From Alphaproteobacteria bacterium (GTDB lineage Bacteria; Pseudomonadota; Alphaproteobacteria; Micavibrionales; Micavibrionaceae): a stretch of 64,000 nucleotides of DNA. Of this stretch, positions 1 to 64,000 are shown piece after piece. The stretch covers positions 682,001 through 746,000 of the forward strand of contig JAACPE010000001.1 of the NCBI GenBank assembly GCA_009995595.1, read 5' to 3'. The notes below the pieces were generated by a model. It made no database searches, was not told the origin of the DNA, and worked only from the letters and a program-made list of their open reading frames with translations. Within the stretch, counting starts at the first letter, position 1. Each line of letters opens with the position of its first letter. The translations under genes were made by a program, and so were the position numbers.

Positions 1-943
1 CCTCCAATTCACTATATTTATTAACTGCCTCTTGCGTAGCCTCGATATGCCCAAGCACAGTTGGGTCAATCCGCCGCCCCACATAAAGATAGCTATCATT
101 CCAATTATTAAGCTTCACAAGCGCCCGAACACGGTCCTCGTTCTCACTGGTCATAACAACCACATCTCCATCACCCGCTTGATCAAGAAGATAATTAGGA
201 AGATTTTCAAACGTGAGCGTAAAAGTCAGACTAGAGCGCGTCAAAATCTTACCTGATTCATTAAAAATGATAGCTTCAGACAGATTTCGAACAATCGACT
301 GTGTATCCATTAAACGCTCTAATTCATCGGCTCTCAAATCCCCCATAAAGGGCGCATTACGATCAATATCATTGGCCATGGCGAGCGTGTCGGCTTTAAT
401 AACCTGCTTATGCTCTTCCAGATAGGCCGTAGCCACCGCTTGAGATTCAACAACCGCCGTGCGCACATTATCGCTAAACCATGTTTGCACTCCAAAATGA
501 AAGAAAAACGCCGAAAAAACAGCCATGATAATAGCGGGCAGCGCCGCCATCACACTAAAAATCAGGACAAGACGGATATGAAGCCGTGACCCCGCAATCC
601 CACGACGGCGTCCAATCCAAATTTTCAAAACACGCCGCGCAATTAACGTGACAAGCATCAGTAATATAACAAGATCAATATTAAGCAGCCAAATCACAAC
701 ATCAGGGTTATCCCCGAAAGGCGGCGTTTCGGTTAGCGCCGCATAAGTCGCAAAACCGGAAACGATGGCAGCAATGATAAGAACAAAGGAAAGCTTGGTC
801 GCTATCCCTTTAGAAGAAAACCCGCGGCGCACCCCGCTAAACTTACTTTGCGGGCCAATAAACGCAGCCAAAAGCCCCGCCCAGAAAGAATATTTCTTTG
901 GCGAGTCTATGGTTTGGTCTGTTGATTGAACTGCATCAGCCAT
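1..943 (-). CDS. ntrY: Nitrogen-regulation sensor histidine kinase NtrY, N-terminal part (cut by window edge)
   Basis: The frame is open from an ATG at 943 to the window edge, giving the first 314 residues of a protein whose family is usually over 700 residues. NtrY is the membrane sensor kinase of the NtrY/NtrX two-component pair, which is linked to nitrogen and redox control. Hydrophobic segments lie at about residues 51-70, 82-105 and 122-150, followed by an extracytoplasmic region of the NtrY type. The HAMP, PAS and kinase domains would lie beyond the window. An in-frame TGA directly before the ATG (944-946) fixes the start, although no strong ribosome binding site is visible. The gene diverges from ispDF, a usual alphaproteobacterial arrangement for the ntr cluster. 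The assignment rests on the N-terminal membrane layout and context, since the catalytic part cannot be seen. Confidence 0.8.
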   Translation of the reverse strand, partial: MADAVQSTDQTIDSPKKYSFWAGLLAAFIGPQSKFSGVRRGFSSKGIATKLSFVLIIAAIVSGFATYAALTETPPFGDNPDVVIWLLNIDLVILLMLVTLIARRVLKIWIGRRRGIAGSRLHIRLVLIFSVMAALPAIIMAVFSAFFFHFGVQTWFSDNVRTAVVESQAVATAYLEEHKQVIKADTLAMANDIDRNAPFMGDLRADELERLMDTQSIVRNLSEAIIFNESGKILTRSSLTFTLTFENLPNYLLDQAGDGDVVVMTSENEDRVRALVKLNNWNDSYLYVGRRIDPTVLGHIEATQEAVNKYSELE

Positions 944-1027
944 TCAGTGTTTTTCTTAACCTTCATTTTTATCTTTAAAGCGCCCGAATATGCCTGTAAG
1001 TATAACGGTGGTAGGCGTCTAAAACAC

Positions 1028-1056
1028 TTGGAATATCGCCTTTTTACACCTAAAAC
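1028..1056 (+). promoter_or_regulatory. Candidate sigma-70-type promoter of ispDF
   Basis: TTGGAA (1028-1033) and TAAAAC (1051-1056) are separated by 17 bp. Transcription would start about 10 bases before the ispDF ATG. Each hexamer matches 4 of 6 consensus positions, so this is a modest candidate, supported mainly by its location in the divergent ntrY/ispDF gap. Confidence 0.35.
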
Positions 1057-1072
1057 GCAAGACCCGTGACGA

Positions 1073-2266
1073 ATGGCACAACGCTCAGAAATAAATATGA
1101 AAAAAGAGACCATCCCCTTCCATGTTCTTATCCCTGCCGCAGGGTCTGGCACGCGTATGGCGGGGTCAGATAAGCCTAAACAATATATGCCCCTAGGCAC
1201 TAAACCCATTTTACGTCACACCATCGAAAAATTTCTTACTATTGAAGGATGTCAAAGCATCACCGTGATCATCAACAAAGACCACCAAGCGCTATATGAT
1301 GAGGCCATAAAAGGGCTCAAAATCCGCCCTCCTTGTTATGGGTTAAAATCAAGAAAAAATAGTGTTTACAATGGTTTAAGATCTTTAATTGATGTAAAAA
1401 ATGATGAGTTAATTATCATTCACGACGCTGCCCGCCCCCTCGTGAACGCCATCGATATACAAGCCACACTAACCAAAGCCAACCACTCAGGCGCGGCATG
1501 CCTCGCAACGCCTGTTTCAGATACGCTTCATCATATTGAGAGCAATCAGACGATTGACCGTACGGCCCTCATGGCACTGCAAACACCACAAATATTTCGC
1601 CATGACCTCATCAAACAGGCGCACGAGACATTTAAAAATGATGGTACATTCACCGATGATCGCGGTATGGTCATAGCGATGGGTCATACAGTAACCCTTG
1701 TAAAAGGCCCTCGAAGCAACATCAAGATCACAACAACCGAAGACCTTATCTTGGCTGAAAAACTTATGAGCAACACAATTGAAACAATCACCGCCACAGG
1801 ATTTGATGTCCACGCCTTTCAAGACGGCGCATCTGTGCGTCTTGGCGGTATTGATATCGCGCATAATAAATCGCTTAGAGGGCACTCCGACGCCGATGTT
1901 GTCCTCCATGCGATCACTGATGCGATATTAGGGACAATCAATGAGGGGGATATCGGGACGCATTTCCCCCCTTCTGACCCCCAATGGAAAAACGCTGATA
2001 GCGCCCTATTTTTAAAAGCAGCTATCTCAAAACTCCACGATAAAGGCGGCCTAGCTAAATTTATTGACGTGACCATTTTGGCCGAAGAACCCAAAATCGG
2101 GCCCCATCGCGCCGCCATGCAAAGCCGCATTAGTGAGATCACTGGGCTTAATACTGCCCGTATCAGCATTAAAGCAACAACAACTGAAAAACTGGGTTTC
2201 ACGGGGCGCGGCGAAGGCATTGCCTGTCAATGCGCTGTAACCATACAAACTCCTTCACTTGATTAG
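1073..2266 (+). CDS. ispDF: Bifunctional 2-C-methyl-D-erythritol 4-phosphate cytidylyltransferase / 2,4-cyclodiphosphate synthase
   Basis: This fused enzyme catalyses two steps of the MEP isoprenoid pathway: CTP-dependent activation of methylerythritol phosphate (IspD) and cyclisation to MEcPP (IspF). IspD spans about residues 17-235, with the nucleotide-binding PAAGSGTRM at 21-29, PKQY at 35-38 and HDAARP at 117-122. IspF spans about 239-394, with predicted metal ligands D245, H247 and H279 and the HSDAD segment from 271. The 397-residue length is normal for the fusion, which is typical of alphaproteobacteria. IspE, which acts between the two activities, is not in the window; dxr, the first committed enzyme of the pathway, lies at 43-44 kb. 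An in-frame ATG at 1097 is an alternative start, and neither start has a good Shine-Dalgarno sequence. The stop overlaps the untranslated leader of pgpA. Confidence 0.97.
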   Translation: MAQRSEINMKKETIPFHVLIPAAGSGTRMAGSDKPKQYMPLGTKPILRHTIEKFLTIEGCQSITVIINKDHQALYDEAIKGLKIRPPCYGLKSRKNSVYNGLRSLIDVKNDELIIIHDAARPLVNAIDIQATLTKANHSGAACLATPVSDTLHHIESNQTIDRTALMALQTPQIFRHDLIKQAHETFKNDGTFTDDRGMVIAMGHTVTLVKGPRSNIKITTTEDLILAEKLMSNTIETITATGFDVHAFQDGASVRLGGIDIAHNKSLRGHSDADVVLHAITDAILGTINEGDIGTHFPPSDPQWKNADSALFLKAAISKLHDKGGLAKFIDVTILAEEPKIGPHRAAMQSRISEITGLNTARISIKATTTEKLGFTGRGEGIACQCAVTIQTPSLD

Positions 2267-2276
2267 AGGTATCCTC

Positions 2277-2780
2277 ATGATTGGTATTCAAAATAAAGAT
2301 AAGCTCAAAACCATTGATTTCAAATCCCCTGTAACATGGATTGCAACATGGGGCGGTTGTGGCTTTATCAAACCCGCGCCGGGCACATGGGGCACACTTG
2401 GCGGCCTTCCCTTTGGAATTGCGCTGATGTATTTGGGCGGCGCTTATGCTCTCCTCATCGGGCTTGCTATCATCATCCCGCTTGGCCTATGGGCATCCAA
2501 GCATTTTGAAATTATGGCGCGTGACAAGGATTCTGGTATGATAGTGATTGACGAGGTTGCGGGACTTTGGATTGCGCTCATACCCGCATTGTTAACACCA
2601 TGGTCTGTATTTCTCGCTTTTCTTCTCTTTCGGATTGCAGATGTGGTAAAACCTTATCCAGTATCTTGGATTGATAAAAAGATGCAAGGCGCCATAAGCA
2701 TCATGGGTGACGACCTCATGGCAGGGATATACGCCGCAATCGTTTTAATAGGGATCAACTATGTCGGACTTGGTGGATAA
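2277..2780 (+). CDS. pgpA: Phosphatidylglycerophosphatase A
   Basis: The protein is a small inner-membrane enzyme that removes the terminal phosphate of phosphatidylglycerophosphate to give phosphatidylglycerol. Family motifs are visible: PAPGTWGT at 33-40, the acidic segment KDSGMIVIDEVAG at 84-96 and MGDDLMAG at 143-150. Hydrophobic helices lie near 45-72 and 98-122. The ATG at 2277 is chosen because AGAGGT (2264-2269) sits 7 bases upstream. An in-frame TTG at 2259, overlapping the ispDF stop, would add six residues and has no such site. The 167-residue length is usual. Its 3' end overlaps pncC by 20 bp, so translation is probably coupled within the ispDF-pgpA-pncC unit. Confidence 0.95.
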   Translation: MIGIQNKDKLKTIDFKSPVTWIATWGGCGFIKPAPGTWGTLGGLPFGIALMYLGGAYALLIGLAIIIPLGLWASKHFEIMARDKDSGMIVIDEVAGLWIALIPALLTPWSVFLAFLLFRIADVVKPYPVSWIDKKMQGAISIMGDDLMAGIYAAIVLIGINYVGLGG

Positions 2781-3234
2781 ATTAGGGGATAAGCTTCGGG
2801 ATAAAAAGTGGATGATGACATCCGCCGAAAGCTGCACAGGTGGTATGATCGCCTGCGCCATGACCGATAAAGCAGGCTCATCCTCTATCTTTGACCGAGG
2901 CTTTATCACATACTCCAACGAATCCAAAATTGACATGCTCGGCGTTAAGGCCGAAACACTGGAGCAATTTGGCGCTGTCTCCGAAGAAACCGCTGAGGAA
3001 ATGGTCAAGGGCGCGCTCAAGAATTCCCGCGCCAACATCGCCGTCGCCGTTACAGGTATCGCAGGCCCTTCTGGCGGCAGCATTCTAAAACCTGTCGGCC
3101 TTGTTTACATCGCTTACGGCATAAAAGGCGGCGTGACCCAATCTACCGAGCATAAATTCAAAGGCAGCCGCGACGAAATAAGGCTGCAAACAACAAAACA
3201 GGCCTTGAAGCATCTCATTAATATCATTAAATAG
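2761..3234 (+). CDS. pncC: CinA C-terminal-type nicotinamide-nucleotide amidase
   Basis: This 157-residue protein corresponds to the stand-alone C-terminal domain of CinA (PncC). That domain deamidates nicotinamide mononucleotide to nicotinate mononucleotide and so recycles pyridine nucleotides. Motifs are SAESCTGG at 21-28, with the conserved serine and cysteine, YSNESK at 51-56 and TGIAGPSGG at 98-106. The N-terminal molybdopterin-binding-like domain of full CinA is absent, which is normal for proteobacterial PncC. The gene starts inside pgpA, and the downstream glycosyltransferase-like gene starts 5 bp after its stop. Family membership is clear; the physiological role is inferred from characterised homologues. 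Confidence 0.93.
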   Translation: MSDLVDKLGDKLRDKKWMMTSAESCTGGMIACAMTDKAGSSSIFDRGFITYSNESKIDMLGVKAETLEQFGAVSEETAEEMVKGALKNSRANIAVAVTGIAGPSGGSILKPVGLVYIAYGIKGGVTQSTEHKFKGSRDEIRLQTTKQALKHLINIIK

Positions 3235-3239
3235 GATGA

Positions 3240-4184
3240 ATGAAGAAAATCGCTTTCGTTTCTGCAGCCGATGCAACCTATTACCCCATGCTGCGGGAAT
3301 GGATTCACTCCATACGGCGCTTTCCCGAAAGCAAAGGGACAACAATTTGCATTATGGATGTTGGTTTAACACCTGAGCAAGTTACAAAACTTCAATCGAT
3401 TGACTGCCTAATCTATAAACCTGACTGGCCCTGCGACATACCACAGCACCAAATTAGAGGACGCGAATACCTCAAAGGCTGTGTCTGCCGTCCCTTCATC
3501 AATCAATATTTCCCTGACTTTGATCTGTATATCTGGATGGATCCTGACACATGGATTCAAAAATGGAGCGCGATTGATATGTTCATCCAAGGGGCCAATC
3601 AAAATGCAATCACCCTCAGCGCCCAGTCAGACCGCTCCTATCCCCGCCAAATCCGCATAAAGTGGCTTGGTAATATCCCCCTTAAGCTACGCGGCTTTTA
3701 TTTCAGCAACGCCAAAGCTGCCTATGGATCAAAAACTGCCAAAGAGCTTTATGCCTATAGCGTTCTGCTCGCGGGGATGTTTTCCCTAAAAGGTGACGCG
3801 CCGCACTGGGGTCGCTGGCAAGAGCTTATGATTGAAAAACTAAAAGCTGCTAAAGGCAAGGTTTTTACGTCTGACCAACTTACATTGGGCAAATTATGCT
3901 ATCTGGAAGGTTATAAAAAAATTATCCTTCCAGCCTATATGCATTGGCTATGCGCGTTTAAGCCGCATTGGAGTAAACAGACAAACATGTTCGTTGAGCC
4001 TTATCTACCCCATGAAGAAATTGGTGTGCTTCATATTTCTGGTTGGGATGATATGCGTACAGACCGAGGTGTGATGACCGATTTTGAAACACTGGACGGT
4101 GAGAGCATTTCTTACACCTATCGCTACCCCTATTTTAACGGGGAAACAGAAGAAGAGATAAATGCGCTGCATCAAGCCGCCTAA
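3240..4184 (+). CDS. Putative GT-A-fold glycosyltransferase (GT8-like), substrate unknown
   Basis: The 314-residue protein is predicted to be cytoplasmic. Its N-terminus, MKKIAFVSAADATYYPML, looks like the first strand and loop of a nucleotide-diphospho-sugar transferase. A DPD at residues 101-103, after a hydrophobic strand (LYIWM), resembles the metal-binding DxD motif of GT-A glycosyltransferases. A late GVLHISGWD segment could supply the histidine seen near the end of GT8-type domains. No signal peptide or membrane segment is visible. It follows pncC by 5 bp behind a close AGGATGA, so it probably belongs to the ispDF transcript. Its stop overlaps the convergent RatA-like gene by 4 bp. Donor and acceptor cannot be read from the sequence, and the GT8-like label is tentative. 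Confidence 0.6.
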   Translation: MKKIAFVSAADATYYPMLREWIHSIRRFPESKGTTICIMDVGLTPEQVTKLQSIDCLIYKPDWPCDIPQHQIRGREYLKGCVCRPFINQYFPDFDLYIWMDPDTWIQKWSAIDMFIQGANQNAITLSAQSDRSYPRQIRIKWLGNIPLKLRGFYFSNAKAAYGSKTAKELYAYSVLLAGMFSLKGDAPHWGRWQELMIEKLKAAKGKVFTSDQLTLGKLCYLEGYKKIILPAYMHWLCAFKPHWSKQTNMFVEPYLPHEEIGVLHISGWDDMRTDRGVMTDFETLDGESISYTYRYPYFNGETEEEINALHQAA

Positions 4185-4627
4185 GCAGGCTTTCCGTATA
4201 TTTCTTCTGCTCGTGCTTCGAATGCGTCAATCATCCGTTTGACTACCTCGTTAAAGAACATATTAGCCAGCCCCTGGAGCGCCTTGTTTTTAAACTCAAA
4301 CTCTACCGAAAAATCAATAATACATGACCCATTGGGGCCATCAGTAAACACCCAATGATTTTTCAAATTCTGCAAAGGGCCTTTGAGGTATTCAATCGAA
4401 ATATCATGGTTTACCCTGTCAAGGATAACACGCGAGGAAAATTTCTCCCGAAAAACCTTATACCCCACAATCAAGTCAGCCAGAAAAACAGTATCCGATT
4501 CCCATTTGTGAACACGGCTCGCAACGCACCATGGCGCAAACTGATTATAACTGCCCACATCCGCCACCAGATCAAACATCTGCTGTTTCGTATAAGGCAA
4601 CGTCTTTTGTTCAACATGGGAGAGCAT
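4181..4627 (-). CDS. Coenzyme Q-binding protein COQ10 / RatA family (START-like)
   Basis: This 148-residue protein has the single START/polyketide-cyclase-like domain of the COQ10/RatA family. Recognisable features are the N-terminal YTKQQMFDLVADVGSYNQF, the following APWC, and a C-terminal amphipathic helix ending in VVKRMIDAFEARA. In mitochondria COQ10 binds coenzyme Q and supports respiration; in E. coli RatA associates with the 50S subunit. In alphaproteobacteria the gene sits next to lipA, as here: it begins 8 bp after the lipA stop on the same strand. It converges on the glycosyltransferase gene with a 4-bp overlap. I favour a quinone-related role on the basis of class-wide context, but the sequence alone does not prove it. 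Confidence 0.88.
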   Translation of the reverse strand: MLSHVEQKTLPYTKQQMFDLVADVGSYNQFAPWCVASRVHKWESDTVFLADLIVGYKVFREKFSSRVILDRVNHDISIEYLKGPLQNLKNHWVFTDGPNGSCIIDFSVEFEFKNKALQGLANMFFNEVVKRMIDAFEARAEEIYGKPA

Positions 4628-4635
4628 AAAAGCCC

Positions 4636-5616
4636 CTATTCAGCGGCTTGTTTCAGCAATGCCTCTTTGGCAAGCTTTGCATCACGGGCAGCTTTTAATT
4701 TCGCGAAATCTTCGCCTGCGTGATAGCTCGATCGTGTCAGCGGCGTGCATGATGCCATCAAGAAGCCCTTCGCCCGTGCCATTTTCTCTAACCCTTCAAA
4801 CTCTTCGGGTGTCCAGAAATGCTCAACAGCGGCGTGTTTCGGCGTTGGCTGTAGGTACTGGCCAATCGTAATAAAATCAATATCGGCGGCGCGCATATCG
4901 TCCATCACTTGGGCAATTTCCTCACGTGTCTCACCCAAACCGACCATAAGACCAGATTTGGTGAAAATCGTCGGATCAACATCTTTCACACGCTGTAAAA
5001 GACGTAAACTGCGGAAATATCGCGCCCCAGGGCGAATAGTCGGATATAAACGCGGCACGGTTTCAAGGTTATGATTAAACACATCGGGTTTCGCCCGCGT
5101 CACCGCATCAATATCGGCGATTTTACCGCGAAAATCCCCCGGTAGAATTTCAATTGTCGTGTTGGGCGCTTTAAACCTTAAGGCTTCAATCGTTTTCACA
5201 AAATGCGCAGCGCCGCTATCCTCCAAATCATCCCGATCAACGGAGGTAATCACAACGTGGTCCAGACCCATTTTCTCAACAGCCACACCAATTTTGAGCG
5301 GCTCATATTTATCAAGCGCATTGGGCTTGCCCGTGGCCACATTACAAAATGAACAGGCCCGTGTGCAGACTTCGCCCATAATCATGAAGGTCGCATGCTT
5401 TTTATCCCAACATTCGCCAATATTCGGGCAGCCCGCCTCCTCACACACAGTCGTCAGGCCAAGGCCTTTAACCGTATCAAGAGTTTCCTTATACGTCTTA
5501 CCTTGCCCCGCCTTCACGCGAATCCAATCAGGCTTCTTACCCATCGGACGATCAGGGCGCTTTTGCTTCTCAGGATGCCGCTTCGCACGGTCTAAAAGGT
5601 CGGTGTTATAGGTCAT
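4636..5616 (-). CDS. lipA: Lipoyl synthase
   Basis: This radical-SAM enzyme inserts two sulfur atoms into octanoyl groups on lipoyl domains, including those of the pyruvate dehydrogenase complex encoded next door. The auxiliary-cluster cysteines C58, C63 and C69 ([12 protein letters not shown]) and the radical-SAM triad C84, C88 and C91 (CTRACSFC) are present. A late RSSYHAGE supplies the conserved serine ligand of the auxiliary cluster. The 326-residue length is normal. It is the second-last gene of the pdh/lpd/lipA run, followed 8 bp later by the COQ10/RatA-like gene. About 196 bp of A+T-rich DNA separates it from the upstream membrane-protein gene, so it may also have its own promoter. Confidence 0.98.
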
Positions 5617-5812
5617 GGTGTTAAATTATGTTTTTCCAACAAAAATTACAATAAAAACCGTTATATGCCCCACTATTGCGGGGCGTTTACCACAAAGCAA
5701 TACAAAAGTTTTTCTTACAATCTTGAATTATAGCGCTCATCTTACACGCTCAAAATGACAAAAGAGATCACACTGAGCCCCTTGTAATAATTCACTATTA
5801 AAAATTTATTTT

Positions 5813-6205
5813 TTACGTTTTCTCTAATTTCTTGGTGAAAAACAATATTAATTTTCTTAATAAAATAAAAGCTGGCCAAACAAACATTGTTGCTAAAATG
5901 GCTTGAACAACTGCCCCTACAACTATCGTGAATGGCCCAGCAATTAATCCTATAAGTGGCAGCACAAATGGAGTTAAAATCATATCTGTCATTAAGAGAG
6001 TATCGATATTTTTTCCAAATAAAAAACATCTCTCAACAATACTGCCGTAATAACGACATTCGTCACCAAACCAGCCTAACCACCAAGCTGTAACAGTAAA
6101 AATGTTTAATACAATAAAAAAACGCCAAGATATCGTAAAAAATTTAAATGCTGATTTTAATATTACAAAGAAAAAATTTATAATATTTGTTACGAATAGT
6201 TTCAC
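5813..6205 (-). CDS. Small hypothetical membrane protein
   Basis: I do not recognise a family. The 130-residue protein is very hydrophobic, with predicted membrane segments near residues 25-47, 76-98 and 100-122. A short loop between the first two contains DEC, VERC and FGKN. The C-terminus is basic (KKLEKT). The GTG at 6205 is preferred because AGAGGAA lies just upstream of it; an upstream ATG at 6259 lies inside lpd and lacks such a site. The gene starts 10 bp after the lpd stop and lies between lpd and lipA, where these genes are usually adjacent or separated by other genes in related bacteria. Its codons are noticeably more A+T-rich than those of its neighbours, which suggests a lineage-specific or acquired gene. 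Confidence 0.65.
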   Translation of the reverse strand: MKLFVTNIINFFFVILKSAFKFFTISWRFFIVLNIFTVTAWWLGWFGDECRYYGSIVERCFLFGKNIDTLLMTDMILTPFVLPLIGLIAGPFTIVVGAVVQAILATMFVWPAFILLRKLILFFTKKLEKT

Positions 6206-6215
6206 TTTATTTCCT

Positions 6216-7619
6216 CTAAAAATGAATAACCTTTCCATACGCATCAAGCACACTTTCATGCATCATTTCGGATAGTGTCGGATGTGGGAAGATGGTGTGC
6301 ATGTAATCCGCCTCGACCAACTCCGCCGTTTTACCGACAACATACCCCTGAATCATCTCAGTGACTTCTGCGCCGACCATGTGCGCGCCTAGGAGTTCCC
6401 CCGTTTTCTCATCCCAAATCGTTTTGACCATACCCTCTGGCTCACCCAGAGCAATCGCTTTGCCGTTGCCCATAAACGGGAAACGACCAACCTTGATTTT
6501 ATGCCCCGCCTCAATCGCTTTTTCTTCAGTTAAACCAACACTCGCCACTTGCGGCATGCAATAAGTACAACCCGGAATATTAAGCTTATTAATTGGGTGT
6601 ACGTCTTTTTGACCTGCAATCTTCTCAATGCAAATGACACCTTCATGCGATGCCTTGTGCGCCAGCCAAGGCGCTCCGCAAACATCACCAATGGCGTAAA
6701 CGCCTGCTTCACCTGTTTTCATATAGCCATCGGTCACAATATGCCCACGGTCTAATTTCACACCTTTAACGTTTTCAAGGCCAATATCTTCGGTATTGGC
6801 CACAATACCGACCGCCATAATGACCTTTTCGACTGTAATTTTCTCTGTTTTGCCGTTTTTTTCGATTGTGACGGTTACATCATTGGCGGATTTTTCAATT
6901 TTAGACGTTTTTGCGCCTGTAATGATCTTCATACCCTGCTTTTCGAACTGTTTTTGGGCAAATTTCGAAATTTCAGCGTCTTCAACAGGCATAACGCGGT
7001 CCATCATCTCAATTACTGTGACTTCTGCGCCCATATTGCGGTAAAAGCTCGCAAATTCGATCCCTATCGCGCCAGAGCCAACCACCAAAATAGATTTCGG
7101 CATCTCCGTCGGTACCATCGCCTCACGATAGCTCCAGATTTGCTTCCCATCAGGTTCCATGCCCGGTATGACCCGCGCCCGCGCTCCTGTGGCGATAATA
7201 ATATGCTTAGCCGTGAGGTCAGCAATTTTCTTTTTGTCCTTGCTAACGGAAACTTTGCCATTGCCTTCCAATTTACCAAAGCCATCAAAAACCTGCACTT
7301 TGTTCTTTTTCAGCAAATGCCCAATACCGCCCGAAAGCAGCTTGGCTACACCACGAGAGCGCTCAACCACTTTCTTAAGATCAAACGAGAACCCACTGAT
7401 AGTAAAGCCAAAATCAGAAGCGTGATTAAGCAAATGATGGATTTCAGAAGAACGCAACAGGGCCTTTGTCGGGATACAACCCCAGTTCAAGCAGATACCA
7501 CCCAAATGGTTCGCCTCAACCACGCAGGCCTTCATGCCCAACTGCGCCGCACGAATAGCCGCAACATAGCCCCCTGGCCCGCCGCCAATAACAATCACAT
7601 CAAAATTTGTATCAGTCAT
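6216..7619 (-). CDS. lpd: Dihydrolipoyl dehydrogenase (E3)
   Basis: This flavoenzyme reoxidises dihydrolipoyl groups of 2-oxoacid dehydrogenase complexes, reducing NAD+. The protein has the FAD-binding GGGPGG at 12-17 and the redox disulfide C43/C48 in GGICLNWGCIP. The NAD-binding glycine motif lies in VVGSGAIGIEFAS, and the C-terminal catalytic pair is H446 and E451 (PHPTLSE). The start at 7619 is supported by AGGAG a few bases upstream; the longer reading from 7649 is not needed and would give an atypical extension. The 467-residue length is usual. Location within the pdh operon indicates service to pyruvate dehydrogenase, though it may also serve other complexes. Confidence 0.97.
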   Translation of the reverse strand: MTDTNFDVIVIGGGPGGYVAAIRAAQLGMKACVVEANHLGGICLNWGCIPTKALLRSSEIHHLLNHASDFGFTISGFSFDLKKVVERSRGVAKLLSGGIGHLLKKNKVQVFDGFGKLEGNGKVSVSKDKKKIADLTAKHIIIATGARARVIPGMEPDGKQIWSYREAMVPTEMPKSILVVGSGAIGIEFASFYRNMGAEVTVIEMMDRVMPVEDAEISKFAQKQFEKQGMKIITGAKTSKIEKSANDVTVTIEKNGKTEKITVEKVIMAVGIVANTEDIGLENVKGVKLDRGHIVTDGYMKTGEAGVYAIGDVCGAPWLAHKASHEGVICIEKIAGQKDVHPINKLNIPGCTYCMPQVASVGLTEEKAIEAGHKIKVGRFPFMGNGKAIALGEPEGMVKTIWDEKTGELLGAHMVGAEVTEMIQGYVVGKTAELVEADYMHTIFPHPTLSEMMHESVLDAYGKVIHF

Positions 7620-7626
7620 TTTGCTC

Positions 7627-8346
7627 CTAAATGTAAACCCCGTGATCAATTCTACTAATTAAAGATATCAATTCTTTTCTCTCTGAATCGCCTCTCACAA
7701 CATGTTCTAAAGGCCTTCTTCCCTGAAAATTAGTGTTAGCAGATAACATAAATTCCGAAGCCTTTTCTGGACCGCCAAAAGTATCTACCGCAATTTGCCA
7801 ATCATCATTTAAAATACGCTGAAGAGCGACATGTGTTTTTTTATCTGCATAAAGGCTTTCCAATCCAGTAGCATGTGTATCCTGGCATTTCAGGATGTCC
7901 TCAACAACTCTTGCATTTCTTTTGTCATAAAAATTGGAAACAACATCTTGGGGATATCTAAAAATATCCAGAAACAAATTCCGCACCACAAAATTGAAGC
8001 CTTCAATGGAATCTGCTGCCACGCGATCAGGATGGCCCATCCTATTCATTTTGGCGCCATTACTATAATAACGATATCCTGAGGTACAGTTATACCCCAA
8101 GAAGTTCTGATTAGAGCCAACTCTCGCAAATGCATCAACAATTTGTGCGATGGCCTCTGCGCGCCCCTGACTGGTATTGAGATCTAATCCTCCCAACATC
8201 TCATCAAACTGATTGCCACAAAAATCAGAAATATAATCGATCCAGTCGTCAGGGTATGTTTTTATGCCACTTTCAATCTCATCACTTGTTTTAGCAAAAA
8301 GAAGAACTCTTAGTTCAAAAAATTTTTGATTCATTTCTGTTATCAC
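7627..8346 (-). CDS. Uncharacterised protein with C-terminal MbcA/ParS/Xre-antitoxin-like (DUF2384-type) domain
   Basis: The last 60 or so residues match the pattern of the DUF2384 toxin-binding domain of Xre-RES antitoxins. An ILNDDWQIAVDTFGG helix leads to a P-E-K-A segment, then FQGRRPLEHV and the terminal LISRIDHGVY. The preceding 170 residues are not recognised. They are mixed alpha/beta-looking, contain several D and N rich turns, and have no signal peptide, so the protein is not simply a short antitoxin. No RES-domain toxin gene is adjacent: the neighbours are lpd (7 bp downstream) and a DMT-like membrane protein (50 bp upstream). The GTG at 8346 is preferred because GGAGG is 8 bases upstream; GTG 8361 and ATG 8334 are alternatives. 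The function is unknown. Confidence 0.7.
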   Translation of the reverse strand: MITEMNQKFFELRVLLFAKTSDEIESGIKTYPDDWIDYISDFCGNQFDEMLGGLDLNTSQGRAEAIAQIVDAFARVGSNQNFLGYNCTSGYRYYSNGAKMNRMGHPDRVAADSIEGFNFVVRNLFLDIFRYPQDVVSNFYDKRNARVVEDILKCQDTHATGLESLYADKKTHVALQRILNDDWQIAVDTFGGPEKASEFMLSANTNFQGRRPLEHVVRGDSERKELISLISRIDHGVYI

Positions 8347-8396
8347 CAATGCGCCCTCCACCTATTTGTCCGTTACCATAATATCGAATATTGTCC

Positions 8397-8840
8397 TTAT
8401 TTCGCGCTATGGAATAGCATAGGGACAGCAATTAACGCCAGAGCAAGCCCCAAAATATTGATAACCGAATAGTCTTCTTTAATGAAAAAATAGCCTACGA
8501 GAGCCGTTAAAAAAATAGAGATCATGGATATAGATGTCATCCCAAGCCCAACATCTGCACCCAGATTAAACATTTTGGACACGGCCAAATCCACAATTAC
8601 AACAGAGATCGCTGCGCACACTGAAAATAAAACAGGCTTCATCGGCAAGCTCAACAAATAACCCTCAGGTTGTTTCAGAACATAAGCAATAAAAATAGGG
8701 AGCACTATGATTGTGCCTGAAAAATACATCACACCTGCAAAAACAGGTGGGGGCAACGCACCCCCCCCAAATTTAGCTGATAGATTATACCCAAGCATCC
8801 CAATGCCCGATATAATCGCGAATAATACCCATAAATTCAT
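8397..8840 (-). CDS. Small EamA/DMT-type membrane transporter-like protein
   Basis: This 147-residue protein consists almost entirely of hydrophobic helices, about five, starting with LWVLFAIISGIGMLGYNLSA. The helical layout and the C-terminal pattern SMISIFLTALVGYFFIKED fit a single EamA-type repeat of the drug/metabolite transporter superfamily. Full-length members carry two repeats of about this size in one chain, whereas half-size members act as dimers. The substrate cannot be inferred. It starts 3 bp after the GNAT gene stop, so the two are probably co-translated. It is one of several passenger genes inside the pdh-lpd run. Confidence 0.7.
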   Translation of the reverse strand: MNLWVLFAIISGIGMLGYNLSAKFGGGALPPPVFAGVMYFSGTIIVLPIFIAYVLKQPEGYLLSLPMKPVLFSVCAAISVVIVDLAVSKMFNLGADVGLGMTSISMISIFLTALVGYFFIKEDYSVINILGLALALIAVPMLFHSAK

Positions 8841-8843
8841 AAG

Positions 8844-9284
8844 CTAAAACTTCTTAAATTCCATCATATGATGGGGAATACCTGCATCCATGTATCCATC
8901 ACCATATTCTTTAAATCCTAATTTATTATAAAAGCCCAGGGCATGATCCTGCGCTCCTAATTTAATCTCAGTGATGGAATTATCATTTTTAAGTTTATCC
9001 AGTATGTGCAGGACAATATCTCTGCCAAAGCCCTTACCCTGAAATTCGTCCAAAACACCCACACGCTCAATCTTTGCAATATTACCCTTTAACACACGAT
9101 ACCGCGCCGTCGCGGCAGGTATATCGCCCATCATATATCCTATGAAATTAACAGCATTCTCCTCATCCTCTTCGTTTTCAATTTCATCAACAAGCGGGCA
9201 ATTTTGGCCAATAATAAAAATCATCGTGCGCAGATAAATGCACATGGCGTAATCATATTTATTACTGACTTCGATAATATTCAT
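8844..9284 (-). CDS. GNAT family N-acetyltransferase
   Basis: The 146-residue protein is a single GNAT domain that would transfer an acyl group from acyl-CoA to an amine. The acetyl-CoA-binding motif A is clear: a V-G-V strand followed by QGKGFG (in ERVGVLDEFQGKGFG). The C-terminal part, AQDHALGFYNKLGFKEYG and then AGIPHHMM, resembles the ElaA/YjcF-like branch. The substrate is unknown. It starts 3 bp after the pdhC stop and is followed 3 bp later by the DMT-like gene, so it appears to be translated as part of the pdh transcript. No DUF1778-type antitoxin partner, as expected for TacT-like GNAT toxins, is next to it, so an ordinary metabolic or resistance acetyltransferase is more likely. Confidence 0.85.
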   Translation of the reverse strand: MNIIEVSNKYDYAMCIYLRTMIFIIGQNCPLVDEIENEEDEENAVNFIGYMMGDIPAATARYRVLKGNIAKIERVGVLDEFQGKGFGRDIVLHILDKLKNDNSITEIKLGAQDHALGFYNKLGFKEYGDGYMDAGIPHHMMEFKKF

Positions 9285-9287
9285 AAT

Positions 9288-10565
9288 TTACACGAGCATC
9301 GCTGCTGGATTTTCAATAAAGCGTTTGAGCACTTGCAGATATTCTGCGCCCACGGCGCCATCGACGGCGCGGTGATCGACGGATAAAGTGCATTTCATAA
9401 ATGTACCAATCTTAATCTCTCCGCTATCAACATATGGTTTTTGCGATCCTGCCCCAACAGCCAAAATACAGGCTTGCGGCGGGTTAATAATCGCGTCAAA
9501 CTCCTCAATCCCATACATACCAAGGTTAGAGACAGAGAATGTGCCCCCTTGGAATTCTTCAGGCTTAAGCTTGCCCTCACGCGCGCGCCCTGCCATATCT
9601 TTCACTTCTGCAGAGATTTCTCTCAGGCCTTTGGTTTCCGCCGCCTTAACAATAGGTGTAATCAGACCATTTGGCGTTGAAACGGCCACCGAGATATCAG
9701 AATGCACATATTGACGCACCGCCTCATCCGTCCATGACACATTCGCCGCAGGATAGGCTTTTAGGGCATTGGCGCTCGCTTTGATAATAAAGTCATTTAC
9801 AGAAAGCTTATACTCCCCGTTTGCGGCATCATTAATCATTTGCCGCGTGCGCATCAATTCATCAATCTGACATTCAATGGTGAGATAAAAATGCGGGACA
9901 GTCTGCTTGGATTCCTGAAGGCGTTTAGCGGTAATTTTCTTGATATTGTTATTAGGAATGGCTGTATAAATCATCCCATATTCATTAACTTTCTGATCAC
10001 CCGTTGGCTGTGGCTGAGGGGCAGAAGCGGCACTTGAAGTGGCTGGAGCTTTAGACATGCTCGTATAGCCTTCAACATCAGCCTTCACGATACGGCCACG
10101 AGGGCCAGTGCCAGACACTTGAGATAAGTCAATTCCCTTATCCGCGGCAATACGGCGTGCAAGCGGTGAGGCATAAATGCGATTACCTGATGACGATTTA
10201 GTGGCAGCTGGAGCGGATTGAACAGCAGGAGCAGTTTTCTCTTTTGCTTCTTCTTTTGATGCAGTGTTGCCTGGCTTTTTATCGCCCGCATTTAAAAACG
10301 GGGCGATATCGTTATCATTCTCGCCTTCTTCAAGCAAAACAGCAATAAGTTCATTCACCTTAACGTTTTCAGTGCCCTCAGCAACAAGGATTTTACCTAT
10401 AATTCCATCATCGACGGCCTCAACCTCCATCGTGGCTTTGTCCGTTTCAATCTCGGCGATCACATCGCCCGATACAACACTATCGCCCTCGCCTTTGTGC
10501 CATTTAGCAAGGTTTCCTTCGGTCATTGTTGGCGATAACGCCGGCATAAGAACTTTAATTGGCAT
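9288..10565 (-). CDS. pdhC: Pyruvate dehydrogenase E2, dihydrolipoyllysine acetyltransferase
   Basis: This is the core of the pyruvate dehydrogenase complex and transfers the acetyl group to coenzyme A. It has one N-terminal lipoyl domain (about 1-80) with lipoylated K43 in TDKATME. An Ala/Pro/Lys-rich linker follows, then a peripheral-subunit-binding domain (131-167, [14 protein letters not shown]) and a second linker. The C-terminal catalytic domain carries H398 and D402 in DHRAVDG. The start at 10565 follows AAGGAAG with 7-base spacing and overlaps the end of pdhB by 11 bp; the upstream ATG at 10586 would add seven residues. The lipoyl-domain DNA is nearly identical in stretches to that of pdhB. 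Confidence 0.97.
10326..10565 (-). repeat. Lipoyl-domain coding repeat, copy in pdhC
   Basis: The first 80 codons of pdhC and of pdhB are a direct repeat. Exact identities include 32 bp (10516-10547 against 11936-11967) and 29 bp (10441-10469 against 11861-11889), with scattered differences between. Identity extends through synonymous positions. Confidence 0.85.
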
Positions 10566-11985
10566 AACAAACTTCCTTTGCAGCATGGATTATTTGTTCC
10601 GTCTGCGGTGTCGCAAGCTTCTCTAAACCTGCAGCATACGGTAACGGCACATCAGCGGCACAAACGCGTTTCAATGGTGCATCCAGATAATCAAACGCGT
10701 GCTCGCCAATAAGCGCCGCAATCTCTGCCCCAATACCTGCAAAGCCCCAGCCCTCTTCACAGGCAACAATGCGGTTTGTTTTCTTAACACTTTCCAAAAT
10801 CGTAAAGCGATCAAGGGGGCGAATGGTTCGAAGGTTAATCACTTCGGCATCAATCCCTTGCTCGGCCAACTTCTCTGCCGCCTCAAGTGCGCGGCCAACC
10901 ATGATGGAAAAGGCGACGATGGTCACATCTGATCCTTCACGCTCAATCTTGGCGCGGCCTAAGGGGATCACATAATCTGGATCGGTCGGTACATCAAAGC
11001 TCTGACCGTACATCAACTCGTTTTCCAAAAACACAACAGGGTTCGGATCGCGCATCGCTGATTTTAAAAGCCCTTTGGCATCTGCCGCAGACCATGGCGA
11101 AACAACTTTAAGGCCCGGAACATGCGCATACCATGACGCATAACATTGTGAGTGCTGCGCGGCAACACGGCTGGCTGATCCATTAGGGCCGCGAAACACA
11201 ATCGGACAACCCAGCTGACCGCCCGCCATATAAAGCGTTTTGGCCGCGGAATTAATAATATGATCTATCGCCTGCATCGCAAAGTTAAACGTCATAAATT
11301 CAACAACAGGTTTCAGCCCATTAAATGCAGACCCCACAGCCAAGCCAGCAAAGCCGTGCTCAGTAATAGGTGTATCAATAACGCGTTTTGGGCCAAACAT
11401 ATCAAGCAGCCCTTCGGTCACTTTATAGGCGCCGTTATATTCGGCGACTTCTTCACCCATGACGTAAAAATTTTCATCATTACGCATTTCTTCGGCCATG
11501 GCATCACGCAAAGCAACACGCACAGTGATATTCTCCGTTGTTTTCATGAACGGCGCCTCATCGAAAACAGGCGGCTCAATCACGTGACCTTGGGCATATA
11601 AAATGTCACGATTTTTCACAGTCGCTCCAGAGGGTTGTTCAGCAATATCATTTGAATATTTTGGCGCGCTCTCTTCTTTGTCCGCTTCATCTGCTTTAGG
11701 GGCAGATGTCGATGGAGCAGAGCCAATATCTCCCGCACTTTCGCCTTCTTCCAATAAAACAGCAATCGGCGTATTGACCGCAACATTTTCCGTGCCTTCT
11801 GCGATCAAAATTTTACCGATGATACCATCATCGACAGCCTCAACCTCCATTGTGGCTTTATCCGTTTCAATCTCGGCGATCACATCGCCAGATACTACGC
11901 TGTCGCCTTCTTTTTTGACCCATTTGGCCAAATTACCTTCGGTCATTGTTGGCGATAACGCCGGCATTAAAATATTTATTGTCAT
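10555..11985 (-). CDS. pdhB: Pyruvate dehydrogenase E1 beta subunit with N-terminal lipoyl domain
   Basis: With PdhA this forms the thiamine-diphosphate E1 component that decarboxylates pyruvate. The 476 residues comprise an N-terminal lipoyl domain (about 1-80, lipoylated K43), an acidic Ala-rich linker, and the transketolase-like E1-beta body from about 145 onward. The body includes [36 protein letters not shown] and the C-terminal transketolase domain. An E1-beta carrying its own lipoyl domain is known from alphaproteobacteria such as Sinorhizobium and Zymomonas. The stop overlaps the start of pdhC by 11 bp. An SseB-like gene separates it from pdhA, which is unusual because the two E1 subunit genes are normally adjacent. 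Confidence 0.97.
11746..11985 (-). repeat. Lipoyl-domain coding repeat, copy in pdhB
   Basis: This is the partner of the repeat at 10326-10565, in the same orientation about 1.4 kb away. The two share the 29-bp and 32-bp exact stretches listed there. The duplication lies in frame at the 5' ends of the two genes. Confidence 0.85.
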
Positions 11986-11995
11986 TCTTAATGTC

Positions 11996-12397
11996 TCATT
12001 CTTCCGTTATATTTGATATCAACCATTCAATTTCTTCTGGTGAAAATTCTTTGGCATAGTCTGATTCAACATTTAAAAGAAAATGTGCCTCTGCGCCAAA
12101 AAGTTCCAAAATTTCAAACCCATCCATACAGGCAAAGCCCATATCTTCATCGCCAACCCATTTATTCAATCGTTCTTCGCTATCAAACAAAATCACAAAG
12201 TTTTTGCCATCATCTTGCAAAATAACAGGGCTAATTGGCATATCCTCGTCGATGACCTTCATGCCTTTTTTCTCAGGCATCTCATGAACAGGAACATAAA
12301 TCGTTGAGTTTAAAAAAGTATCGTAATAATCAAACTCTAGCTTGGTGTTTTTGTCATCTTCAAGCCATTTTTTGAAAGCCGTGTCTAAAGGGGTCAT
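11996..12397 (-). CDS. SseB-like domain protein
   Basis: The 133-residue acidic protein resembles the SseB N-terminal domain. It begins with a helix ([11 protein letters not shown]), has a strand giving [12 protein letters not shown], then [23 protein letters not shown], a hallmark fts-erl-W-like segment of the family. A C-terminal [12 protein letters not shown] helix follows. SseB-fold proteins are poorly understood; an enzymatic role is not evident here. There is no signal peptide or membrane segment. It starts 3 bp after the pdhA stop and ends 10 bp before the pdhB start, so it must be co-transcribed with both E1 subunits. That could mean a role in regulating or assembling the complex, but the sequence does not show it. 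Confidence 0.65.
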
Positions 12398-12400
12398 GAT

Positions 12401-13426
12401 TTAAACCTCAACCAAGACGTCAGTCCATAATTCCTCTGGCGGAAGTTCTGGAGACGTTTCTGCGAAATCTGCGGCTTCTTTAACGATGGCTTTGATTTCT
12501 TTATCAACTGATTTCAAATCATCCTCATCAATACCGTATTCTTTCATCATGCGTTGTTTAATCTGCTCAATCGGGTCTTGAAGCTTGCGCTCCTCCACTT
12601 CTTCTTTTGTACGGTATTTAGCAGGATCAGACATCGAGTGCCCACGATAACGATACGTCATCACTTCTAAGATATAAGGCCCATTGCCAGAGCGCACATA
12701 ATCAAGCGCCTGGCGCGCAGCTGCCTGCACGGCAAAAACATCCATGCCGTCCACTTGTTCACCCGGAATGCCATATCCCGCGCCGCGCGCATAAAGCTGA
12801 CCCGCCGCATGCCGCGCCGCAGACGTGCCCATACCATATTTGTTGTTCTCAATCACATAAAGAACAGGAAGCTTCCAAAGAGCCGCCATATTGTAACATT
12901 CGGCAACCTGCCCCTGGTTGGCTGATCCATCGCCCATATAGGCCACGGCAACACCGCCATCTTCCTTATATTTATGAGCAAAAGCGAGGCCTGTCCCAAT
13001 AGCGGTCGAGGCTCCAACAATACCATGCCCTCCAAAAAAGCCCTTTTCTTGGGAGAACATGTGCATTGATCCGCCCTTACCTCGCGAATAACCGCCTTCA
13101 CGCCCCGTCAGCTCGGCCATAACACCTTTAGGATCCATCCCCTGCGCAAGCATATGCCCATGGTCACGGTATGTTGTCACAACAGTGTCTTGATCTTCCT
13201 GAACGGATTGAATACCCGTCACAACGGCCTCTTGCCCGATATATAGATGGCAAAACCCACCAATCAAGCCCATGCCATAAAGCTGACCTGCTTTTTCCTC
13301 AAAACGGCGAATAAGAAGCATCTCTTTATAAAGAGCTTTCATTTCTTCGGCGGTGGGTTGCGGGGATATATTTGAAACTGACTTTAAATCAGTTTTATTT
13401 GATGATTTCTTTGCTTTTGTAGACAA
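12401..13426 (-). CDS. pdhA: Pyruvate dehydrogenase E1 alpha subunit
   Basis: This subunit binds thiamine diphosphate and, with PdhB, converts pyruvate to CO2 and an acetyl group on E2. The ThDP motif runs from GDGSANQG (165-172) to NN (194-195). The phosphorylation-loop-like YRYRGHSMSDP region is also present. The 341-residue length fits alphaproteobacterial PdhA. The start codon is TTG at 13424-13426: GAGGAG lies 8 bases upstream and no in-frame ATG occurs before residue 29. It is the first gene of the long minus-strand pdh/lpd/lipA run, and the 157-bp gap upstream (13427-13583) should hold its promoter, although I see no convincing pair of hexamers there. Confidence 0.97.
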   Translation of the reverse strand: MSTKAKKSSNKTDLKSVSNISPQPTAEEMKALYKEMLLIRRFEEKAGQLYGMGLIGGFCHLYIGQEAVVTGIQSVQEDQDTVVTTYRDHGHMLAQGMDPKGVMAELTGREGGYSRGKGGSMHMFSQEKGFFGGHGIVGASTAIGTGLAFAHKYKEDGGVAVAYMGDGSANQGQVAECYNMAALWKLPVLYVIENNKYGMGTSAARHAAGQLYARGAGYGIPGEQVDGMDVFAVQAAARQALDYVRSGNGPYILEVMTYRYRGHSMSDPAKYRTKEEVEERKLQDPIEQIKQRMMKEYGIDEDDLKSVDKEIKAIVKEAADFAETSPELPPEELWTDVLVEV

Positions 13427-13583
13427 AATAAAAACTCCTCATGGTTATGCCATAGCTGACGCCCAAATTGGACTATCTTGCTACAACACCTTCACGAGGG
13501 AATCTATATAAAACGATATGCTTTTCAACATAAATTAGATTAAATCTTATAACGCATTGATATTGAATGATTTAATTTTGTTG

Positions 13584-13910
13584 CTATGAGCGACTTTGTA
13601 ATAACGTAATCTCGTCTTCATAACTGTAACCCAGAACAGAACGGATACGTTCTTCGAGTAAATCTTTGTTAATTGACCCTGGGCGCATCATAACGACTTT
13701 TTTCTCAAGCGCTAGGCGTTCCGCATTAACAACAGCCATTTCACTTTCAAGATGTGTCATTTGGCTTTCAAGCGACATGAGGCGAATATAACCGCGCTGC
13801 CCCGCAACAAGGTGAAAACAGAAGTAAAAACTAAGACAAATACCCATAACCGTCACCATATTACGGCGCAGGACATATCTCTTTTCAATTAACTTTCTCA
13901 TGAAAATCAT
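13584..13910 (-). CDS. Septum formation initiator, FtsB/DivIC family
   Basis: The 108-residue protein has the layout of FtsB/DivIC. A basic N-terminus precedes one membrane helix (about 18-37, MVTVMGICLSFYFCFHLVAG). A coiled coil follows, running through SLESQMTHLESEMAVVNAERLALEKKV, with a conserved segment DLLEERIRSVLGYSYEDEI near the end. These proteins bridge FtsL and FtsQ in the divisome. A gene of this type between eno and pdhA is standard in alphaproteobacteria. The start at 13910 is taken for want of a better one; an ATG at 13901 is equally possible, and the nearest GAGGTGA is too far upstream. An SOS-box-like sequence lies 62 bp upstream in the divergent gap. Confidence 0.9.
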   Translation of the reverse strand: MIFMRKLIEKRYVLRRNMVTVMGICLSFYFCFHLVAGQRGYIRLMSLESQMTHLESEMAVVNAERLALEKKVVMMRPGSINKDLLEERIRSVLGYSYEDEITLLQSRS

Positions 13911-13971
13911 TGAATCACAAACGAATCACCTCTGTCAACCGAAAAACATAGTTAAATCAATGACTTAATGA

Positions 13972-13986
13972 GAACGAAAAAAGAAC
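13972..13986 (+). promoter_or_regulatory. SOS-box-like direct repeat GAAC-N7-GAAC
   Basis: GAAC at 13972-13975 and GAAC at 13983-13986 are separated by exactly 7 bases. This is the reverse complement of GTTC-N7-GTTC, the LexA operator described in alphaproteobacteria. It lies in the 150-bp gap between the divergent divIC-like and RNase H-like genes, and it has the same orientation and 11-bp periodicity as the half-sites in the lexA promoter of this window. The spacer is A-rich, so a chance match is possible. Confidence 0.45.
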
Positions 13987-14026
13987 AAAACAGCTAAGCG
14001 ACTCTAATGATTCACCTTTTATTTTA

Positions 14027-14055
14027 TTGACATAATAGTAAAATTTACCTATATA
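14027..14055 (+). promoter_or_regulatory. Near-consensus sigma-70-type promoter, possibly giving a leaderless mRNA
   Basis: TTGACA (14027-14032) and TATATA (14050-14055) are 17 bp apart. The expected transcription start is around 14061-14062, on the ATG of the RNase H-like gene. No Shine-Dalgarno sequence is present, which agrees with leaderless translation. Confidence 0.6.
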
Positions 14056-14060
14056 CGCTT

Positions 14061-14741
14061 ATGACTGATATTATCGAAACTGCGGAAGATGACTTTGTCA
14101 ACGTCTATGGTGATGCAAGTTATTTCCCTCCAACAGGAACAATTGGAGTGGCGTGGATCATAGCCACGCATGACAACCCTCTGAGTCCTAACGCTTATTT
14201 CGAGCGCTACAAATTGCCAAAACAAGATACTCCACAAGACAGGAGAGACATAACTAACCCTGCTGAACTGGCTGCGATTTATTTTGGGATAATGAGTGTT
14301 CCCATAGATAAGAAAGTAAGGGTTCACTGCGATTGTAAAGATGTGTTACAAAAACTCCATCACACAATTCAAACAAACAATTTTTTAGACAATACAACGG
14401 GCGCTGAAAAAGCGATGATAACAAAAATAGTAGACGAAATAAAAAAACGCCCCGACGTTATCATTATCTATGCACATGAAACCCCGGAAAGGGAATCAAA
14501 CCCATTTACACGCTATTACATGGCACACGCACATAATGCTGCTGCTGATGGATCAGGCGCTAACTCAAAAATTACCGTGCCAGACCCATATGCTCCCCCG
14601 CCAACAACTCTTCCTAAAAGTAAGCCCCACGACTCTTCTTGCGCATTGGAAATCATTGAGTGGGATAATGACCCATCAAACGACGAACCATTTGAATACC
14701 CAAATCACGGTGACCAAAAACCTAGACCCGCAGGGTTTTAA
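14061..14741 (+). CDS. RNase HI-like protein with C-terminal extension
   Basis: The first 165 residues carry the full acidic set of the RNase H fold. D18 is in VYGDASYF (a first strand with the D-x-S pattern), E69 in NPAELAAIYFG, D91 in VHCDCKD, and D163 in AHNAAADGSGA, which mirrors the NxxAD motif at the end of RNase HI. Such enzymes cleave RNA in RNA-DNA hybrids. The 40-residue proline-rich acidic C-terminus has no recognisable domain. The segment between the first strands is longer than in housekeeping RnhA, so this is probably a divergent paralogue. It is the only plus-strand gene between the minus-strand pdh and eno blocks and ends 4 bp from the convergent eno stop. A strong promoter touches its start codon. 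Confidence 0.72.
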   Translation: MTDIIETAEDDFVNVYGDASYFPPTGTIGVAWIIATHDNPLSPNAYFERYKLPKQDTPQDRRDITNPAELAAIYFGIMSVPIDKKVRVHCDCKDVLQKLHHTIQTNNFLDNTTGAEKAMITKIVDEIKKRPDVIIIYAHETPERESNPFTRYYMAHAHNAAADGSGANSKITVPDPYAPPPTTLPKSKPHDSSCALEIIEWDNDPSNDEPFEYPNHGDQKPRPAGF

Positions 14742-14745
14742 GCCA

Positions 14746-17631
<2,886 letters not shown>

Positions 17632-17712
17632 TTAACCACAAAGCCACCTAGACACAAAGGGTATTTTCCCCAAGCTAAACTAGAGTGTTTTAATTATAGA
17701 ATGATAAAAGAA

Positions 17713-17841
17713 TTAATCAGCCGCTCTTTGAACAGCTTCGCCTGCTTTTTCTAAATCTCTTCCTGCACCAGCAACTGTTTCACAAGCACTTATGGATGAA
17801 ATTGCAGCAAAAAGAGCGAGGGCTAAAATAATTTTTTTCAT
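17713..17841 (-). CDS. Entericidin-like small lipoprotein
   Basis: A 42-residue frame reads as a basic start (MKK), a hydrophobic stretch, and a lipobox-like ISAC with lipidation at C20. The short mature part, ETVAGAGRDLEKAGEAVQRA, matches the pattern of entericidin A/B-type lipoproteins (C-x-T-V-x-G-x-G-x-D, then K-A-G-E-A-V). E. coli entericidins are small membrane lipoproteins linked to stress-induced lysis or its antagonism. Proteobacterial genomes carry many copies with unknown roles. AAGAAAG upstream is a plausible ribosome binding site. It sits alone between kdsA and pyrG with short gaps on both sides, on the same strand. Confidence 0.85.
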   Translation of the reverse strand: MKKIILALALFAAISSISACETVAGAGRDLEKAGEAVQRAAD

Positions 17842-17919
17842 AATAAAACTTTCTTTTAATGTTAACTTATACACTCAAGTAAAAATAATAAGTGAAAATA
17901 AATATAGATCAAAAATTAA

Positions 17920-19589
<1,670 letters not shown>

Positions 19590-19614
19590 AGGCTCTGCCT
19601 TGAAACGGGTTAAA

Positions 19615-20001
19615 TTACTCAGAAATGGGAGCTAAAGGAGCCGTATTTGACTCAGATGAATCACTTCCAGACGCCTTAGCTTCTGGGAGTTTGTTATCGC
19701 CCGTTTGATCCATTGTGTCAACCACCGCCGGAGGATTATCGAGACTTTCTAACAAACTTTTTGAGGAGGTGTGAGTCCCCGCCAATACAGCCAAGGTCAA
19801 ACTGGTGCAAAAAAATAACCCTGCACAGATACCTGTGGCGCGTGTCAACGCACTTGCCGTACTCGCCGCCGTCGCAAGACCGCCGATACCGCCGCCCCCG
19901 CCGCCAATACCAAGACCGCCCCCTTCAGATTTTTGAAGAAGCACAAGCCCGATAATGCTTAAGGCTAATAATAAATGTATGACGAGTATGACTGTTTCCA
20001 T
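19615..20001 (-). CDS. secG: Preprotein translocase subunit SecG
   Basis: SecG is the small accessory subunit of the SecYEG channel. The 128-residue protein has two membrane helices (about 2-20 and 52-74). Between them is the diagnostic LLQKSEGGGLGIGGG segment, continuing as an extended glycine-rich stretch and then ATAASTASALTRATG. The C-terminal tail of about 50 residues is acidic and serine-rich and longer than in E. coli SecG, as in many alphaproteobacteria. It lies between tpiA and pyrG except for the plus-strand peroxiredoxin-like gene, from which it diverges. Confidence 0.95.
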   Translation of the reverse strand: METVILVIHLLLALSIIGLVLLQKSEGGGLGIGGGGGGIGGLATAASTASALTRATGICAGLFFCTSLTLAVLAGTHTSSKSLLESLDNPPAVVDTMDQTGDNKLPEAKASGSDSSESNTAPLAPISE

Positions 20002-20137
20002 GCCCCTCTTTTAAATCGCCTTAAAACCAATGTCACGCGATTTTTGTGCCTGAAAACGCAAAAAGATTATAACTTTTTGTTATTTTGGCACGAATAAGAG
20101 GTACAATAACGGTTCAAACATAAAAAAGGATGTCACG

Positions 20138-20713
20138 ATGCGCTTCTTAACGCTCCTCTTAATCGCTTTTACTTTCATAAGCGCCCCTGCTTTCTCAGCG
20201 GATGAAAAAACAATGGAAGTCGAAGTCGAAGTCAAAGCCCAAGCGCAATACAGTCTGCCAACAAACCTTGAGCTTCCCGATCATCGGGGCAAAACACGTT
20301 CATTTGAAGACCTCACGGGTGAAAACGGCCTTGTGATCGTGTTCTTTCGCTCCGCCGAATGGTGCCCGTATTGTCAGGTGCAGCTTTTAGAACTTCAAAT
20401 GAATAAAGAGCGCTTTGATGAACTCGGCTATAACCTTGTGGGTGTTAGCTACGATAATTTGCACGTTCTGGATCTATTTTATACCCGCAAAAACCTCGAT
20501 TTTCCGCTTTTGGGCGATCCTAAATCAAAAACAATCCGCGCCTTTGGTATCTTGAATGAAGAACATAAAGAAGGCTCTTTTGCCTATGGCGTCCCTCATC
20601 CAACGATTTACATCGTTAATAAAAACAAACAGGTTCTTAAAACGTTATCGGAGGAAGGCTATAAAAAACGCCCTGAAGTAGACGACATCATCGCTGCCAT
20701 TCCCACGAACTAG
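20138..20713 (+). CDS. Secreted peroxiredoxin-like (AhpC/TSA family) protein
   Basis: The protein starts with a signal peptide (MRFLTLLLIAFTFISAPAFS) and is predicted to act in the periplasm. The mature part has a redoxin domain: LPDHRGKTRSFEDLTG is the usual lead-in, and the active-site segment RSAEWCPYCQVQL holds C76 and C79. The CPYC pair is more thioredoxin/glutaredoxin-like than the single peroxidatic cysteine of typical peroxiredoxins. This variant is common in the redoxin family, so the protein could be a thiol peroxidase or a disulfide reductase. AAGGATG precedes the ATG. It is a lone plus-strand gene between secG and tpiA, and its stop overlaps the convergent tpiA stop by 4 bp. Confidence 0.85.
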   Translation: MRFLTLLLIAFTFISAPAFSADEKTMEVEVEVKAQAQYSLPTNLELPDHRGKTRSFEDLTGENGLVIVFFRSAEWCPYCQVQLLELQMNKERFDELGYNLVGVSYDNLHVLDLFYTRKNLDFPLLGDPKSKTIRAFGILNEEHKEGSFAYGVPHPTIYIVNKNKQVLKTLSEEGYKKRPEVDDIIAAIPTN

Positions 20714-21456
20714 GACGCGTCAGCAATTCCCAGAAAATCATGCGCTTGAAGCGATGCACCGCCTATGAGCGCACCATTGACATTCTCAGCCGCGAAAATC
20801 TCAGCGGCGTTGCTTGGCTTAACGGAGCCACCATATAAAATACGCAGTTTATTGCTTGTTTTGGCTAGATCCTTTAGCTCGTTACGGATGAAAGCGTGCA
20901 TGACGCGAATATCCTCAACCGTTGCAACCTTACCTGTGCCAATCGCCCAGACAGGTTCATACGCAATCACAATCGTATCCGCACTCGCCCCTTCAGGGAT
21001 TGAACCAATAAGCTGCGTTCGCACAACATCTTGTTCAATCCCTTGCTCACGCTGCTGTTCAGTTTCACCTACACAGATAATAGCGATCAACCCCTGCTCT
21101 AAGGCCATGGTTGCTTTTTGCTTAATAAGCATATCGCTCTCACGGTAATACTGACGGCGCTCAGAGTGTCCTAAAATCACATAATCACAGTTCATATCTT
21201 TGAGCATCGCCGCAGAAACATCACCCGTATACGCACCCTTATCAAAAGGGGAACAATCTTGGCTGCCCAGTGATATCGCGCTCGTTAGCTCTGTTTGAAC
21301 AGGGGCAAGATGCAGATAAGGCGGACAGACCAAAAAATCGTTATTCTTCAGCAAATCAGGGTTTTCTTGAATACCGCTCACGATATTTTTTGCCAAATCA
21401 AGCGCAGCCTCCATTGAGCCATTCATTTTCCAGTTGCCTGCGATAAGATTTTTCAT
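20710..21456 (-). CDS. tpiA: Triose-phosphate isomerase
   Basis: The enzyme interconverts dihydroxyacetone phosphate and glyceraldehyde 3-phosphate. Catalytic residues are K10 in AGNWKMNG, H97 in ILGHSERR and E167 in AYEPVWAIGTG. The phosphate-binding loops ILYGGSVKPSN and GALIGGASL are near the C-terminus. The 248-residue length is normal. AAGGAAT precedes the start. It diverges from the ppiD-like gene across a 93-bp gap, an arrangement frequent in alphaproteobacteria. Confidence 0.98.
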   Translation of the reverse strand: MKNLIAGNWKMNGSMEAALDLAKNIVSGIQENPDLLKNNDFLVCPPYLHLAPVQTELTSAISLGSQDCSPFDKGAYTGDVSAAMLKDMNCDYVILGHSERRQYYRESDMLIKQKATMALEQGLIAIICVGETEQQREQGIEQDVVRTQLIGSIPEGASADTIVIAYEPVWAIGTGKVATVEDIRVMHAFIRNELKDLAKTSNKLRILYGGSVKPSNAAEIFAAENVNGALIGGASLQAHDFLGIADAS

Positions 21457-21487
21457 GGTATTCCTTATAATATCTTGTTTTAAGTTA

Positions 21488-21516
21488 TTGCCCCTTAAAG
21501 ACCCACTCCTTATAGT
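21488..21516 (+). promoter_or_regulatory. Candidate promoter of the ppiD-trpE unit
   Basis: TTGCCC (21488-21493) and TATAGT (21511-21516) are separated by 17 bp, about 34 bp before the ppiD-like ATG. The -10 element matches 5 of 6 consensus bases and the -35 matches 4. As only 1 bp separates ppiD from trpE, this promoter would also serve trpE. Confidence 0.45.
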
Positions 21517-21549
21517 GCCTTCACGATATTTTGAAAAGAGAGGATATTT

Positions 21550-23454
21550 ATGCTTCGATCCATGCGCGATGGTGCCAAATCTGGTGTCATGAAATTTGTA
21601 CTAATGGGCTTGCTCGTTTTGGCTGCGGCTGGACTTGTGCTGACCGATGTTGGCGGATTTTTCCGCGGCGGTGTGGCCGCAACCGATGTGGCAAAAGGCA
21701 AAGGCTTCACCATTGGCGCCCAAGAATTCGACCGCACCGTGCGCCGTACATTAGCACAGCAAGGGATTGCTCCTCAACAAGCCTACCAATTTGGCCTTGT
21801 CGATCAAATCCTCAGCCGCGAAATTCAAACCCGCATGCTCAGCCTTGAGGCTCAAAAACACGGCCTGATGATTTCTGATGAAGACCTCATTGCAGAAATT
21901 TCAGAATTAACTGACTCCATTGTCGCCGAAGGAGAAAGCAAAAAAGAAGCCCTCCAACAAATTTTGCGCGCGCAAGGTATTTCCGAAGGTGAATTTATCC
22001 AATCCATACGTAACGAAGTCCGTAACAATATCTTTCGCGGCGCCCTAATCTCTGGCACAGGCTATGTTTCTGATGCAACGGGGCGGGATTTATACCAATA
22101 CGAAAATCAAACCCGCGACATTCAGTTTTTTGAACTGACCCTAAAAAGCGTTCCTGACATTGAACAGCCAACAGAAATTCAACTGGAAAACTATTTTGAG
22201 ACAATCAAAAACCAGTTTTTAATCCCAGAACGCCGCAGCTTCACCATTGCAACACTGAAAGAAGCTGTTCTTGAAAATGCCATCGACATTTCAGAAGATA
22301 GCATTCGCGCGCTCTACGACGATCAAATCGACCGTTTCAAGAAAAACGAAATCCGTAAAGTCAACCAAGCCATCACAAGCAACTTGGATGAAGCCGATAA
22401 AATCGCCGAGCTTGCTAAAAAAGGATCAGGCATTCAAACGGCCGTTCAAAAAGTGACAGGTAAAAAAGACGCCTTCATGGGCGAAAGTGACTTTGAACAA
22501 AACGGTCTTTTGGCTGAAGTGGCAGAGCCTGTCTTTGCCGCCGCCTCTGGCGATGTAGTCGGGCCTATTAAAACGGCGCTTGGGTATCATATTATTAAAA
22601 TTAACGCTGTGATCCCTGCCCGCACGCAGCCTTTTGACGAGGTCAAAACTGATATTAAAAAAGAAATCATGCAAACACGCATGATGAACGAAATGATGGA
22701 CGCGGCAAATGTCATTGACGACCGCCTTGCCTCAGGTGAAGAACTAGAATCGATCGTCTCCGATATTGGCCTTACTGTTGAAAAATTTGACTCGATCACT
22801 TTGGGAGGCCTATCCAAGGATGGCAAAGAAGCTCTTAAATCCTATGAGGGCGATCGCGCTGCAATTTTAGAGGCAGCCTTCACCTATGACACAGGAGAAT
22901 CTTCCCCCGTCATGGAAATGGGTGATGGGCGTTACATCACCGTACGCGTCGATGCCATCACAGAACGCAGTTTTGAGCCATACGAAGACAAAAAGGAAAT
23001 GGTCAAGGCGCAGTGGATCGAACAACAACGCGACGCCGCAAACCGCCTTCGCCTGAGCGAAGCACTTAATACTCTTAATGAAACAAAAGACTTTGAGGCC
23101 GTCGCCAAGCAATATGGCGCGACAATCAAAAAGCAAACAGGGATTAAACGCCTTGGTGACATTAAAGATATTAAAAGCTCTGATCTCATCAACATGATAT
23201 TTGATTCCAATAAAGGGGAGTATGTTTCTGCGAAAACAACAGACGGTCAAGTGATCGGCGTTGTAACGGCTATCACCCTGCCTGACCCAAGCAAAGCAAC
23301 AGAAGAAGAGCTTAGCGTTGTTAAAGCCCGCGCCCAAAATGCGCAATCCCAAGACATCGTGGCGCAATATATCAACGCGCTTAATGACGAGTATAACGTC
23401 AAAATTAACGAGCGTCTTTTAGATCAACTCTATGCGACGCCAATAGATCAATAG
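21550..23454 (+). CDS. ppiD: PpiD-like membrane-anchored periplasmic peptidyl-prolyl isomerase/chaperone
   Basis: The 634-residue protein has the PpiD architecture. A short cytoplasmic N-terminus and one membrane anchor (about 15-33) are followed by a SurA-N-like chaperone region with paired helices (residues about 50-180). A PPIC-type parvulin domain (about 225-365, ending GPIKTALGYHIIKI) comes next, then a second degenerate parvulin-like part and a C-terminal helical region. PpiD helps newly exported outer-membrane and periplasmic proteins fold near the Sec translocon, which fits a window that also holds bamA, skp and secG. GAGAGGA lies upstream of the ATG. trpE starts 1 bp after the stop, so the two are co-transcribed. 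Confidence 0.93.
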   Translation: MLRSMRDGAKSGVMKFVLMGLLVLAAAGLVLTDVGGFFRGGVAATDVAKGKGFTIGAQEFDRTVRRTLAQQGIAPQQAYQFGLVDQILSREIQTRMLSLEAQKHGLMISDEDLIAEISELTDSIVAEGESKKEALQQILRAQGISEGEFIQSIRNEVRNNIFRGALISGTGYVSDATGRDLYQYENQTRDIQFFELTLKSVPDIEQPTEIQLENYFETIKNQFLIPERRSFTIATLKEAVLENAIDISEDSIRALYDDQIDRFKKNEIRKVNQAITSNLDEADKIAELAKKGSGIQTAVQKVTGKKDAFMGESDFEQNGLLAEVAEPVFAAASGDVVGPIKTALGYHIIKINAVIPARTQPFDEVKTDIKKEIMQTRMMNEMMDAANVIDDRLASGEELESIVSDIGLTVEKFDSITLGGLSKDGKEALKSYEGDRAAILEAAFTYDTGESSPVMEMGDGRYITVRVDAITERSFEPYEDKKEMVKAQWIEQQRDAANRLRLSEALNTLNETKDFEAVAKQYGATIKKQTGIKRLGDIKDIKSSDLINMIFDSNKGEYVSAKTTDGQVIGVVTAITLPDPSKATEEELSVVKARAQNAQSQDIVAQYINALNDEYNVKINERLLDQLYATPIDQ

Positions 23455-23455
23455 A

Positions 23456-24979
23456 ATGATAACAAGCTCGACAATCGACAGCTTTAAGAAAAATTTCCAA
23501 AGCGGCAAATCACAGCTGGTTTGGCAATGGATCCCTGCCGATTTAGAGACAACGGTTTCTGCGTTTTTAAAACTCTCAAAAAACAAACCCTATAGCTTGC
23601 TCCTTGAGTCTGTCGAAGGCGGCGCTGTGCTAGGTCGTTACTCCGCCATCGGCCTCGACCCTGATTTAATCTGGACTTATAAGGGTAATGAAGTCTCCAT
23701 CCATGAAAACGGCACAACGATAATTGACACGCTCGCTCCGCTCGAGTCCTTACGCGCGCAAATCAACGCGAGCAAGATTGACATTGTCGATGACACCATC
23801 CCGCCTATGGGCCCTTCGGGTTTATTTGGCTATATGGGGTATGACTGCATCAGGCTAATTGAGGATATCCCCGATAACAATCCCGACCCAATCAATGTCC
23901 CTGATAGCATCATGATGCGCCCAACCTTGATGGTCATTTTTGATAACGTCAAAAACATGATGTGCCTTGTGAGTCCTGTCCGTCATCACAAAAACAACTG
24001 CGACAAAACCGCCGATCACCATTATGAAACAGCGCAAAGCATTATTTCTGACGCGCTCAATGCGTTATCAAATCCAATTGATCAAAGCGTTCTCTCAGGT
24101 CACAGTAAAATCCAAACACCCCTAAAAACAGACAGCAACGTGACCCGTGAAGGCTTTCACGATATGGTCAAAAAGGCCGTTGAGTATATTCTTGCAGGCG
24201 ATATTTTTCAGGTCGTGCCTTCCCAACGTTTCAGTGTTGATTTTGACTTACCGGCCTTTGACCTCTATCGTTCCTTACGCCGTTTAAACCCGTCACCGTT
24301 TTTATTCTATATAAACTTTGATGGCTTTGCGCTTGTTGGCTCATCGCCTGAAATCCTGGTACGCCTTCGCGATAATAAAATGACTATTCGCCCGATTGCA
24401 GGCACGCGCAAACGCGGTATTGACGCGGCAGAGGATAAAACCCTCAAAGAAGACTTGCTCAATGACCCCAAAGAAATATCAGAACACCTCATGCTTCTTG
24501 ATCTGGGGCGCAACGATATTGGCCGTGTGGTGAAAAACAAAACCGTTGATGTCACCGATCAATTCACGGTCGAATATTATTCTCACGTCATGCATATTGT
24601 ATCCAATGTGGAAGGACAGTTAAAAGACGGTATGGACAGTCTTGATGCGCTGTTCGCTGGCTTTCCCGCAGGGACTGTGTCAGGTGCGCCCAAAATTCGC
24701 GCGATGGAGATCATTGACGAGCTTGAACCCGAACGCCGCAGCACCTATGCAGGCTGTGTCGGCTATCTGGACGGCAATGGTGATTTAGATACCTGCATTG
24801 CTTTGCGAACTGCGCTCGTTAAAGACGGCAAAGTCTACGTCCAAGCCGGCGGCGGCGTGGTTGCCGACAGTGACCCTGAATTTGAATATCAAGAGAGCTG
24901 TAACAAAGCCAAAGCCGTCCTTCAAGCTGCCGAAGATGCTATCAATATATCGCAGAGACAGAATCCTCTAGTGAAATAG
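23456..24979 (+). CDS. trpE: Anthranilate synthase component I
   Basis: TrpE aminates chorismate and releases pyruvate to give anthranilate, with ammonia supplied by TrpG. The 507-residue protein has the N-terminal feedback-binding domain with LLESVEGGAVLGRYS near residue 45. The chorismate-binding domain has IFQVVPSQRF, GSSPEILVR, IRPIAGTRKRG, ELVMLLDLGRNDIGRV-type helices, GAPKIRAMEIIDELE and the final VQAGGGVVADSDPE. It lies 1 bp behind ppiD. Its last 38 bp overlap the tail of the convergent deacetylase gene, which separates it from trpG. No leader peptide or attenuator fits in the gap before it. Confidence 0.98.
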   Translation: MITSSTIDSFKKNFQSGKSQLVWQWIPADLETTVSAFLKLSKNKPYSLLLESVEGGAVLGRYSAIGLDPDLIWTYKGNEVSIHENGTTIIDTLAPLESLRAQINASKIDIVDDTIPPMGPSGLFGYMGYDCIRLIEDIPDNNPDPINVPDSIMMRPTLMVIFDNVKNMMCLVSPVRHHKNNCDKTADHHYETAQSIISDALNALSNPIDQSVLSGHSKIQTPLKTDSNVTREGFHDMVKKAVEYILAGDIFQVVPSQRFSVDFDLPAFDLYRSLRRLNPSPFLFYINFDGFALVGSSPEILVRLRDNKMTIRPIAGTRKRGIDAAEDKTLKEDLLNDPKEISEHLMLLDLGRNDIGRVVKNKTVDVTDQFTVEYYSHVMHIVSNVEGQLKDGMDSLDALFAGFPAGTVSGAPKIRAMEIIDELEPERRSTYAGCVGYLDGNGDLDTCIALRTALVKDGKVYVQAGGGVVADSDPEFEYQESCNKAKAVLQAAEDAINISQRQNPLVK

Positions 24980-26084
24980 GCTGATCGATTATCGGCTCAA
25001 TTTTTTTTGCTTGGGGCATTGGCTTACTCGGCTCAATCAACAAATCACTCAGCGGCACAATCTCAAAACCCTTTTCCTCTAAAGTTGGTATCCATTGCTT
25101 TAGCGCTTTAATTGTATGCTCTTTGGGATGACCAATCGCGATGGCTTGTCCGTGTTCACCCGCAACGCGCTCCACATCTTTCAGCGCTTTGGCGACATAA
25201 CTTGCTGTATCCTCATGGTCCAAAAACACATCGCGCACCGCATAAGGCACACCATAACTCTGCGCCATTTCTGCCGCGATAGACGTATGAATAGTGCGCG
25301 AGTCCAAAAAATAAAGACGGCGTGTTTTTAATTGCGTCATCAGCATTTCCATCGCCGCCGCATCTTGGGTCAACTGACTACCCATATGGTTGTTAATCCC
25401 TACAAAACCCTCTAGCTGTTGGGTCATGAGGTCAAACTCTTGCTGAAAATCACGGGCGCTCATACCTGTTCGAAGGGCCATAGACCCCAAATCCATTGAC
25501 GGATCGGTAGCTTCCATCGGCATATGAATAATAATTTCATGCCCTTGGCTTTTGGCTTCGCGCGCCTGCTCCGCCACCTTATCCGCATAGGGCAAAAACG
25601 CGAGTGTGACAGAAGAAGGCAAATCAATCGCCCCTTTTGACCATTTGCGATTCATGCCGACATCATCGATAACAATCGCAATTTTGCCGCCCTTGGCGTT
25701 TCGAGGAGTCATCGCCTCTGGCTCAATGACCTTGGCCTCAGGCTTGCTCTCAAATTCTTGCCCGTTCTCAAATTCTTGCCCCATCACAGCGCCGGGCTCA
25801 GGCGCTAAATCTGACGAAGGCTCCGCCTCAAAGAAAACACTACCATCCTCCGGAAATACAATGCTTGGTGGGTTTTTGGTATAGATGCTCTGCGCCACAG
25901 GATCAAACTTCTGCGCCTCTAAAGCCGCCTGTTTTTGCGCCTGCTCGGCGTAGTATTCTTCCTTGATTTTGTCGTGATAACTATGCTTATCAAAAACAAA
26001 ATAATTAACGACCAGCATCAAAGCAACTGCAATGGCCAAAAACTTGATCGTATCTTTATTGGAAGACGGTTTTAAGAATCTCAT
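24942..26084 (-). CDS. Divergent polysaccharide deacetylase family protein
   Basis: The protein has an N-terminal membrane anchor (about 14-31). A Glu/Pro-rich linker follows, with a small tandem repeat (GQEFEN-GQEFES), then a catalytic-like domain from about 133. The domain opens with KIAIVIDDVGMNRKW and carries EIIIHMPMEA, GINNHMGSQLTQD, FLDSRT and AIAIGHPKE, which are the hallmarks of the divergent polysaccharide deacetylase family related to YibQ. These proteins are periplasmic and thought to act on envelope polysaccharide; their substrates are not established. It runs antisense between trpE and trpG, overlapping the trpE end by 38 bp. Confidence 0.92.
   Translation of the reverse strand: MRFLKPSSNKDTIKFLAIAVALMLVVNYFVFDKHSYHDKIKEEYYAEQAQKQAALEAQKFDPVAQSIYTKNPPSIVFPEDGSVFFEAEPSSDLAPEPGAVMGQEFENGQEFESKPEAKVIEPEAMTPRNAKGGKIAIVIDDVGMNRKWSKGAIDLPSSVTLAFLPYADKVAEQAREAKSQGHEIIIHMPMEATDPSMDLGSMALRTGMSARDFQQEFDLMTQQLEGFVGINNHMGSQLTQDAAAMEMLMTQLKTRRLYFLDSRTIHTSIAAEMAQSYGVPYAVRDVFLDHEDTASYVAKALKDVERVAGEHGQAIAIGHPKEHTIKALKQWIPTLEEKGFEIVPLSDLLIEPSKPMPQAKKIEPIIDQPISLEDSVSAIY
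25748..25781 (-). repeat. 18-bp tandem repeat inside the deacetylase linker
   Basis: A 16-base identity at 25748-25763 and 25766-25781 has an 18-bp period and encodes two consecutive six-residue units of the form GQEFE-N/S in the flexible linker. The period is a multiple of three, so the frame is kept. Confidence 0.8.
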
Positions 26085-26141
26085 GCCGCTACGCTATCAA
26101 GGGGCTTGATAAACGTCCATAACCGCGCCATAACAATATAC

Positions 26142-26708
26142 ATGATTTTGATGATTGATAATTACGATAGCTTTACATATAACCTCGTGCAATATCTGGG
26201 TGATCTCGGCGCGATTGTTGAAGTCCACCGCAACGATAAAATTACTGTAGATGCCGTTATCGAAAAAAAGCCGCAAGGCATTCTCATCTCCCCTGGGCCA
26301 AGCGACCCTGACCATGCTGGCATTTGCATGGATCTTATCAAACGCGCCGCTGATGACAACATCCCGCTTTTTGGAGTGTGTTTAGGGCATCAGGCGATTG
26401 GCCAAGTTTTTGGCGGCAATATTATCCGCACCGCCCCAATGCATGGTAAAACCTCACAAATCTTCCATAAAGGCCAAAGCGTCTTTAAAAACCTCCCCAG
26501 CCCTTATGAGGCCACACGCTATCATTCACTCATTATCGAACGTGCCACCTGCCCCGATGTGCTTGAGATTACGGCAGAAACGCAAGATGGCATTATCATG
26601 GGCGTAAAGCACAAAACAAAACCGATCCACGGCGTGCAGTTCCACCCTGAAAGCATCGCGACAAAACACGGTCACGACCTCATCCAAAACTTTTTAAATC
26701 TGATATAA
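26142..26708 (+). CDS. trpG: Anthranilate synthase component II (glutamine amidotransferase)
   Basis: TrpG hydrolyses glutamine and channels ammonia to TrpE. The class I amidotransferase triad is C80 in GVCLGHQAIG, H168 and E170 in QFHPES. The start is placed at the ATG at 26142, giving the usual MILMIDNYDSFTYN opening and 188 residues. An upstream TTG frame start at 26106 adds an unlikely extension. No clear ribosome binding site is present. It diverges from the deacetylase gene with a gap of only 57 bp, which must hold promoters for both. trpD follows 5 bp downstream. Confidence 0.97.
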   Translation: MILMIDNYDSFTYNLVQYLGDLGAIVEVHRNDKITVDAVIEKKPQGILISPGPSDPDHAGICMDLIKRAADDNIPLFGVCLGHQAIGQVFGGNIIRTAPMHGKTSQIFHKGQSVFKNLPSPYEATRYHSLIIERATCPDVLEITAETQDGIIMGVKHKTKPIHGVQFHPESIATKHGHDLIQNFLNLI

Positions 26709-26713
26709 CTGAT

Positions 26714-27736
26714 ATGTCTGATTTCACCCCTTTTTTAGATAAGGTCTTAAGCGGCGCTATTTTATCACAAGCTGAAATGACACAGGCCATGACCCTCATT
26801 ATGCGCGGCGACGTTCCCCATGACGACCTCGCCCCCTTCCTCACGGCCATGAGCGCACGCGGCGAAGCCGTCTGCGAGATAACAGGTGCAGCAACTGTCA
26901 TGCGCCAAATGGCAAGCGCAATAAACGCCCCCGCTGGGGCGATTGATTGCTGCGGTACAGGCGGGGATGCCTCTGGCACTTATAACATTTCAACCGCCGT
27001 CGCCATTGTTTGCGCCGCCGTAGGTGTTCCCATAGCCAAACACGGCAACCGCGCCGCCAGCTCTAAATCAGGCGCCGCAGATGTATTAGAGGCGCTCGGC
27101 GTTAATCTTGACTTAAACACAGCGCAATTGGAAAACGCCCTCAAACAATTTAATTTTTGCTTCCTCATGGCACCCCATCACCATCAGGCCATGAAACATG
27201 TGATGCCCACACGAAAAGCTTTAGGGCATCGAACAATCTTTAACCTCCTCGGCCCGCTCGCCAACCCCGCAGGGACATCGCGCCAGCTTATTGGTGTGTT
27301 TGATGAAAAATGGCTGCATCCTATAGCGCAAACGCTACATAACCTTGGCACGACCCGCGCATGGATTGTTCATGGCCTTGATGGTTTAGACGAAATCACC
27401 ACCACCACGCAAACAAAAGCCGTCATTTTGGATAACGGCGCAATAACAGAGCGGCTATTTTCACCTGAAGATTTCGGCCTTAAAACCGCAAACGCACGCG
27501 ATCTAAAAGGCGGCGATGCAAAGCAAAACGCTGGCGCGTTATTAGATATCTTAAAGGGTATGCAAAATGCATATCGTGATATCGTTCTTGCCAACGCCGC
27601 CGCCGTTTTAAATATTCACGGCTCTGCAAATGATCTATTAGAGGGCGTAACTCTTGCCGCCAAAACAATTGATAGCGGCGCTGCGCTCCAAACATTAAAC
27701 GCTTACGCACAATATTCACAGGAACAAAAAGCATGA
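26714..27736 (+). CDS. trpD: Anthranilate phosphoribosyltransferase
   Basis: TrpD joins anthranilate with PRPP to give phosphoribosyl-anthranilate. The PRPP site GTGGDASGTYNIST begins at 81, and KHGNRAASSKSG at 109-120 binds substrate. MAPHHHQAMKHV and RTIFNLLGPLANPA are also typical. The 340-residue length is normal. Its stop overlaps the trpC start by 4 bp (ATGA), so translation is coupled in the trpG-trpD-trpC unit. Confidence 0.98.
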   Translation: MSDFTPFLDKVLSGAILSQAEMTQAMTLIMRGDVPHDDLAPFLTAMSARGEAVCEITGAATVMRQMASAINAPAGAIDCCGTGGDASGTYNISTAVAIVCAAVGVPIAKHGNRAASSKSGAADVLEALGVNLDLNTAQLENALKQFNFCFLMAPHHHQAMKHVMPTRKALGHRTIFNLLGPLANPAGTSRQLIGVFDEKWLHPIAQTLHNLGTTRAWIVHGLDGLDEITTTTQTKAVILDNGAITERLFSPEDFGLKTANARDLKGGDAKQNAGALLDILKGMQNAYRDIVLANAAAVLNIHGSANDLLEGVTLAAKTIDSGAALQTLNAYAQYSQEQKA

Positions 27737-28524
27737 GCCAAACCGTCCTTGACAAAATATGCGCTGATAAACGCGAGCATGTCGCGGCGCAAAAAAAGCT
27801 ATATTCTCTGAGCGATCTTGAACAACGCGCAAAAGCGCAAGAAAAACCACGCGGATTTATAACGGCCCTACAAAATAAAAAAGACTTTGCTCTTATCGCT
27901 GAAGTTAAAAAAGCTTCCCCCAGCAAAGGCATTATCCGAAGTGATTTCGATGCCCCTGCTATTGCTAAAATATACCAAGATAACGGCGCGGCCTGCCTCT
28001 CTATTTTAACTGATGCGCCGTATTTTCAAGGCCATGATGATTATTTTACCACCGTTAAATCCGCAGTCAGACTGCCCATGCTTCGCAAGGATTTTATGGT
28101 TGACCCATACCAAATAATTGAAAGCCGCGCACTTGGCGCAGACTGCATTCTTATTATCATGGCGGCCCTAAGTGATGATCAAGCCAGCGAGCTTTATGAC
28201 ACTGCAACGCAAGCAGGCATGGATAGTCTTTTTGAAGTGCATGATGAAGACGAACTTAATCGCGCCTTAACATTAAATCCAAAAATGCTGGGCGTAAATA
28301 ATCGCAATCTCAAAACGTTGGACGTATCGCACGACACAGGATTACGTTTAGCAGCAAAAATTCCGAATAATATTTTAAAGATTGCCGAAAGCGGACTTTA
28401 TACGCACGATGATCTTCACAAATTTTCAAATGCTGGCTATGATGCTTTTTTGATTGGCGAAAGTTTGATGCGCGAAGACGACATCGCTGCCGCTGTTCAA
28501 AATATTTTACATCATCACGTCTAA
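27733..28524 (+). CDS. trpC: Indole-3-glycerol-phosphate synthase
   Basis: TrpC closes the indole ring from carboxyphenylamino-deoxyribulose phosphate. Catalytic and phosphate-binding segments are EVKKASPSKG (57-66), MLRKDFMVDPYQI, LGVNNRNLKTL, AESGL and AFLIGESLM. The 263-residue protein is monofunctional: there is no fused TrpF domain, and trpF is not in the window. The trp pathway here therefore stops at this step and lacks the isomerase, with trpFBA presumably elsewhere, as usual in the class. lexA follows after 110 bp with its own promoter; moaC and moeA, often found here, are missing. Confidence 0.98.
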   Translation: MSQTVLDKICADKREHVAAQKKLYSLSDLEQRAKAQEKPRGFITALQNKKDFALIAEVKKASPSKGIIRSDFDAPAIAKIYQDNGAACLSILTDAPYFQGHDDYFTTVKSAVRLPMLRKDFMVDPYQIIESRALGADCILIIMAALSDDQASELYDTATQAGMDSLFEVHDEDELNRALTLNPKMLGVNNRNLKTLDVSHDTGLRLAAKIPNNILKIAESGLYTHDDLHKFSNAGYDAFLIGESLMREDDIAAAVQNILHHHV

Positions 28525-28562
28525 GACACTGAAAAATCACACAATAAAAATTTATAAAATTC

Positions 28563-28591
28563 TTGACACAAAACAAGAACGTAAATAGAAT
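28563..28591 (+). promoter_or_regulatory. lexA promoter
   Basis: TTGACA (28563-28568) and TAGAAT (28586-28591) have a 17-bp spacer, giving a perfect -35 and a 5-of-6 -10 element, 44 bp before the lexA ATG. Repeated LexA half-sites overlap the -10 element, as expected for autorepression. Confidence 0.75.
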
Positions 28592-28602
28592 AATACAAGA
28601 AC
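28577..28602 (+). promoter_or_regulatory. LexA operator with three phased half-sites
   Basis: GAAC (28577-28580), GAAT (28588-28591) and GAAC (28599-28602) are each separated by 7 bases, an 11-bp period. Alphaproteobacterial LexA is known to bind GTTC-N7-GTTC (here read on the opposite strand). The array covers the spacer, the -10 element and the likely start site of the lexA promoter, so bound LexA should block its own transcription. Confidence 0.7.
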
Positions 28603-28634
28603 AAATATATTCTCTACAATAGGACACTGATAAA

Positions 28635-29291
28635 ATGTTGACGCAAAAACAACGCGAATTGCTCATTTATATCCATGATAATATGAAAGACAGCGATGTT
28701 GCGCCCTCCTTTGATGAAATGCGTATCGCGCTTGGCCTGAAATCTAAATCTGGGATTCACCGTCTTATTTCTGCCCTTGTAGAGCGGGGCTATCTTGAGC
28801 GCCTCCCTCATCGTGCTCGCGCCCTTCAAGTGACCCGCTTTCCAAAAGAGCTTGAAGAAGAACGCAAAGAGCACGCACCTATCGCCGCCGCTATTGCTGC
28901 CTCTCAAATGACAAGCGTCCCTTTATATGGCCGCATCGCCGCAGGCTCGCCGATTGAGGCCATCCGCGATGAAAATGGCCATGTCGAAATACCGCCGACT
29001 ATGATCGGCAATGGGGAGCACTACGCCCTAGAGGTTGATGGTGAATCCATGATTAAAGCCGGGATTAACGATGGTGACACGGTCATCATCAAGCGCTGTG
29101 ACACCGCCAATGATGGAGATATTATCGTTGCACTCGTTGATGGCGAAGAAGTAACGCTCAAACGCCTGAAACGCGCCAAAGGTAAAATTATCCTCGTGCC
29201 CGAAAATGACGAATTTACCGAACAAGTTTACGAGCCAAACCAAGTGCAAATCCAAGGCAAACTCGCCAGCCTCATGCGCGTTTATCATTAA
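28635..29291 (+). CDS. lexA: LexA repressor
   Basis: LexA represses SOS genes and cleaves itself when RecA filaments form. The N-terminal winged helix (1-68) begins MLTQKQRELLIYIHDNMKDS. The C-terminal S24 peptidase domain contains the cleavage site A103-G104 in GRIAAGSP, catalytic S138 in DGESM and K176 in VTLKRLKR. The 218-residue length is typical of alphaproteobacterial LexA. The promoter carries phased half-sites for autorepression. The gene lies after trpC and diverges in function from it; its own promoter makes it a separate unit. The comEC gene converges on it across an 84-bp gap. Confidence 0.98.
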   Translation: MLTQKQRELLIYIHDNMKDSDVAPSFDEMRIALGLKSKSGIHRLISALVERGYLERLPHRARALQVTRFPKELEEERKEHAPIAAAIAASQMTSVPLYGRIAAGSPIEAIRDENGHVEIPPTMIGNGEHYALEVDGESMIKAGINDGDTVIIKRCDTANDGDIIVALVDGEEVTLKRLKRAKGKIILVPENDEFTEQVYEPNQVQIQGKLASLMRVYH

Positions 29292-29375
29292 TAATAAAAG
29301 TAAACTCGCCCCCACAATATTTTTTTGATCAAACGAACTGGGTTGGTGATTTTACCTCATTAAATCAATTCCTTA

Positions 29376-31490
29376 TCAGCGATCACTTTCATTCCATGGG
29401 CGAATTCCGCGCATTTGTTGATCTGTTTTGATGTTCACTTTATCGCCTTTTACCCAAATCGCATGCGATCCGTTTCGCCAAACATTAAATCGGTCAACAA
29501 TATATTTGGCATCGCAATCGCGGGCTTTAATCGGCTCAGTCGATAAAATCAAATCCGCCCATTTGCAATCTTCAACAACAGATCGCTGCGATGTTGCATA
29601 AGCGACTTTAACGTTGTCAATTTGGCCGCGGCATCCGTAAACATCGCATTGCAAACCAAGTTCGTCTGATTTCTTTCCATTTTTGGGAAATGTCTGTTTC
29701 TCACGCTGTTCTTGTCCGTTTCGCCGATACCAATTTTCGGCTGTATACCGATCTTGCCGCGCTGATGAAACCCATAAATCGCCCTTTTCGTCCTTCATCG
29801 ACACCAATTTAAAATCAGGCGATATTTGAATATCTGGATTATGATAAAACGGCAAAGTCAGCGTTACGATTAACGCCAATCCAAATGCGACATAATTCAA
29901 CTTGCCTTTCCAAACACACATAAACCAAAGGCAAATCGTAATAATGATAAACGCCCAAAACGGGAAAACGGCCGCGCGCGTTACAGCGCCTTCCATATTC
30001 GCCGTCCAATGCGCTGAGGCCAAAATCCAGCTAATTCCATATCCTGCAATATCGAGCGAAAATCCCTCTAATCCAATTGGCATTACGAAATAGGATAAAA
30101 GCAACGCAGGCATAACAATAAACGCCATAAGCGGAACAGCAATAATATTGGCAATCGTTCCATAAAACGCGAAGGTCTGAAAATGGTAAAGCGAATAAAA
30201 CCCCGTAGCAAATCCTGCCACAAGCGTGGTTAAAACAACTCCAAGCAAATACAAACTCGCACGGCGCGTAAATCCCGCCTTGGAATAAAGCGCCGTCCAA
30301 ATCGGTCTTAATCGCTCATAAAAACATACAAGCGCGACAACCGCCGCAAAAGACATCTGGAAACTCACGCTCACCAAACTATCAGGCGAAATCATCAACA
30401 CCACAAACGCCGCAAGTGCCACAAGGCGCATCGAAATCGCCGTCCGATCCAAAACAATCGCAATCAACACAAGCCCGCTCATCATTAGCGCGCGCTGCGT
30501 TGGAATGGTCGCGCCAACAATCAACGTATATAAAACCGCGCCAAGAAGCGCAAAAACTGCCGCATATTTCTTAACAGGATGATGAAGCGCAAAATGAGGA
30601 ATAAGCGCCATAATAAGCCGTGAGAAGAAAAACAGCACACCAACAATCATACCAACATGCATGCCCGATATTGCAAGCAAATGCGCAAGACCAGCATCAC
30701 GCATCGCCTCAATGTCCTCTTTGGCGATACTGCCACGCTGCCCTGTCATGAGCGCATTGGCGATAGCGCCTTCGCGGCTATTGAGATAGCGTTCAACGCG
30801 GCTAGATAGACGCTCCCGTGTTTTTGCCCAAAAATGTGATAGGCCCGATGCTGGCTCTAAAATCTCTGGCTGGTTATAGGCAAAACCAACAGCGCCAAGA
30901 CCTTGATAAAACGCATAACGCTGAAAATCAAATGCCCCTGGCGCAACAGGCGATGAAGGCGGATTTAGTTTAGCGAGCAATTTGACGCGCTGGCCTGATA
31001 AAAGCCCTTCATCTTTTCGCACTTTAAGACGGATTTTACGTGGCGTTTTCTCTGGATCTAAACGTTCAATTTCGAGATGATTTAAAATAATACGGCTGCC
31101 TTGCCCTGCCTCTTGCGGCTCAACACGCTCAATTGTGCCTATAATATCAACAGGGCCAACCGCCTTTGTGAGCATCGGCGTACCAACCAGATGCGTGCGC
31201 CACTGCGCCGCCGTAAAACCAAGGGCGATTAAAAACAAGATGAAAGCAACCAAGTTGCGTACTTTATGCCGCGCCGTAAAATCGCGTCGCTGATAGGTCA
31301 TCACAAAAAACGCCAAAGCAATTAATGCCAAAATAGCGCCCATAAAAGCATGCGGCTCAGCCCTCAGACCAAAATACGCGGCAATTCCAATAGAAAGGAA
31401 GAAAGGTGACCACAAAAAAAGGCTATTTTTCTGCTGACCAATTTCCTGTAATATAAAATCTTGTATTGCGCGGATGCGTTGCTGCAACAT
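29376..31490 (-). CDS. comEC: ComEC/Rec2 family DNA-uptake membrane protein
   Basis: ComEC forms the inner-membrane channel for incoming single-stranded DNA in transformable bacteria. The protein has two early membrane helices, an OB-fold-like DUF4131 region (about 100-230), and the multi-helix competence domain carrying HLLAISGMHVGMI and GATIPTQRALMM, both family hallmarks. The C-terminal part lacks the HxHxDH motif of the beta-lactamase-like domain seen in Bacillus ComEC. Such shorter forms are common in alphaproteobacteria. The ATG at 31490 is preferred; a TTG at 31541 would add 17 residues. It diverges from gltX. Presence of comEC alone does not prove competence. Confidence 0.93.
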   Translation of the reverse strand: MLQQRIRAIQDFILQEIGQQKNSLFLWSPFFLSIGIAAYFGLRAEPHAFMGAILALIALAFFVMTYQRRDFTARHKVRNLVAFILFLIALGFTAAQWRTHLVGTPMLTKAVGPVDIIGTIERVEPQEAGQGSRIILNHLEIERLDPEKTPRKIRLKVRKDEGLLSGQRVKLLAKLNPPSSPVAPGAFDFQRYAFYQGLGAVGFAYNQPEILEPASGLSHFWAKTRERLSSRVERYLNSREGAIANALMTGQRGSIAKEDIEAMRDAGLAHLLAISGMHVGMIVGVLFFFSRLIMALIPHFALHHPVKKYAAVFALLGAVLYTLIVGATIPTQRALMMSGLVLIAIVLDRTAISMRLVALAAFVVLMISPDSLVSVSFQMSFAAVVALVCFYERLRPIWTALYSKAGFTRRASLYLLGVVLTTLVAGFATGFYSLYHFQTFAFYGTIANIIAVPLMAFIVMPALLLSYFVMPIGLEGFSLDIAGYGISWILASAHWTANMEGAVTRAAVFPFWAFIIITICLWFMCVWKGKLNYVAFGLALIVTLTLPFYHNPDIQISPDFKLVSMKDEKGDLWVSSARQDRYTAENWYRRNGQEQREKQTFPKNGKKSDELGLQCDVYGCRGQIDNVKVAYATSQRSVVEDCKWADLILSTEPIKARDCDAKYIVDRFNVWRNGSHAIWVKGDKVNIKTDQQMRGIRPWNESDR

Positions 31491-31572
31491 ACACCTAAAG
31501 CCTTGATTTATAGTCCAATTCACTATAACCAAATCAGACAAACACTAAAGCAAGATTTAAAAGAAAAGCACT

Positions 31573-33000
31573 ATGACCGTCATTACACGATTTCCCCCCT
31601 CTCCAACTGGCTTTATGCATATTGGTAACGCGCGCACGGCGCTGTTTAACTACCTTTATGCGCGTGCAAAAGGGGGGAAATTTGTTATTCGTATAGAAGA
31701 TACAGACCGCGCCCGCCATTCAGAGGAAGCTGTTGAGGTTATTTTTAACGCCCTTGAATGGATGGGCTTGGATTACGACAATACCCCGCAATCTCAATAC
31801 GAAAACCGCGCCCGCCATGCCGAAATCGCGCATGCGCTTTTGGCCGCCGGCAAAGCGTATAAGTGCTATTGCTCTCCCGAAGAATTAGAAAAAATGCGTG
31901 AGCAATCCAAATCTGAAGGCCGCGCCGTAGCCTACAACAATTATTGGCGTGACCGCGATGAAAGCGAGGCGCCAAAGGGCGTGCAGCCCGTTATCCGGAT
32001 CAAATCCCCCCTAGAAGGGGAGAGCATTGTCGATGACGTCGTTCAGGGCAAAGTGAGAGTTGATAATAAACAACTTGATGATTTCATTATCCTGCGAAGT
32101 GATGGCGTGCCAACTTATATGCTTGCCGTGGTCGTTGATGACCATGACATGGATGTGACGCATGTGATCCGCGGCGATGATCACCTGAATAATACATTCC
32201 GCCAAAACGTCATTTATGATGCGATGGGCTGGAAAAAACCCATCTACGCGCATTGCCCGCTCATACACGGCGCCGATGGGTCGAAATTCTCTAAACGCCA
32301 TGGGTCGGTCAGTATCGAAGATTATAAAAATATGGGCTTCTTGCCCGAGGCGCTTAATAATTATCTGTTACGCCTTGGCTGGGGTCATAAAGATGAAGAG
32401 ATCATCCCGATGGAGCGGGCGCTCGAGATTTTTGATATCAAGGGGATCAGCAAAGCCGCCTCAAAATTCGATTTTAAAAAATTAGAGAGTTTAAACGCGC
32501 ATTACCTTAATGCTGCTGATAATGATCGCTTAGTTGATTTAATCTCGCCTTTCTTAAAAGAAAAGCACAATATCATCATTAGCGAGGAAGGCTTAACGCG
32601 CCTTCAGGCTGGTATGGATGGCATAAAAGAGCGTGCTAAAACGCTCATTGATCTAGCCGCAGAGTCGAGAATATATTTGGTCGATGCCCCCTTCCCGTAT
32701 GATGAAGGCGCGCAAAAACATTTAACGCCCGCAGCAAAAACTATTTTGAAAGAAATTCTGACGGAACTTAAAGCGCTCAACGATTTTAATCATGAGGATA
32801 TTGAGCATAAATGCCGCAATATCGCGCAAATCAAGGCCGATGGCAAACTGGGCAATGTCATGATGCCGTTTCGCGCGGCTCTTGCTGGTACAGATAAATC
32901 CCCCGCTTTATTCGAAGCCGCAGAAATAATAGGCAAACCAGAGGTGATTAAGCGTCTTGAGCACGCTATAGCCTACATCGGTACTAGCGCGTCGCATTAA
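31573..33000 (+). CDS. gltX: Glutamyl-tRNA synthetase
   Basis: This class I aminoacyl-tRNA synthetase charges tRNA-Glu. The HIGH-type motif is HIGN at 16-19 inside PPSPTGFMHIGNART, and the KMSKS-type motif is KFSKR at 238-242. FVIRIEDTDRARHS follows the first motif as usual. The C-terminal anticodon-binding half runs to residue 475. Many alphaproteobacteria have two GltX proteins, one of which charges tRNA-Gln for later amidation; which class this belongs to cannot be settled here. It diverges from comEC and is followed by gltA after 105 bp. Confidence 0.97.
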   Translation: MTVITRFPPSPTGFMHIGNARTALFNYLYARAKGGKFVIRIEDTDRARHSEEAVEVIFNALEWMGLDYDNTPQSQYENRARHAEIAHALLAAGKAYKCYCSPEELEKMREQSKSEGRAVAYNNYWRDRDESEAPKGVQPVIRIKSPLEGESIVDDVVQGKVRVDNKQLDDFIILRSDGVPTYMLAVVVDDHDMDVTHVIRGDDHLNNTFRQNVIYDAMGWKKPIYAHCPLIHGADGSKFSKRHGSVSIEDYKNMGFLPEALNNYLLRLGWGHKDEEIIPMERALEIFDIKGISKAASKFDFKKLESLNAHYLNAADNDRLVDLISPFLKEKHNIIISEEGLTRLQAGMDGIKERAKTLIDLAAESRIYLVDAPFPYDEGAQKHLTPAAKTILKEILTELKALNDFNHEDIEHKCRNIAQIKADGKLGNVMMPFRAALAGTDKSPALFEAAEIIGKPEVIKRLEHAIAYIGTSASH

Positions 33001-33011
33001 AGAATAGTCAT

Positions 33012-33040
33012 TTGATCTTACTGCCAAATAGGCCTATTAT
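33012..33040 (+). promoter_or_regulatory. Candidate gltA promoter
   Basis: TTGATC (33012-33017) and TATTAT (33035-33040) are 17 bp apart, about 65 bp before the gltA ATG. The -10 matches 5 of 6 consensus bases. It would let gltA be expressed apart from gltX. Confidence 0.5.
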
Positions 33041-33105
33041 CTGTGGACATTGCATTGGGCTTTTCGTCCAAAAATTCATCACATCATAATGCCTATGGGG
33101 AAAAC

Positions 33106-34404
33106 ATGACCGATATTGAAAAAACCTTCACACTCACAAACGACCAAACCGGCGAAAGCTCTAAGCTTCCAATTGTTGAAGGAACATACGGGCCACATTG
33201 TATAGATATCCGAAAATTACAAGAACTTACAGGTCACTTCACCCTTGATCCAAGCTTTACCTCAACGGGTAGCTGTAAATCGCGCATCACTTATATTGAT
33301 GGTGACAAGGGTATTTTAATGCACCGCGGTTATGACATCAAGGAACTGGCGACACAAAGCTCGTATCTTGAAACCTGCTATCTTCTTTTGTACGGAGATT
33401 TACCATCACAAACAGAACTCGATGAATTTACTTACAACATCACCTATCACACGATGGTACATGAACAAATGCGCAGTATTTACCAAGGGTTTCGCCGTGA
33501 TGCACACCCTATGGCGATTATGTGTGGCGTTGTTGGCGCATTATCTGCGTTTTATCATGACTCGCTTGATATTAGTGATCCAAAACAACGTGAAATTTCC
33601 GCACATCGTTTGATCGCAAAAGTCCCCACCTTGGCCGCCATGAGCATGAAATATTCGATGGGTCAGCCTTATGTTTATCCTGACAACTCACTGAGCTATG
33701 CGGCAAACTTTTTAAATATGTGCTTTTCTGTTCCTGCAGAGCCTTATAAGTGTACCCCTGTTTTGGAACGCGCGATGGAGCGTATTTTGATCCTCCACGC
33801 CGACCACGAGCAAAACGCCTCAACGTCAACAGTACGTATCGCTGGCTCGTCTCAGGCTAATCCATTTGCCTGTATCGCGGCAGGGATTGCGTCCTTATGG
33901 GGGCCAAGCCACGGTGGCGCAAACCAGGAAGTGCTCGTCATGCTCGATGAAATAGGCTCGAAAGATCGTATCCCTGAATTTATCGCAAAAGCGAAAGATA
34001 AAAATGATCCTTTCCGTCTTATGGGCTTTGGTCACCGCGTTTACAAAAACTTTGACCCGCGCGCACAAGTTCTTAAAGAATCGTGTGACGAAGTATTGGC
34101 AGAATTGGGTATTAAAGACCCCCGTCTAGAGCTTGCTATGGAGTTAGAGCGTATCGCCTTAGAAGATCCTTATTTTGTTGAACGCAAACTCTTTCCGAAT
34201 GTCGATTTCTATTCTGGCATCATCCTCAAAGCCATGGGCTTTCCTACCTCAATGTTTACGGTTTTATTTGCTGTATCGCGAACCGTTGGTTGGGTGTCAC
34301 AGTGGAAAGAAATGATGGAAGAGCCATCGCTTCGTATTGGTCGTCCGCGTCAACTTTATACAGGCGCAGCGGAACGTCCTTATGTCCCGATGAAAAAACG
34401 CTAA
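33106..34404 (+). CDS. gltA: Citrate synthase
   Basis: Citrate synthase condenses acetyl-CoA, made by the pyruvate dehydrogenase of this window, with oxaloacetate at the entry of the TCA cycle. The 432-residue type II protein has [18 protein letters not shown], the [16 protein letters not shown] segment with a catalytic histidine, [11 protein letters not shown] and the [15 protein letters not shown] motif. C-terminal PRQLYTG is also usual. The ATG at 33106 follows GGGGAA; the frame could extend upstream to 33043 but without similarity. It converges with lpxB across 10 bp. Confidence 0.98.
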
Positions 34405-34414
34405 AAATAAAAAA

Positions 34415-35554
34415 TTATTTCAACTGTAACAAAATAAAATCAGCAGCCGTCTTAGACGGCTGTTGTTGATTATGCCCCATAATTTTTGTCCGAACATCAT
34501 TAAACGCATTTTGCTGTGCAACACGCACCTGTTCATCGTTAAGAAGATGAAGCGTTTGTCTGGCTATTTTTTCTGGCGTGCAATTTTCTTGAATAAACTC
34601 AGGCACGACTTCTTTGTTTAAAATAATATTCGCCAAATGAGCAAAACGCGTTTTAATCAGCATGCGTCCGACAAAAGCCGTTAAGCTATTCATACGGTAA
34701 GCAATCAAATGCGGCACATTACACGCTGATAACTCTAACCCAACTGTACCAGAGACAGCAATTGCCGCGTCGCAGGATTTAAATATCTCCCATTTGTTTT
34801 GCGGAGAGACAAAAATATGCGCTTTTAAATCAACACGGCTCAGCGCGGCTTCAACGTCTTCTTTAATATGCGCCAAGGTCGGCACAACAAGTTCAATTGC
34901 TGGCTCTGCCTTTTTTACATTCCGCAGCGCTTCAATTAAAATGGGGGAAAGGCGTTTCACTTCACCGCGCCGACTGCCAAAAAAAACACCAAGCTTTTGT
35001 GAACCGTTTTTTTCTGCTTGAGCCTTAGCCTCAAGCACACCGCTTTCCATCATCGGATGACCAACGGCAATGGCTTCTAAGCCCTCTTTTTCAAAATAGG
35101 GCGGTTCGAAATGAAATAGACAAATTAGCGCATCAAGAAACTTTGAAATCTTCGCCGCCCGCTTTGGCCGCCATGCCCAAACAGTTGGCGCCACGTAATG
35201 CACTAATTTAGGGGCATCAAGACCAAGCGCCTTGCGCAATTTTTTATGCACACGAAAAGAAAAATCAGGCGCGTCAATCGTGATCACAATATCAGGTTTC
35301 TGTCGGATAATGTCTTGCGCCGTTTGTTCAATACGCCCTAAAAGACTTTTGAGCTTGGGTAAAATCTCAAACACACCCATCACAGAAAGCTCATCCATAG
35401 GAAATAAACTATTAAGCCCCTGCGCTGTCATCAACGTGCCACCAACACCAGAAAAATGTAAGTCAGGTGATTGCTCTTTTAAAGCCGCCATCAGCTGCGC
35501 CCCCAAAAAATCCCCTGAAGCCTCCCCTGCGATAAGGTAAATATGCTGTTTCAT
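34415..35554 (-). CDS. lpxB: Lipid-A-disaccharide synthase
   Basis: LpxB (GT19) joins 2,3-diacylglucosamine 1-phosphate with its UDP form to make the lipid A disaccharide. Family segments include IAGEASGDFLGAQLMAAL at the N-terminus, ELSVMGVFEILPKL, YVAPTVWAWRPKRA and the FFGSRRGEVKRLSP region. ISVSGT-like AIAVSGTVGLELSA and IAYRMNSLT follow. The 379-residue length is normal. Its ATG overlaps the lpxI stop by 4 bp. A hairpin that overlaps its last codons may help end transcription from both lpxB and the convergent gltA. Confidence 0.97.
   Translation of the reverse strand: MKQHIYLIAGEASGDFLGAQLMAALKEQSPDLHFSGVGGTLMTAQGLNSLFPMDELSVMGVFEILPKLKSLLGRIEQTAQDIIRQKPDIVITIDAPDFSFRVHKKLRKALGLDAPKLVHYVAPTVWAWRPKRAAKISKFLDALICLFHFEPPYFEKEGLEAIAVGHPMMESGVLEAKAQAEKNGSQKLGVFFGSRRGEVKRLSPILIEALRNVKKAEPAIELVVPTLAHIKEDVEAALSRVDLKAHIFVSPQNKWEIFKSCDAAIAVSGTVGLELSACNVPHLIAYRMNSLTAFVGRMLIKTRFAHLANIILNKEVVPEFIQENCTPEKIARQTLHLLNDEQVRVAQQNAFNDVRTKIMGHNQQQPSKTAADFILLQLK
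34441..34465. terminator. Hairpin in the lpxB 3' end between convergent gltA and lpxB
   Basis: An 11-bp stem (34441-34451 with 34455-34465, one G-T pair) closes a TTA loop. On the minus strand it is followed by a T-rich tract containing TTTTATTTTG, so it may act as a terminator for lpxB. In the plus direction it lies 37 bp past the gltA stop without a clean U run. Confidence 0.45.
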
Positions 35555-36366
35555 ACATCTACTCCAACAATAAATAAATCATGCTCATCAGCAGATCGAA
35601 TGACCGCTGCGCGATTAACAATCAAACTTTGCCCTGCATGAACGGCAATACCCGCCATATTTTTTGCCGCGCATGCCTTGATCGTGCCCACGCCAATAGT
35701 GGGTAAATCAAGATCCTTGTCTTGTTGAGGTTTGCAGGTTTTGACCAAAACGGCGCCTGCTTGTCCATGCAAATCAATAAGCGCGTTCGTCCCAGCCTCA
35801 TTCTCAAGACCAATAATTTGACCATCTTTTACAATAACCGCCTGTCCGATATCCGCCGCACCTAATTGTTGAGAATGAGTTATACCAAGCGCAATATCAC
35901 GTTGAAAATTGCCGCTGTCTTTTTGGGTCAAAACACCCCGTGGGGTTAAAAGATCGGGTAGAAAATTATGCACACCCCATAATTTAACGCCGCGCTGTTC
36001 CAGCTCTTTACGCGCCAAAACCAGCAATGCGTTATCCCCGCGCGCCCAAATCCCTTTGGAAATAAAAAACCAAAAGGCCGTCAAATCAGGCCAAAGCGTT
36101 AGCATTTTAGGACGATTAATCGCGCCAATAAAAACAATATCTTTTATGTCGTTTTGTTTAATCCATTTAAAAATTCGCCCTGCAGCGCCAATACGCGTTT
36201 TGATATGGGGATAATCTGCATAAATCTGCTCATCCGTTTGGCCATTAAAGCCAATAACATAAGAAGCAATATGATGATCATCACAATACTGCGTCAACAG
36301 ACGGGGCAATTCACCACCCCCTGCAATAATACCAAGTTTTGAAAACGAAGGGGCTTTAGCCTGCAC
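35551..36366 (-). CDS. lpxI: UDP-2,3-diacylglucosamine pyrophosphatase LpxI
   Basis: LpxI hydrolyses UDP-2,3-diacylglucosamine to lipid X, the substrate that LpxB uses. It replaces LpxH in alphaproteobacteria. The N-terminus KLGIIAGGGELPRLL matches the family. FIGAINRPKMLTLWPDL, GDNALLVLARKELE, GQAVIVKDGQIIGLENEAGT and the GIAVHAGQSLIVNR region follow. The start is uncertain: the GTG at 36366, two bases after the lpxA stop, gives 271 residues, while the GTG at 36399 inside lpxA gives 282. Neither has a clear ribosome binding site. The order lpxA-lpxI-lpxB is the standard one. Confidence 0.95.
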   Translation of the reverse strand: MQAKAPSFSKLGIIAGGGELPRLLTQYCDDHHIASYVIGFNGQTDEQIYADYPHIKTRIGAAGRIFKWIKQNDIKDIVFIGAINRPKMLTLWPDLTAFWFFISKGIWARGDNALLVLARKELEQRGVKLWGVHNFLPDLLTPRGVLTQKDSGNFQRDIALGITHSQQLGAADIGQAVIVKDGQIIGLENEAGTNALIDLHGQAGAVLVKTCKPQQDKDLDLPTIGVGTIKACAAKNMAGIAVHAGQSLIVNRAAVIRSADEHDLFIVGVDV

Positions 36367-36368
36367 AG

Positions 36369-37181
36369 CTAGGCCGCTTTTTTGGGCGCTGGTTGGCACA
36401 GGCCAAATCTTTCTTTTTGACGGGCAAATTCAACAAGTTTCATGATCAAGTCATCCCCGTGATAAGCTTTTGAGACATCTTCAATGCGCTCATCAAGATT
36501 GCCTTCACCACTGAAAATCATGTTCACAGCTTTTTGAATTTGTTTGATTTGCGTCTTATCAAATCCCCCGCGCTCTAAGCCCACAAGGTTTAATCCTGCG
36601 AGTGTGGCCCGTTCGCCCTTCACACGGCCAAACGGGATAACATCGCTTTCAACGCCGCTCATACCGCCAATAACGGCGAATGATCCGATACGGACAAACT
36701 GATGCACCGCCGCAAGGCCGCCAATAAGCGCCCGATCGCCAACGGTAACATGACCGCCCAATGTGGCATTATTGGCCATGATGACATTGTCACCTAAAAT
36801 ACAATCATGAGCGACATGCACGCCAACCATAAATAACCCATTATCACCCACAATCGTTTTACCGCCGCCATCAACAGTGCCGGGGTTCATGGTGACATGT
36901 TCGCGGATTTTATTGTTCTTCCCGATAATAAGCTCCGTTTTTTCGCCCTTATATTTCAAATCTTGCGGCGCAGAACCGATCGAGGCAAAAGGATAAATAA
37001 CTGTATTCTCGCCAATTGTCGTATACCCATCGACACAAACATGCGCTTTTAGCGTGCAGTTCTCACCAAGCGTCACGTGAGCGCCAATAACGCAATATGG
37101 CCCAATAAAAGACCCCGCGCCAATAAGCGCGCCCTCTTCAATGATAGCTGTTGGGTGGATGGTGCAATTGTCAAATACCAT
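36369..37181 (-). CDS. lpxA: UDP-N-acetylglucosamine acyltransferase
   Basis: LpxA starts lipid A synthesis by moving a 3-hydroxyacyl chain from acyl carrier protein to UDP-GlcNAc. The protein is built of left-handed beta-helix hexapeptide repeats from about residue 6 to 190 (IHPTAIIEEGALIG onward), with catalytic histidine in VGVHVAHDCILGDN and the conserved HQFVRIGSFAVIGG. A helical C-terminal domain ends at residue 270. The ATG at 37181 is preferred because AAAAGG lies 7 bases upstream; ATG 37199 would add six residues. It is followed directly by lpxI. Confidence 0.97.
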   Translation of the reverse strand: MVFDNCTIHPTAIIEEGALIGAGSFIGPYCVIGAHVTLGENCTLKAHVCVDGYTTIGENTVIYPFASIGSAPQDLKYKGEKTELIIGKNNKIREHVTMNPGTVDGGGKTIVGDNGLFMVGVHVAHDCILGDNVIMANNATLGGHVTVGDRALIGGLAAVHQFVRIGSFAVIGGMSGVESDVIPFGRVKGERATLAGLNLVGLERGGFDKTQIKQIQKAVNMIFSGEGNLDERIEDVSKAYHGDDLIMKLVEFARQKERFGLCQPAPKKAA

Positions 37182-37276
37182 GGAAACCTTTTCTTTCATC
37201 TTAAGATATAGGAAAATCGGCTAAAACCCGCAACTCACATAGTTTTTCAGAGTGTTGCAGTGTAGATTTAATAAGA

Positions 37277-37747
37277 TTAAACAGCGGCTTCTTGGTTGGT
37301 CAGCATCGCGCTAAACGTGGCCTCGGCGCAGATAGTATCGCCCACTTTTGCAACGCCCTCAAATTTCCAAACAGGACCGCGCTGACGCACTTTGGTGACA
37401 TGGATGTGAAGCGCATCGCCGGGTGTAACAGGTTTTCTGAAACGTGCATTATCAATCGTCATAAAGTAGACAACCTTGCCCTTGGCTTCGTCGCCCAAAG
37501 TTTCAACCACCAAAATGGCTGAGGTCTGAGCCATGGCTTCGACGATCAAGACACCTGGCATGACGGGAACACCCGGGAAATGACCCATAAAATGCGGCTC
37601 GTTCATCGTTACATTTTTCAAGCCAACAGCGTATTCGTCCGCTTTATAATCAATAATCCGGTCTACCAATAAAATAGGATACCGATGCGGTATCATTTTC
37701 ATAATACTTTGAATGTCAATCGTTGGTTTTTGGATATTATCTGTCAT
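37277..37747 (-). CDS. fabZ: 3-hydroxyacyl-[acyl-carrier-protein] dehydratase FabZ
   Basis: FabZ dehydrates 3-hydroxyacyl-ACP in fatty-acid elongation, competing with LpxA and LpxD for the same substrate pool. That may explain its place in the lpx cluster. The hot-dog domain of 156 residues shows IMKMIPHRYPILLVDRI, catalytic H56 in HFMGHFPG and E70 in VLIVEAMAQ. The ATG at 37747 gives a normal length. The 95 bp to the lpxA start hold no visible gene or terminator. Confidence 0.98.
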   Translation of the reverse strand: MTDNIQKPTIDIQSIMKMIPHRYPILLVDRIIDYKADEYAVGLKNVTMNEPHFMGHFPGVPVMPGVLIVEAMAQTSAILVVETLGDEAKGKVVYFMTIDNARFRKPVTPGDALHIHVTKVRQRGPVWKFEGVAKVGDTICAEATFSAMLTNQEAAV

Positions 37748-37799
37748 TGCGCTATTATTCCCATTTATACAGGGAGGTCAACATATTAGGGTTTTCGGA

Positions 37800-38816
37800 T
37801 CACCCTTTAGTCGCAAGTTTTTTAAGGGTTGCCAGATGACGCAAATGCTCTTTCATAGGAAAAGCGGGCGAGCCCATCATTTTTGCCCCTGCTGGCACGT
37901 CATTAATAACCCCAGATTGGGCCGCTATTTGCGCCCCTGATCCTACGGTGACATGCCCTGCGACCCCAACTTGTCCCGCAATGACGGCGTAATCCTCAAT
38001 CACCGCGCTACCTGCTATCCCTGCATGGGCAATGATAATACAGCCACGCCCTATTTTTACGTTATGGGCAATTTGAACAAGATTATCAATCCACGTCCCA
38101 TCTCCGATAATTGTATCGGGGCCTGCGCCGCGATCAATAGTTGTATTTGCGCCGATTTCGACGTTGTCGCCAATGATGACCCGTCCCAATTGCGGCACTT
38201 TAACGTGCCCCGCGGGGTCAATTGCAAAGCCAAAGCCATCTTGACCAATACGGGCCCCTGGATAAATACGTGAATTCTCACCCATAATCGTATGGCTTAT
38301 GGTTGCGTTTGCCCCAATACGGCATTTATCGCCAATTTGGACGTTATAATCGACAACGGCGTTGCTTCCTACCCACACACCCTTGCCCAGTATTGCGCCC
38401 TTTTGAATGACGGCGCCTGCCTCGATAACACACCCTTGTCCAATAACCGCCGTATTATCAACAAAGGCGGCATCAGAAATTTGAGCAGCAGGATAAGCCT
38501 CAGGGTAAAAAGCCTGCGCAATAAGTGCGTAACTTTTATAAGGATGTTTGGATATCAAAAGATGAACCCCTTCGGGCGCGTATTGCGCCATATCTTTTGA
38601 CACAATGCAGGCACGCGCCTTAGTTATTTTGAACTGCTCTTTATATTTAGGATTATCCAAAAAACTAATATGGTCTGTCCCTGCCTCATGAAGAGCCGCA
38701 ACATCGCTTACTATGAGTGAGCCATCAGCGTCATCATTCAATGTAGCGCCCGATAAGTCAGCTAGCTGTTTAAGAGTTTTAGGAGAGCTTCGATCGTGAA
38801 AACTAAGGTCGGCCAT
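37800..38816 (-). CDS. lpxD: UDP-3-O-(3-hydroxyacyl)glucosamine N-acyltransferase
   Basis: LpxD adds the second acyl chain in lipid A synthesis. It has an N-terminal uridine-binding domain (about 1-100, with DHISFLDNPKYKEQ). A hexapeptide-repeat beta-helix follows (AAFVDNTAVIGQGCVIEAGA through VGSGAQIAAQSG), containing the catalytic histidine in LVQIAHNVKIG. The C-terminus has the MGSPAFPMKEHLRHLATL helix. The 338 residues are usual. It lies between the OmpH/Skp-like gene (20 bp upstream) and fabZ. Confidence 0.97.
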   Translation of the reverse strand: MADLSFHDRSSPKTLKQLADLSGATLNDDADGSLIVSDVAALHEAGTDHISFLDNPKYKEQFKITKARACIVSKDMAQYAPEGVHLLISKHPYKSYALIAQAFYPEAYPAAQISDAAFVDNTAVIGQGCVIEAGAVIQKGAILGKGVWVGSNAVVDYNVQIGDKCRIGANATISHTIMGENSRIYPGARIGQDGFGFAIDPAGHVKVPQLGRVIIGDNVEIGANTTIDRGAGPDTIIGDGTWIDNLVQIAHNVKIGRGCIIIAHAGIAGSAVIEDYAVIAGQVGVAGHVTVGSGAQIAAQSGVINDVPAGAKMMGSPAFPMKEHLRHLATLKKLATKG

Positions 38817-38836
38817 GAATGAATTATAGCCTTTTC

Positions 38837-39370
38837 TTATTGCCCTGCGAGGGGGATGCTTGTCACTTTTTGATTCATCCGCGCCAATACCTCATCAGTA
38901 ATATCCATTTTTTTATCAACGATAACAACGCTTTCACGTGTTACTACGATATCAAATTTCTTTTCTTCGGATACTTCGGCGGTTGTTTGAATGATGATTT
39001 TACGAAGAGTTTTAAACGCATCCGCTAATCCTTTATCAAGAGCATTACGGCGTTTTTGAAACAAACGCCCCGTCTCTTGTAACTCTTTTTGGAGGGCTTC
39101 ACGTTTTTTGGCAAACTCTTCAGGGCTAAGTTTATCTTTTTCATTAACAAGCGCTTTTTGGCTTTCCATCAATTTATTTTCAAGTGCTGTAAATTCTTTT
39201 TGAAAGCCTTCACGCTTTTTTGTATGCTGACTCTGCACACTTTTTCCAGCCTCTGACTCGCTAAGCAATTGGTCAACATCGACAATCGCAATCGATTGTT
39301 GTGCCATAACTGGCACAGCCAAAAAGCAAAAAAACAAAGTAAGCGTTAAAAAACGTATAGTCTTTTTCAT
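38837..39370 (-). CDS. skp: OmpH/Skp family periplasmic chaperone
   Basis: Skp holds unfolded outer-membrane proteins on their way to the BAM complex. The protein has a signal peptide (about 1-23, ending VMAQ), a strand IAIVDVDQLLSES, and a long charged coiled-coil region (about 45-125, rich in K, E and Q). The C-terminal strand region is FDIVVTRESVVIVDKKMDIT. The 177-residue length is normal. It starts 3 bp after the bamA stop, so the two work and are expressed together. Confidence 0.93.
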   Translation of the reverse strand: MKKTIRFLTLTLFFCFLAVPVMAQQSIAIVDVDQLLSESEAGKSVQSQHTKKREGFQKEFTALENKLMESQKALVNEKDKLSPEEFAKKREALQKELQETGRLFQKRRNALDKGLADAFKTLRKIIIQTTAEVSEEKKFDIVVTRESVVIVDKKMDITDEVLARMNQKVTSIPLAGQ

Positions 39371-39373
39371 GTT

Positions 39374-41662
39374 TTAGAACCTTGTTCCAAAGCTGAAGCG
39401 GAATGCTTCTTCCTCGTCATAATCTTCTTTGGCATAAGGCACAGCAAAATCAACACGCAGCGGCCCCAACGGAGAGCGCCACGACAATCCAACACCAGCA
39501 GAAGCACGAATACTGCTTTCGTCTAAAATCTCTGGCCCTGTTTCATCAATATCATACAGTGATCCAAAATCTGTGAACACATGTCCTTTTACACCAAGCT
39601 CCTCTGGCAAGCCAATCGGAAAACCAAGCTCAACCGATCCACGGTAATAGAAATTACCGCCCAAGGCATCATCTGTAATGCTGTCACGCGGTCCTACACC
39701 TGAGCGTTCAAATCCGCGCAAGGTATTACCACCAAGAAAAAAGCGCTCATTAATTTGAACATCTTCATCACCATACCCTGCAATACCCGCTACCTCACCA
39801 AGGACGTTGAAGATGACACTGCGTTTGTAAACAGGAATGTAATAATTCGATCCAAGTTTACCGGACACATATTTTGCATTCCCCCCGAGCCCCGCAACTT
39901 CATTATCGAGCCATGAGTAAAGCCCTTCAGTTGGGAATAAAATGCTATCACGATCATCATATGTGAGGCGCTGTGAGAGGGCTGATGTATTGCGCGTTCC
40001 CTCTTGGTCACGCACAAAGCGGGACGCATCCGCCTCAACATCCGTAATTTCATTTCTATCATAACGATAGCGAAGAGACTGACGCCATTTTTCTGAGAGC
40101 GGATACCCTACCCGTAAAGCACCACCTGAGTTGCGTTGATTAAACGATCTCTCATCTTGGAAATCACTTGTAGAGTGGTAAACATCAAAACCTGCTGAAA
40201 CATCGCGGTTTAAGAAATAAGGCTCTGTGAAAGAGGTGTTGAATTCTGTTCGCTCACCCGCAATCGTGGTTGAGAATAAAAGGTCTTGACCTTTACCAAG
40301 CAAATTACGCTCACGAATACGCAAATCCGCCAAAGGACCATCATTGGTTGAAAATCCAGCCCCTACAGATATCTCACCTGTCGATTTTTCAGTCACATCA
40401 ACATCAATAATCGTACGATCTGGCGCAGAACCTTGTCTTGTTTTAACAGAAACATTTTCAAAGAAATCAAGATTACGCAGACGCTGTTCTGAGCGAGAGA
40501 GTTTAGAGCGGTTAAACGGGTCGCCTTCAACAAGAAGCATTTCGCGGCGGACCACTTTATCAAGTGTGCGGACATTGCCCTTCACATCAATACGCTCGAC
40601 AAAAACACGCGGGCTTTCACCAATGTTAAAACGAATATCAACTGTATCTTGATCAAGGTTACGCTCAACAGCAGGGCGAATATTGACAAACGCATATTGC
40701 AGATCGCCAAGCTTATCGGTCATATTATCGACCGTAGTTTGCACCTCATCAGCATTATACCATTGCCCGGGAACAAACGTCACCGTATCGCGCAGAACTT
40801 CACCGTCAAAGCCGCGTAACTGCGAATCTATTGCCACAGAGCCAATTTTATAGCGCTCCCCTTCTTCGACAGTGAAGGTTAAAAAGAAGTCTTTTTTATC
40901 TGCGGCCAATTCAGCATTAGATGTCACCACACGGAAATCAGCATAGCCTTCTTTGAGGTAAAAACGGCGCAATAATTCTTCGTCATATTTGATACGATCG
41001 GGATCATACCGATCATCAGAGGATAAAAAACGATACCAACGATTTTCTTTACTAGAGAGCTCACTGCGGAGAGTATCATTATCAAAAGCCTGGTTTCCAA
41101 CAAAGCGAATACCTCTAATTTTAGTTATTTCGCCCTCTGCGACTTCAAACACAACATTAATACGGTTTTGATCAAGCTTGATAATTTTTGGCTCTACATT
41201 AGCGGCAAAACGGCCCGTACGGCGATAAACTTCATAAATACGCGTCACATCATTTTGTACTTTGGTGCGGGTAAAAACCTGACGGGGACGAAGAGAAATC
41301 TCGGCAAGAAGCTCCTCATCTTTAATCTCATCATTTCCCTCAAAGGCAATTTGGCTGATGATCGGATTTTCTGTGACATCCACAAAAAGAATGCCTGCAT
41401 CCTGACGCAGCGACACATCAGCAAAAAGTCCTGTGCCATATAAATCCTTAAGCGCCGCGTTTAAACCCGTTTCGTCAATCTCTTGACCCACACTCACTCC
41501 AAGGTAATTCAAAACTGTGGTTGGCTCGATACGTTGCACACCATTGACACGAATTTCACGAACAATTTGCTGTGCCTGTGCGATTGGAACGAACGACACC
41601 ATAATTGTCGTAAGCGTTAGCAATGACAGGCAAAGCCATTTAACAGTTGATCGCGTGAACAT
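39374..41662 (-). CDS. bamA: Outer membrane protein assembly factor BamA
   Basis: BamA inserts beta-barrel proteins into the outer membrane. The 762-residue precursor has a signal peptide ending near AQAQ (about 30). Five POTRA domains follow (about 32-430), with repeats such as IRFVGNQAFDNDTLRSEL and VDVKGNVRTLDKVVRREM. The C-terminal Omp85 barrel contains the IVTIAG-like FFLGGNTLRGFERSGVGPRD (conserved RGF-type motif) and ends in a C-terminal phenylalanine (FSFGTRF). It lies between rseP and skp, its standard place. Confidence 0.98.
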   Translation of the reverse strand: MFTRSTVKWLCLSLLTLTTIMVSFVPIAQAQQIVREIRVNGVQRIEPTTVLNYLGVSVGQEIDETGLNAALKDLYGTGLFADVSLRQDAGILFVDVTENPIISQIAFEGNDEIKDEELLAEISLRPRQVFTRTKVQNDVTRIYEVYRRTGRFAANVEPKIIKLDQNRINVVFEVAEGEITKIRGIRFVGNQAFDNDTLRSELSSKENRWYRFLSSDDRYDPDRIKYDEELLRRFYLKEGYADFRVVTSNAELAADKKDFFLTFTVEEGERYKIGSVAIDSQLRGFDGEVLRDTVTFVPGQWYNADEVQTTVDNMTDKLGDLQYAFVNIRPAVERNLDQDTVDIRFNIGESPRVFVERIDVKGNVRTLDKVVRREMLLVEGDPFNRSKLSRSEQRLRNLDFFENVSVKTRQGSAPDRTIIDVDVTEKSTGEISVGAGFSTNDGPLADLRIRERNLLGKGQDLLFSTTIAGERTEFNTSFTEPYFLNRDVSAGFDVYHSTSDFQDERSFNQRNSGGALRVGYPLSEKWRQSLRYRYDRNEITDVEADASRFVRDQEGTRNTSALSQRLTYDDRDSILFPTEGLYSWLDNEVAGLGGNAKYVSGKLGSNYYIPVYKRSVIFNVLGEVAGIAGYGDEDVQINERFFLGGNTLRGFERSGVGPRDSITDDALGGNFYYRGSVELGFPIGLPEELGVKGHVFTDFGSLYDIDETGPEILDESSIRASAGVGLSWRSPLGPLRVDFAVPYAKEDYDEEEAFRFSFGTRF

Positions 41663-41715
41663 TCTTATTTTCCCTTAACTTAAATAACCCCTGATGGATC
41701 ACATAAAAGCGTTAA

Positions 41716-43101
41716 TTACATTACCAATTGGAAGACATCATTCAAATTCGCAAAAAGCATCAATCCAACCAAAAGGATAAAACCGACGCGAAAAGCGTAC
41801 TCTTGAACGCGCTCTGGCACTGGCTTACCTTTTAAAGCCTCAATAGCATAAAACACCAAGTGCCCACCGTCTAGCATAGGAATAGGAAAAAGGTTAATAA
41901 GCCCCAAATTAATAGATAATAATGCCGTAAAGGTAATTATCGCAATTAACCCCGCTTGCGCCATGTCCCCTGCAATCGCACCAATACGGATAAGACCGCC
42001 AAGCTCGGTCGCGCTTCGTGTCCCCGTGACCATTTGACCCAAAGCACGTAATGTCGATCCCGTAATACTCCAAGTTTCTTGAACAGCAGAAGTCAATCCA
42101 CCCCATAACCCATGATGCACAAACACTTCTGCCTTTGTTTCTGATACGACAAGACTGCCATATTCTGGGCTATCAGGTTCATTGAGCGCCGTGTTATTCT
42201 CTTGAAGTGGCTTAACAATAAACTGGTTAGCTTGCTCACCCTCGCCCATAGTAATCGTGAGTTGTTGATCCATTTTATCCATCAGAGCGCGGCGCGCCGA
42301 ATCCTCATCAACAACATCCTGACCGTCAACTTTTGAAACGGCTTTTATCGCAAGGCCGTTACTAGGCCCAATAATCCCTAAAACACCGCGAGAATGACTA
42401 AAACCAAAGCGATCCTCCAGTGTTTCTTTTTTCGGTGTGACCGTTAACTCAATATTGTCGCCCCCACGCTCTATCTCAAATGTAAGCGGCGTATCGAGCG
42501 CCACGGTGACAATACGGCGAATATCCTCAAAACGGCGGACTTTTTCACCATTAATGCGCATCACTTTGTCATGGGGCATAAATCCCGCTTCTTCTGCAGC
42601 AGAGCCAACAATAACGCCCGCAGCATGCGGCGGGGTCACAGGCTGACCTACGACAATGTATAGCCCCATAAGGAGAATGATCGCGAATAAGAAGTTAATG
42701 CCTGGACCAGCCGCAACGATTAGCGCGCGCTTCCATACTGGCTTTGTATAAAAAGCGACCTGCTTTTCCTGCGCTGTATGCGGACGAACATCCCCGTCTG
42801 CTTTTTTCTCACCCTTGCTATGACCTGCACTGGCGGGGTCTGTATCGCCGAACATTTGAACATAGCCACCAAGCGGGATGAGAGAAAACTTCCAACGTGT
42901 GCCGTTTTTATCGTTAAATCCAAACAGCTCTTTTCCAAAACCAATCGAAAACGTATCAACTTTAACACCGCACAACCGCGCCACAATATAGTGACCCCAC
43001 TCATGCACAAACACCAGAACACTGAGTACAATTAGGAATGTGCCCCCATAAAGCCAAACATTACTGGCAATCAGTTGAAAGAGATCAAAAATAGATGTCA
43101 T
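41716..43101 (-). CDS. rseP: Site-2 intramembrane zinc metalloprotease RseP/MmpA family
   Basis: The enzyme cleaves membrane-embedded substrates such as anti-sigma factors or remnant signal peptides. The zinc motif HEWGH (33-37) lies in the first membrane helix, and the second catalytic segment NLFPIPMLDGGH lies near the C-terminus. A PDZ domain (about 155-235, GVIVGSAAEEAGFMPHDKV) follows the second membrane segment. A further stretch of about 90 residues before the last membrane part may be a degenerate second PDZ. This makes the protein, at 461 residues, longer than Caulobacter MmpA. It lies between dxr and bamA as in other alphaproteobacteria. Confidence 0.96.
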   Translation of the reverse strand: MTSIFDLFQLIASNVWLYGGTFLIVLSVLVFVHEWGHYIVARLCGVKVDTFSIGFGKELFGFNDKNGTRWKFSLIPLGGYVQMFGDTDPASAGHSKGEKKADGDVRPHTAQEKQVAFYTKPVWKRALIVAAGPGINFLFAIILLMGLYIVVGQPVTPPHAAGVIVGSAAEEAGFMPHDKVMRINGEKVRRFEDIRRIVTVALDTPLTFEIERGGDNIELTVTPKKETLEDRFGFSHSRGVLGIIGPSNGLAIKAVSKVDGQDVVDEDSARRALMDKMDQQLTITMGEGEQANQFIVKPLQENNTALNEPDSPEYGSLVVSETKAEVFVHHGLWGGLTSAVQETWSITGSTLRALGQMVTGTRSATELGGLIRIGAIAGDMAQAGLIAIITFTALLSINLGLINLFPIPMLDGGHLVFYAIEALKGKPVPERVQEYAFRVGFILLVGLMLFANLNDVFQLVM

Positions 43102-43139
43102 AATTTATACCTTCGGAAACGGCCTGTGTTACGCCCAAA

Positions 43140-44309
43140 TTAAACAACATGCCCTAATGTTAACGCGTCCAGCACTGATTCTGCCTTTAGTCGCGAAACA
43201 ATATCGTAGTTTACGATATCATTCAAAGAGTTTAAAGGCGCAGTGTCCAGCTTATCAAGCGCCCTCGCCGTAATTTTATATATGTCCAAAAAGGCTATTT
43301 TATGGTCTAAAAAAGCCGCGACTGCAACCTCGTTTGCCGCATTCAGGGTAATACACGCCCCAAGCCCAGAATTTAAACAATCATAAGCCATACGCACACT
43401 TGGAAAGCGGCTCTCATCAACTGGCTTAAAGGTCAACTCTGATAAGGTTTTGAGATCAAGTTTTTCGCCCGCGCTCTCAATACGGTGTGGCCAGCCCATG
43501 ACATTAGTGATAGGCGTGCACATATCAGACGCTCCCATTTGGCATAGAACTGATCCATCACAATATTCTATCATTGAATGTACAATAGATTGCGGATGCA
43601 CTAAAACTTCGATTTTGCTGGCTGGCATATCAAAGAGCTTATGCGCCTCAATAATCTCTAAGGCCTTATTCATCATCGTGGCGCTATCAATAGAAATCTT
43701 TGCGCCCATGTCCCAATTGGGATGTTTCAGCGCCTGCTCAGGTGTGGCTGCCATCATTTTATCAAGCGACCAGTCGCGAAAAGGCCCGCCAGAGGCCGTT
43801 AATACAAGGCGCTCCACCGCGCTTTTATTGTCTGGTTCAAGACATTGAAAAATCGCGTTATGCTCGCTATCAACGGGCAGAAGCGTTGCGCCTGATTTTT
43901 GACAAGCCGCCAAAACCAAATCTCCCGCCGCAACCAAAGGCTCTTTGTTCGCAAGCGCAATAATACCGCCCTGTTCTATCGCCTTCATTAAGGATTGAAG
44001 CCCCGCCATGCCCACAATACCTGCCATTGTGATATCGGCCTTATGCGCGGCGGCATCTATGATTGCCTGCTCCCCTGCGGCGCATTCGATATTATGCCCG
44101 GATAACGCCTCCTGAAGCGCTCTATAGTGAGTTTTATCACCAATCACGGCAAGCTTTGCGCCAAAATCAATGGCCTGCTGCGCCAATTCTTTCACGCTTG
44201 TTTGCGCGGTTAAAACACCAATGCTAAACTTATCACGATGCTTGGCTATGACTTTAAGCGTGGTTTTGCCGATTGAGCCTGTGCTGCCAAGGATATTAAC
44301 CGTTTTCAT
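43140..44309 (-). CDS. dxr: 1-deoxy-D-xylulose 5-phosphate reductoisomerase
   Basis: Dxr makes methylerythritol phosphate, the first committed intermediate of the MEP pathway and the substrate of the IspDF enzyme at 1-2 kb. The NADPH-binding GSTGSIGKTTL begins at residue 8. ANKEPLVAAGDLV, LLPVDSEHNAIFQCL and the substrate segment SGGPFRDWS are clear, as is HPNWDMGAKISIDSATMMNK. The 389-residue length is normal. It starts directly at the end of cdsA with no gap. Confidence 0.98.
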   Translation of the reverse strand: MKTVNILGSTGSIGKTTLKVIAKHRDKFSIGVLTAQTSVKELAQQAIDFGAKLAVIGDKTHYRALQEALSGHNIECAAGEQAIIDAAAHKADITMAGIVGMAGLQSLMKAIEQGGIIALANKEPLVAAGDLVLAACQKSGATLLPVDSEHNAIFQCLEPDNKSAVERLVLTASGGPFRDWSLDKMMAATPEQALKHPNWDMGAKISIDSATMMNKALEIIEAHKLFDMPASKIEVLVHPQSIVHSMIEYCDGSVLCQMGASDMCTPITNVMGWPHRIESAGEKLDLKTLSELTFKPVDESRFPSVRMAYDCLNSGLGACITLNAANEVAVAAFLDHKIAFLDIYKITARALDKLDTAPLNSLNDIVNYDIVSRLKAESVLDALTLGHVV

Positions 44310-44996
44310 CTATACCCCTAAAACCAGCAAGACGATAAAAAAGAAAAGCGAGCCTAAGAGCATTGAGTCAATACGATCAAGCAAACCGCCATGGCCCGGG
44401 ATTAAAACCCCTGTATCTTTAATGCCTGCTTTTCGTTTGGCCGCAGAAATGAGCAAATCTCCAACCTGACCCACAACCGTCAATGACGCCCCAATCCCAA
44501 AGGCATAAAATGCATTCGGAAAAGGTAGATAAGTCGGTTTGTTAAACAACTCTTTGAGGTGTGGCCCTATGGTATACAGCGCAAGCATATAAAGGCCGCT
44601 AAAGACCATGCCGCCAATAAGACCCGCCCATGTTTTATTCGGACTGATGGCGCGTGCCATTTTAGGGCCGCCAATCGCTTTACCAGAAAAATACGCGCCG
44701 ACATCCCCCGCCCAAATCACCATGGCAACCGACACAACCATAAAAAACCCTTGGGTGAAATCCATACGAATAGCAATAAAGCTCAAAAAGCAGAGCGCAA
44801 AATAAATAAGACCAACGATTGCATAAAGCCAAAACCGTTTTGTTTTACGCGATAAATCCAACCATTCATGCGTCGCAAGGCAAAACGCCGCGCTCATCAG
44901 GATAAGAAATGGCAATCCCCCATAAAAGAAAATCGCAAGCGAAATCGGCCCTGCTATGACCGCAGAAATCAATCTCATTTTTAAGGAAGAAGACAT
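44310..44996 (-). CDS. cdsA: Phosphatidate cytidylyltransferase
   Basis: CdsA makes CDP-diacylglycerol, the precursor of the phosphatidylglycerol phosphate that PgpA (2-3 kb) later dephosphorylates. The 228-residue protein has about six membrane helices, VGAYFSGKAIGG, ISPNKTWAGLIGG and the CDP-alcohol signature region AAKRKAGIKDTGVLIPGHGG followed by LLDRIDSM. It is shorter than the E. coli enzyme, mainly at the N-terminus, as in many alphaproteobacteria. It starts 10 bp after the uppS stop. Confidence 0.96.
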   Translation of the reverse strand: MSSSLKMRLISAVIAGPISLAIFFYGGLPFLILMSAAFCLATHEWLDLSRKTKRFWLYAIVGLIYFALCFLSFIAIRMDFTQGFFMVVSVAMVIWAGDVGAYFSGKAIGGPKMARAISPNKTWAGLIGGMVFSGLYMLALYTIGPHLKELFNKPTYLPFPNAFYAFGIGASLTVVGQVGDLLISAAKRKAGIKDTGVLIPGHGGLLDRIDSMLLGSLFFFIVLLVLGV

Positions 44997-45006
44997 AATG
45001 CCCTAT

Positions 45007-45723
45007 CTATGCATTTTGGATTGCACCAAAACGTCGCTCTCTAGTTTTAAACTCACTGCAGGCCGCTTGCAAATCAGCCTCACCAAAGTCTGGCCAAAGC
45101 GTTTGCGTGAAGACAAACTCACTATACGCGCATTGCCATAAAAGAAAATTACTAATGCGTTGTTCACCACTTGTGCGAATTAAAATATCAGGATCGGGAA
45201 TATCAGCCGTCATCAAAAATTGTGGTAAATATTCTTCGGCATTTTCAAAATTCGGCTCAAGCCCTTGGTCATTCAAATGCGCCGCCATCTTAGCCGCCGC
45301 ATGCGCCAAATCCATACGACCGCCGTAATTGAGCGCGATAATAAGATGAAGCCCGTCATTATTTCTTGTTAGTGTTTCGGCATTATCAATCAGCGTTACA
45401 ATTTCTCTGGAGAGTGGGCCACGCTCGCCGATCACCTGAAGCTTAACATTATTACGATGTAAGTCAGCCGTTTCAGAGCGTAAATACATACGCAAAAGAC
45501 GCATAAGCTCATTCACTTCATCGGCAGGGCGGCTCCAATTTTCTGTCGAAAAGCCAAATAATGTCATATATTTGATACCCATTTCACCAGCAGCACGGAC
45601 GGTGCGCTTGCACGCTTCAATGCCCTGATGATGCCCAGCCGTGCGCGGCAATGAGCGCCTTTGCGCCCATCTGCCGTTACCATCCATTATAATGGCGATA
45701 TGTTGGGGAATGTCCTGTTTCAA
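45007..45723 (-). CDS. uppS: Undecaprenyl diphosphate synthase (cis-prenyltransferase)
   Basis: UppS extends farnesyl diphosphate with eight isoprene units to form the lipid carrier for peptidoglycan and O-antigen. The catalytic segment IIMDGNGRWAQRR holds the essential aspartate at 14. LTLFGFSTENWSRP, LIIALNYGGRMDL and PDPDILIRTSGEQRISNFLLW are further family motifs. The 238-residue length is normal. It lies between frr (22 bp upstream) and cdsA. Confidence 0.98.
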   Translation of the reverse strand: MKQDIPQHIAIIMDGNGRWAQRRSLPRTAGHHQGIEACKRTVRAAGEMGIKYMTLFGFSTENWSRPADEVNELMRLLRMYLRSETADLHRNNVKLQVIGERGPLSREIVTLIDNAETLTRNNDGLHLIIALNYGGRMDLAHAAAKMAAHLNDQGLEPNFENAEEYLPQFLMTADIPDPDILIRTSGEQRISNFLLWQCAYSEFVFTQTLWPDFGEADLQAACSEFKTRERRFGAIQNA

Positions 45724-45745
45724 AAAGAAATCTCCAATCAGACGG

Positions 45746-46285
45746 CTAAACCGTCATAATGTCTTTTTCTTTATCGCTTAGCGCTGCATCAACAATTTTA
45801 ATTTTTGCATCCGTTAGCTCTTGTACTTCTTTTTCAAGGCGCTTTTTGTCATCTTCTGAATATTCTTTGTTATTCTTGATGCTATCCATACCATCGCGAC
45901 GGACGTTACGAATGGCAACGCGTGCGCTTTCGGCATATTGACCTGCAACCTTCGTTAGCTCCTTACGGCGCTCCTCATTAAGCTCGGGAATAGGCACACG
46001 AACAACCGAGCCTTCAGATTGTGGATTTAACCCCAAGCCAGATTCGCGGATTGCTTTTTCAACGGCAGATACGGCGGAGGCATCCCAAACTTGAACAGTG
46101 AGCATGCGCGATTCAGGAACCGTAATATTCCCTACCTGATTCATTGGCATTTTCGACCCATACACATCAACAACAATGGGCTCAAGCATGCTTGCGGAGG
46201 CGCGGCCTGTTCTTAAACCCGCATAATCACTTTTGAGGCTATCAAGGGCGCCTTCCATACGGCGTGTTAAATCAGCTTTATCCAT
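45746..46285 (-). CDS. frr: Ribosome recycling factor
   Basis: RRF, with EF-G, splits ribosomes after termination. The 179-residue protein has the two long-helix plus beta-domain pattern: an N-terminal helix with [18 protein letters not shown], a central [15 protein letters not shown] and [14 protein letters not shown], and a C-terminal helix with [20 protein letters not shown]. It is a few residues shorter than the E. coli protein at the N-terminus. pyrH lies 38 bp upstream and uppS 22 bp downstream on the same strand, the standard order. Confidence 0.98.
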
Positions 46286-46323
46286 TTTCTTTTCCTCTTA
46301 CTTTTTATTCAATAAAATTCATA

Positions 46324-47043
46324 CTACCCGTTTGTGACTAGAGTATATGGCCCTTCGCCTTTTAGCGCGCGATCAAAATTGCCTGCATCTTTAATCGAAA
46401 ACACCAAAATCGGGATGTCGTTTTCCCGCGCGAGGGAAATAGCCGTAGCATCCATCACTTTAAGGTCTCTGGTCAACACATCCATGTAAGTCAAACGGTC
46501 ATAACGCGTTGCCGTTGGATCCTTGGCAGGATCGGCATTGTAAACGCCATCTACTTTTGTGCCCTTTAACATGGCGTCACAATTCATTTCAGATGCCCGA
46601 AGCGCCGCCGCAGTGTCCGTTGTAAAATAAGGATTACCCGTTCCTGCTGCAAAAATAACAACGCGGCCTTTTTGCATATGGCGCATTGCCTTGCGACGGA
46701 TATAAGGTTCACAAATTGCCGACATCGGGATCGCCGACATCACGCGGGTTTGCACATCTATATTTTCGAGCGCGTTTTGAAGCGCAAGGGCATTGATAAC
46801 AATCCCTAACATCCCCATGTAATCTGCTGTTGTGCGGTCCATACCCGCCGCCGCGCCAGATACACCGCGAAAGATATTCCCTGCACCAACAACAACACAA
46901 ACCTCAGTGCCGCCATCAACGACTTGTTTAATATCTTCGGCAACACGATTGACAGTTTTTGGATCAAGACCAAACTGGTTTTCCCCCATCAGCACTTCGC
47001 CAGACATTTTCAATAAAACACGTTTATATTGAGATTTACTCAT
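46324..47043 (-). CDS. pyrH: Uridylate kinase
   Basis: PyrH phosphorylates UMP to UDP and feeds the CTP synthase encoded at 18-19 kb; UMP can come from the uracil salvage enzyme at 16 kb. The amino-acid-kinase fold begins [15 protein letters not shown], followed by [33 protein letters not shown] and [21 protein letters not shown]. The 239-residue length is normal. It is the first gene after the terminator that follows tsf, so it probably has its own promoter in the 176-bp gap, which I could not pin down. Confidence 0.98.
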
Positions 47044-47169
47044 AAAGACCCCAGACCTTCATCAAAATTTGAATAAACATAAGGGAATGAACCACCAAAA
47101 GCAATTCAGTCTTTGGATATATTGTCAGATTTTATTTGGAAATATCTGAAGACAAATAAGCTTTTAATA

Positions 47170-47197
47170 AAAAAGCCGCTTCGATGAGCGGCTTTTT
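47170..47197 (-). terminator. Intrinsic terminator after tsf
   Basis: A perfect 11-bp stem (47170-47180 with 47187-47197) with a GC-rich core and flanking A and T runs closes a 6-base loop. On the minus strand it ends in a U-rich tract, 22 bp past the tsf stop. It also reads as a terminator in the plus direction. Confidence 0.88.
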
Positions 47198-47219
47198 AAA
47201 ATTTGTATCAAGGAGAAGA

Positions 47220-48137
47220 TTAACCGTTGGCAACCTTGTTCACCTCAGCGGCAAAGTCTTCGACTTCTTTTTCGATACCTTCACCAAGCTGATAGCGTGA
47301 ATAAGCTTTCAATGTTACAGGTGCGCCCACTTCTTTTGCAGCATTTTCGACAAATGCTGAGATTTTAGTTTCACCGTCCATGACAAATGTCTGATCCATA
47401 AGGCAGATTTCCTCATAGAATTTACGCATACGGCCTTCAAGCATCTTTTCAACGATTTCTGCAGGCTTGCCTTCTGAAAGCGCTTGCTCGCGGATTACGT
47501 TTTTCTCGCGCTCCATTTCAGAGGCATCAACATCATCCCGTTTCAAATATTTCGGAAACGCTGCTGCAACATGCATTGCGAGCTGCTTACCGAGCGCAGC
47601 AAGCGCTGCTTTATCGCCAGATGACTCAAGGGCAACCAAAACACCAATCTTTCCAAGCCCATCAGATACAGCGTTATGAACATAACCCACAACAGCGCCA
47701 TCTGTAACGCTCAGCTTCTCCATACGGCGAACGCTCATATTCTCACCGATTGTCGCCACAAGGTTTGTGATCGTATCTTGTGTGCTTTTCCCATCAAGAT
47801 CCGCTGCCATTAATTCCTCAGTTGAGTTCACTTTAAGAGCAACATCCGCAACCTGACGCACAAATCCTTGGAATTTTTCGTTACGCGCAACAAAATCTGT
47901 TTCAGAGTTCACTTCAACAATCGCGCCATTTGTCCCATTAGAAACAATCGCTACGAGGCCTTCCGCCGCTGTACGGCTTGATTTCTTATCCGCTTTCGCC
48001 ATACCTTTTGTACGAAGAAGGTCAACCGCTTCTTCCATGTTGCCGTTCACTTCTTCAAGCGCCTTTTTTGCATCCATCATGCCTGCACCTGATTTTTCAC
48101 GAAGCTCTTTGACCATTGCTGCAGTAATTTGCGTCAT
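47220..48137 (-). CDS. tsf: Elongation factor Ts
   Basis: EF-Ts exchanges GDP on EF-Tu. The N-terminal UBA-like part contains the ITAAMVKELREKSGAGMMDA signature and KKALEEVNGNMEEAVDLLR. The core has SETDFVARNEKFQGF, followed by two dimerisation/EF-Tu-binding subdomains to residue 305. AAGGATT precedes the ATG. It follows rpsB after 121 bp that hold an imperfect palindrome. A strong terminator follows. Confidence 0.98.
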   Translation of the reverse strand: MTQITAAMVKELREKSGAGMMDAKKALEEVNGNMEEAVDLLRTKGMAKADKKSSRTAAEGLVAIVSNGTNGAIVEVNSETDFVARNEKFQGFVRQVADVALKVNSTEELMAADLDGKSTQDTITNLVATIGENMSVRRMEKLSVTDGAVVGYVHNAVSDGLGKIGVLVALESSGDKAALAALGKQLAMHVAAAFPKYLKRDDVDASEMEREKNVIREQALSEGKPAEIVEKMLEGRMRKFYEEICLMDQTFVMDGETKISAFVENAAKEVGAPVTLKAYSRYQLGEGIEKEVEDFAAEVNKVANG

Positions 48138-48170
48138 TTTCTTAATCCTTTATCTTATGTTTATGAATTA

Positions 48171-48249
48171 TGTCATTTCGAACAGTTTTTATAAGCCAGA
48201 AAATCTTGCGCCATCGCATTATGATTTCTCGCCAAGGCTCGAAATGACA
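48171..48249. repeat. Imperfect palindrome resembling dispersed REP/MITE-like elements
   Basis: TGTCATTTCGA (48171-48181) is the exact reverse complement of TCGAAATGACA (48239-48249). Between them, GAAAATC and GATTTCTC segments give a second, imperfect pairing. The pattern TGTCATT-x-CGA ... AATGACA is reminiscent of short palindromic repeats scattered through many bacterial genomes. Only one full copy is seen here, in the rpsB-tsf gap. Confidence 0.45.
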
Positions 48250-48258
48250 ATTAATTTA

Positions 48259-49086
48259 TTAACCAGCAGAAGCCGCTTTTTTCTCTGCTGATGCGTCTTC
48301 TTCCGCGGCGGCTTCAGTCGCTGCCGCTTTTGGCTCTTCTTTTGGCAATTTCACATCTACGTGAATAGCCTCACCCGCATCTTTACCAGATGATGCAACT
48401 TCGGCTTGAAGACCATCAAGGATCGCTTCACAGAAAAGATCACAGTAAAGTGTTATCGCACGAAGCGCGTCATCATTTCCAGGTATTGGGAAATCAACGC
48501 CGTCTGGGTTTGAATTTGTGTCCAAAATCGCAAAAACAGGAATTCCAAGGTTATTGGCTTCTGTTACGGCAATGTCTTCTTTATTCACATCAATGATGAA
48601 AATCGCGTCTGGCTTACCGCCCATATCGCGAATACCACCCAAAGCAAGTTCAAGCTTGGCATGTTCTTTTTGCATCATAAGAAGTTCTTTTTTCTTCATG
48701 CCTTGATTTGGTTGAGCTAAAGTCTCTTCAATTTCGCGTAAACGCTTGATTGAACCAGAAATTGTCTGCCAGTTCGTCATCATGCCGCCTAACCAGCGGT
48801 GATTGACGTAATACTGACCACAGCGCTTTGCGCTCTCGGCTACTTTTTCTTGTGCTTGGCGTTTTGTACCAACGAAAAGAACGCGGCCCCCTTTTGCAAC
48901 AATATCACGCATCGTTTGAAGCGCATTTGACAGCAAAGGTGTTGTTTGTTGTAGGTCAAGAATGTGAACGCCATTACGCACACCAAAGATATAATCTTGC
49001 ATCTTTGGGTTCCAACGACGTGTGTGGTGACCGAAGTGTACGCCTGCTTCAAGCAATTCGCGCATTGTAAATGTTGGCATAGCCAT
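48259..49086 (-). CDS. rpsB: 30S ribosomal protein S2
   Basis: S2 binds the small subunit head and is needed for S1 docking. The protein shows the family segments [64 protein letters not shown] and [18 protein letters not shown]. The C-terminal tail (about 235-275) is an alanine- and glutamate-rich extension typical of alphaproteobacteria. GGAG lies 8 bases before the ATG. A leader of roughly 100 bases with possible hairpins precedes it. tsf is downstream. Confidence 0.98.
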
Positions 49087-49192
49087 AGGGGATTCTCCTT
49101 TAAAAAGTTCCAGTTATTTCCTCTGTAGGCCTTGGTTGACGGGCAACACTGGTTAAGGAACCTACATGTGAATTTGCCCACACAATGTAGAC
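49087..49192 (-). promoter_or_regulatory. Possible structured 5' leader of rpsB
   Basis: Between the candidate promoter and the rpsB ATG, CTACAT (49162-49167) pairs with ATGTAG (49185-49190), with an inner GTG/CAC. CCAGT (49110-49114) can pair with ACTGG (49148-49152), extended by GTTCC/GGAAC. In E. coli S2 represses rpsB-tsf through its leader; whether this leader works the same way is inference. Confidence 0.35.
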
Positions 49193-49200
49193 ATGCCCGT

Positions 49201-49229
49201 GTTTTATGGGGTTACGCCGTATAAATCAA
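49201..49229 (-). promoter_or_regulatory. Candidate rpsB promoter
   Basis: On the minus strand TTGATT (49229-49224) and TAAAAC (49206-49201) are 17 bp apart. Each matches 4 of 6 consensus bases. The transcript would start about 107 bases before the rpsB ATG. Confidence 0.4.
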
Positions 49230-49254
49230 GGAAAAAGTGACTAAAAACGTATAT

Positions 49255-52200
49255 TTACGCGCTTTCTTGCAAACTCAAAAATCCGGGCGTTTTTTGAAGG
49301 CTCATAAGCACATGGGCAGGAACGCTCCAGCGGCCTTTTAGGGGAATTTCGACAATATCATCGGCAATATGGGCAAAAACGGTAATTTGCACAGGGCCAG
49401 CGCCATCTTCGTCCATCATACGTTTAATAATGTCTATCGGCTGTGAGCCCTCAATATGCACCCCTAAAGTACGTATTTTCGCCGCCAGCGCATCTTCAAG
49501 CACCTCAATATGTTGCCCTGTAAAGCGGATTTCTTCGTTTTGCTCTTGTGCATCAAGGCTAATCATCAAGGCCGTTCCGGGCACAAGGATATTACGGTTA
49601 CGTGCGAGCGTGTCAGAGAAGATCATCACCTCAAACACACCTGTCGCATCAGACATCTGCAAAAAAGCAAATTTATTACCTGATTTGGCAGAGACGCGCT
49701 CTTGCTTACGGATCAAAATACCCGCCATTTGCAGGCGGCTATTTGATTTTTTGCTTAAAGCACGCGGCACTTCGGCAAATTTAGTAATGCCAAGCTGTTC
49801 CAATTGATCTGATTGCGTATCAAGCGGGTGCGCGGAGAGATAAAAACCGATCGCCGCAAATTCTCTTGCCAGTAACTCTAATTGATCCCACGGCTCAACT
49901 TTTATGAGCGGCGGAAGCTTTTCTTCCTCGCTATCACTTCCCCCGAATAAGCTCACCTGTCCGCTCGCTTTTTCTTCGGCTTTAGATTGGGCAAAGCGCA
50001 GGATCATCTCCATATTGCCGTGGATTTGGGCGCGGCTCATACCAAATTCATCAAACGCACCAGAACAAATTAATCCCTCCATCTGCTTTTTACTTAACAC
50101 TTTAGAATCACTTCGTAAGGCCAAATTATCCAGTGACTTATAAACACCCCTTGCGTCACGCTCATCAACAAGCGCCTGCATCGCACCCTCCCCAACCCCT
50201 TTAAGCGCCGCCAGCGCATAACGCACCGCGCTTTTGTATTTTTCATGCCCTTCAATAGGTTCAACGCGGAACATCGCACCAGATTTATTAACACTTGGTG
50301 GTAATAAGGTCATGCCCATACGGTCAATCTCTTGCTTAAACACAGAGAGCTTGTCAGTATTGCCATAATCAAGGGTCATGGACGCCGCCATAAACTCCAC
50401 AGGGTAATTCGCCTTAAGCCACGCTGTTTGATAGGCAATCAACGCGTACGCCGCCGCATGGGATTTGTTAAATCCATATCCTGCAAATTTCGCAATTTGG
50501 TCGAAAATGGCAGAGGCTTGCTCCTCAGGCACATCATTATGCTCCGCCGCGCCGACGACGAATTTGACGCGCTCTTTGTCCATTTCCTCTTTAATTTTCT
50601 TACCCATCGCGCGGCGAAGCAAATCCGCAGCACCAAGGCTATACCCTGATAAAATCTGCGCGGCCTGCATAACCTGTTCCTGATATATCATAATCCCGAA
50701 GGTTTCTTCTAAAATAGGCTGCAGTTTTGGGTGCAGATAGTCGGGCTTTTCTTCGCCGTTCTTGGTTGCGATATATTTCGGGATATTATCCATCGGCCCC
50801 GGACGATAAAGCGCCACAAGAGCGATAATATCCTCAAAGCGGTTCGGCTTCATCTTACGAAGGACATCTTTCATGCCCGCACTTTCAAGCTGGAAAACCC
50901 CTGTCGTCTCCCCCCGTGCCATCATCTCAAAGCTTAGTCTGTCATCAAGCGGAATGGTCAGTGCGTCAATCTCTTGGCCGTGATGCTCCCTAATCAGGGA
51001 AATAGCCTCTTGGATGACCGTCAGCGTCTTTAACCCCAAAAAGTCGAACTTAACCAGCCCCGCCTGTTCCACATATTTCATATTGAACTGCGTCACAGGC
51101 ATGTCAGAGCGCGGGTCTTTATAAACGGGCACAAGCTTGTGAAGCTCCCTATCGCCAATAACCAAACCCGCTGCATGCGTTGACGCATGCCGGTAAAGCC
51201 CTTCTAGCTTTAAGGCGATATTAATGAGTTTTGCCGAGGTTTCGTCTTTCTCCCCTTCGGCCCGCAAATCCGGATCACTATCTAGCGCCTCTTGCAGTGT
51301 CATCGGCGCGGCGGGATTATTGGGGATCATCTTGGCAATACGATCGACAAGGCCATAGGGCATTTGAAGCACCCGCCCCGTATCCCTGACTACAGCGCGC
51401 GCCTGTAACTTTCCAAAGGTAATAATCTGCGCGACCTTGTCATGCCCGTATTTATCTTGAACATAACGGATAACCTCTCCGCGGCGATCTTGGCAAAAGT
51501 CCACGTCAAAGTCGGGCATGGATACACGTTCAGGGTTCAAAAAACGCTCAAACAGCAAATTAAATTGCAAAGGGTCAAGGTCAGTGATTTTAAGCGCCCA
51601 GGCAACGACAGACCCTGCACCCGACCCACGTCCTGGTCCCACAGGAATATCATGATCTTTTGCCCATTTGATAAAATCGGAACAAATAAGGAAATATCCC
51701 GGAAAGCCCATTTGCTCTATAACATTCAATTCAAACTCTAACCGCTCCCAATAGAGCGTATGGTCTTCCTTGGATGCATAACCATTATCAATCCGCCATT
51801 GCAGCCCCTCTTTAGACTGCGCCCGAAGTTCCTGAGCCTCATTGCGCCCGCTTTCTGTTTCAAAGGGCGGCAAAATCGGGTCAATCGCTTTGAGTATGAA
51901 ATGACAGCGCCGCGCGATTTTTACGGTGTTTTGAACTGCCTCAGGGATATCCTTAAACAGCTCCACCATTTGATCGGCAGATTTCAAGAAATGATGCTTG
52001 GTTTCTTTACGCCGATCATCCTCGGTCACATAGCGCCCCTCGGCGATACAGAGAAGGGCGTCATGCGCCTCATGCATTGTCACACTGCCAAAGAAACAAT
52101 TATTTGTTGCCACAAGCGGGATGTTCAATTCATACGCCAAATCAATCAGCGCCGCCTCCCGCGCTTCTTCCTCGCGGATATCATGGCGCTGAATTTCAAT

Positions 52201-52665
52201 GTAAAAGCGATCCCCAAATATCTCTTGCAGCTTAACGATCTGCTTTTTCTGCGTCACACCATGCATCGTCCCGCCAGATAGACAAATCAACCCTTCGTGC
52301 GCGCCCGCAATGGCTTTTAAGGTCGTGCACACAGTTTTTCCGCCTTCACCGAGCATATAGGCATCACTAATAATTTTAGAAAGATTACGATAGCCCACTT
52401 CATTTTGCACAAGGAACACAAGCTGCTCGCCCACCCCATTTTTAGAGTCAAGGCTGACCTGACAGCCAATGATAGGCTGAAGTCCCGCTCCCGTCGCTGC
52501 CATAGAAAACTCGAGCGCCCCAAACATATTGTTTGTATCGGTCATCGCCACCGCAGGCATGTCCTGCCCTGCGACCAGCTTCACAAGTTCTTTCGGATGC
52601 ATCGTCCCTTCCGCCAACGAATAAGCAGAATGCGTGTGAAGATGAATGAATTGTGGTGCGGGCAT
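49255..52665 (-). CDS. dnaE: DNA polymerase III alpha subunit
   Basis: DnaE is the replicative polymerase. The 1136-residue protein begins with a PHP domain (HLHTHSAYSLAEG, 8-20). The PolIIIalpha palm carries GPGRGSGAGS (343-352) and PDFDVDF (384-390), which holds catalytic aspartates. YRPGPMDNIPKYI and the GYGFNKSHAAAYALIAYQTA helix-hairpin region follow, and an OB-fold nears the C-terminus (MAGILIRKQERVSAKSGNKF). The length fits DnaE1. It lies between lolD and rpsB, on the same strand as both, with a 58-bp gap before it. Confidence 0.98.
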   Translation of the reverse strand: MPAPQFIHLHTHSAYSLAEGTMHPKELVKLVAGQDMPAVAMTDTNNMFGALEFSMAATGAGLQPIIGCQVSLDSKNGVGEQLVFLVQNEVGYRNLSKIISDAYMLGEGGKTVCTTLKAIAGAHEGLICLSGGTMHGVTQKKQIVKLQEIFGDRFYIEIQRHDIREEEAREAALIDLAYELNIPLVATNNCFFGSVTMHEAHDALLCIAEGRYVTEDDRRKETKHHFLKSADQMVELFKDIPEAVQNTVKIARRCHFILKAIDPILPPFETESGRNEAQELRAQSKEGLQWRIDNGYASKEDHTLYWERLEFELNVIEQMGFPGYFLICSDFIKWAKDHDIPVGPGRGSGAGSVVAWALKITDLDPLQFNLLFERFLNPERVSMPDFDVDFCQDRRGEVIRYVQDKYGHDKVAQIITFGKLQARAVVRDTGRVLQMPYGLVDRIAKMIPNNPAAPMTLQEALDSDPDLRAEGEKDETSAKLINIALKLEGLYRHASTHAAGLVIGDRELHKLVPVYKDPRSDMPVTQFNMKYVEQAGLVKFDFLGLKTLTVIQEAISLIREHHGQEIDALTIPLDDRLSFEMMARGETTGVFQLESAGMKDVLRKMKPNRFEDIIALVALYRPGPMDNIPKYIATKNGEEKPDYLHPKLQPILEETFGIMIYQEQVMQAAQILSGYSLGAADLLRRAMGKKIKEEMDKERVKFVVGAAEHNDVPEEQASAIFDQIAKFAGYGFNKSHAAAYALIAYQTAWLKANYPVEFMAASMTLDYGNTDKLSVFKQEIDRMGMTLLPPSVNKSGAMFRVEPIEGHEKYKSAVRYALAALKGVGEGAMQALVDERDARGVYKSLDNLALRSDSKVLSKKQMEGLICSGAFDEFGMSRAQIHGNMEMILRFAQSKAEEKASGQVSLFGGSDSEEEKLPPLIKVEPWDQLELLAREFAAIGFYLSAHPLDTQSDQLEQLGITKFAEVPRALSKKSNSRLQMAGILIRKQERVSAKSGNKFAFLQMSDATGVFEVMIFSDTLARNRNILVPGTALMISLDAQEQNEEIRFTGQHIEVLEDALAAKIRTLGVHIEGSQPIDIIKRMMDEDGAGPVQITVFAHIADDIVEIPLKGRWSVPAHVLMSLQKTPGFLSLQESA

Positions 52666-52723
52666 GGTTTAACCTACGAATTTAAACCCAAAAATCCAAG
52701 GAAAAACGAGAGTTTATTAACGC

Positions 52724-53419
52724 CTAATAACTTATCACACGCCCATTTTTGATTTCCATGATGCGGGTCATGCGTTCGGCAATTTGCATGTTGTGGGTGG
52801 CGATAATAGCGCCGATCCCTTGTTGCTTGACCAAATCAATCAAAATCTCGAACACGCTCTCTGATGTTTCAGGGTCAAGGTTGCCTGTTGGCTCATCTGC
52901 CAGCAAGAGCATTGGCTTATTGGCCAAAGCACGCGCAATGGCAACGCGTTGTTGCTCCCCGCCTGATAATGTCGCGGGACGATGTGATAGACGGTGCGAA
53001 AGCCCAAGCTTAGTGAGCATTTCTTCGGCCTGTACCATCGCGTCTTTACGCTTAACACCCGCAATCATTTGCGGAATGACCACATTTTCCAATGCTGAAA
53101 ATTCAGGCAAGAGATAATGAAACTGATACACAAAGCCCAAATAATCACGGCGCATTTGTGTGCGCTTTTCATCCGACGCCTTGGCAATATCTTCGCCATT
53201 AATAATCAACTGCCCCGATGTGGGTCTATCCAGCAATCCCACCGTTTGCAAAAATGTTGATTTACCAGAGCCAGACGGCCCAACAAGTGCAACCATCTCT
53301 CCTGATTTAATCTGGACTTCAACATTGTTGAGGACAGTCAGGCTCTCCCCCCCTTGCTTAAACACACGCGTAATATCTTTGGTTTGAAGCAGAACTTCTG
53401 ATGACTTGGAACTATTCAT
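52724..53419 (-). CDS. lolD: Lipoprotein-releasing ABC transporter ATPase LolD
   Basis: LolD powers release of outer-membrane lipoproteins from the inner membrane to LolA. Walker A is GPSGSGKST, the signature is LSGGEQQRVAIARAL, and Walker B is LLLADEPTGNLD. The Q-loop and H-loop (IIATHN) are also present. The 231-residue length is normal. It overlaps the end of lolC by 8 bp, so they form a translationally coupled pair. Confidence 0.97.
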   Translation of the reverse strand: MNSSKSSEVLLQTKDITRVFKQGGESLTVLNNVEVQIKSGEMVALVGPSGSGKSTFLQTVGLLDRPTSGQLIINGEDIAKASDEKRTQMRRDYLGFVYQFHYLLPEFSALENVVIPQMIAGVKRKDAMVQAEEMLTKLGLSHRLSHRPATLSGGEQQRVAIARALANKPMLLLADEPTGNLDPETSESVFEILIDLVKQQGIGAIIATHNMQIAERMTRIMEIKNGRVISY

Positions 53420-54701
53420 AACGCAGTGCCTCTACAGGGTCGAGGCGGCTCGCCCGCCATGCAGGATAGAGCGTCGCCCCTATCGAGATCACAAGCGCCA
53501 TAGCCACCACGCCCAAAATATTATGCCATTCAATAATAGCGGGAAGTTGCGAGAGAAAATAAATCTCATCCTTAAATAATTCTGCGCCCGTCATGCTCTC
53601 AAGCACACCTTTAATCGCATCGATATTGGCAGCAAAAGCAATACCAAGCGCCGCGCCAAAAAACGTACCCGCAATACCAATGCTCGCCCCTGTCAGGACA
53701 AATATTTTAAGGATATTTCTCTTGGTTGCGCCCATGGTTCGCATAATGGCAATGTCTTTACCCTTATCCTTCACCAGCATAATCATGGATGAAATAATAT
53801 TAAACGCCGCCACCAAAATAATCAGGGTCAGAATTAAAAACATGACATTACGCTCCACTGCCAGCGCATTTAAAAACGCGCTATTGGCATCACGCCAATC
53901 ATAGACAGAGGCAAATCCGCCAACAGAATCTTGAACATCCGCCTTCACGCTCTTATTATTTTCAGGATCAAGGGTCATCACTTCAATCGCATTGACAGTG
54001 TCTTTCAAACTGAAAAATTGCTGCGCAGATTTTAAATCCATAAAGATAAACCCGCTATTATACTCATACATGCCGACATCAAATATAACCCCAACCGTAT
54101 AGGTGCGTGAACGCGGCACAGTGCCAAACGGCGTGGCTTTTCCTTTGGGCGCAAGAAGCGTGATCGGACTACCAATCCCAAGCCTTAATTTATCGGCCAA
54201 ATTGACACCAATCGCTACTTGCTGCTCTTTGAAATCAGATAAGGCACCCGCCTGAATTGTACTACATCTGAGGCTACTTGCCCCTTCATTACAATTGGAC
54301 GGCTTTAAGGTGGACGCGGTAATCTTCGTGGCAAAATCCTCTCGGCTCATCGCCCGCACGAGGGCGCCCGTCGCTGATCCACTCACAGAGATAAGCACTT
54401 GCCCTTCAATAAGCGGTCGCACCGTTTCAACGCCCGCAATGCGCTCAATCCGATCAACAAGCGCCATGTAATTATCAATCTCCCCGCTTTGGGAATAAAC
54501 ATTTAAATGTCCATTCAACCCCAAGATGCGGTTAACAAGCTCTGCCCGAAAACCATTCATCACTGACATCACGATTATCAGTGTCGCCACACCGAGCATA
54601 ATCCCCAAAAACGAGAACGTCGCGATAACAGAAACAAAGCCCTCCGCTTTACGCGCCCGCAAATACCGCCATGCCATCATTCGCTCAAGGGGTGAAAACA
54701 T
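53412..54701 (-). CDS. lolC: Lipoprotein-releasing ABC transporter permease LolC/LolE
   Basis: The permease has four membrane helices in the FtsX/MacB arrangement: one near 20-47, a large periplasmic domain (about 48-270), then three at about 275-300, 320-350 and 380-410. The N-terminus ERMMAWRYLRARKAEGFVSV and the C-terminus YPAWRASRLDPVEALRYE are typical. Alphaproteobacteria carry a single LolC/E-type permease (sometimes called LolF) that acts as a homodimer with LolD. It starts 3 bp after the proS stop and overlaps lolD by 8 bp. Confidence 0.95.
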   Translation of the reverse strand: MFSPLERMMAWRYLRARKAEGFVSVIATFSFLGIMLGVATLIIVMSVMNGFRAELVNRILGLNGHLNVYSQSGEIDNYMALVDRIERIAGVETVRPLIEGQVLISVSGSATGALVRAMSREDFATKITASTLKPSNCNEGASSLRCSTIQAGALSDFKEQQVAIGVNLADKLRLGIGSPITLLAPKGKATPFGTVPRSRTYTVGVIFDVGMYEYNSGFIFMDLKSAQQFFSLKDTVNAIEVMTLDPENNKSVKADVQDSVGGFASVYDWRDANSAFLNALAVERNVMFLILTLIILVAAFNIISSMIMLVKDKGKDIAIMRTMGATKRNILKIFVLTGASIGIAGTFFGAALGIAFAANIDAIKGVLESMTGAELFKDEIYFLSQLPAIIEWHNILGVVAMALVISIGATLYPAWRASRLDPVEALRYE

Positions 54702-54704
54702 GTT

Positions 54705-56177
54705 TTAATACGCCTTTGCGATCAGAACTTTTTCACCATGATCTGCAATGGGCATATTACGCGTTGAAAGGGAGTAATCACTCATTACTTTTTCAAGCGC
54801 CTTATCTTCCAAAATAGAAACAGGAGCGCGGACAAATCCGATTTTTCCTGATTTAAAGAACGCATCAATCTCAGCAATATTTGTTACATCATACGTATTC
54901 TCATCACGGAACTGACGCGTGCGCTCTAACATTGAATCATGGATATCATCAAGGACGCTTTGCGCCTTATTCATAAACTCATCAACACTTAACGTCGTCT
55001 TGCTGTCACGTCCAATATCACGGCGGACATAGGTAAGCTGACCCGCTTCCATTTCACGTGCGCCCACTTCGACGCGGATTGGTATACCTTTTTTAACCGC
55101 GTCCCACATCTTATCAGGGGTACGCATATCACGATTATCAAGCTTCACGCGAAAGCCTTTTGCTTTAAGGTCATCGGCGAGTTTCGCGCAGAACGCTTCA
55201 ACTGCATCGGCTGTATCATCCTTCACCACAGGCAATATAATAATTTGTTGGGGCGCAATGCGCGGCGGCATAATCATGCCGTCATCATCTGCGTGCATCA
55301 TAATAAGGCCGCCAATCGTGCGTGTACTAAAGGCCCATGAGGTTGTATGGCACAAATGCTCTTTTTCATCGCGCCCTTGATAGGTGATATTAAACGTCTT
55401 TGAAAATGTTGTGCCCAGATCATGCGTTGTGGCCGCCTGAAGCGCCTTACCATCTTGCATCATCGCCTCAAACGCGTAAGTATTATTTGCACCCGGGAAT
55501 TTTTCTTCTTCCGTCTTTAGTCCGATATAGCCATCAAACGCCAAATACTCTGTAAAGAATTTCTCATACAGGCCCATGACGTGGCGACAATCTTGATCCG
55601 CCCCTTCATGATCCGCAAAAGCGTTATGACCCTCATGCCAGAAGAATTCAGCGGTACGTAAAAACAAACGCGTCCGCATTTCCCACCGCAGCACCTGCGC
55701 CCATTGGTTTAATTGCATCGGCAAATCACGGTAAGATTGGATCCACCGTGACATCGCATCGCCAATAATCGTTTCAGATGTCGGACGCACAATATATGGC
55801 TCTTCTAATTTTGAGTCCGCGGCAGGTTGCAATCCCCCCTTGCCATCACTTTCAAGGCGGTGATGGGTCACAACGGCACACTCTTTGGCAAAGCCCTCAA
55901 CATGCTCTGCTTCGCGGGAGAAAAAGCTCATGGGGATAAGGAGCGGGAATGATGCATTTTGCACGCCATAATCCTTCAGCCATTTATCAAAAATCTCCTG
56001 ACATTTTTCCCAAATCGCCCACCCATAAGGCTTGATAATCATACACCCACGCGTTGGTGAATTTTCTGCAAAATCGGCGGCGCGTACAACTTGCTGATAC
56101 CATTCCGCAAAGTCTTCTTCACGCGTTGGCGAAATGGCGGTACGTGGTTTTTTATTGTTCTGTGCTGGATTATTCAT
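54705..56177 (-). CDS. proS: Prolyl-tRNA synthetase, archaeal/eukaryotic type
   Basis: The enzyme charges tRNA-Pro. Its motifs are those of the archaeal/eukaryotic (type 3) ProRS: SPTRGCMIIKPYGWAIWEK (40-58), LLIPMSFFSREAEHVEGFA, VRPTSETII, RWEMRTR (164-170) and FLRTAEFFWHEGH (172-184). The chain ends with tyrosine (IAKAY), matching the C-terminal tyrosine that enters the active site in this type. The insertion (INS) editing domain of bacterial-type ProRS is absent. Most alphaproteobacteria carry a different, bacterial-related short ProRS at this same proS-lolC-lolD-dnaE locus. The 490-residue length fits type 3. It is followed 3 bp later by lolC. Confidence 0.95.
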   Translation of the reverse strand: MNNPAQNNKKPRTAISPTREEDFAEWYQQVVRAADFAENSPTRGCMIIKPYGWAIWEKCQEIFDKWLKDYGVQNASFPLLIPMSFFSREAEHVEGFAKECAVVTHHRLESDGKGGLQPAADSKLEEPYIVRPTSETIIGDAMSRWIQSYRDLPMQLNQWAQVLRWEMRTRLFLRTAEFFWHEGHNAFADHEGADQDCRHVMGLYEKFFTEYLAFDGYIGLKTEEEKFPGANNTYAFEAMMQDGKALQAATTHDLGTTFSKTFNITYQGRDEKEHLCHTTSWAFSTRTIGGLIMMHADDDGMIMPPRIAPQQIIILPVVKDDTADAVEAFCAKLADDLKAKGFRVKLDNRDMRTPDKMWDAVKKGIPIRVEVGAREMEAGQLTYVRRDIGRDSKTTLSVDEFMNKAQSVLDDIHDSMLERTRQFRDENTYDVTNIAEIDAFFKSGKIGFVRAPVSILEDKALEKVMSDYSLSTRNMPIADHGEKVLIAKAY

Positions 56178-56196
56178 CTTTACTCTCGCTTTTATA

Positions 56197-56874
56197 TTAT
56201 TCTCTAAAATCGCTACCCTGAATCAGGCCATTATTATTCTCTAAATCATTCAAATCTGTGACAATAGATTTAAGCTCCTGCGCAATTTCTTCTTTGGTCA
56301 TTTGCGGTTTTGGCTCTGGCTCTGCCATGACTTTTTCTAAAAGGCCACTCTCGGCGGCGTAACTTGTCATTGAGTCCAAAGGCTCTCTCTCTATCACTTC
56401 GGCTGATGGAGTTTCAGGAACAGGAGAAGGCTCAACTTTGGTCGCTGGCACTTCTTTAACGTCTGTTACAATACGCTGTGATTTGGCACAAAGTATCCCT
56501 GTTTGTGATGAGACGTCTTGGCCGTTTACAGAGACTTTCCCATCAGAATATATTTCCGCCACACCTAAATTTGTATCCGCATCAAATCCAAATTCTTTGA
56601 GCGCGCGTAATCTATTTTGTAATGATACATCAAGCGGGATCGTAATCACATCAGGCATACCAAATGTAGAAACACCAGCCACATCAGCAGGCATCACAGG
56701 CTTACCCTTCACATCAACACGCGGCTGATATATAGCGCCCTTCACGGCGCTTTGCTTATCCAAAAGGCGGCATAATGCGCTATTTTCTGGGTTCATCACA
56801 CCCTCTTTCTCTTGCGCGTGCGCCTTCACGTGGGTTGAGGCAATCATCAATAAAACAATAAATATTAAATGCAT
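56197..56874 (-). CDS. Hypothetical secreted protein
   Basis: I do not recognise a family. The 225-residue protein has a signal peptide (about 1-20, ending VKAHA). A globular region follows with two cysteines (C34 and C127) and the phrase IPLDVSLQNRLRALKEFG, which might be a short repeat-like domain. From about 140 it is Pro/Glu-rich, ending in a helical segment with MTKEEIAQELKSIVTDLNDLENN. It would be periplasmic or exported. Its ATG overlaps the stop of the DUF1467 gene (TAATG), so the two are co-translated. proS starts 19 bp downstream. It is not one of the usual members of this block, so it is probably lineage-specific. Confidence 0.8.
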   Translation of the reverse strand: MHLIFIVLLMIASTHVKAHAQEKEGVMNPENSALCRLLDKQSAVKGAIYQPRVDVKGKPVMPADVAGVSTFGMPDVITIPLDVSLQNRLRALKEFGFDADTNLGVAEIYSDGKVSVNGQDVSSQTGILCAKSQRIVTDVKEVPATKVEPSPVPETPSAEVIEREPLDSMTSYAAESGLLEKVMAEPEPKPQMTKEEIAQELKSIVTDLNDLENNNGLIQGSDFRE

Positions 56875-57164
56875 TATTGTGTTCCTTCCCCATTATGAAG
56901 CGCTCTATCTTCTGTTACCATTTCACGCGACATTTCATAAAAATCAAGCACGCCATAATGAACCAACACAAAAATAATGAGCCAAACAACAGCAGATAGT
57001 CCCGCGCAAATTAAAAACTTCTCTTTAATACGCGGTTTTGCAGGCGCACTCCCCGCCATGCCTGTTTCTAATTTTTCTGGCGTTTTATTACCCCATGGCA
57101 GCACCGCAAAAAGCAGCGTCCAGAACACCATGAGGTAAACAATAATTCCCGCAAAAATAGTCAT
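56874..57164 (-). CDS. DUF1467 family membrane protein
   Basis: The 96-residue protein has two membrane helices (about 2-24 and 50-70). The N-terminal pattern VYLMVFWTLLFAVLPWGNKT and a central GSAPAKPRIKEKFLI match the DUF1467 family. That family is found next to RNase J and proS in alphaproteobacteria. Its role is unknown. The gene starts 10 bp after the rnj stop, and its own stop overlaps the next ATG by one base. Confidence 0.85.
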   Translation of the reverse strand: MTIFAGIIVYLMVFWTLLFAVLPWGNKTPEKLETGMAGSAPAKPRIKEKFLICAGLSAVVWLIIFVLVHYGVLDFYEMSREMVTEDRALHNGEGTQ

Positions 57165-57174
57165 AAGTCTCTCT

Positions 57175-58854
57175 CTAAATAATGCTCACATGAACATCTG
57201 TTTTCGGTTTCATCTTTAACACATTATTCGCGTAACGACGAAGGGCAATCCGTATTTCTTCGGCAACAAATTCTTCAGTTTTGTTTTTACCTTTTTTCAG
57301 GTCACGTAAAACATCGTCTATTTCGTTAAACATCTCATCTTCAAAATCCATTCCCTCATCGCTGTCCTCATCAATAAGGCCTTGGGTTGATATATGCGGA
57401 TCACTCAAAAACTCCAAGTTTTTATCAAGAACGAGTGAGGCATGAATAGCCCCCGAATATTGCAATTTGCGCCGCTCGGCAATCGCCTTATGACCGCCAT
57501 CAATAATGCGTCCTGGCTCAACCGCCAAAACCCCCGTGGTGACATGATCAATAATTTCTGGCGTATGGGGCGCCAAATGGATCACTGATCCATTATTTGG
57601 GATGATCGTTTGCGGCACTTGGCACATTTGTGCCAATTTGGCGTGTGCTTCCAACATCACGCGCTCACCGTGGACGGGGATGACAAGCTGCGGCTTCAAC
57701 CAATCTAACATCTCCACAATTTCATCGCGGCAAGGGTGACCTGACACATGAATACAATGTGACGTTTGGCTGGTTGTAATAATCTTAACTCCTGCGGCGG
57801 CCAAATTATTCTGCACGCCGTAAATATTTTTCTCATTCCCAGGTATTGCCCGTGATGAAAAGATAACTGTATCGCCGCGCTTGATACGGTAAAACTGGCT
57901 ATCCCCGCGTGCGATACGCGCCATTTGCGCGCGTGCCTCACCTTGAGAGCCTGTTGCAATAATCACAATATTTTCACGCGGCAATAATTCTAGATCATCC
58001 TCATTCACAAAGTCTTGGATATCATTCAAATATCCGCAAGTTTTAGCGGCCCCCACCATACGATGTAAGGATCTCCCAACAAGGCCAACACTGCGCCCAT
58101 TGGCTTCTGCCGCCTTACAAATCGAATGAATCCGTCCTATATTGGAGGAGAAAATAGTAATGACAATCGCGCCCTTATCATTTTCTTTAATAACCTCAGC
58201 CAACCCCTTTTGCACATTCATTTCAGAGCCAGAGCGCCCCGCAACATTCGCATTGGTTGAATCCCCAATATAGGCAAGGACGCCCTGCTTACCGATCTCA
58301 CGAAAAGTTTTTTCTGAAGTCGGCACGCCCAACACTGGCGTAGGGTCTAAGTTCCAATCACCACTATGCAGGACATTGCCGTATTTTGTTTTTACAAATA
58401 ACGATGCCGTTTCGGGAACGGAATGCGTTACAGGTATAAACTGCACCACATACGTGCCAATCTGAATTGTGGCACCCATGTCCACTACAACAATCGGCGC
58501 TTTTTTACACGCTGGCTCTTCTGCCATTTTTTTCTTGAGGATTTCGGCTGTAAAACGCGTGCAATAAATTGGGCATTTTAAGCGCGGCCATAAATGGGCG
58601 ACCGCTCCAATATGATCTTCATGCGCGTGCGTGATAATAAGGCCGCTAATTTTCTTTTTATGTCCTTCCAAATATTTTGGGTTGGGCAATAAAATATCAA
58701 TACCCGGGAAATTCTCATCGGCAAAACCGATTCCCATATCGACGACGAGATAATCATCATCACACTCATACACATTCAGGTTCACCCCAAATTGCTCTGA
58801 TCCGCCAAGCGGTATAAAATTTAAGCCTTCAAACTCTTTTTTACTTTTTGCCAT
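57175..58854 (-). CDS. rnj: Ribonuclease J
   Basis: RNase J is a metallo-beta-lactamase/beta-CASP nuclease with 5' exonuclease and endonuclease activity in RNA decay and rRNA processing. The metal motif THAHEDHIGA has H76, H78, D80 and H81. The beta-CASP part contains VPIHGERVMLEAHAKLA and ISGHPCRDEIVEML-like VSGHPCRDE, followed by a C-terminal domain to residue 559. It lies between coaX and the DUF1467 gene, overlapping the coaX 3' end by 14 bp. This is the conserved alphaproteobacterial position downstream of nuoN and birA. Confidence 0.97.
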   Translation of the reverse strand: MAKSKKEFEGLNFIPLGGSEQFGVNLNVYECDDDYLVVDMGIGFADENFPGIDILLPNPKYLEGHKKKISGLIITHAHEDHIGAVAHLWPRLKCPIYCTRFTAEILKKKMAEEPACKKAPIVVVDMGATIQIGTYVVQFIPVTHSVPETASLFVKTKYGNVLHSGDWNLDPTPVLGVPTSEKTFREIGKQGVLAYIGDSTNANVAGRSGSEMNVQKGLAEVIKENDKGAIVITIFSSNIGRIHSICKAAEANGRSVGLVGRSLHRMVGAAKTCGYLNDIQDFVNEDDLELLPRENIVIIATGSQGEARAQMARIARGDSQFYRIKRGDTVIFSSRAIPGNEKNIYGVQNNLAAAGVKIITTSQTSHCIHVSGHPCRDEIVEMLDWLKPQLVIPVHGERVMLEAHAKLAQMCQVPQTIIPNNGSVIHLAPHTPEIIDHVTTGVLAVEPGRIIDGGHKAIAERRKLQYSGAIHASLVLDKNLEFLSDPHISTQGLIDEDSDEGMDFEDEMFNEIDDVLRDLKKGKNKTEEFVAEEIRIALRRYANNVLKMKPKTDVHVSII

Positions 58855-59608
58855 TATAAATCTCTAGTAACCCTTTCAAGGTTAAATCTTGGTCAATGAT
58901 ATCAATCACCTTTGTTCCTTGTGCGAATAACGGCGCAAGACCGCCCGTACCAATCACATAAGGCTTCACACCCATTTCAATTTCAATCCGTTTTAATATG
59001 CCTTCAATAAGACCGACATAACCCCAATAAATCCCTGATTGCATGGCCTCTTTGGTATTTTTACCTATGGCTCTCTCTGGTTTTTCAATTGCGATCATCG
59101 GCAATTTTGCCGCCGCCCGGTGCAATGCTTCGATGGATAAATTAATCCCTGGCGAAATCACTCCGCCCTCATAAGTATTATTCTCACCCACCACATCAAA
59201 CGTCGTTGCAGTACCAAAATCAACAACAACAGCAGGCGTTTGATAATAGGCGCAAACCGCGAGCGCATTCACCAGGCGATCTGCGCCGACATCCTCTGGC
59301 TTATCCAGATTAATATTGATTTTATCTTTTAATAAATCACTGGTGACAAAAATGGGTTTAACCTTATAAGCTTTATCACACAAATCCATAAGCGGCGAAT
59401 TGACCGCCGGCACGACAGAGCTAATCAGCACATCCTTAATGTCGCTCTCATCGATACCATAACGCACCATGAGCGGCGAAAGCAACGCAACATATTCATC
59501 CGCCGTGCGCCCAGAATTGGTATGCATACGCCACGCGCAAACTTGCTTTTCACCATGATATACGGCGAAAACAATATTTGTATTTCCTGCATCAATTGTC
59601 AGCAACAT
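58841..59608 (-). CDS. coaX: Type III pantothenate kinase
   Basis: CoaX phosphorylates pantothenate, the first step of coenzyme A synthesis. Segments IDAGNTNIVFAVYHG at the N-terminus (catalytic D6), DVGADRLVNALAV, VDFGTATTFDVVG and GGVISPGINLSIEALHRAAAKLP are diagnostic. The 255-residue length is normal. It starts 9 bp after the birA stop, and its end overlaps the start of rnj by 14 bp. Confidence 0.97.
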   Translation of the reverse strand: MLLTIDAGNTNIVFAVYHGEKQVCAWRMHTNSGRTADEYVALLSPLMVRYGIDESDIKDVLISSVVPAVNSPLMDLCDKAYKVKPIFVTSDLLKDKININLDKPEDVGADRLVNALAVCAYYQTPAVVVDFGTATTFDVVGENNTYEGGVISPGINLSIEALHRAAAKLPMIAIEKPERAIGKNTKEAMQSGIYWGYVGLIEGILKRIEIEMGVKPYVIGTGGLAPLFAQGTKVIDIIDQDLTLKGLLEIYNGKK

Positions 59609-59617
59609 AATCGTCTT

Positions 59618-60388
59618 TTACTTTTTTGTTTCGTCTTTTGCTTTATTGGCCTCATCGGCCTCACCAAAATGAACATCGCCTGCGCGGATAATATGGATCT
59701 CGCCGGTATCATCTTCCAACTCTAATGCGCCATGTTCATCAATACCGCGAAAACTACCCTTTATTGAGCGGTTTGGCAAACGCGCTGTGATCGGGGCGTC
59801 AAGGCCGTGGGCCTGATGAAGCCACGCATCACGAATGGGAACAAAACCGCTCTTTTCCCATAACGCATATTGAGCCGCCAATTGCGCCAAAAACTCATCA
59901 CGAAACACATTAATATAAACGGGTTTTTGCGCCACATTTTGCAAAGAAATCGCCAGTTCTGGCGCGGCAAAGATATTCACGCCAATGCCCAAAACAAGGC
60001 TCTCAAGCCCGCCTTTATTATCCAAATTAGCTTCAAGCAAGATACCCGACAGTTTCAGCCCATCAATATAAACATCATTAGGCCACTTTAGAGTTTTCTT
60101 ATGCTTTTTTGGGTCAATATAGGGATCAAGCGCTTTAGACAGCGCCACCGCCACAACAAAAGAGAGCTCTCCCGCTTTATTAAGCGCGCAATCTGGGCGC
60201 AATAAAATCGACATATAAAGATTGCCAAGCGGCGCATTCCATTTATTACCGTGGCGTCCACGTGCATTTTCTTGTTGTAACGCCTGAAGCACATAGCCTT
60301 GCGGATCGCCGATCAAGGCACGTTCCTGCACGATGTCTTGCGTGCTTGGCGTATTGCCAATGACTTCAACGCGCCATTGTAATGTCAT
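59618..60388 (-). CDS. birA: Biotin--[acetyl-CoA-carboxylase] ligase
   Basis: BirA attaches biotin to the carrier domain of acetyl-CoA carboxylase. The catalytic domain shows the biotinyl-AMP loop GRHGNKW (44-50) and KWPNDVYIDGLKLSGILLE (from 101). The small C-terminal SH3-like domain has RSIKGSFRGIDEHGALEL. It lacks the N-terminal DNA-binding domain of E. coli BirA, so it is a ligase without repressor function. The protein ends in a charged tail (EADEANKAKDETKK). Its ATG overlaps the nuoN stop by 4 bp. Confidence 0.96.
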   Translation of the reverse strand: MTLQWRVEVIGNTPSTQDIVQERALIGDPQGYVLQALQQENARGRHGNKWNAPLGNLYMSILLRPDCALNKAGELSFVVAVALSKALDPYIDPKKHKKTLKWPNDVYIDGLKLSGILLEANLDNKGGLESLVLGIGVNIFAAPELAISLQNVAQKPVYINVFRDEFLAQLAAQYALWEKSGFVPIRDAWLHQAHGLDAPITARLPNRSIKGSFRGIDEHGALELEDDTGEIHIIRAGDVHFGEADEANKAKDETKK

Positions 60389-61890
60389 TGAGTATTATTT
60401 TCCGCAGTATCAGGCGTTGCTACATCATCAAGGCCACTAAAGAGCGAGCTTGCCGCAATGCGGCTTTGGTCGATTAACGGTGATGGATTAACAATAAAGA
60501 AAATAACGCCAATCACAGAAAGACCAATCACCAATTTACGGCTAAGTGATATTTCTGCATCAAATTTATCCGCAGGCTCATCAAAGAACATGACCTTTAT
60601 AATCCGTAAATAGTAATACGCCGCCACCACTGAAGAAATAATCCCAAGGATCGCAAGCGTATAAAGCCCCGATTCAACGGCTGATTGGAAGATCAAAAAC
60701 TTACCAAAGAAGCCAGCCAAAGGCGGTATCCCCGCCATAGAGAACATCAGGATCGCTAGAATATAAGCAAGCTTCGGTGCATTCTTCGATAGCCCTGCCA
60801 GATCATCAATATTTTCAACCGCGTTCCCGTCACGGCGCATGCACAAGATCACCCCAAACACACCCGCCGTCATGGCCATATAAATCGCAAGATAGACAAT
60901 AACCGCCGTAATCCCCATCGCGCCCGACGCAGCAACCCCAATCAACGCATAGCCCATATTCCCAATCGAGCTATACGCCATCAGACGTTTAATATTATTT
61001 TGCGCAAGTCCCGCAAACGCCCCAAGAACCATGGAGGCAAGCGCAATAAACCAAATAATCTGAAACCACTCGCTTTGCAACGCAGCAAACGGTTCAAATA
61101 ATAAGCGAATAAGAAGCGCCATCGCAGCAACTTTCGGGACAATTGCAAAAAGCGCCGTCACGGACGCAGGCGCGCCTTCATAAACATCGGGCGTCCACAT
61201 GTGAAACGGCACTGCCGAAATTTTAAACGCCACACCCGCCAAAACAAACACAAGACCAATAATAACGCCAAGGCTCATATTATGAGAGAGCGTATCGCCC
61301 AAAATCGCAAAATTAGTCGTCCCCGCATACCCATAAAGAAGAGAGATACCAAAAAGCAAAATCCCCGATGAAATCGCACCAAGAACGAAATACTTCATCC
61401 CCGATTCCGCCGATTTAATATGGTCACGACGAATGGATGCCAGCACATAAAGCGCCAATGATTGCAGCTCTAACCCAACATAAAGCGCGAGCATGTCATG
61501 CGCTGAAATCATCAACATCATGCCGATACCACTAAACAAAACCAGAATGGGATACTCAAACCGCGCAATATAATCTTGATGCAGATATTGCATCGACAGC
61601 GCGACAGAGGCGATAAGACCGCCAATAACAAGCACCTTCATAAAGCCTGCAAAAGGATCCATGACAAACATGCCGTTTAAAATACTGACACGGTCCCATT
61701 CCAAACCAATTAAAATAAAGGCGGCAATGCCAAGGCACCAAATAACCGCGCCGCCAATAAAATTCGTGCTCTTATCGCCGCGTAAAACGCCCGCCACAAG
61801 AAGCACAAGCCCCGCTACAGCCAAAAACAGCTCTGGTAATATTGCGCCCAGTGATGAAAAATCAAAACTTGTCATGGCTTCATTATTCAT
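60385..61890 (-). CDS. nuoN: NADH-quinone oxidoreductase subunit N
   Basis: NuoN is one of the antiporter-like proton-pumping subunits of complex I. The 501-residue protein has about 14 membrane helices, with family segments [39 protein letters not shown] and [16 protein letters not shown]. The ATG at 61890 is chosen because AAAAGG lies 8 bases upstream; it overlaps the nuoM stop by 8 bp. The GTG at 61899 and the ATG at 61866 are other in-frame starts. It lies at the end of the nuo operon, followed by birA with a 4-bp overlap. Confidence 0.98.
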
Positions 61891-63460
61891 GCGAGACACC
61901 TTTTACTGCACTTTTTACGGCGCTACTTTCTGAACGCTGCACGTTATCATCTGAGACAAGCTCGGCGTCAACGGATTTACCAATTTGCTCATTGTAATGA
62001 GTGAGCAATTTATCAACCGATGGCGACACACGCTCCATCACAAATCCAGGGGCAACGCCCAACCAAATCACCATCAATACGAGCGGCACAAAATAAAACA
62101 TCTCGCGCTTATTGACGTCCTTCATCGCCGCCGCATCTTCATTTTTCTGAGCACCAAAAACAACGCCGCGATAAAGCACAAGCATGTAAGCAGCGCCCAA
62201 AATAACCCCTGTTGTCGCAAACGCCGCTACAACAGTGTTGGCTTGGAACGCCCCAAGAAGCACAAGAAACTCACCAATAAACCCAGATGTCCCCGGCAAA
62301 CCAACAGAACCAAGCATAAGGATCATAAAGATCACCGCATATTTGGGCATATTCTGTACAAGGCCGCCATAACGCGCAATTTCACGCGTATGAAGGCGGT
62401 CGTAAACAACGCCAACGCAAAGGAATAACGCCGCGGAAATAACACCATGGGAGAGCATTTGGAATATACCCCCCTCAACCCCTTGCGTGGTGGCAGTAAA
62501 AATGCCGAGCGTTACATACCCCATATGCGCGACCGAAGAATAGGCAATCAGCTTTTTCATGTCCGTCTGCACAAGCGCAACGAGGGATGTGTAAATAATC
62601 GCAATAATCGAAAGCCAAAATACCATCGGCGTAAAAAACTCACTCGCCTCTGGGAACATCGGCAAAGAGAAACGAAGGAAACCATAGCCGCCCATTTTCA
62701 GCAAAACACCCGCTAAAATAACAGAGCCCGCCGTCGGCGCCTCAACATGGGCATCAGGAAGCCACGTATGAACAGGCCACATCGGCATTTTCACCGCAAA
62801 GGACGCAAAAAACGCTAGCCATAACCACATCTGCATATCCCGCACAACAGGATTAGCCATCAATGTCGGGATATCACTCGTTCCCGCTTGTAAGTAGAGC
62901 GCTAGGAGTGCAATTAACATGAGCACAGATCCCAGCAATGTATAAAGGAAGAATTTATAGGATGAATAAACACGGCGCGGCCCGCCCCATATTCCGATAA
63001 TCAGGAACATCGGAATCAGCACGCCTTCAAAGAAGATGTAAAATAGAACGGCATCAAGAGCGCAGAAAGTCCCAATCATGAAAGTCTCAAGGATCAAGAA
63101 CGCAATCATATATTCTTTAACCCGTGTCTTGATTGAATTCCAACTCGCCAAAATACAGATTGGCGTTAAAAAAGTCGCCAGCATCACAAAGAAAAGCGAA
63201 ATCCCATCAATACCCATATGATATGAGATATTGAGTGATGGCAACCATTCCCCTTTTTCCACAAATTGAAACTCGCCAGAGCTTGCGTCAAAACGCATAA
63301 GCATAAAAAGCGATAGCAAAAACGTAAAGGTCGAGACAAATAATGCGGCGCGTTTAGCATTACGCGCTATCGCTTCTTCATCGCCGCGAATAATCAGCAC
63401 AAAAAACGCCCCCACAAGCGGCAAAAACGTCAGCATCGATAACAAAGGAAATTCAATCAT
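61883..63460 (-). CDS. nuoM: NADH-quinone oxidoreductase subunit M
   Basis: NuoM is a second proton-pumping, antiporter-like subunit. The 525-residue protein shows a membrane helix pattern with [36 protein letters not shown], the conserved [19 protein letters not shown], and [19 protein letters not shown]. The C-terminal tail from about 480 is hydrophilic and longer than in E. coli. It starts 13 bp after the nuoL stop and overlaps nuoN. Confidence 0.98.
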
Positions 63461-63473
63461 AATTTATCTCCGC

Positions 63474-64000
63474 CTACCCTTGCCCATTGGTTAATTTAAA
63501 GAAAAACCAACTAATGATCGCAATCAAACCAATAATCATCACAAACGCATATTGGAATACATATCCCGTTTGGAATTTGGATAGCATGGCACCAAATCCA
63601 CGCGACGTTTTGGCAACCCCGTCAGGTCCAAGCCCATCAACAACATTGCGATCCGTCGCCCAGAACACACGCCCAAATGCCGCTGCTGGTTTAACAAAAA
63701 CTGCATTATAAATTTCATCAAAATACCATTTATTGTAAAATAACGTATGAAGCGGCTTAAATACTTTTGTAAACACGCTCGGCAGGCCGACAAATTTCAA
63801 ATAAAACACCCAGCCCAGCACAAGACCTAGAGCACCAGCAACAATAGGAAGCTTCTTAACCCAATACGGCACATGATGCGCGGCTTCAACGGTGTCATTT
63901 TCAGGCAGAACAAAAATACTGTCTTGCCATATTTGATGATGCCCAACAAATTTATCGTAAAAGAGATATCCAGCAAATAATGCTCCGGTGCCTAAAATCA
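63474..64000 (-). CDS. nuoL: NADH-quinone oxidoreductase subunit L, C-terminal part (cut by window edge)
   Basis: The frame enters from the right edge without a start codon and ends at 63474, giving the last 175 residues. It includes VPYWVKKLPIVAGALGLVLG, FYNKWYFDEIYNAVFVKP and GPDGVAKTSRGFGAMLSKFQ, which match the end of NuoL after the main antiporter core, including the region around the long lateral helix. The final membrane helix is YAFVMIIGLIAIISWFFF. The main body lies beyond the window. The order nuoL-nuoM-nuoN is standard. Confidence 0.96.
   Translation of the reverse strand, partial: ILGTGALFAGYLFYDKFVGHHQIWQDSIFVLPENDTVEAAHHVPYWVKKLPIVAGALGLVLGWVFYLKFVGLPSVFTKVFKPLHTLFYNKWYFDEIYNAVFVKPAAAFGRVFWATDRNVVDGLGPDGVAKTSRGFGAMLSKFQTGYVFQYAFVMIIGLIAIISWFFFKLTNGQG

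Follow-up and report, generated by a model that had tools for sequence, protein, structure and literature searches.

A proS slot as a probable site of in-place exchange among divergent prolyl-tRNA synthetases in an alphaproteobacterial order

The proS slot of the alphaproteobacterial order studied here is very probably an exchange site for divergent 'homeoalleles' of prolyl-tRNA synthetase (ProRS), which occupy one syntenic place while the neighbouring genes stay unmoved. Three types of the enzyme are found at this slot within one order, and partly within one genus; the history of proS is discordant with that of its neighbours; and remnants of a type 3 gene are present in two loci that carry an alpha-type gene. 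The analysis concerns a stretch of 64,000 nucleotides, hereafter the window, and its host genome (G000; 1.99 Mb, 99.97% complete). An earlier note on this DNA had proposed that the native proS was replaced in place by a transferred copy of archaeal/eukaryotic type.

The proS frame of the window encodes a type 3 ProRS of subtype T3B with 490 aa and occupies exactly positions 54705-56177 on the minus strand. Its protein scores 449.1 bits with the curated profile TIGR00408 (proS_fam_I; cut-off 437), compared with about 93-102 bits for the bacterial models TIGR00409, NF006625 and NF008979. The features from which the earlier note had assigned the type were each verified in the sequence, i.e. the motifs RWEMRTR and FLRTAEFFWHEGH, the absence of the INS domain between motifs 2 and 3, where the alignment to the Thermus enzyme is ungapped, and a terminal tyrosine (C-terminus KVLIAKAY). 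Among solved structures, Thermus ProRS ranks first (414 bits), followed by the eukaryotic and then the archaeal enzymes, which assigns the window protein to the bacterial branch of type 3 enzymes. With Thermus thermophilus ProRS (1h4q) and the type 3 profile it has sequence, motifs, lack of INS and terminal Tyr in common; unlike type 3 enzymes such as 1h4q, its C-terminal segment is shorter and Cys-less, and it carries the active-site changes of T3B described below. Zinc-binding cysteines at the C-terminus are a common, though not universal, feature of type 3 ProRS. Within the last 75 residues, the window protein has no Cys and the type 3 proteins of the order have 0-3, in a shortened C-terminal segment; judged from these sequences, their zinc site has probably been lost. 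Because several other type 3 rows are likewise Cys-poor in this region, the type 3 membership of the window protein stands. The second proS that the earlier note had suggested looking for is not found in a search of G000, the sole other match being ThrRS. As the only proS of a nearly complete genome, the window gene presumably encodes an active enzyme.

The slot lies in the gene order nuoN-birA-coaX-RNase J-DUF1467-225-aa gene-proS-lolC-lolD-dnaE, with one strand, here the minus strand, used throughout. Downstream of proS follow the lolC/E permease (53412-54701; TIGR02212, 444 bits), which adjoins proS across the order, the LolD ATPase (52724-53419; top NCBIfam model TIGR02211 LolD, 280 bits), and dnaE for the DNA polymerase III alpha subunit (49255-52665; identified by sequence and position, with homologues at the equal place in relatives), which is among the genes behind the reference tree. 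Upstream flanks are the gene for a 225-aa protein with a signal-peptide-like start (56197-56874; no NCBIfam or Pfam match), a DUF1467 protein (56874-57164; PF07330, 66.7 bits) and RNase J (57175-58854; TIGR00649, 392 bits, together with Pfam RNase J domains). The edges of the exchange slot are, on one side, a 3-bp spacer from the proS stop to the lolC start (54702-54704) and, on the other, the 19 bp that separate the 225-aa gene from the proS start (56178-56196). Thus lolC, lolD and dnaE downstream and DUF1467 upstream are the neighbours that had been named before, but DUF1467 does not adjoin proS directly, as the 225-aa gene lies between them, and it is the stop of proS rather than its start that is 3 bp away from lolC. 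The 225-aa gene is fast-evolving and looks secreted; it is kept at the slot edge in most genomes of the order, at about 25-45% identity.

In a class-wide sample of 385 genomes, type 3 is a minority form: it occurs in 52 genomes, against 312 with the alphaproteobacterial PRK12325 type, in agreement with the earlier view that the native proS of the class belongs to another lineage. The order is represented by 142 genomes, 130 of them with a scoreable ProRS; about 115 of the 142 have type 3 (three fragments among them) and 15 have a bacterial type only. The type 3 proteins of the order fall almost entirely into a single clade, which also takes in G170 and a set of 0.9-Mb genomes from outside the order; G027 is an exception, as its type 3 protein falls outside the order's own clade. 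From this wide occurrence and the nearly single clade we infer that the arrival of type 3 at the slot dates to around the order's base and did not happen in the window's genome, and a single recent transfer into that genome is ruled out on the same grounds. Archaea as the immediate donor are unsupported; in a tree without archaeal rows, the order's copies lie near those of Verrucomicrobiota and other alphaproteobacterial type 3 proteins, in the bacterial branch. The proposed in-place replacement by a transferred copy is therefore retained in kind and revised in date, extent and direction. The contrary idea, that the whole order simply uses type 3 by vertical descent, is correct in that type 3 is largely order-wide, but its inheritance has not been vertical.

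An alpha-type ProRS is found at the identical slot, between the 225-aa and DUF1467 genes and lolC, in 14 genomes of the order. Two of these belong to the window's genus (G006, G009), the others to its family beyond the genus (G012, G423-426, G439, G482-485, G493) and, in one case, to another family (G502). In G469 the slot holds a divergent bacterial ProRS of a third type, which shares about 36% identity with the alpha-type, scores above the cut-off of proS_fam_II and lacks the INS domain. The same INS-less type, with about 422 aa, occurs at another locus, in addition to type 3 at the slot, in eight genomes, i.e. five congeners of G469 and three members of another family (G461-G463, G466, G468, G419-G421), and these account for the 8 out of 142 genomes with two ProRS forms. 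In most of the fetched loci the same gene order surrounds the slot whether it holds type 3 or alpha-type, and the two enzymes are only about 28% identical. At two loci (L091 in G027 and L120 in G115), the type 3 proS is inverted at the slot relative to its neighbours, so a simple double crossover does not account for every event. For G500 (99% complete), no ProRS match at E <= 1e-18 was obtained in the order-wide search, which probably reflects an assembly gap.

On a flank tree inferred from seven neighbouring genes and 79 taxa, at least nine type changes are needed for two classes (500 shuffles: mean 14, minimum 10), and 19 changes if subtypes are counted. One such pair is that of the sister species G019 (type 3) and G493 (alpha-type), which differ in type although their dnaE, lolC and lolD are 94-97% identical, and whose ProRS share 29%. 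Other close kin with unlike types are G005 (T3B) and G006 (alpha-type) and the trio of G000 (T3B), G001 (subtype T3A) and G009 (alpha-type). For dnaE, lolC, lolD, rnj, coaX and nuoN, the closest relative belongs to the same genus in 90-100% of cases (a range that leaves out the fast 225-aa gene and birA), and for type 3 ProRS in 82%. The sample contains one genome per species and many metagenome assemblies, such that single cases may be chimeric; several of the switched loci are nonetheless situated on contigs of 1-2 Mb. The order's alpha-type copies form one clade (support 100/99) whose branching broadly follows the flank tree, and have consequently either entered once or descended from an old native gene retained in some lineages; part of the alpha-type pattern could be old retention instead of exchange.

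Subtype T3B comprises 19 rows (support 100/100) from nine genera and two families. In the window's genus it is held by G000, G004, G005, G007 and G008, whereas the congeners G001-G003 have T3A; beyond the genus it occurs in g3, g6, g8, g9, g318, g322, g324 and a second family (G031). A single type 3 clade for the window's genus is rejected by the AU test (p = 3e-6), which suggests that the window's type 3 copy has itself been exchanged within the order. Pairwise identities run accordingly in opposite directions: G000 and G005 share 88% in ProRS, 73% in lolC and 67% in dnaE, compared with 63%, 81% and 84%, respectively, for G000 and G001. At a second locus about 140 kb away, the frames around tRNA-Pro(UGG) group G000 with G001 and G009, as does the flank tree, and the rpoB match length points the same way, as it is 4143 nt in these three genomes and 4146-4149 nt in the rest of the genus. 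The transfer of the window's copy was not a recent one, because fourfold sites in the comparison are near saturation; a recent exchange into the window is thereby excluded.

These observations bear on the simplest alternative, according to which a single old type 3 replacement took place in the ancestor of the order and was followed by plain vertical descent down to the window. Such a history would account for the predominance of type 3 and for its nearly single clade with few outside relatives, yet it has to be considered improbable in view of the alpha-type at the slot in 14 genomes, congeners included, the spread of T3B over nine genera in two families, the AU rejection for the genus, and the scars in G006 and G493 described next.

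Scars of an overwritten type 3 gene are recognisable at 2 of the 15 switched loci, namely at the 5' end in G006 and at the 3' end in G493. In G493, 14 nt following the alpha-type stop, GGAAGCGTATTGA, correspond to the type 3 end (GKSY stop) of its near-twin G019: downstream of the alpha-type stop G493 reads GGAAGCGTATTGATATGGCAGA, whereas G019 has GGGAAGTCGTATTGATATGGCAGA, of which the first 15 bases close the type 3 ORF. Owing to a 1-nt deletion, the remnant is hidden from a pattern scan in three frames and is revealed by direct alignment. The match to the type 3 tail is equalled in 8 of 20000 shuffles, and its score of 11 compares with 8 or less at other loci of bacterial type. On the opposite side, the 225-aa gene of G493 resembles the G019 copy and is near-identical until its stop, about 20 bp ahead of proS. 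In G006, the alpha-type ORF starts with MNKPVKNSVRLS, while the remaining alpha-type proteins of the order start with MRLS or similar; the ORF is opened by six type 3 codons (MNKPVK), and its first 18 bases agree with the type 3 starts of G008 and G005 at 17 and 16 positions, respectively, whereas a comparison with 665 other gene starts gives at most 14 of 18. Both loci are most simply read as cases in which type 3 was overwritten in place by the alpha-type.

The scars are also relevant to a second alternative, i.e. that both genes were present in the ancestor, by duplication or early double acquisition, and were differentially lost thereafter. It would agree with the finding that each type forms roughly one clade in the order and with the approximate congruence between the alpha-type tree and the flank tree; the eight genomes with two ProRS might be cited in its favour, though the second gene of these genomes is of the divergent third type and lies at a different locus. 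None of the order genomes searched was seen to combine type 3 with alpha-type, two separate genes would not be expected at one slot with identical neighbours, and the scars speak for overwriting, so that this scenario, too, has little likelihood. Taken together, the parsimony count, the AU test and the scars favour transfer over loss alone as an explanation of the type distribution. The replacement of one type 3 copy by another, for which the trees are the basis, would be a further component of the exchange.

ThrRS is not suited as an independent species marker, since it is itself discordant: its tree (L386-L405) disagrees with that of the neighbouring genes, joins G000 with G004-G006 and places G031 and G037, from another family, within the window's family. 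This suggests that synthetases are frequently exchanged in this order; the exchange may be an order-wide habit of these enzymes, and proS is then perhaps not special. That the whole slot region moves rather than proS, and that proS and ThrRS carry the true history, is highly improbable, for although ThrRS likewise joins G000 to G004, G005 and G006, its tree mixes different families, the flank genes agree with one another, and the genes near tRNA-Pro(UGG) join G000 with G001 and G009.

What is constant in these genomes is the tRNA. All 28 genomes read, with type 3 and alpha-type alike, have C1:G72 and A73 in tRNA-Pro(UGG), and both isoacceptors of G000 (UGG and GGG) are of this kind. An adaptation of tRNA-Pro to archaeal recognition, which the earlier note had raised, is therefore ruled out; the ProRS types swap against an unchanging bacterial tRNA. 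The stand-alone editing factor it had likewise asked about is present: a YbaK/ProX-family protein is found in G000, and a search of 38 genomes gave 29 that have one, with both ProRS types, which indicates that free-standing editing is independent of the type. Two of these proteins look ProXp-ala-like by eye and score far under the Cys-tRNA(Pro) deacylase cut-off.

Under the favoured reading of the slot as an exchange site, the window gene would encode a functional type 3 ProRS with ordinary bacterial tRNA-Pro as its substrate. Type 3 would have come from the bacterial branch of its family and entered near the base of the order, the alpha-type would have persisted in, or re-entered, some lineages, and both may since have circulated by transfer among close relatives; the window's T3B copy might come from another lineage of its genus or from a neighbouring genus. 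Replacement would proceed by recombination at or near the gene ends with the flanks left intact, as suggested by the unbroken neighbourhood, by breakpoints no more than some 25 bp from the ORF and by the two remnants, and the exchange would be tolerated because different enzymes accept the identical C1:G72/A73 tRNA-Pro.

A possible driver may be sought in the active site of T3B. Three codons of the window gene, all on the minus strand, distinguish the subtype: His181 (55635-55637; WHEGH) in place of the Gln found elsewhere in type 3 (19/19 T3B versus 0/87 others), Thr251 (55425-55427; ATTH) in place of the Ser found outside T3B (16/19 versus 0/87), and Ala282 (55332-55334; TTSWA) in place of the Gly of nearly all others (19/19 versus 1/87). 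The changes Q181H, S251T and G282A hit the otherwise fixed or near-invariant motifs WQEGH, GTSH and TTSWG, which we take to line the proline/adenylate pocket of class II ProRS, and we conjecture that they alter inhibitor binding. It is a speculative and rather unlikely proposition that natural ProRS inhibitors repeatedly exert selection on the slot, with type 3, alpha-type and T3B cycling through the order as target forms of differing sensitivity and T3B being the insensitive one; if true, it would amount to a long-lived, cross-species polymorphism of an essential enzyme.

Two kinds of known systems are comparable. In xenologous gene displacement in situ, as in mosaic operons, a foreign homologue replaces the native gene and leaves the operon unbroken. 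As far as the descriptions considered here go, the proS slot shares the foreign homologue in the native place and the unbroken operon, and it differs in that displacement at this single locus of one order is recurrent and has run in more than one direction. Homeoalleles of aminoacyl-tRNA synthetases have been described for bacterial TyrRS and for archaeal ThrRS and SerRS (Andam and Gogarten 2011, PMC3191353). Like the proS forms, they are divergent enzymes of the same function, patchy in higher taxa, usually one per genome and transferred among relatives; the TyrRS types, moreover, lie in one syntenic context, as does proS, and replacement via flanking recombination has been proposed for them (PMC3191353). 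ProRS is not among the cases described there (PMC3191353). The proS slot further departs from them in that it accommodates three forms and, in addition, a second subtype of type 3, that the type changes even between congeners, and that the direction can be read from what is left of the replaced gene. A literature search for ProRS homeoalleles in alphaproteobacteria found no report among the papers covered. With patchy forms in one taxon, usually one per genome, in a shared neighbourhood, the slot is best read as belonging to the known homeoallele kind, to which it adds ProRS, an unusually frequent exchange, and scars.

Essential informational genes are usually thought to be hard to replace. 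With at least nine type changes in one order and sister species that differ in type, the proS slot offers a clear example from nature of an essential gene exchanged in place, and it cautions that ProRS, like ThrRS, is unsafe as a vertical marker in this group. It also provides a well-sampled natural series for studying the mechanism and the driving forces of in-place replacement.
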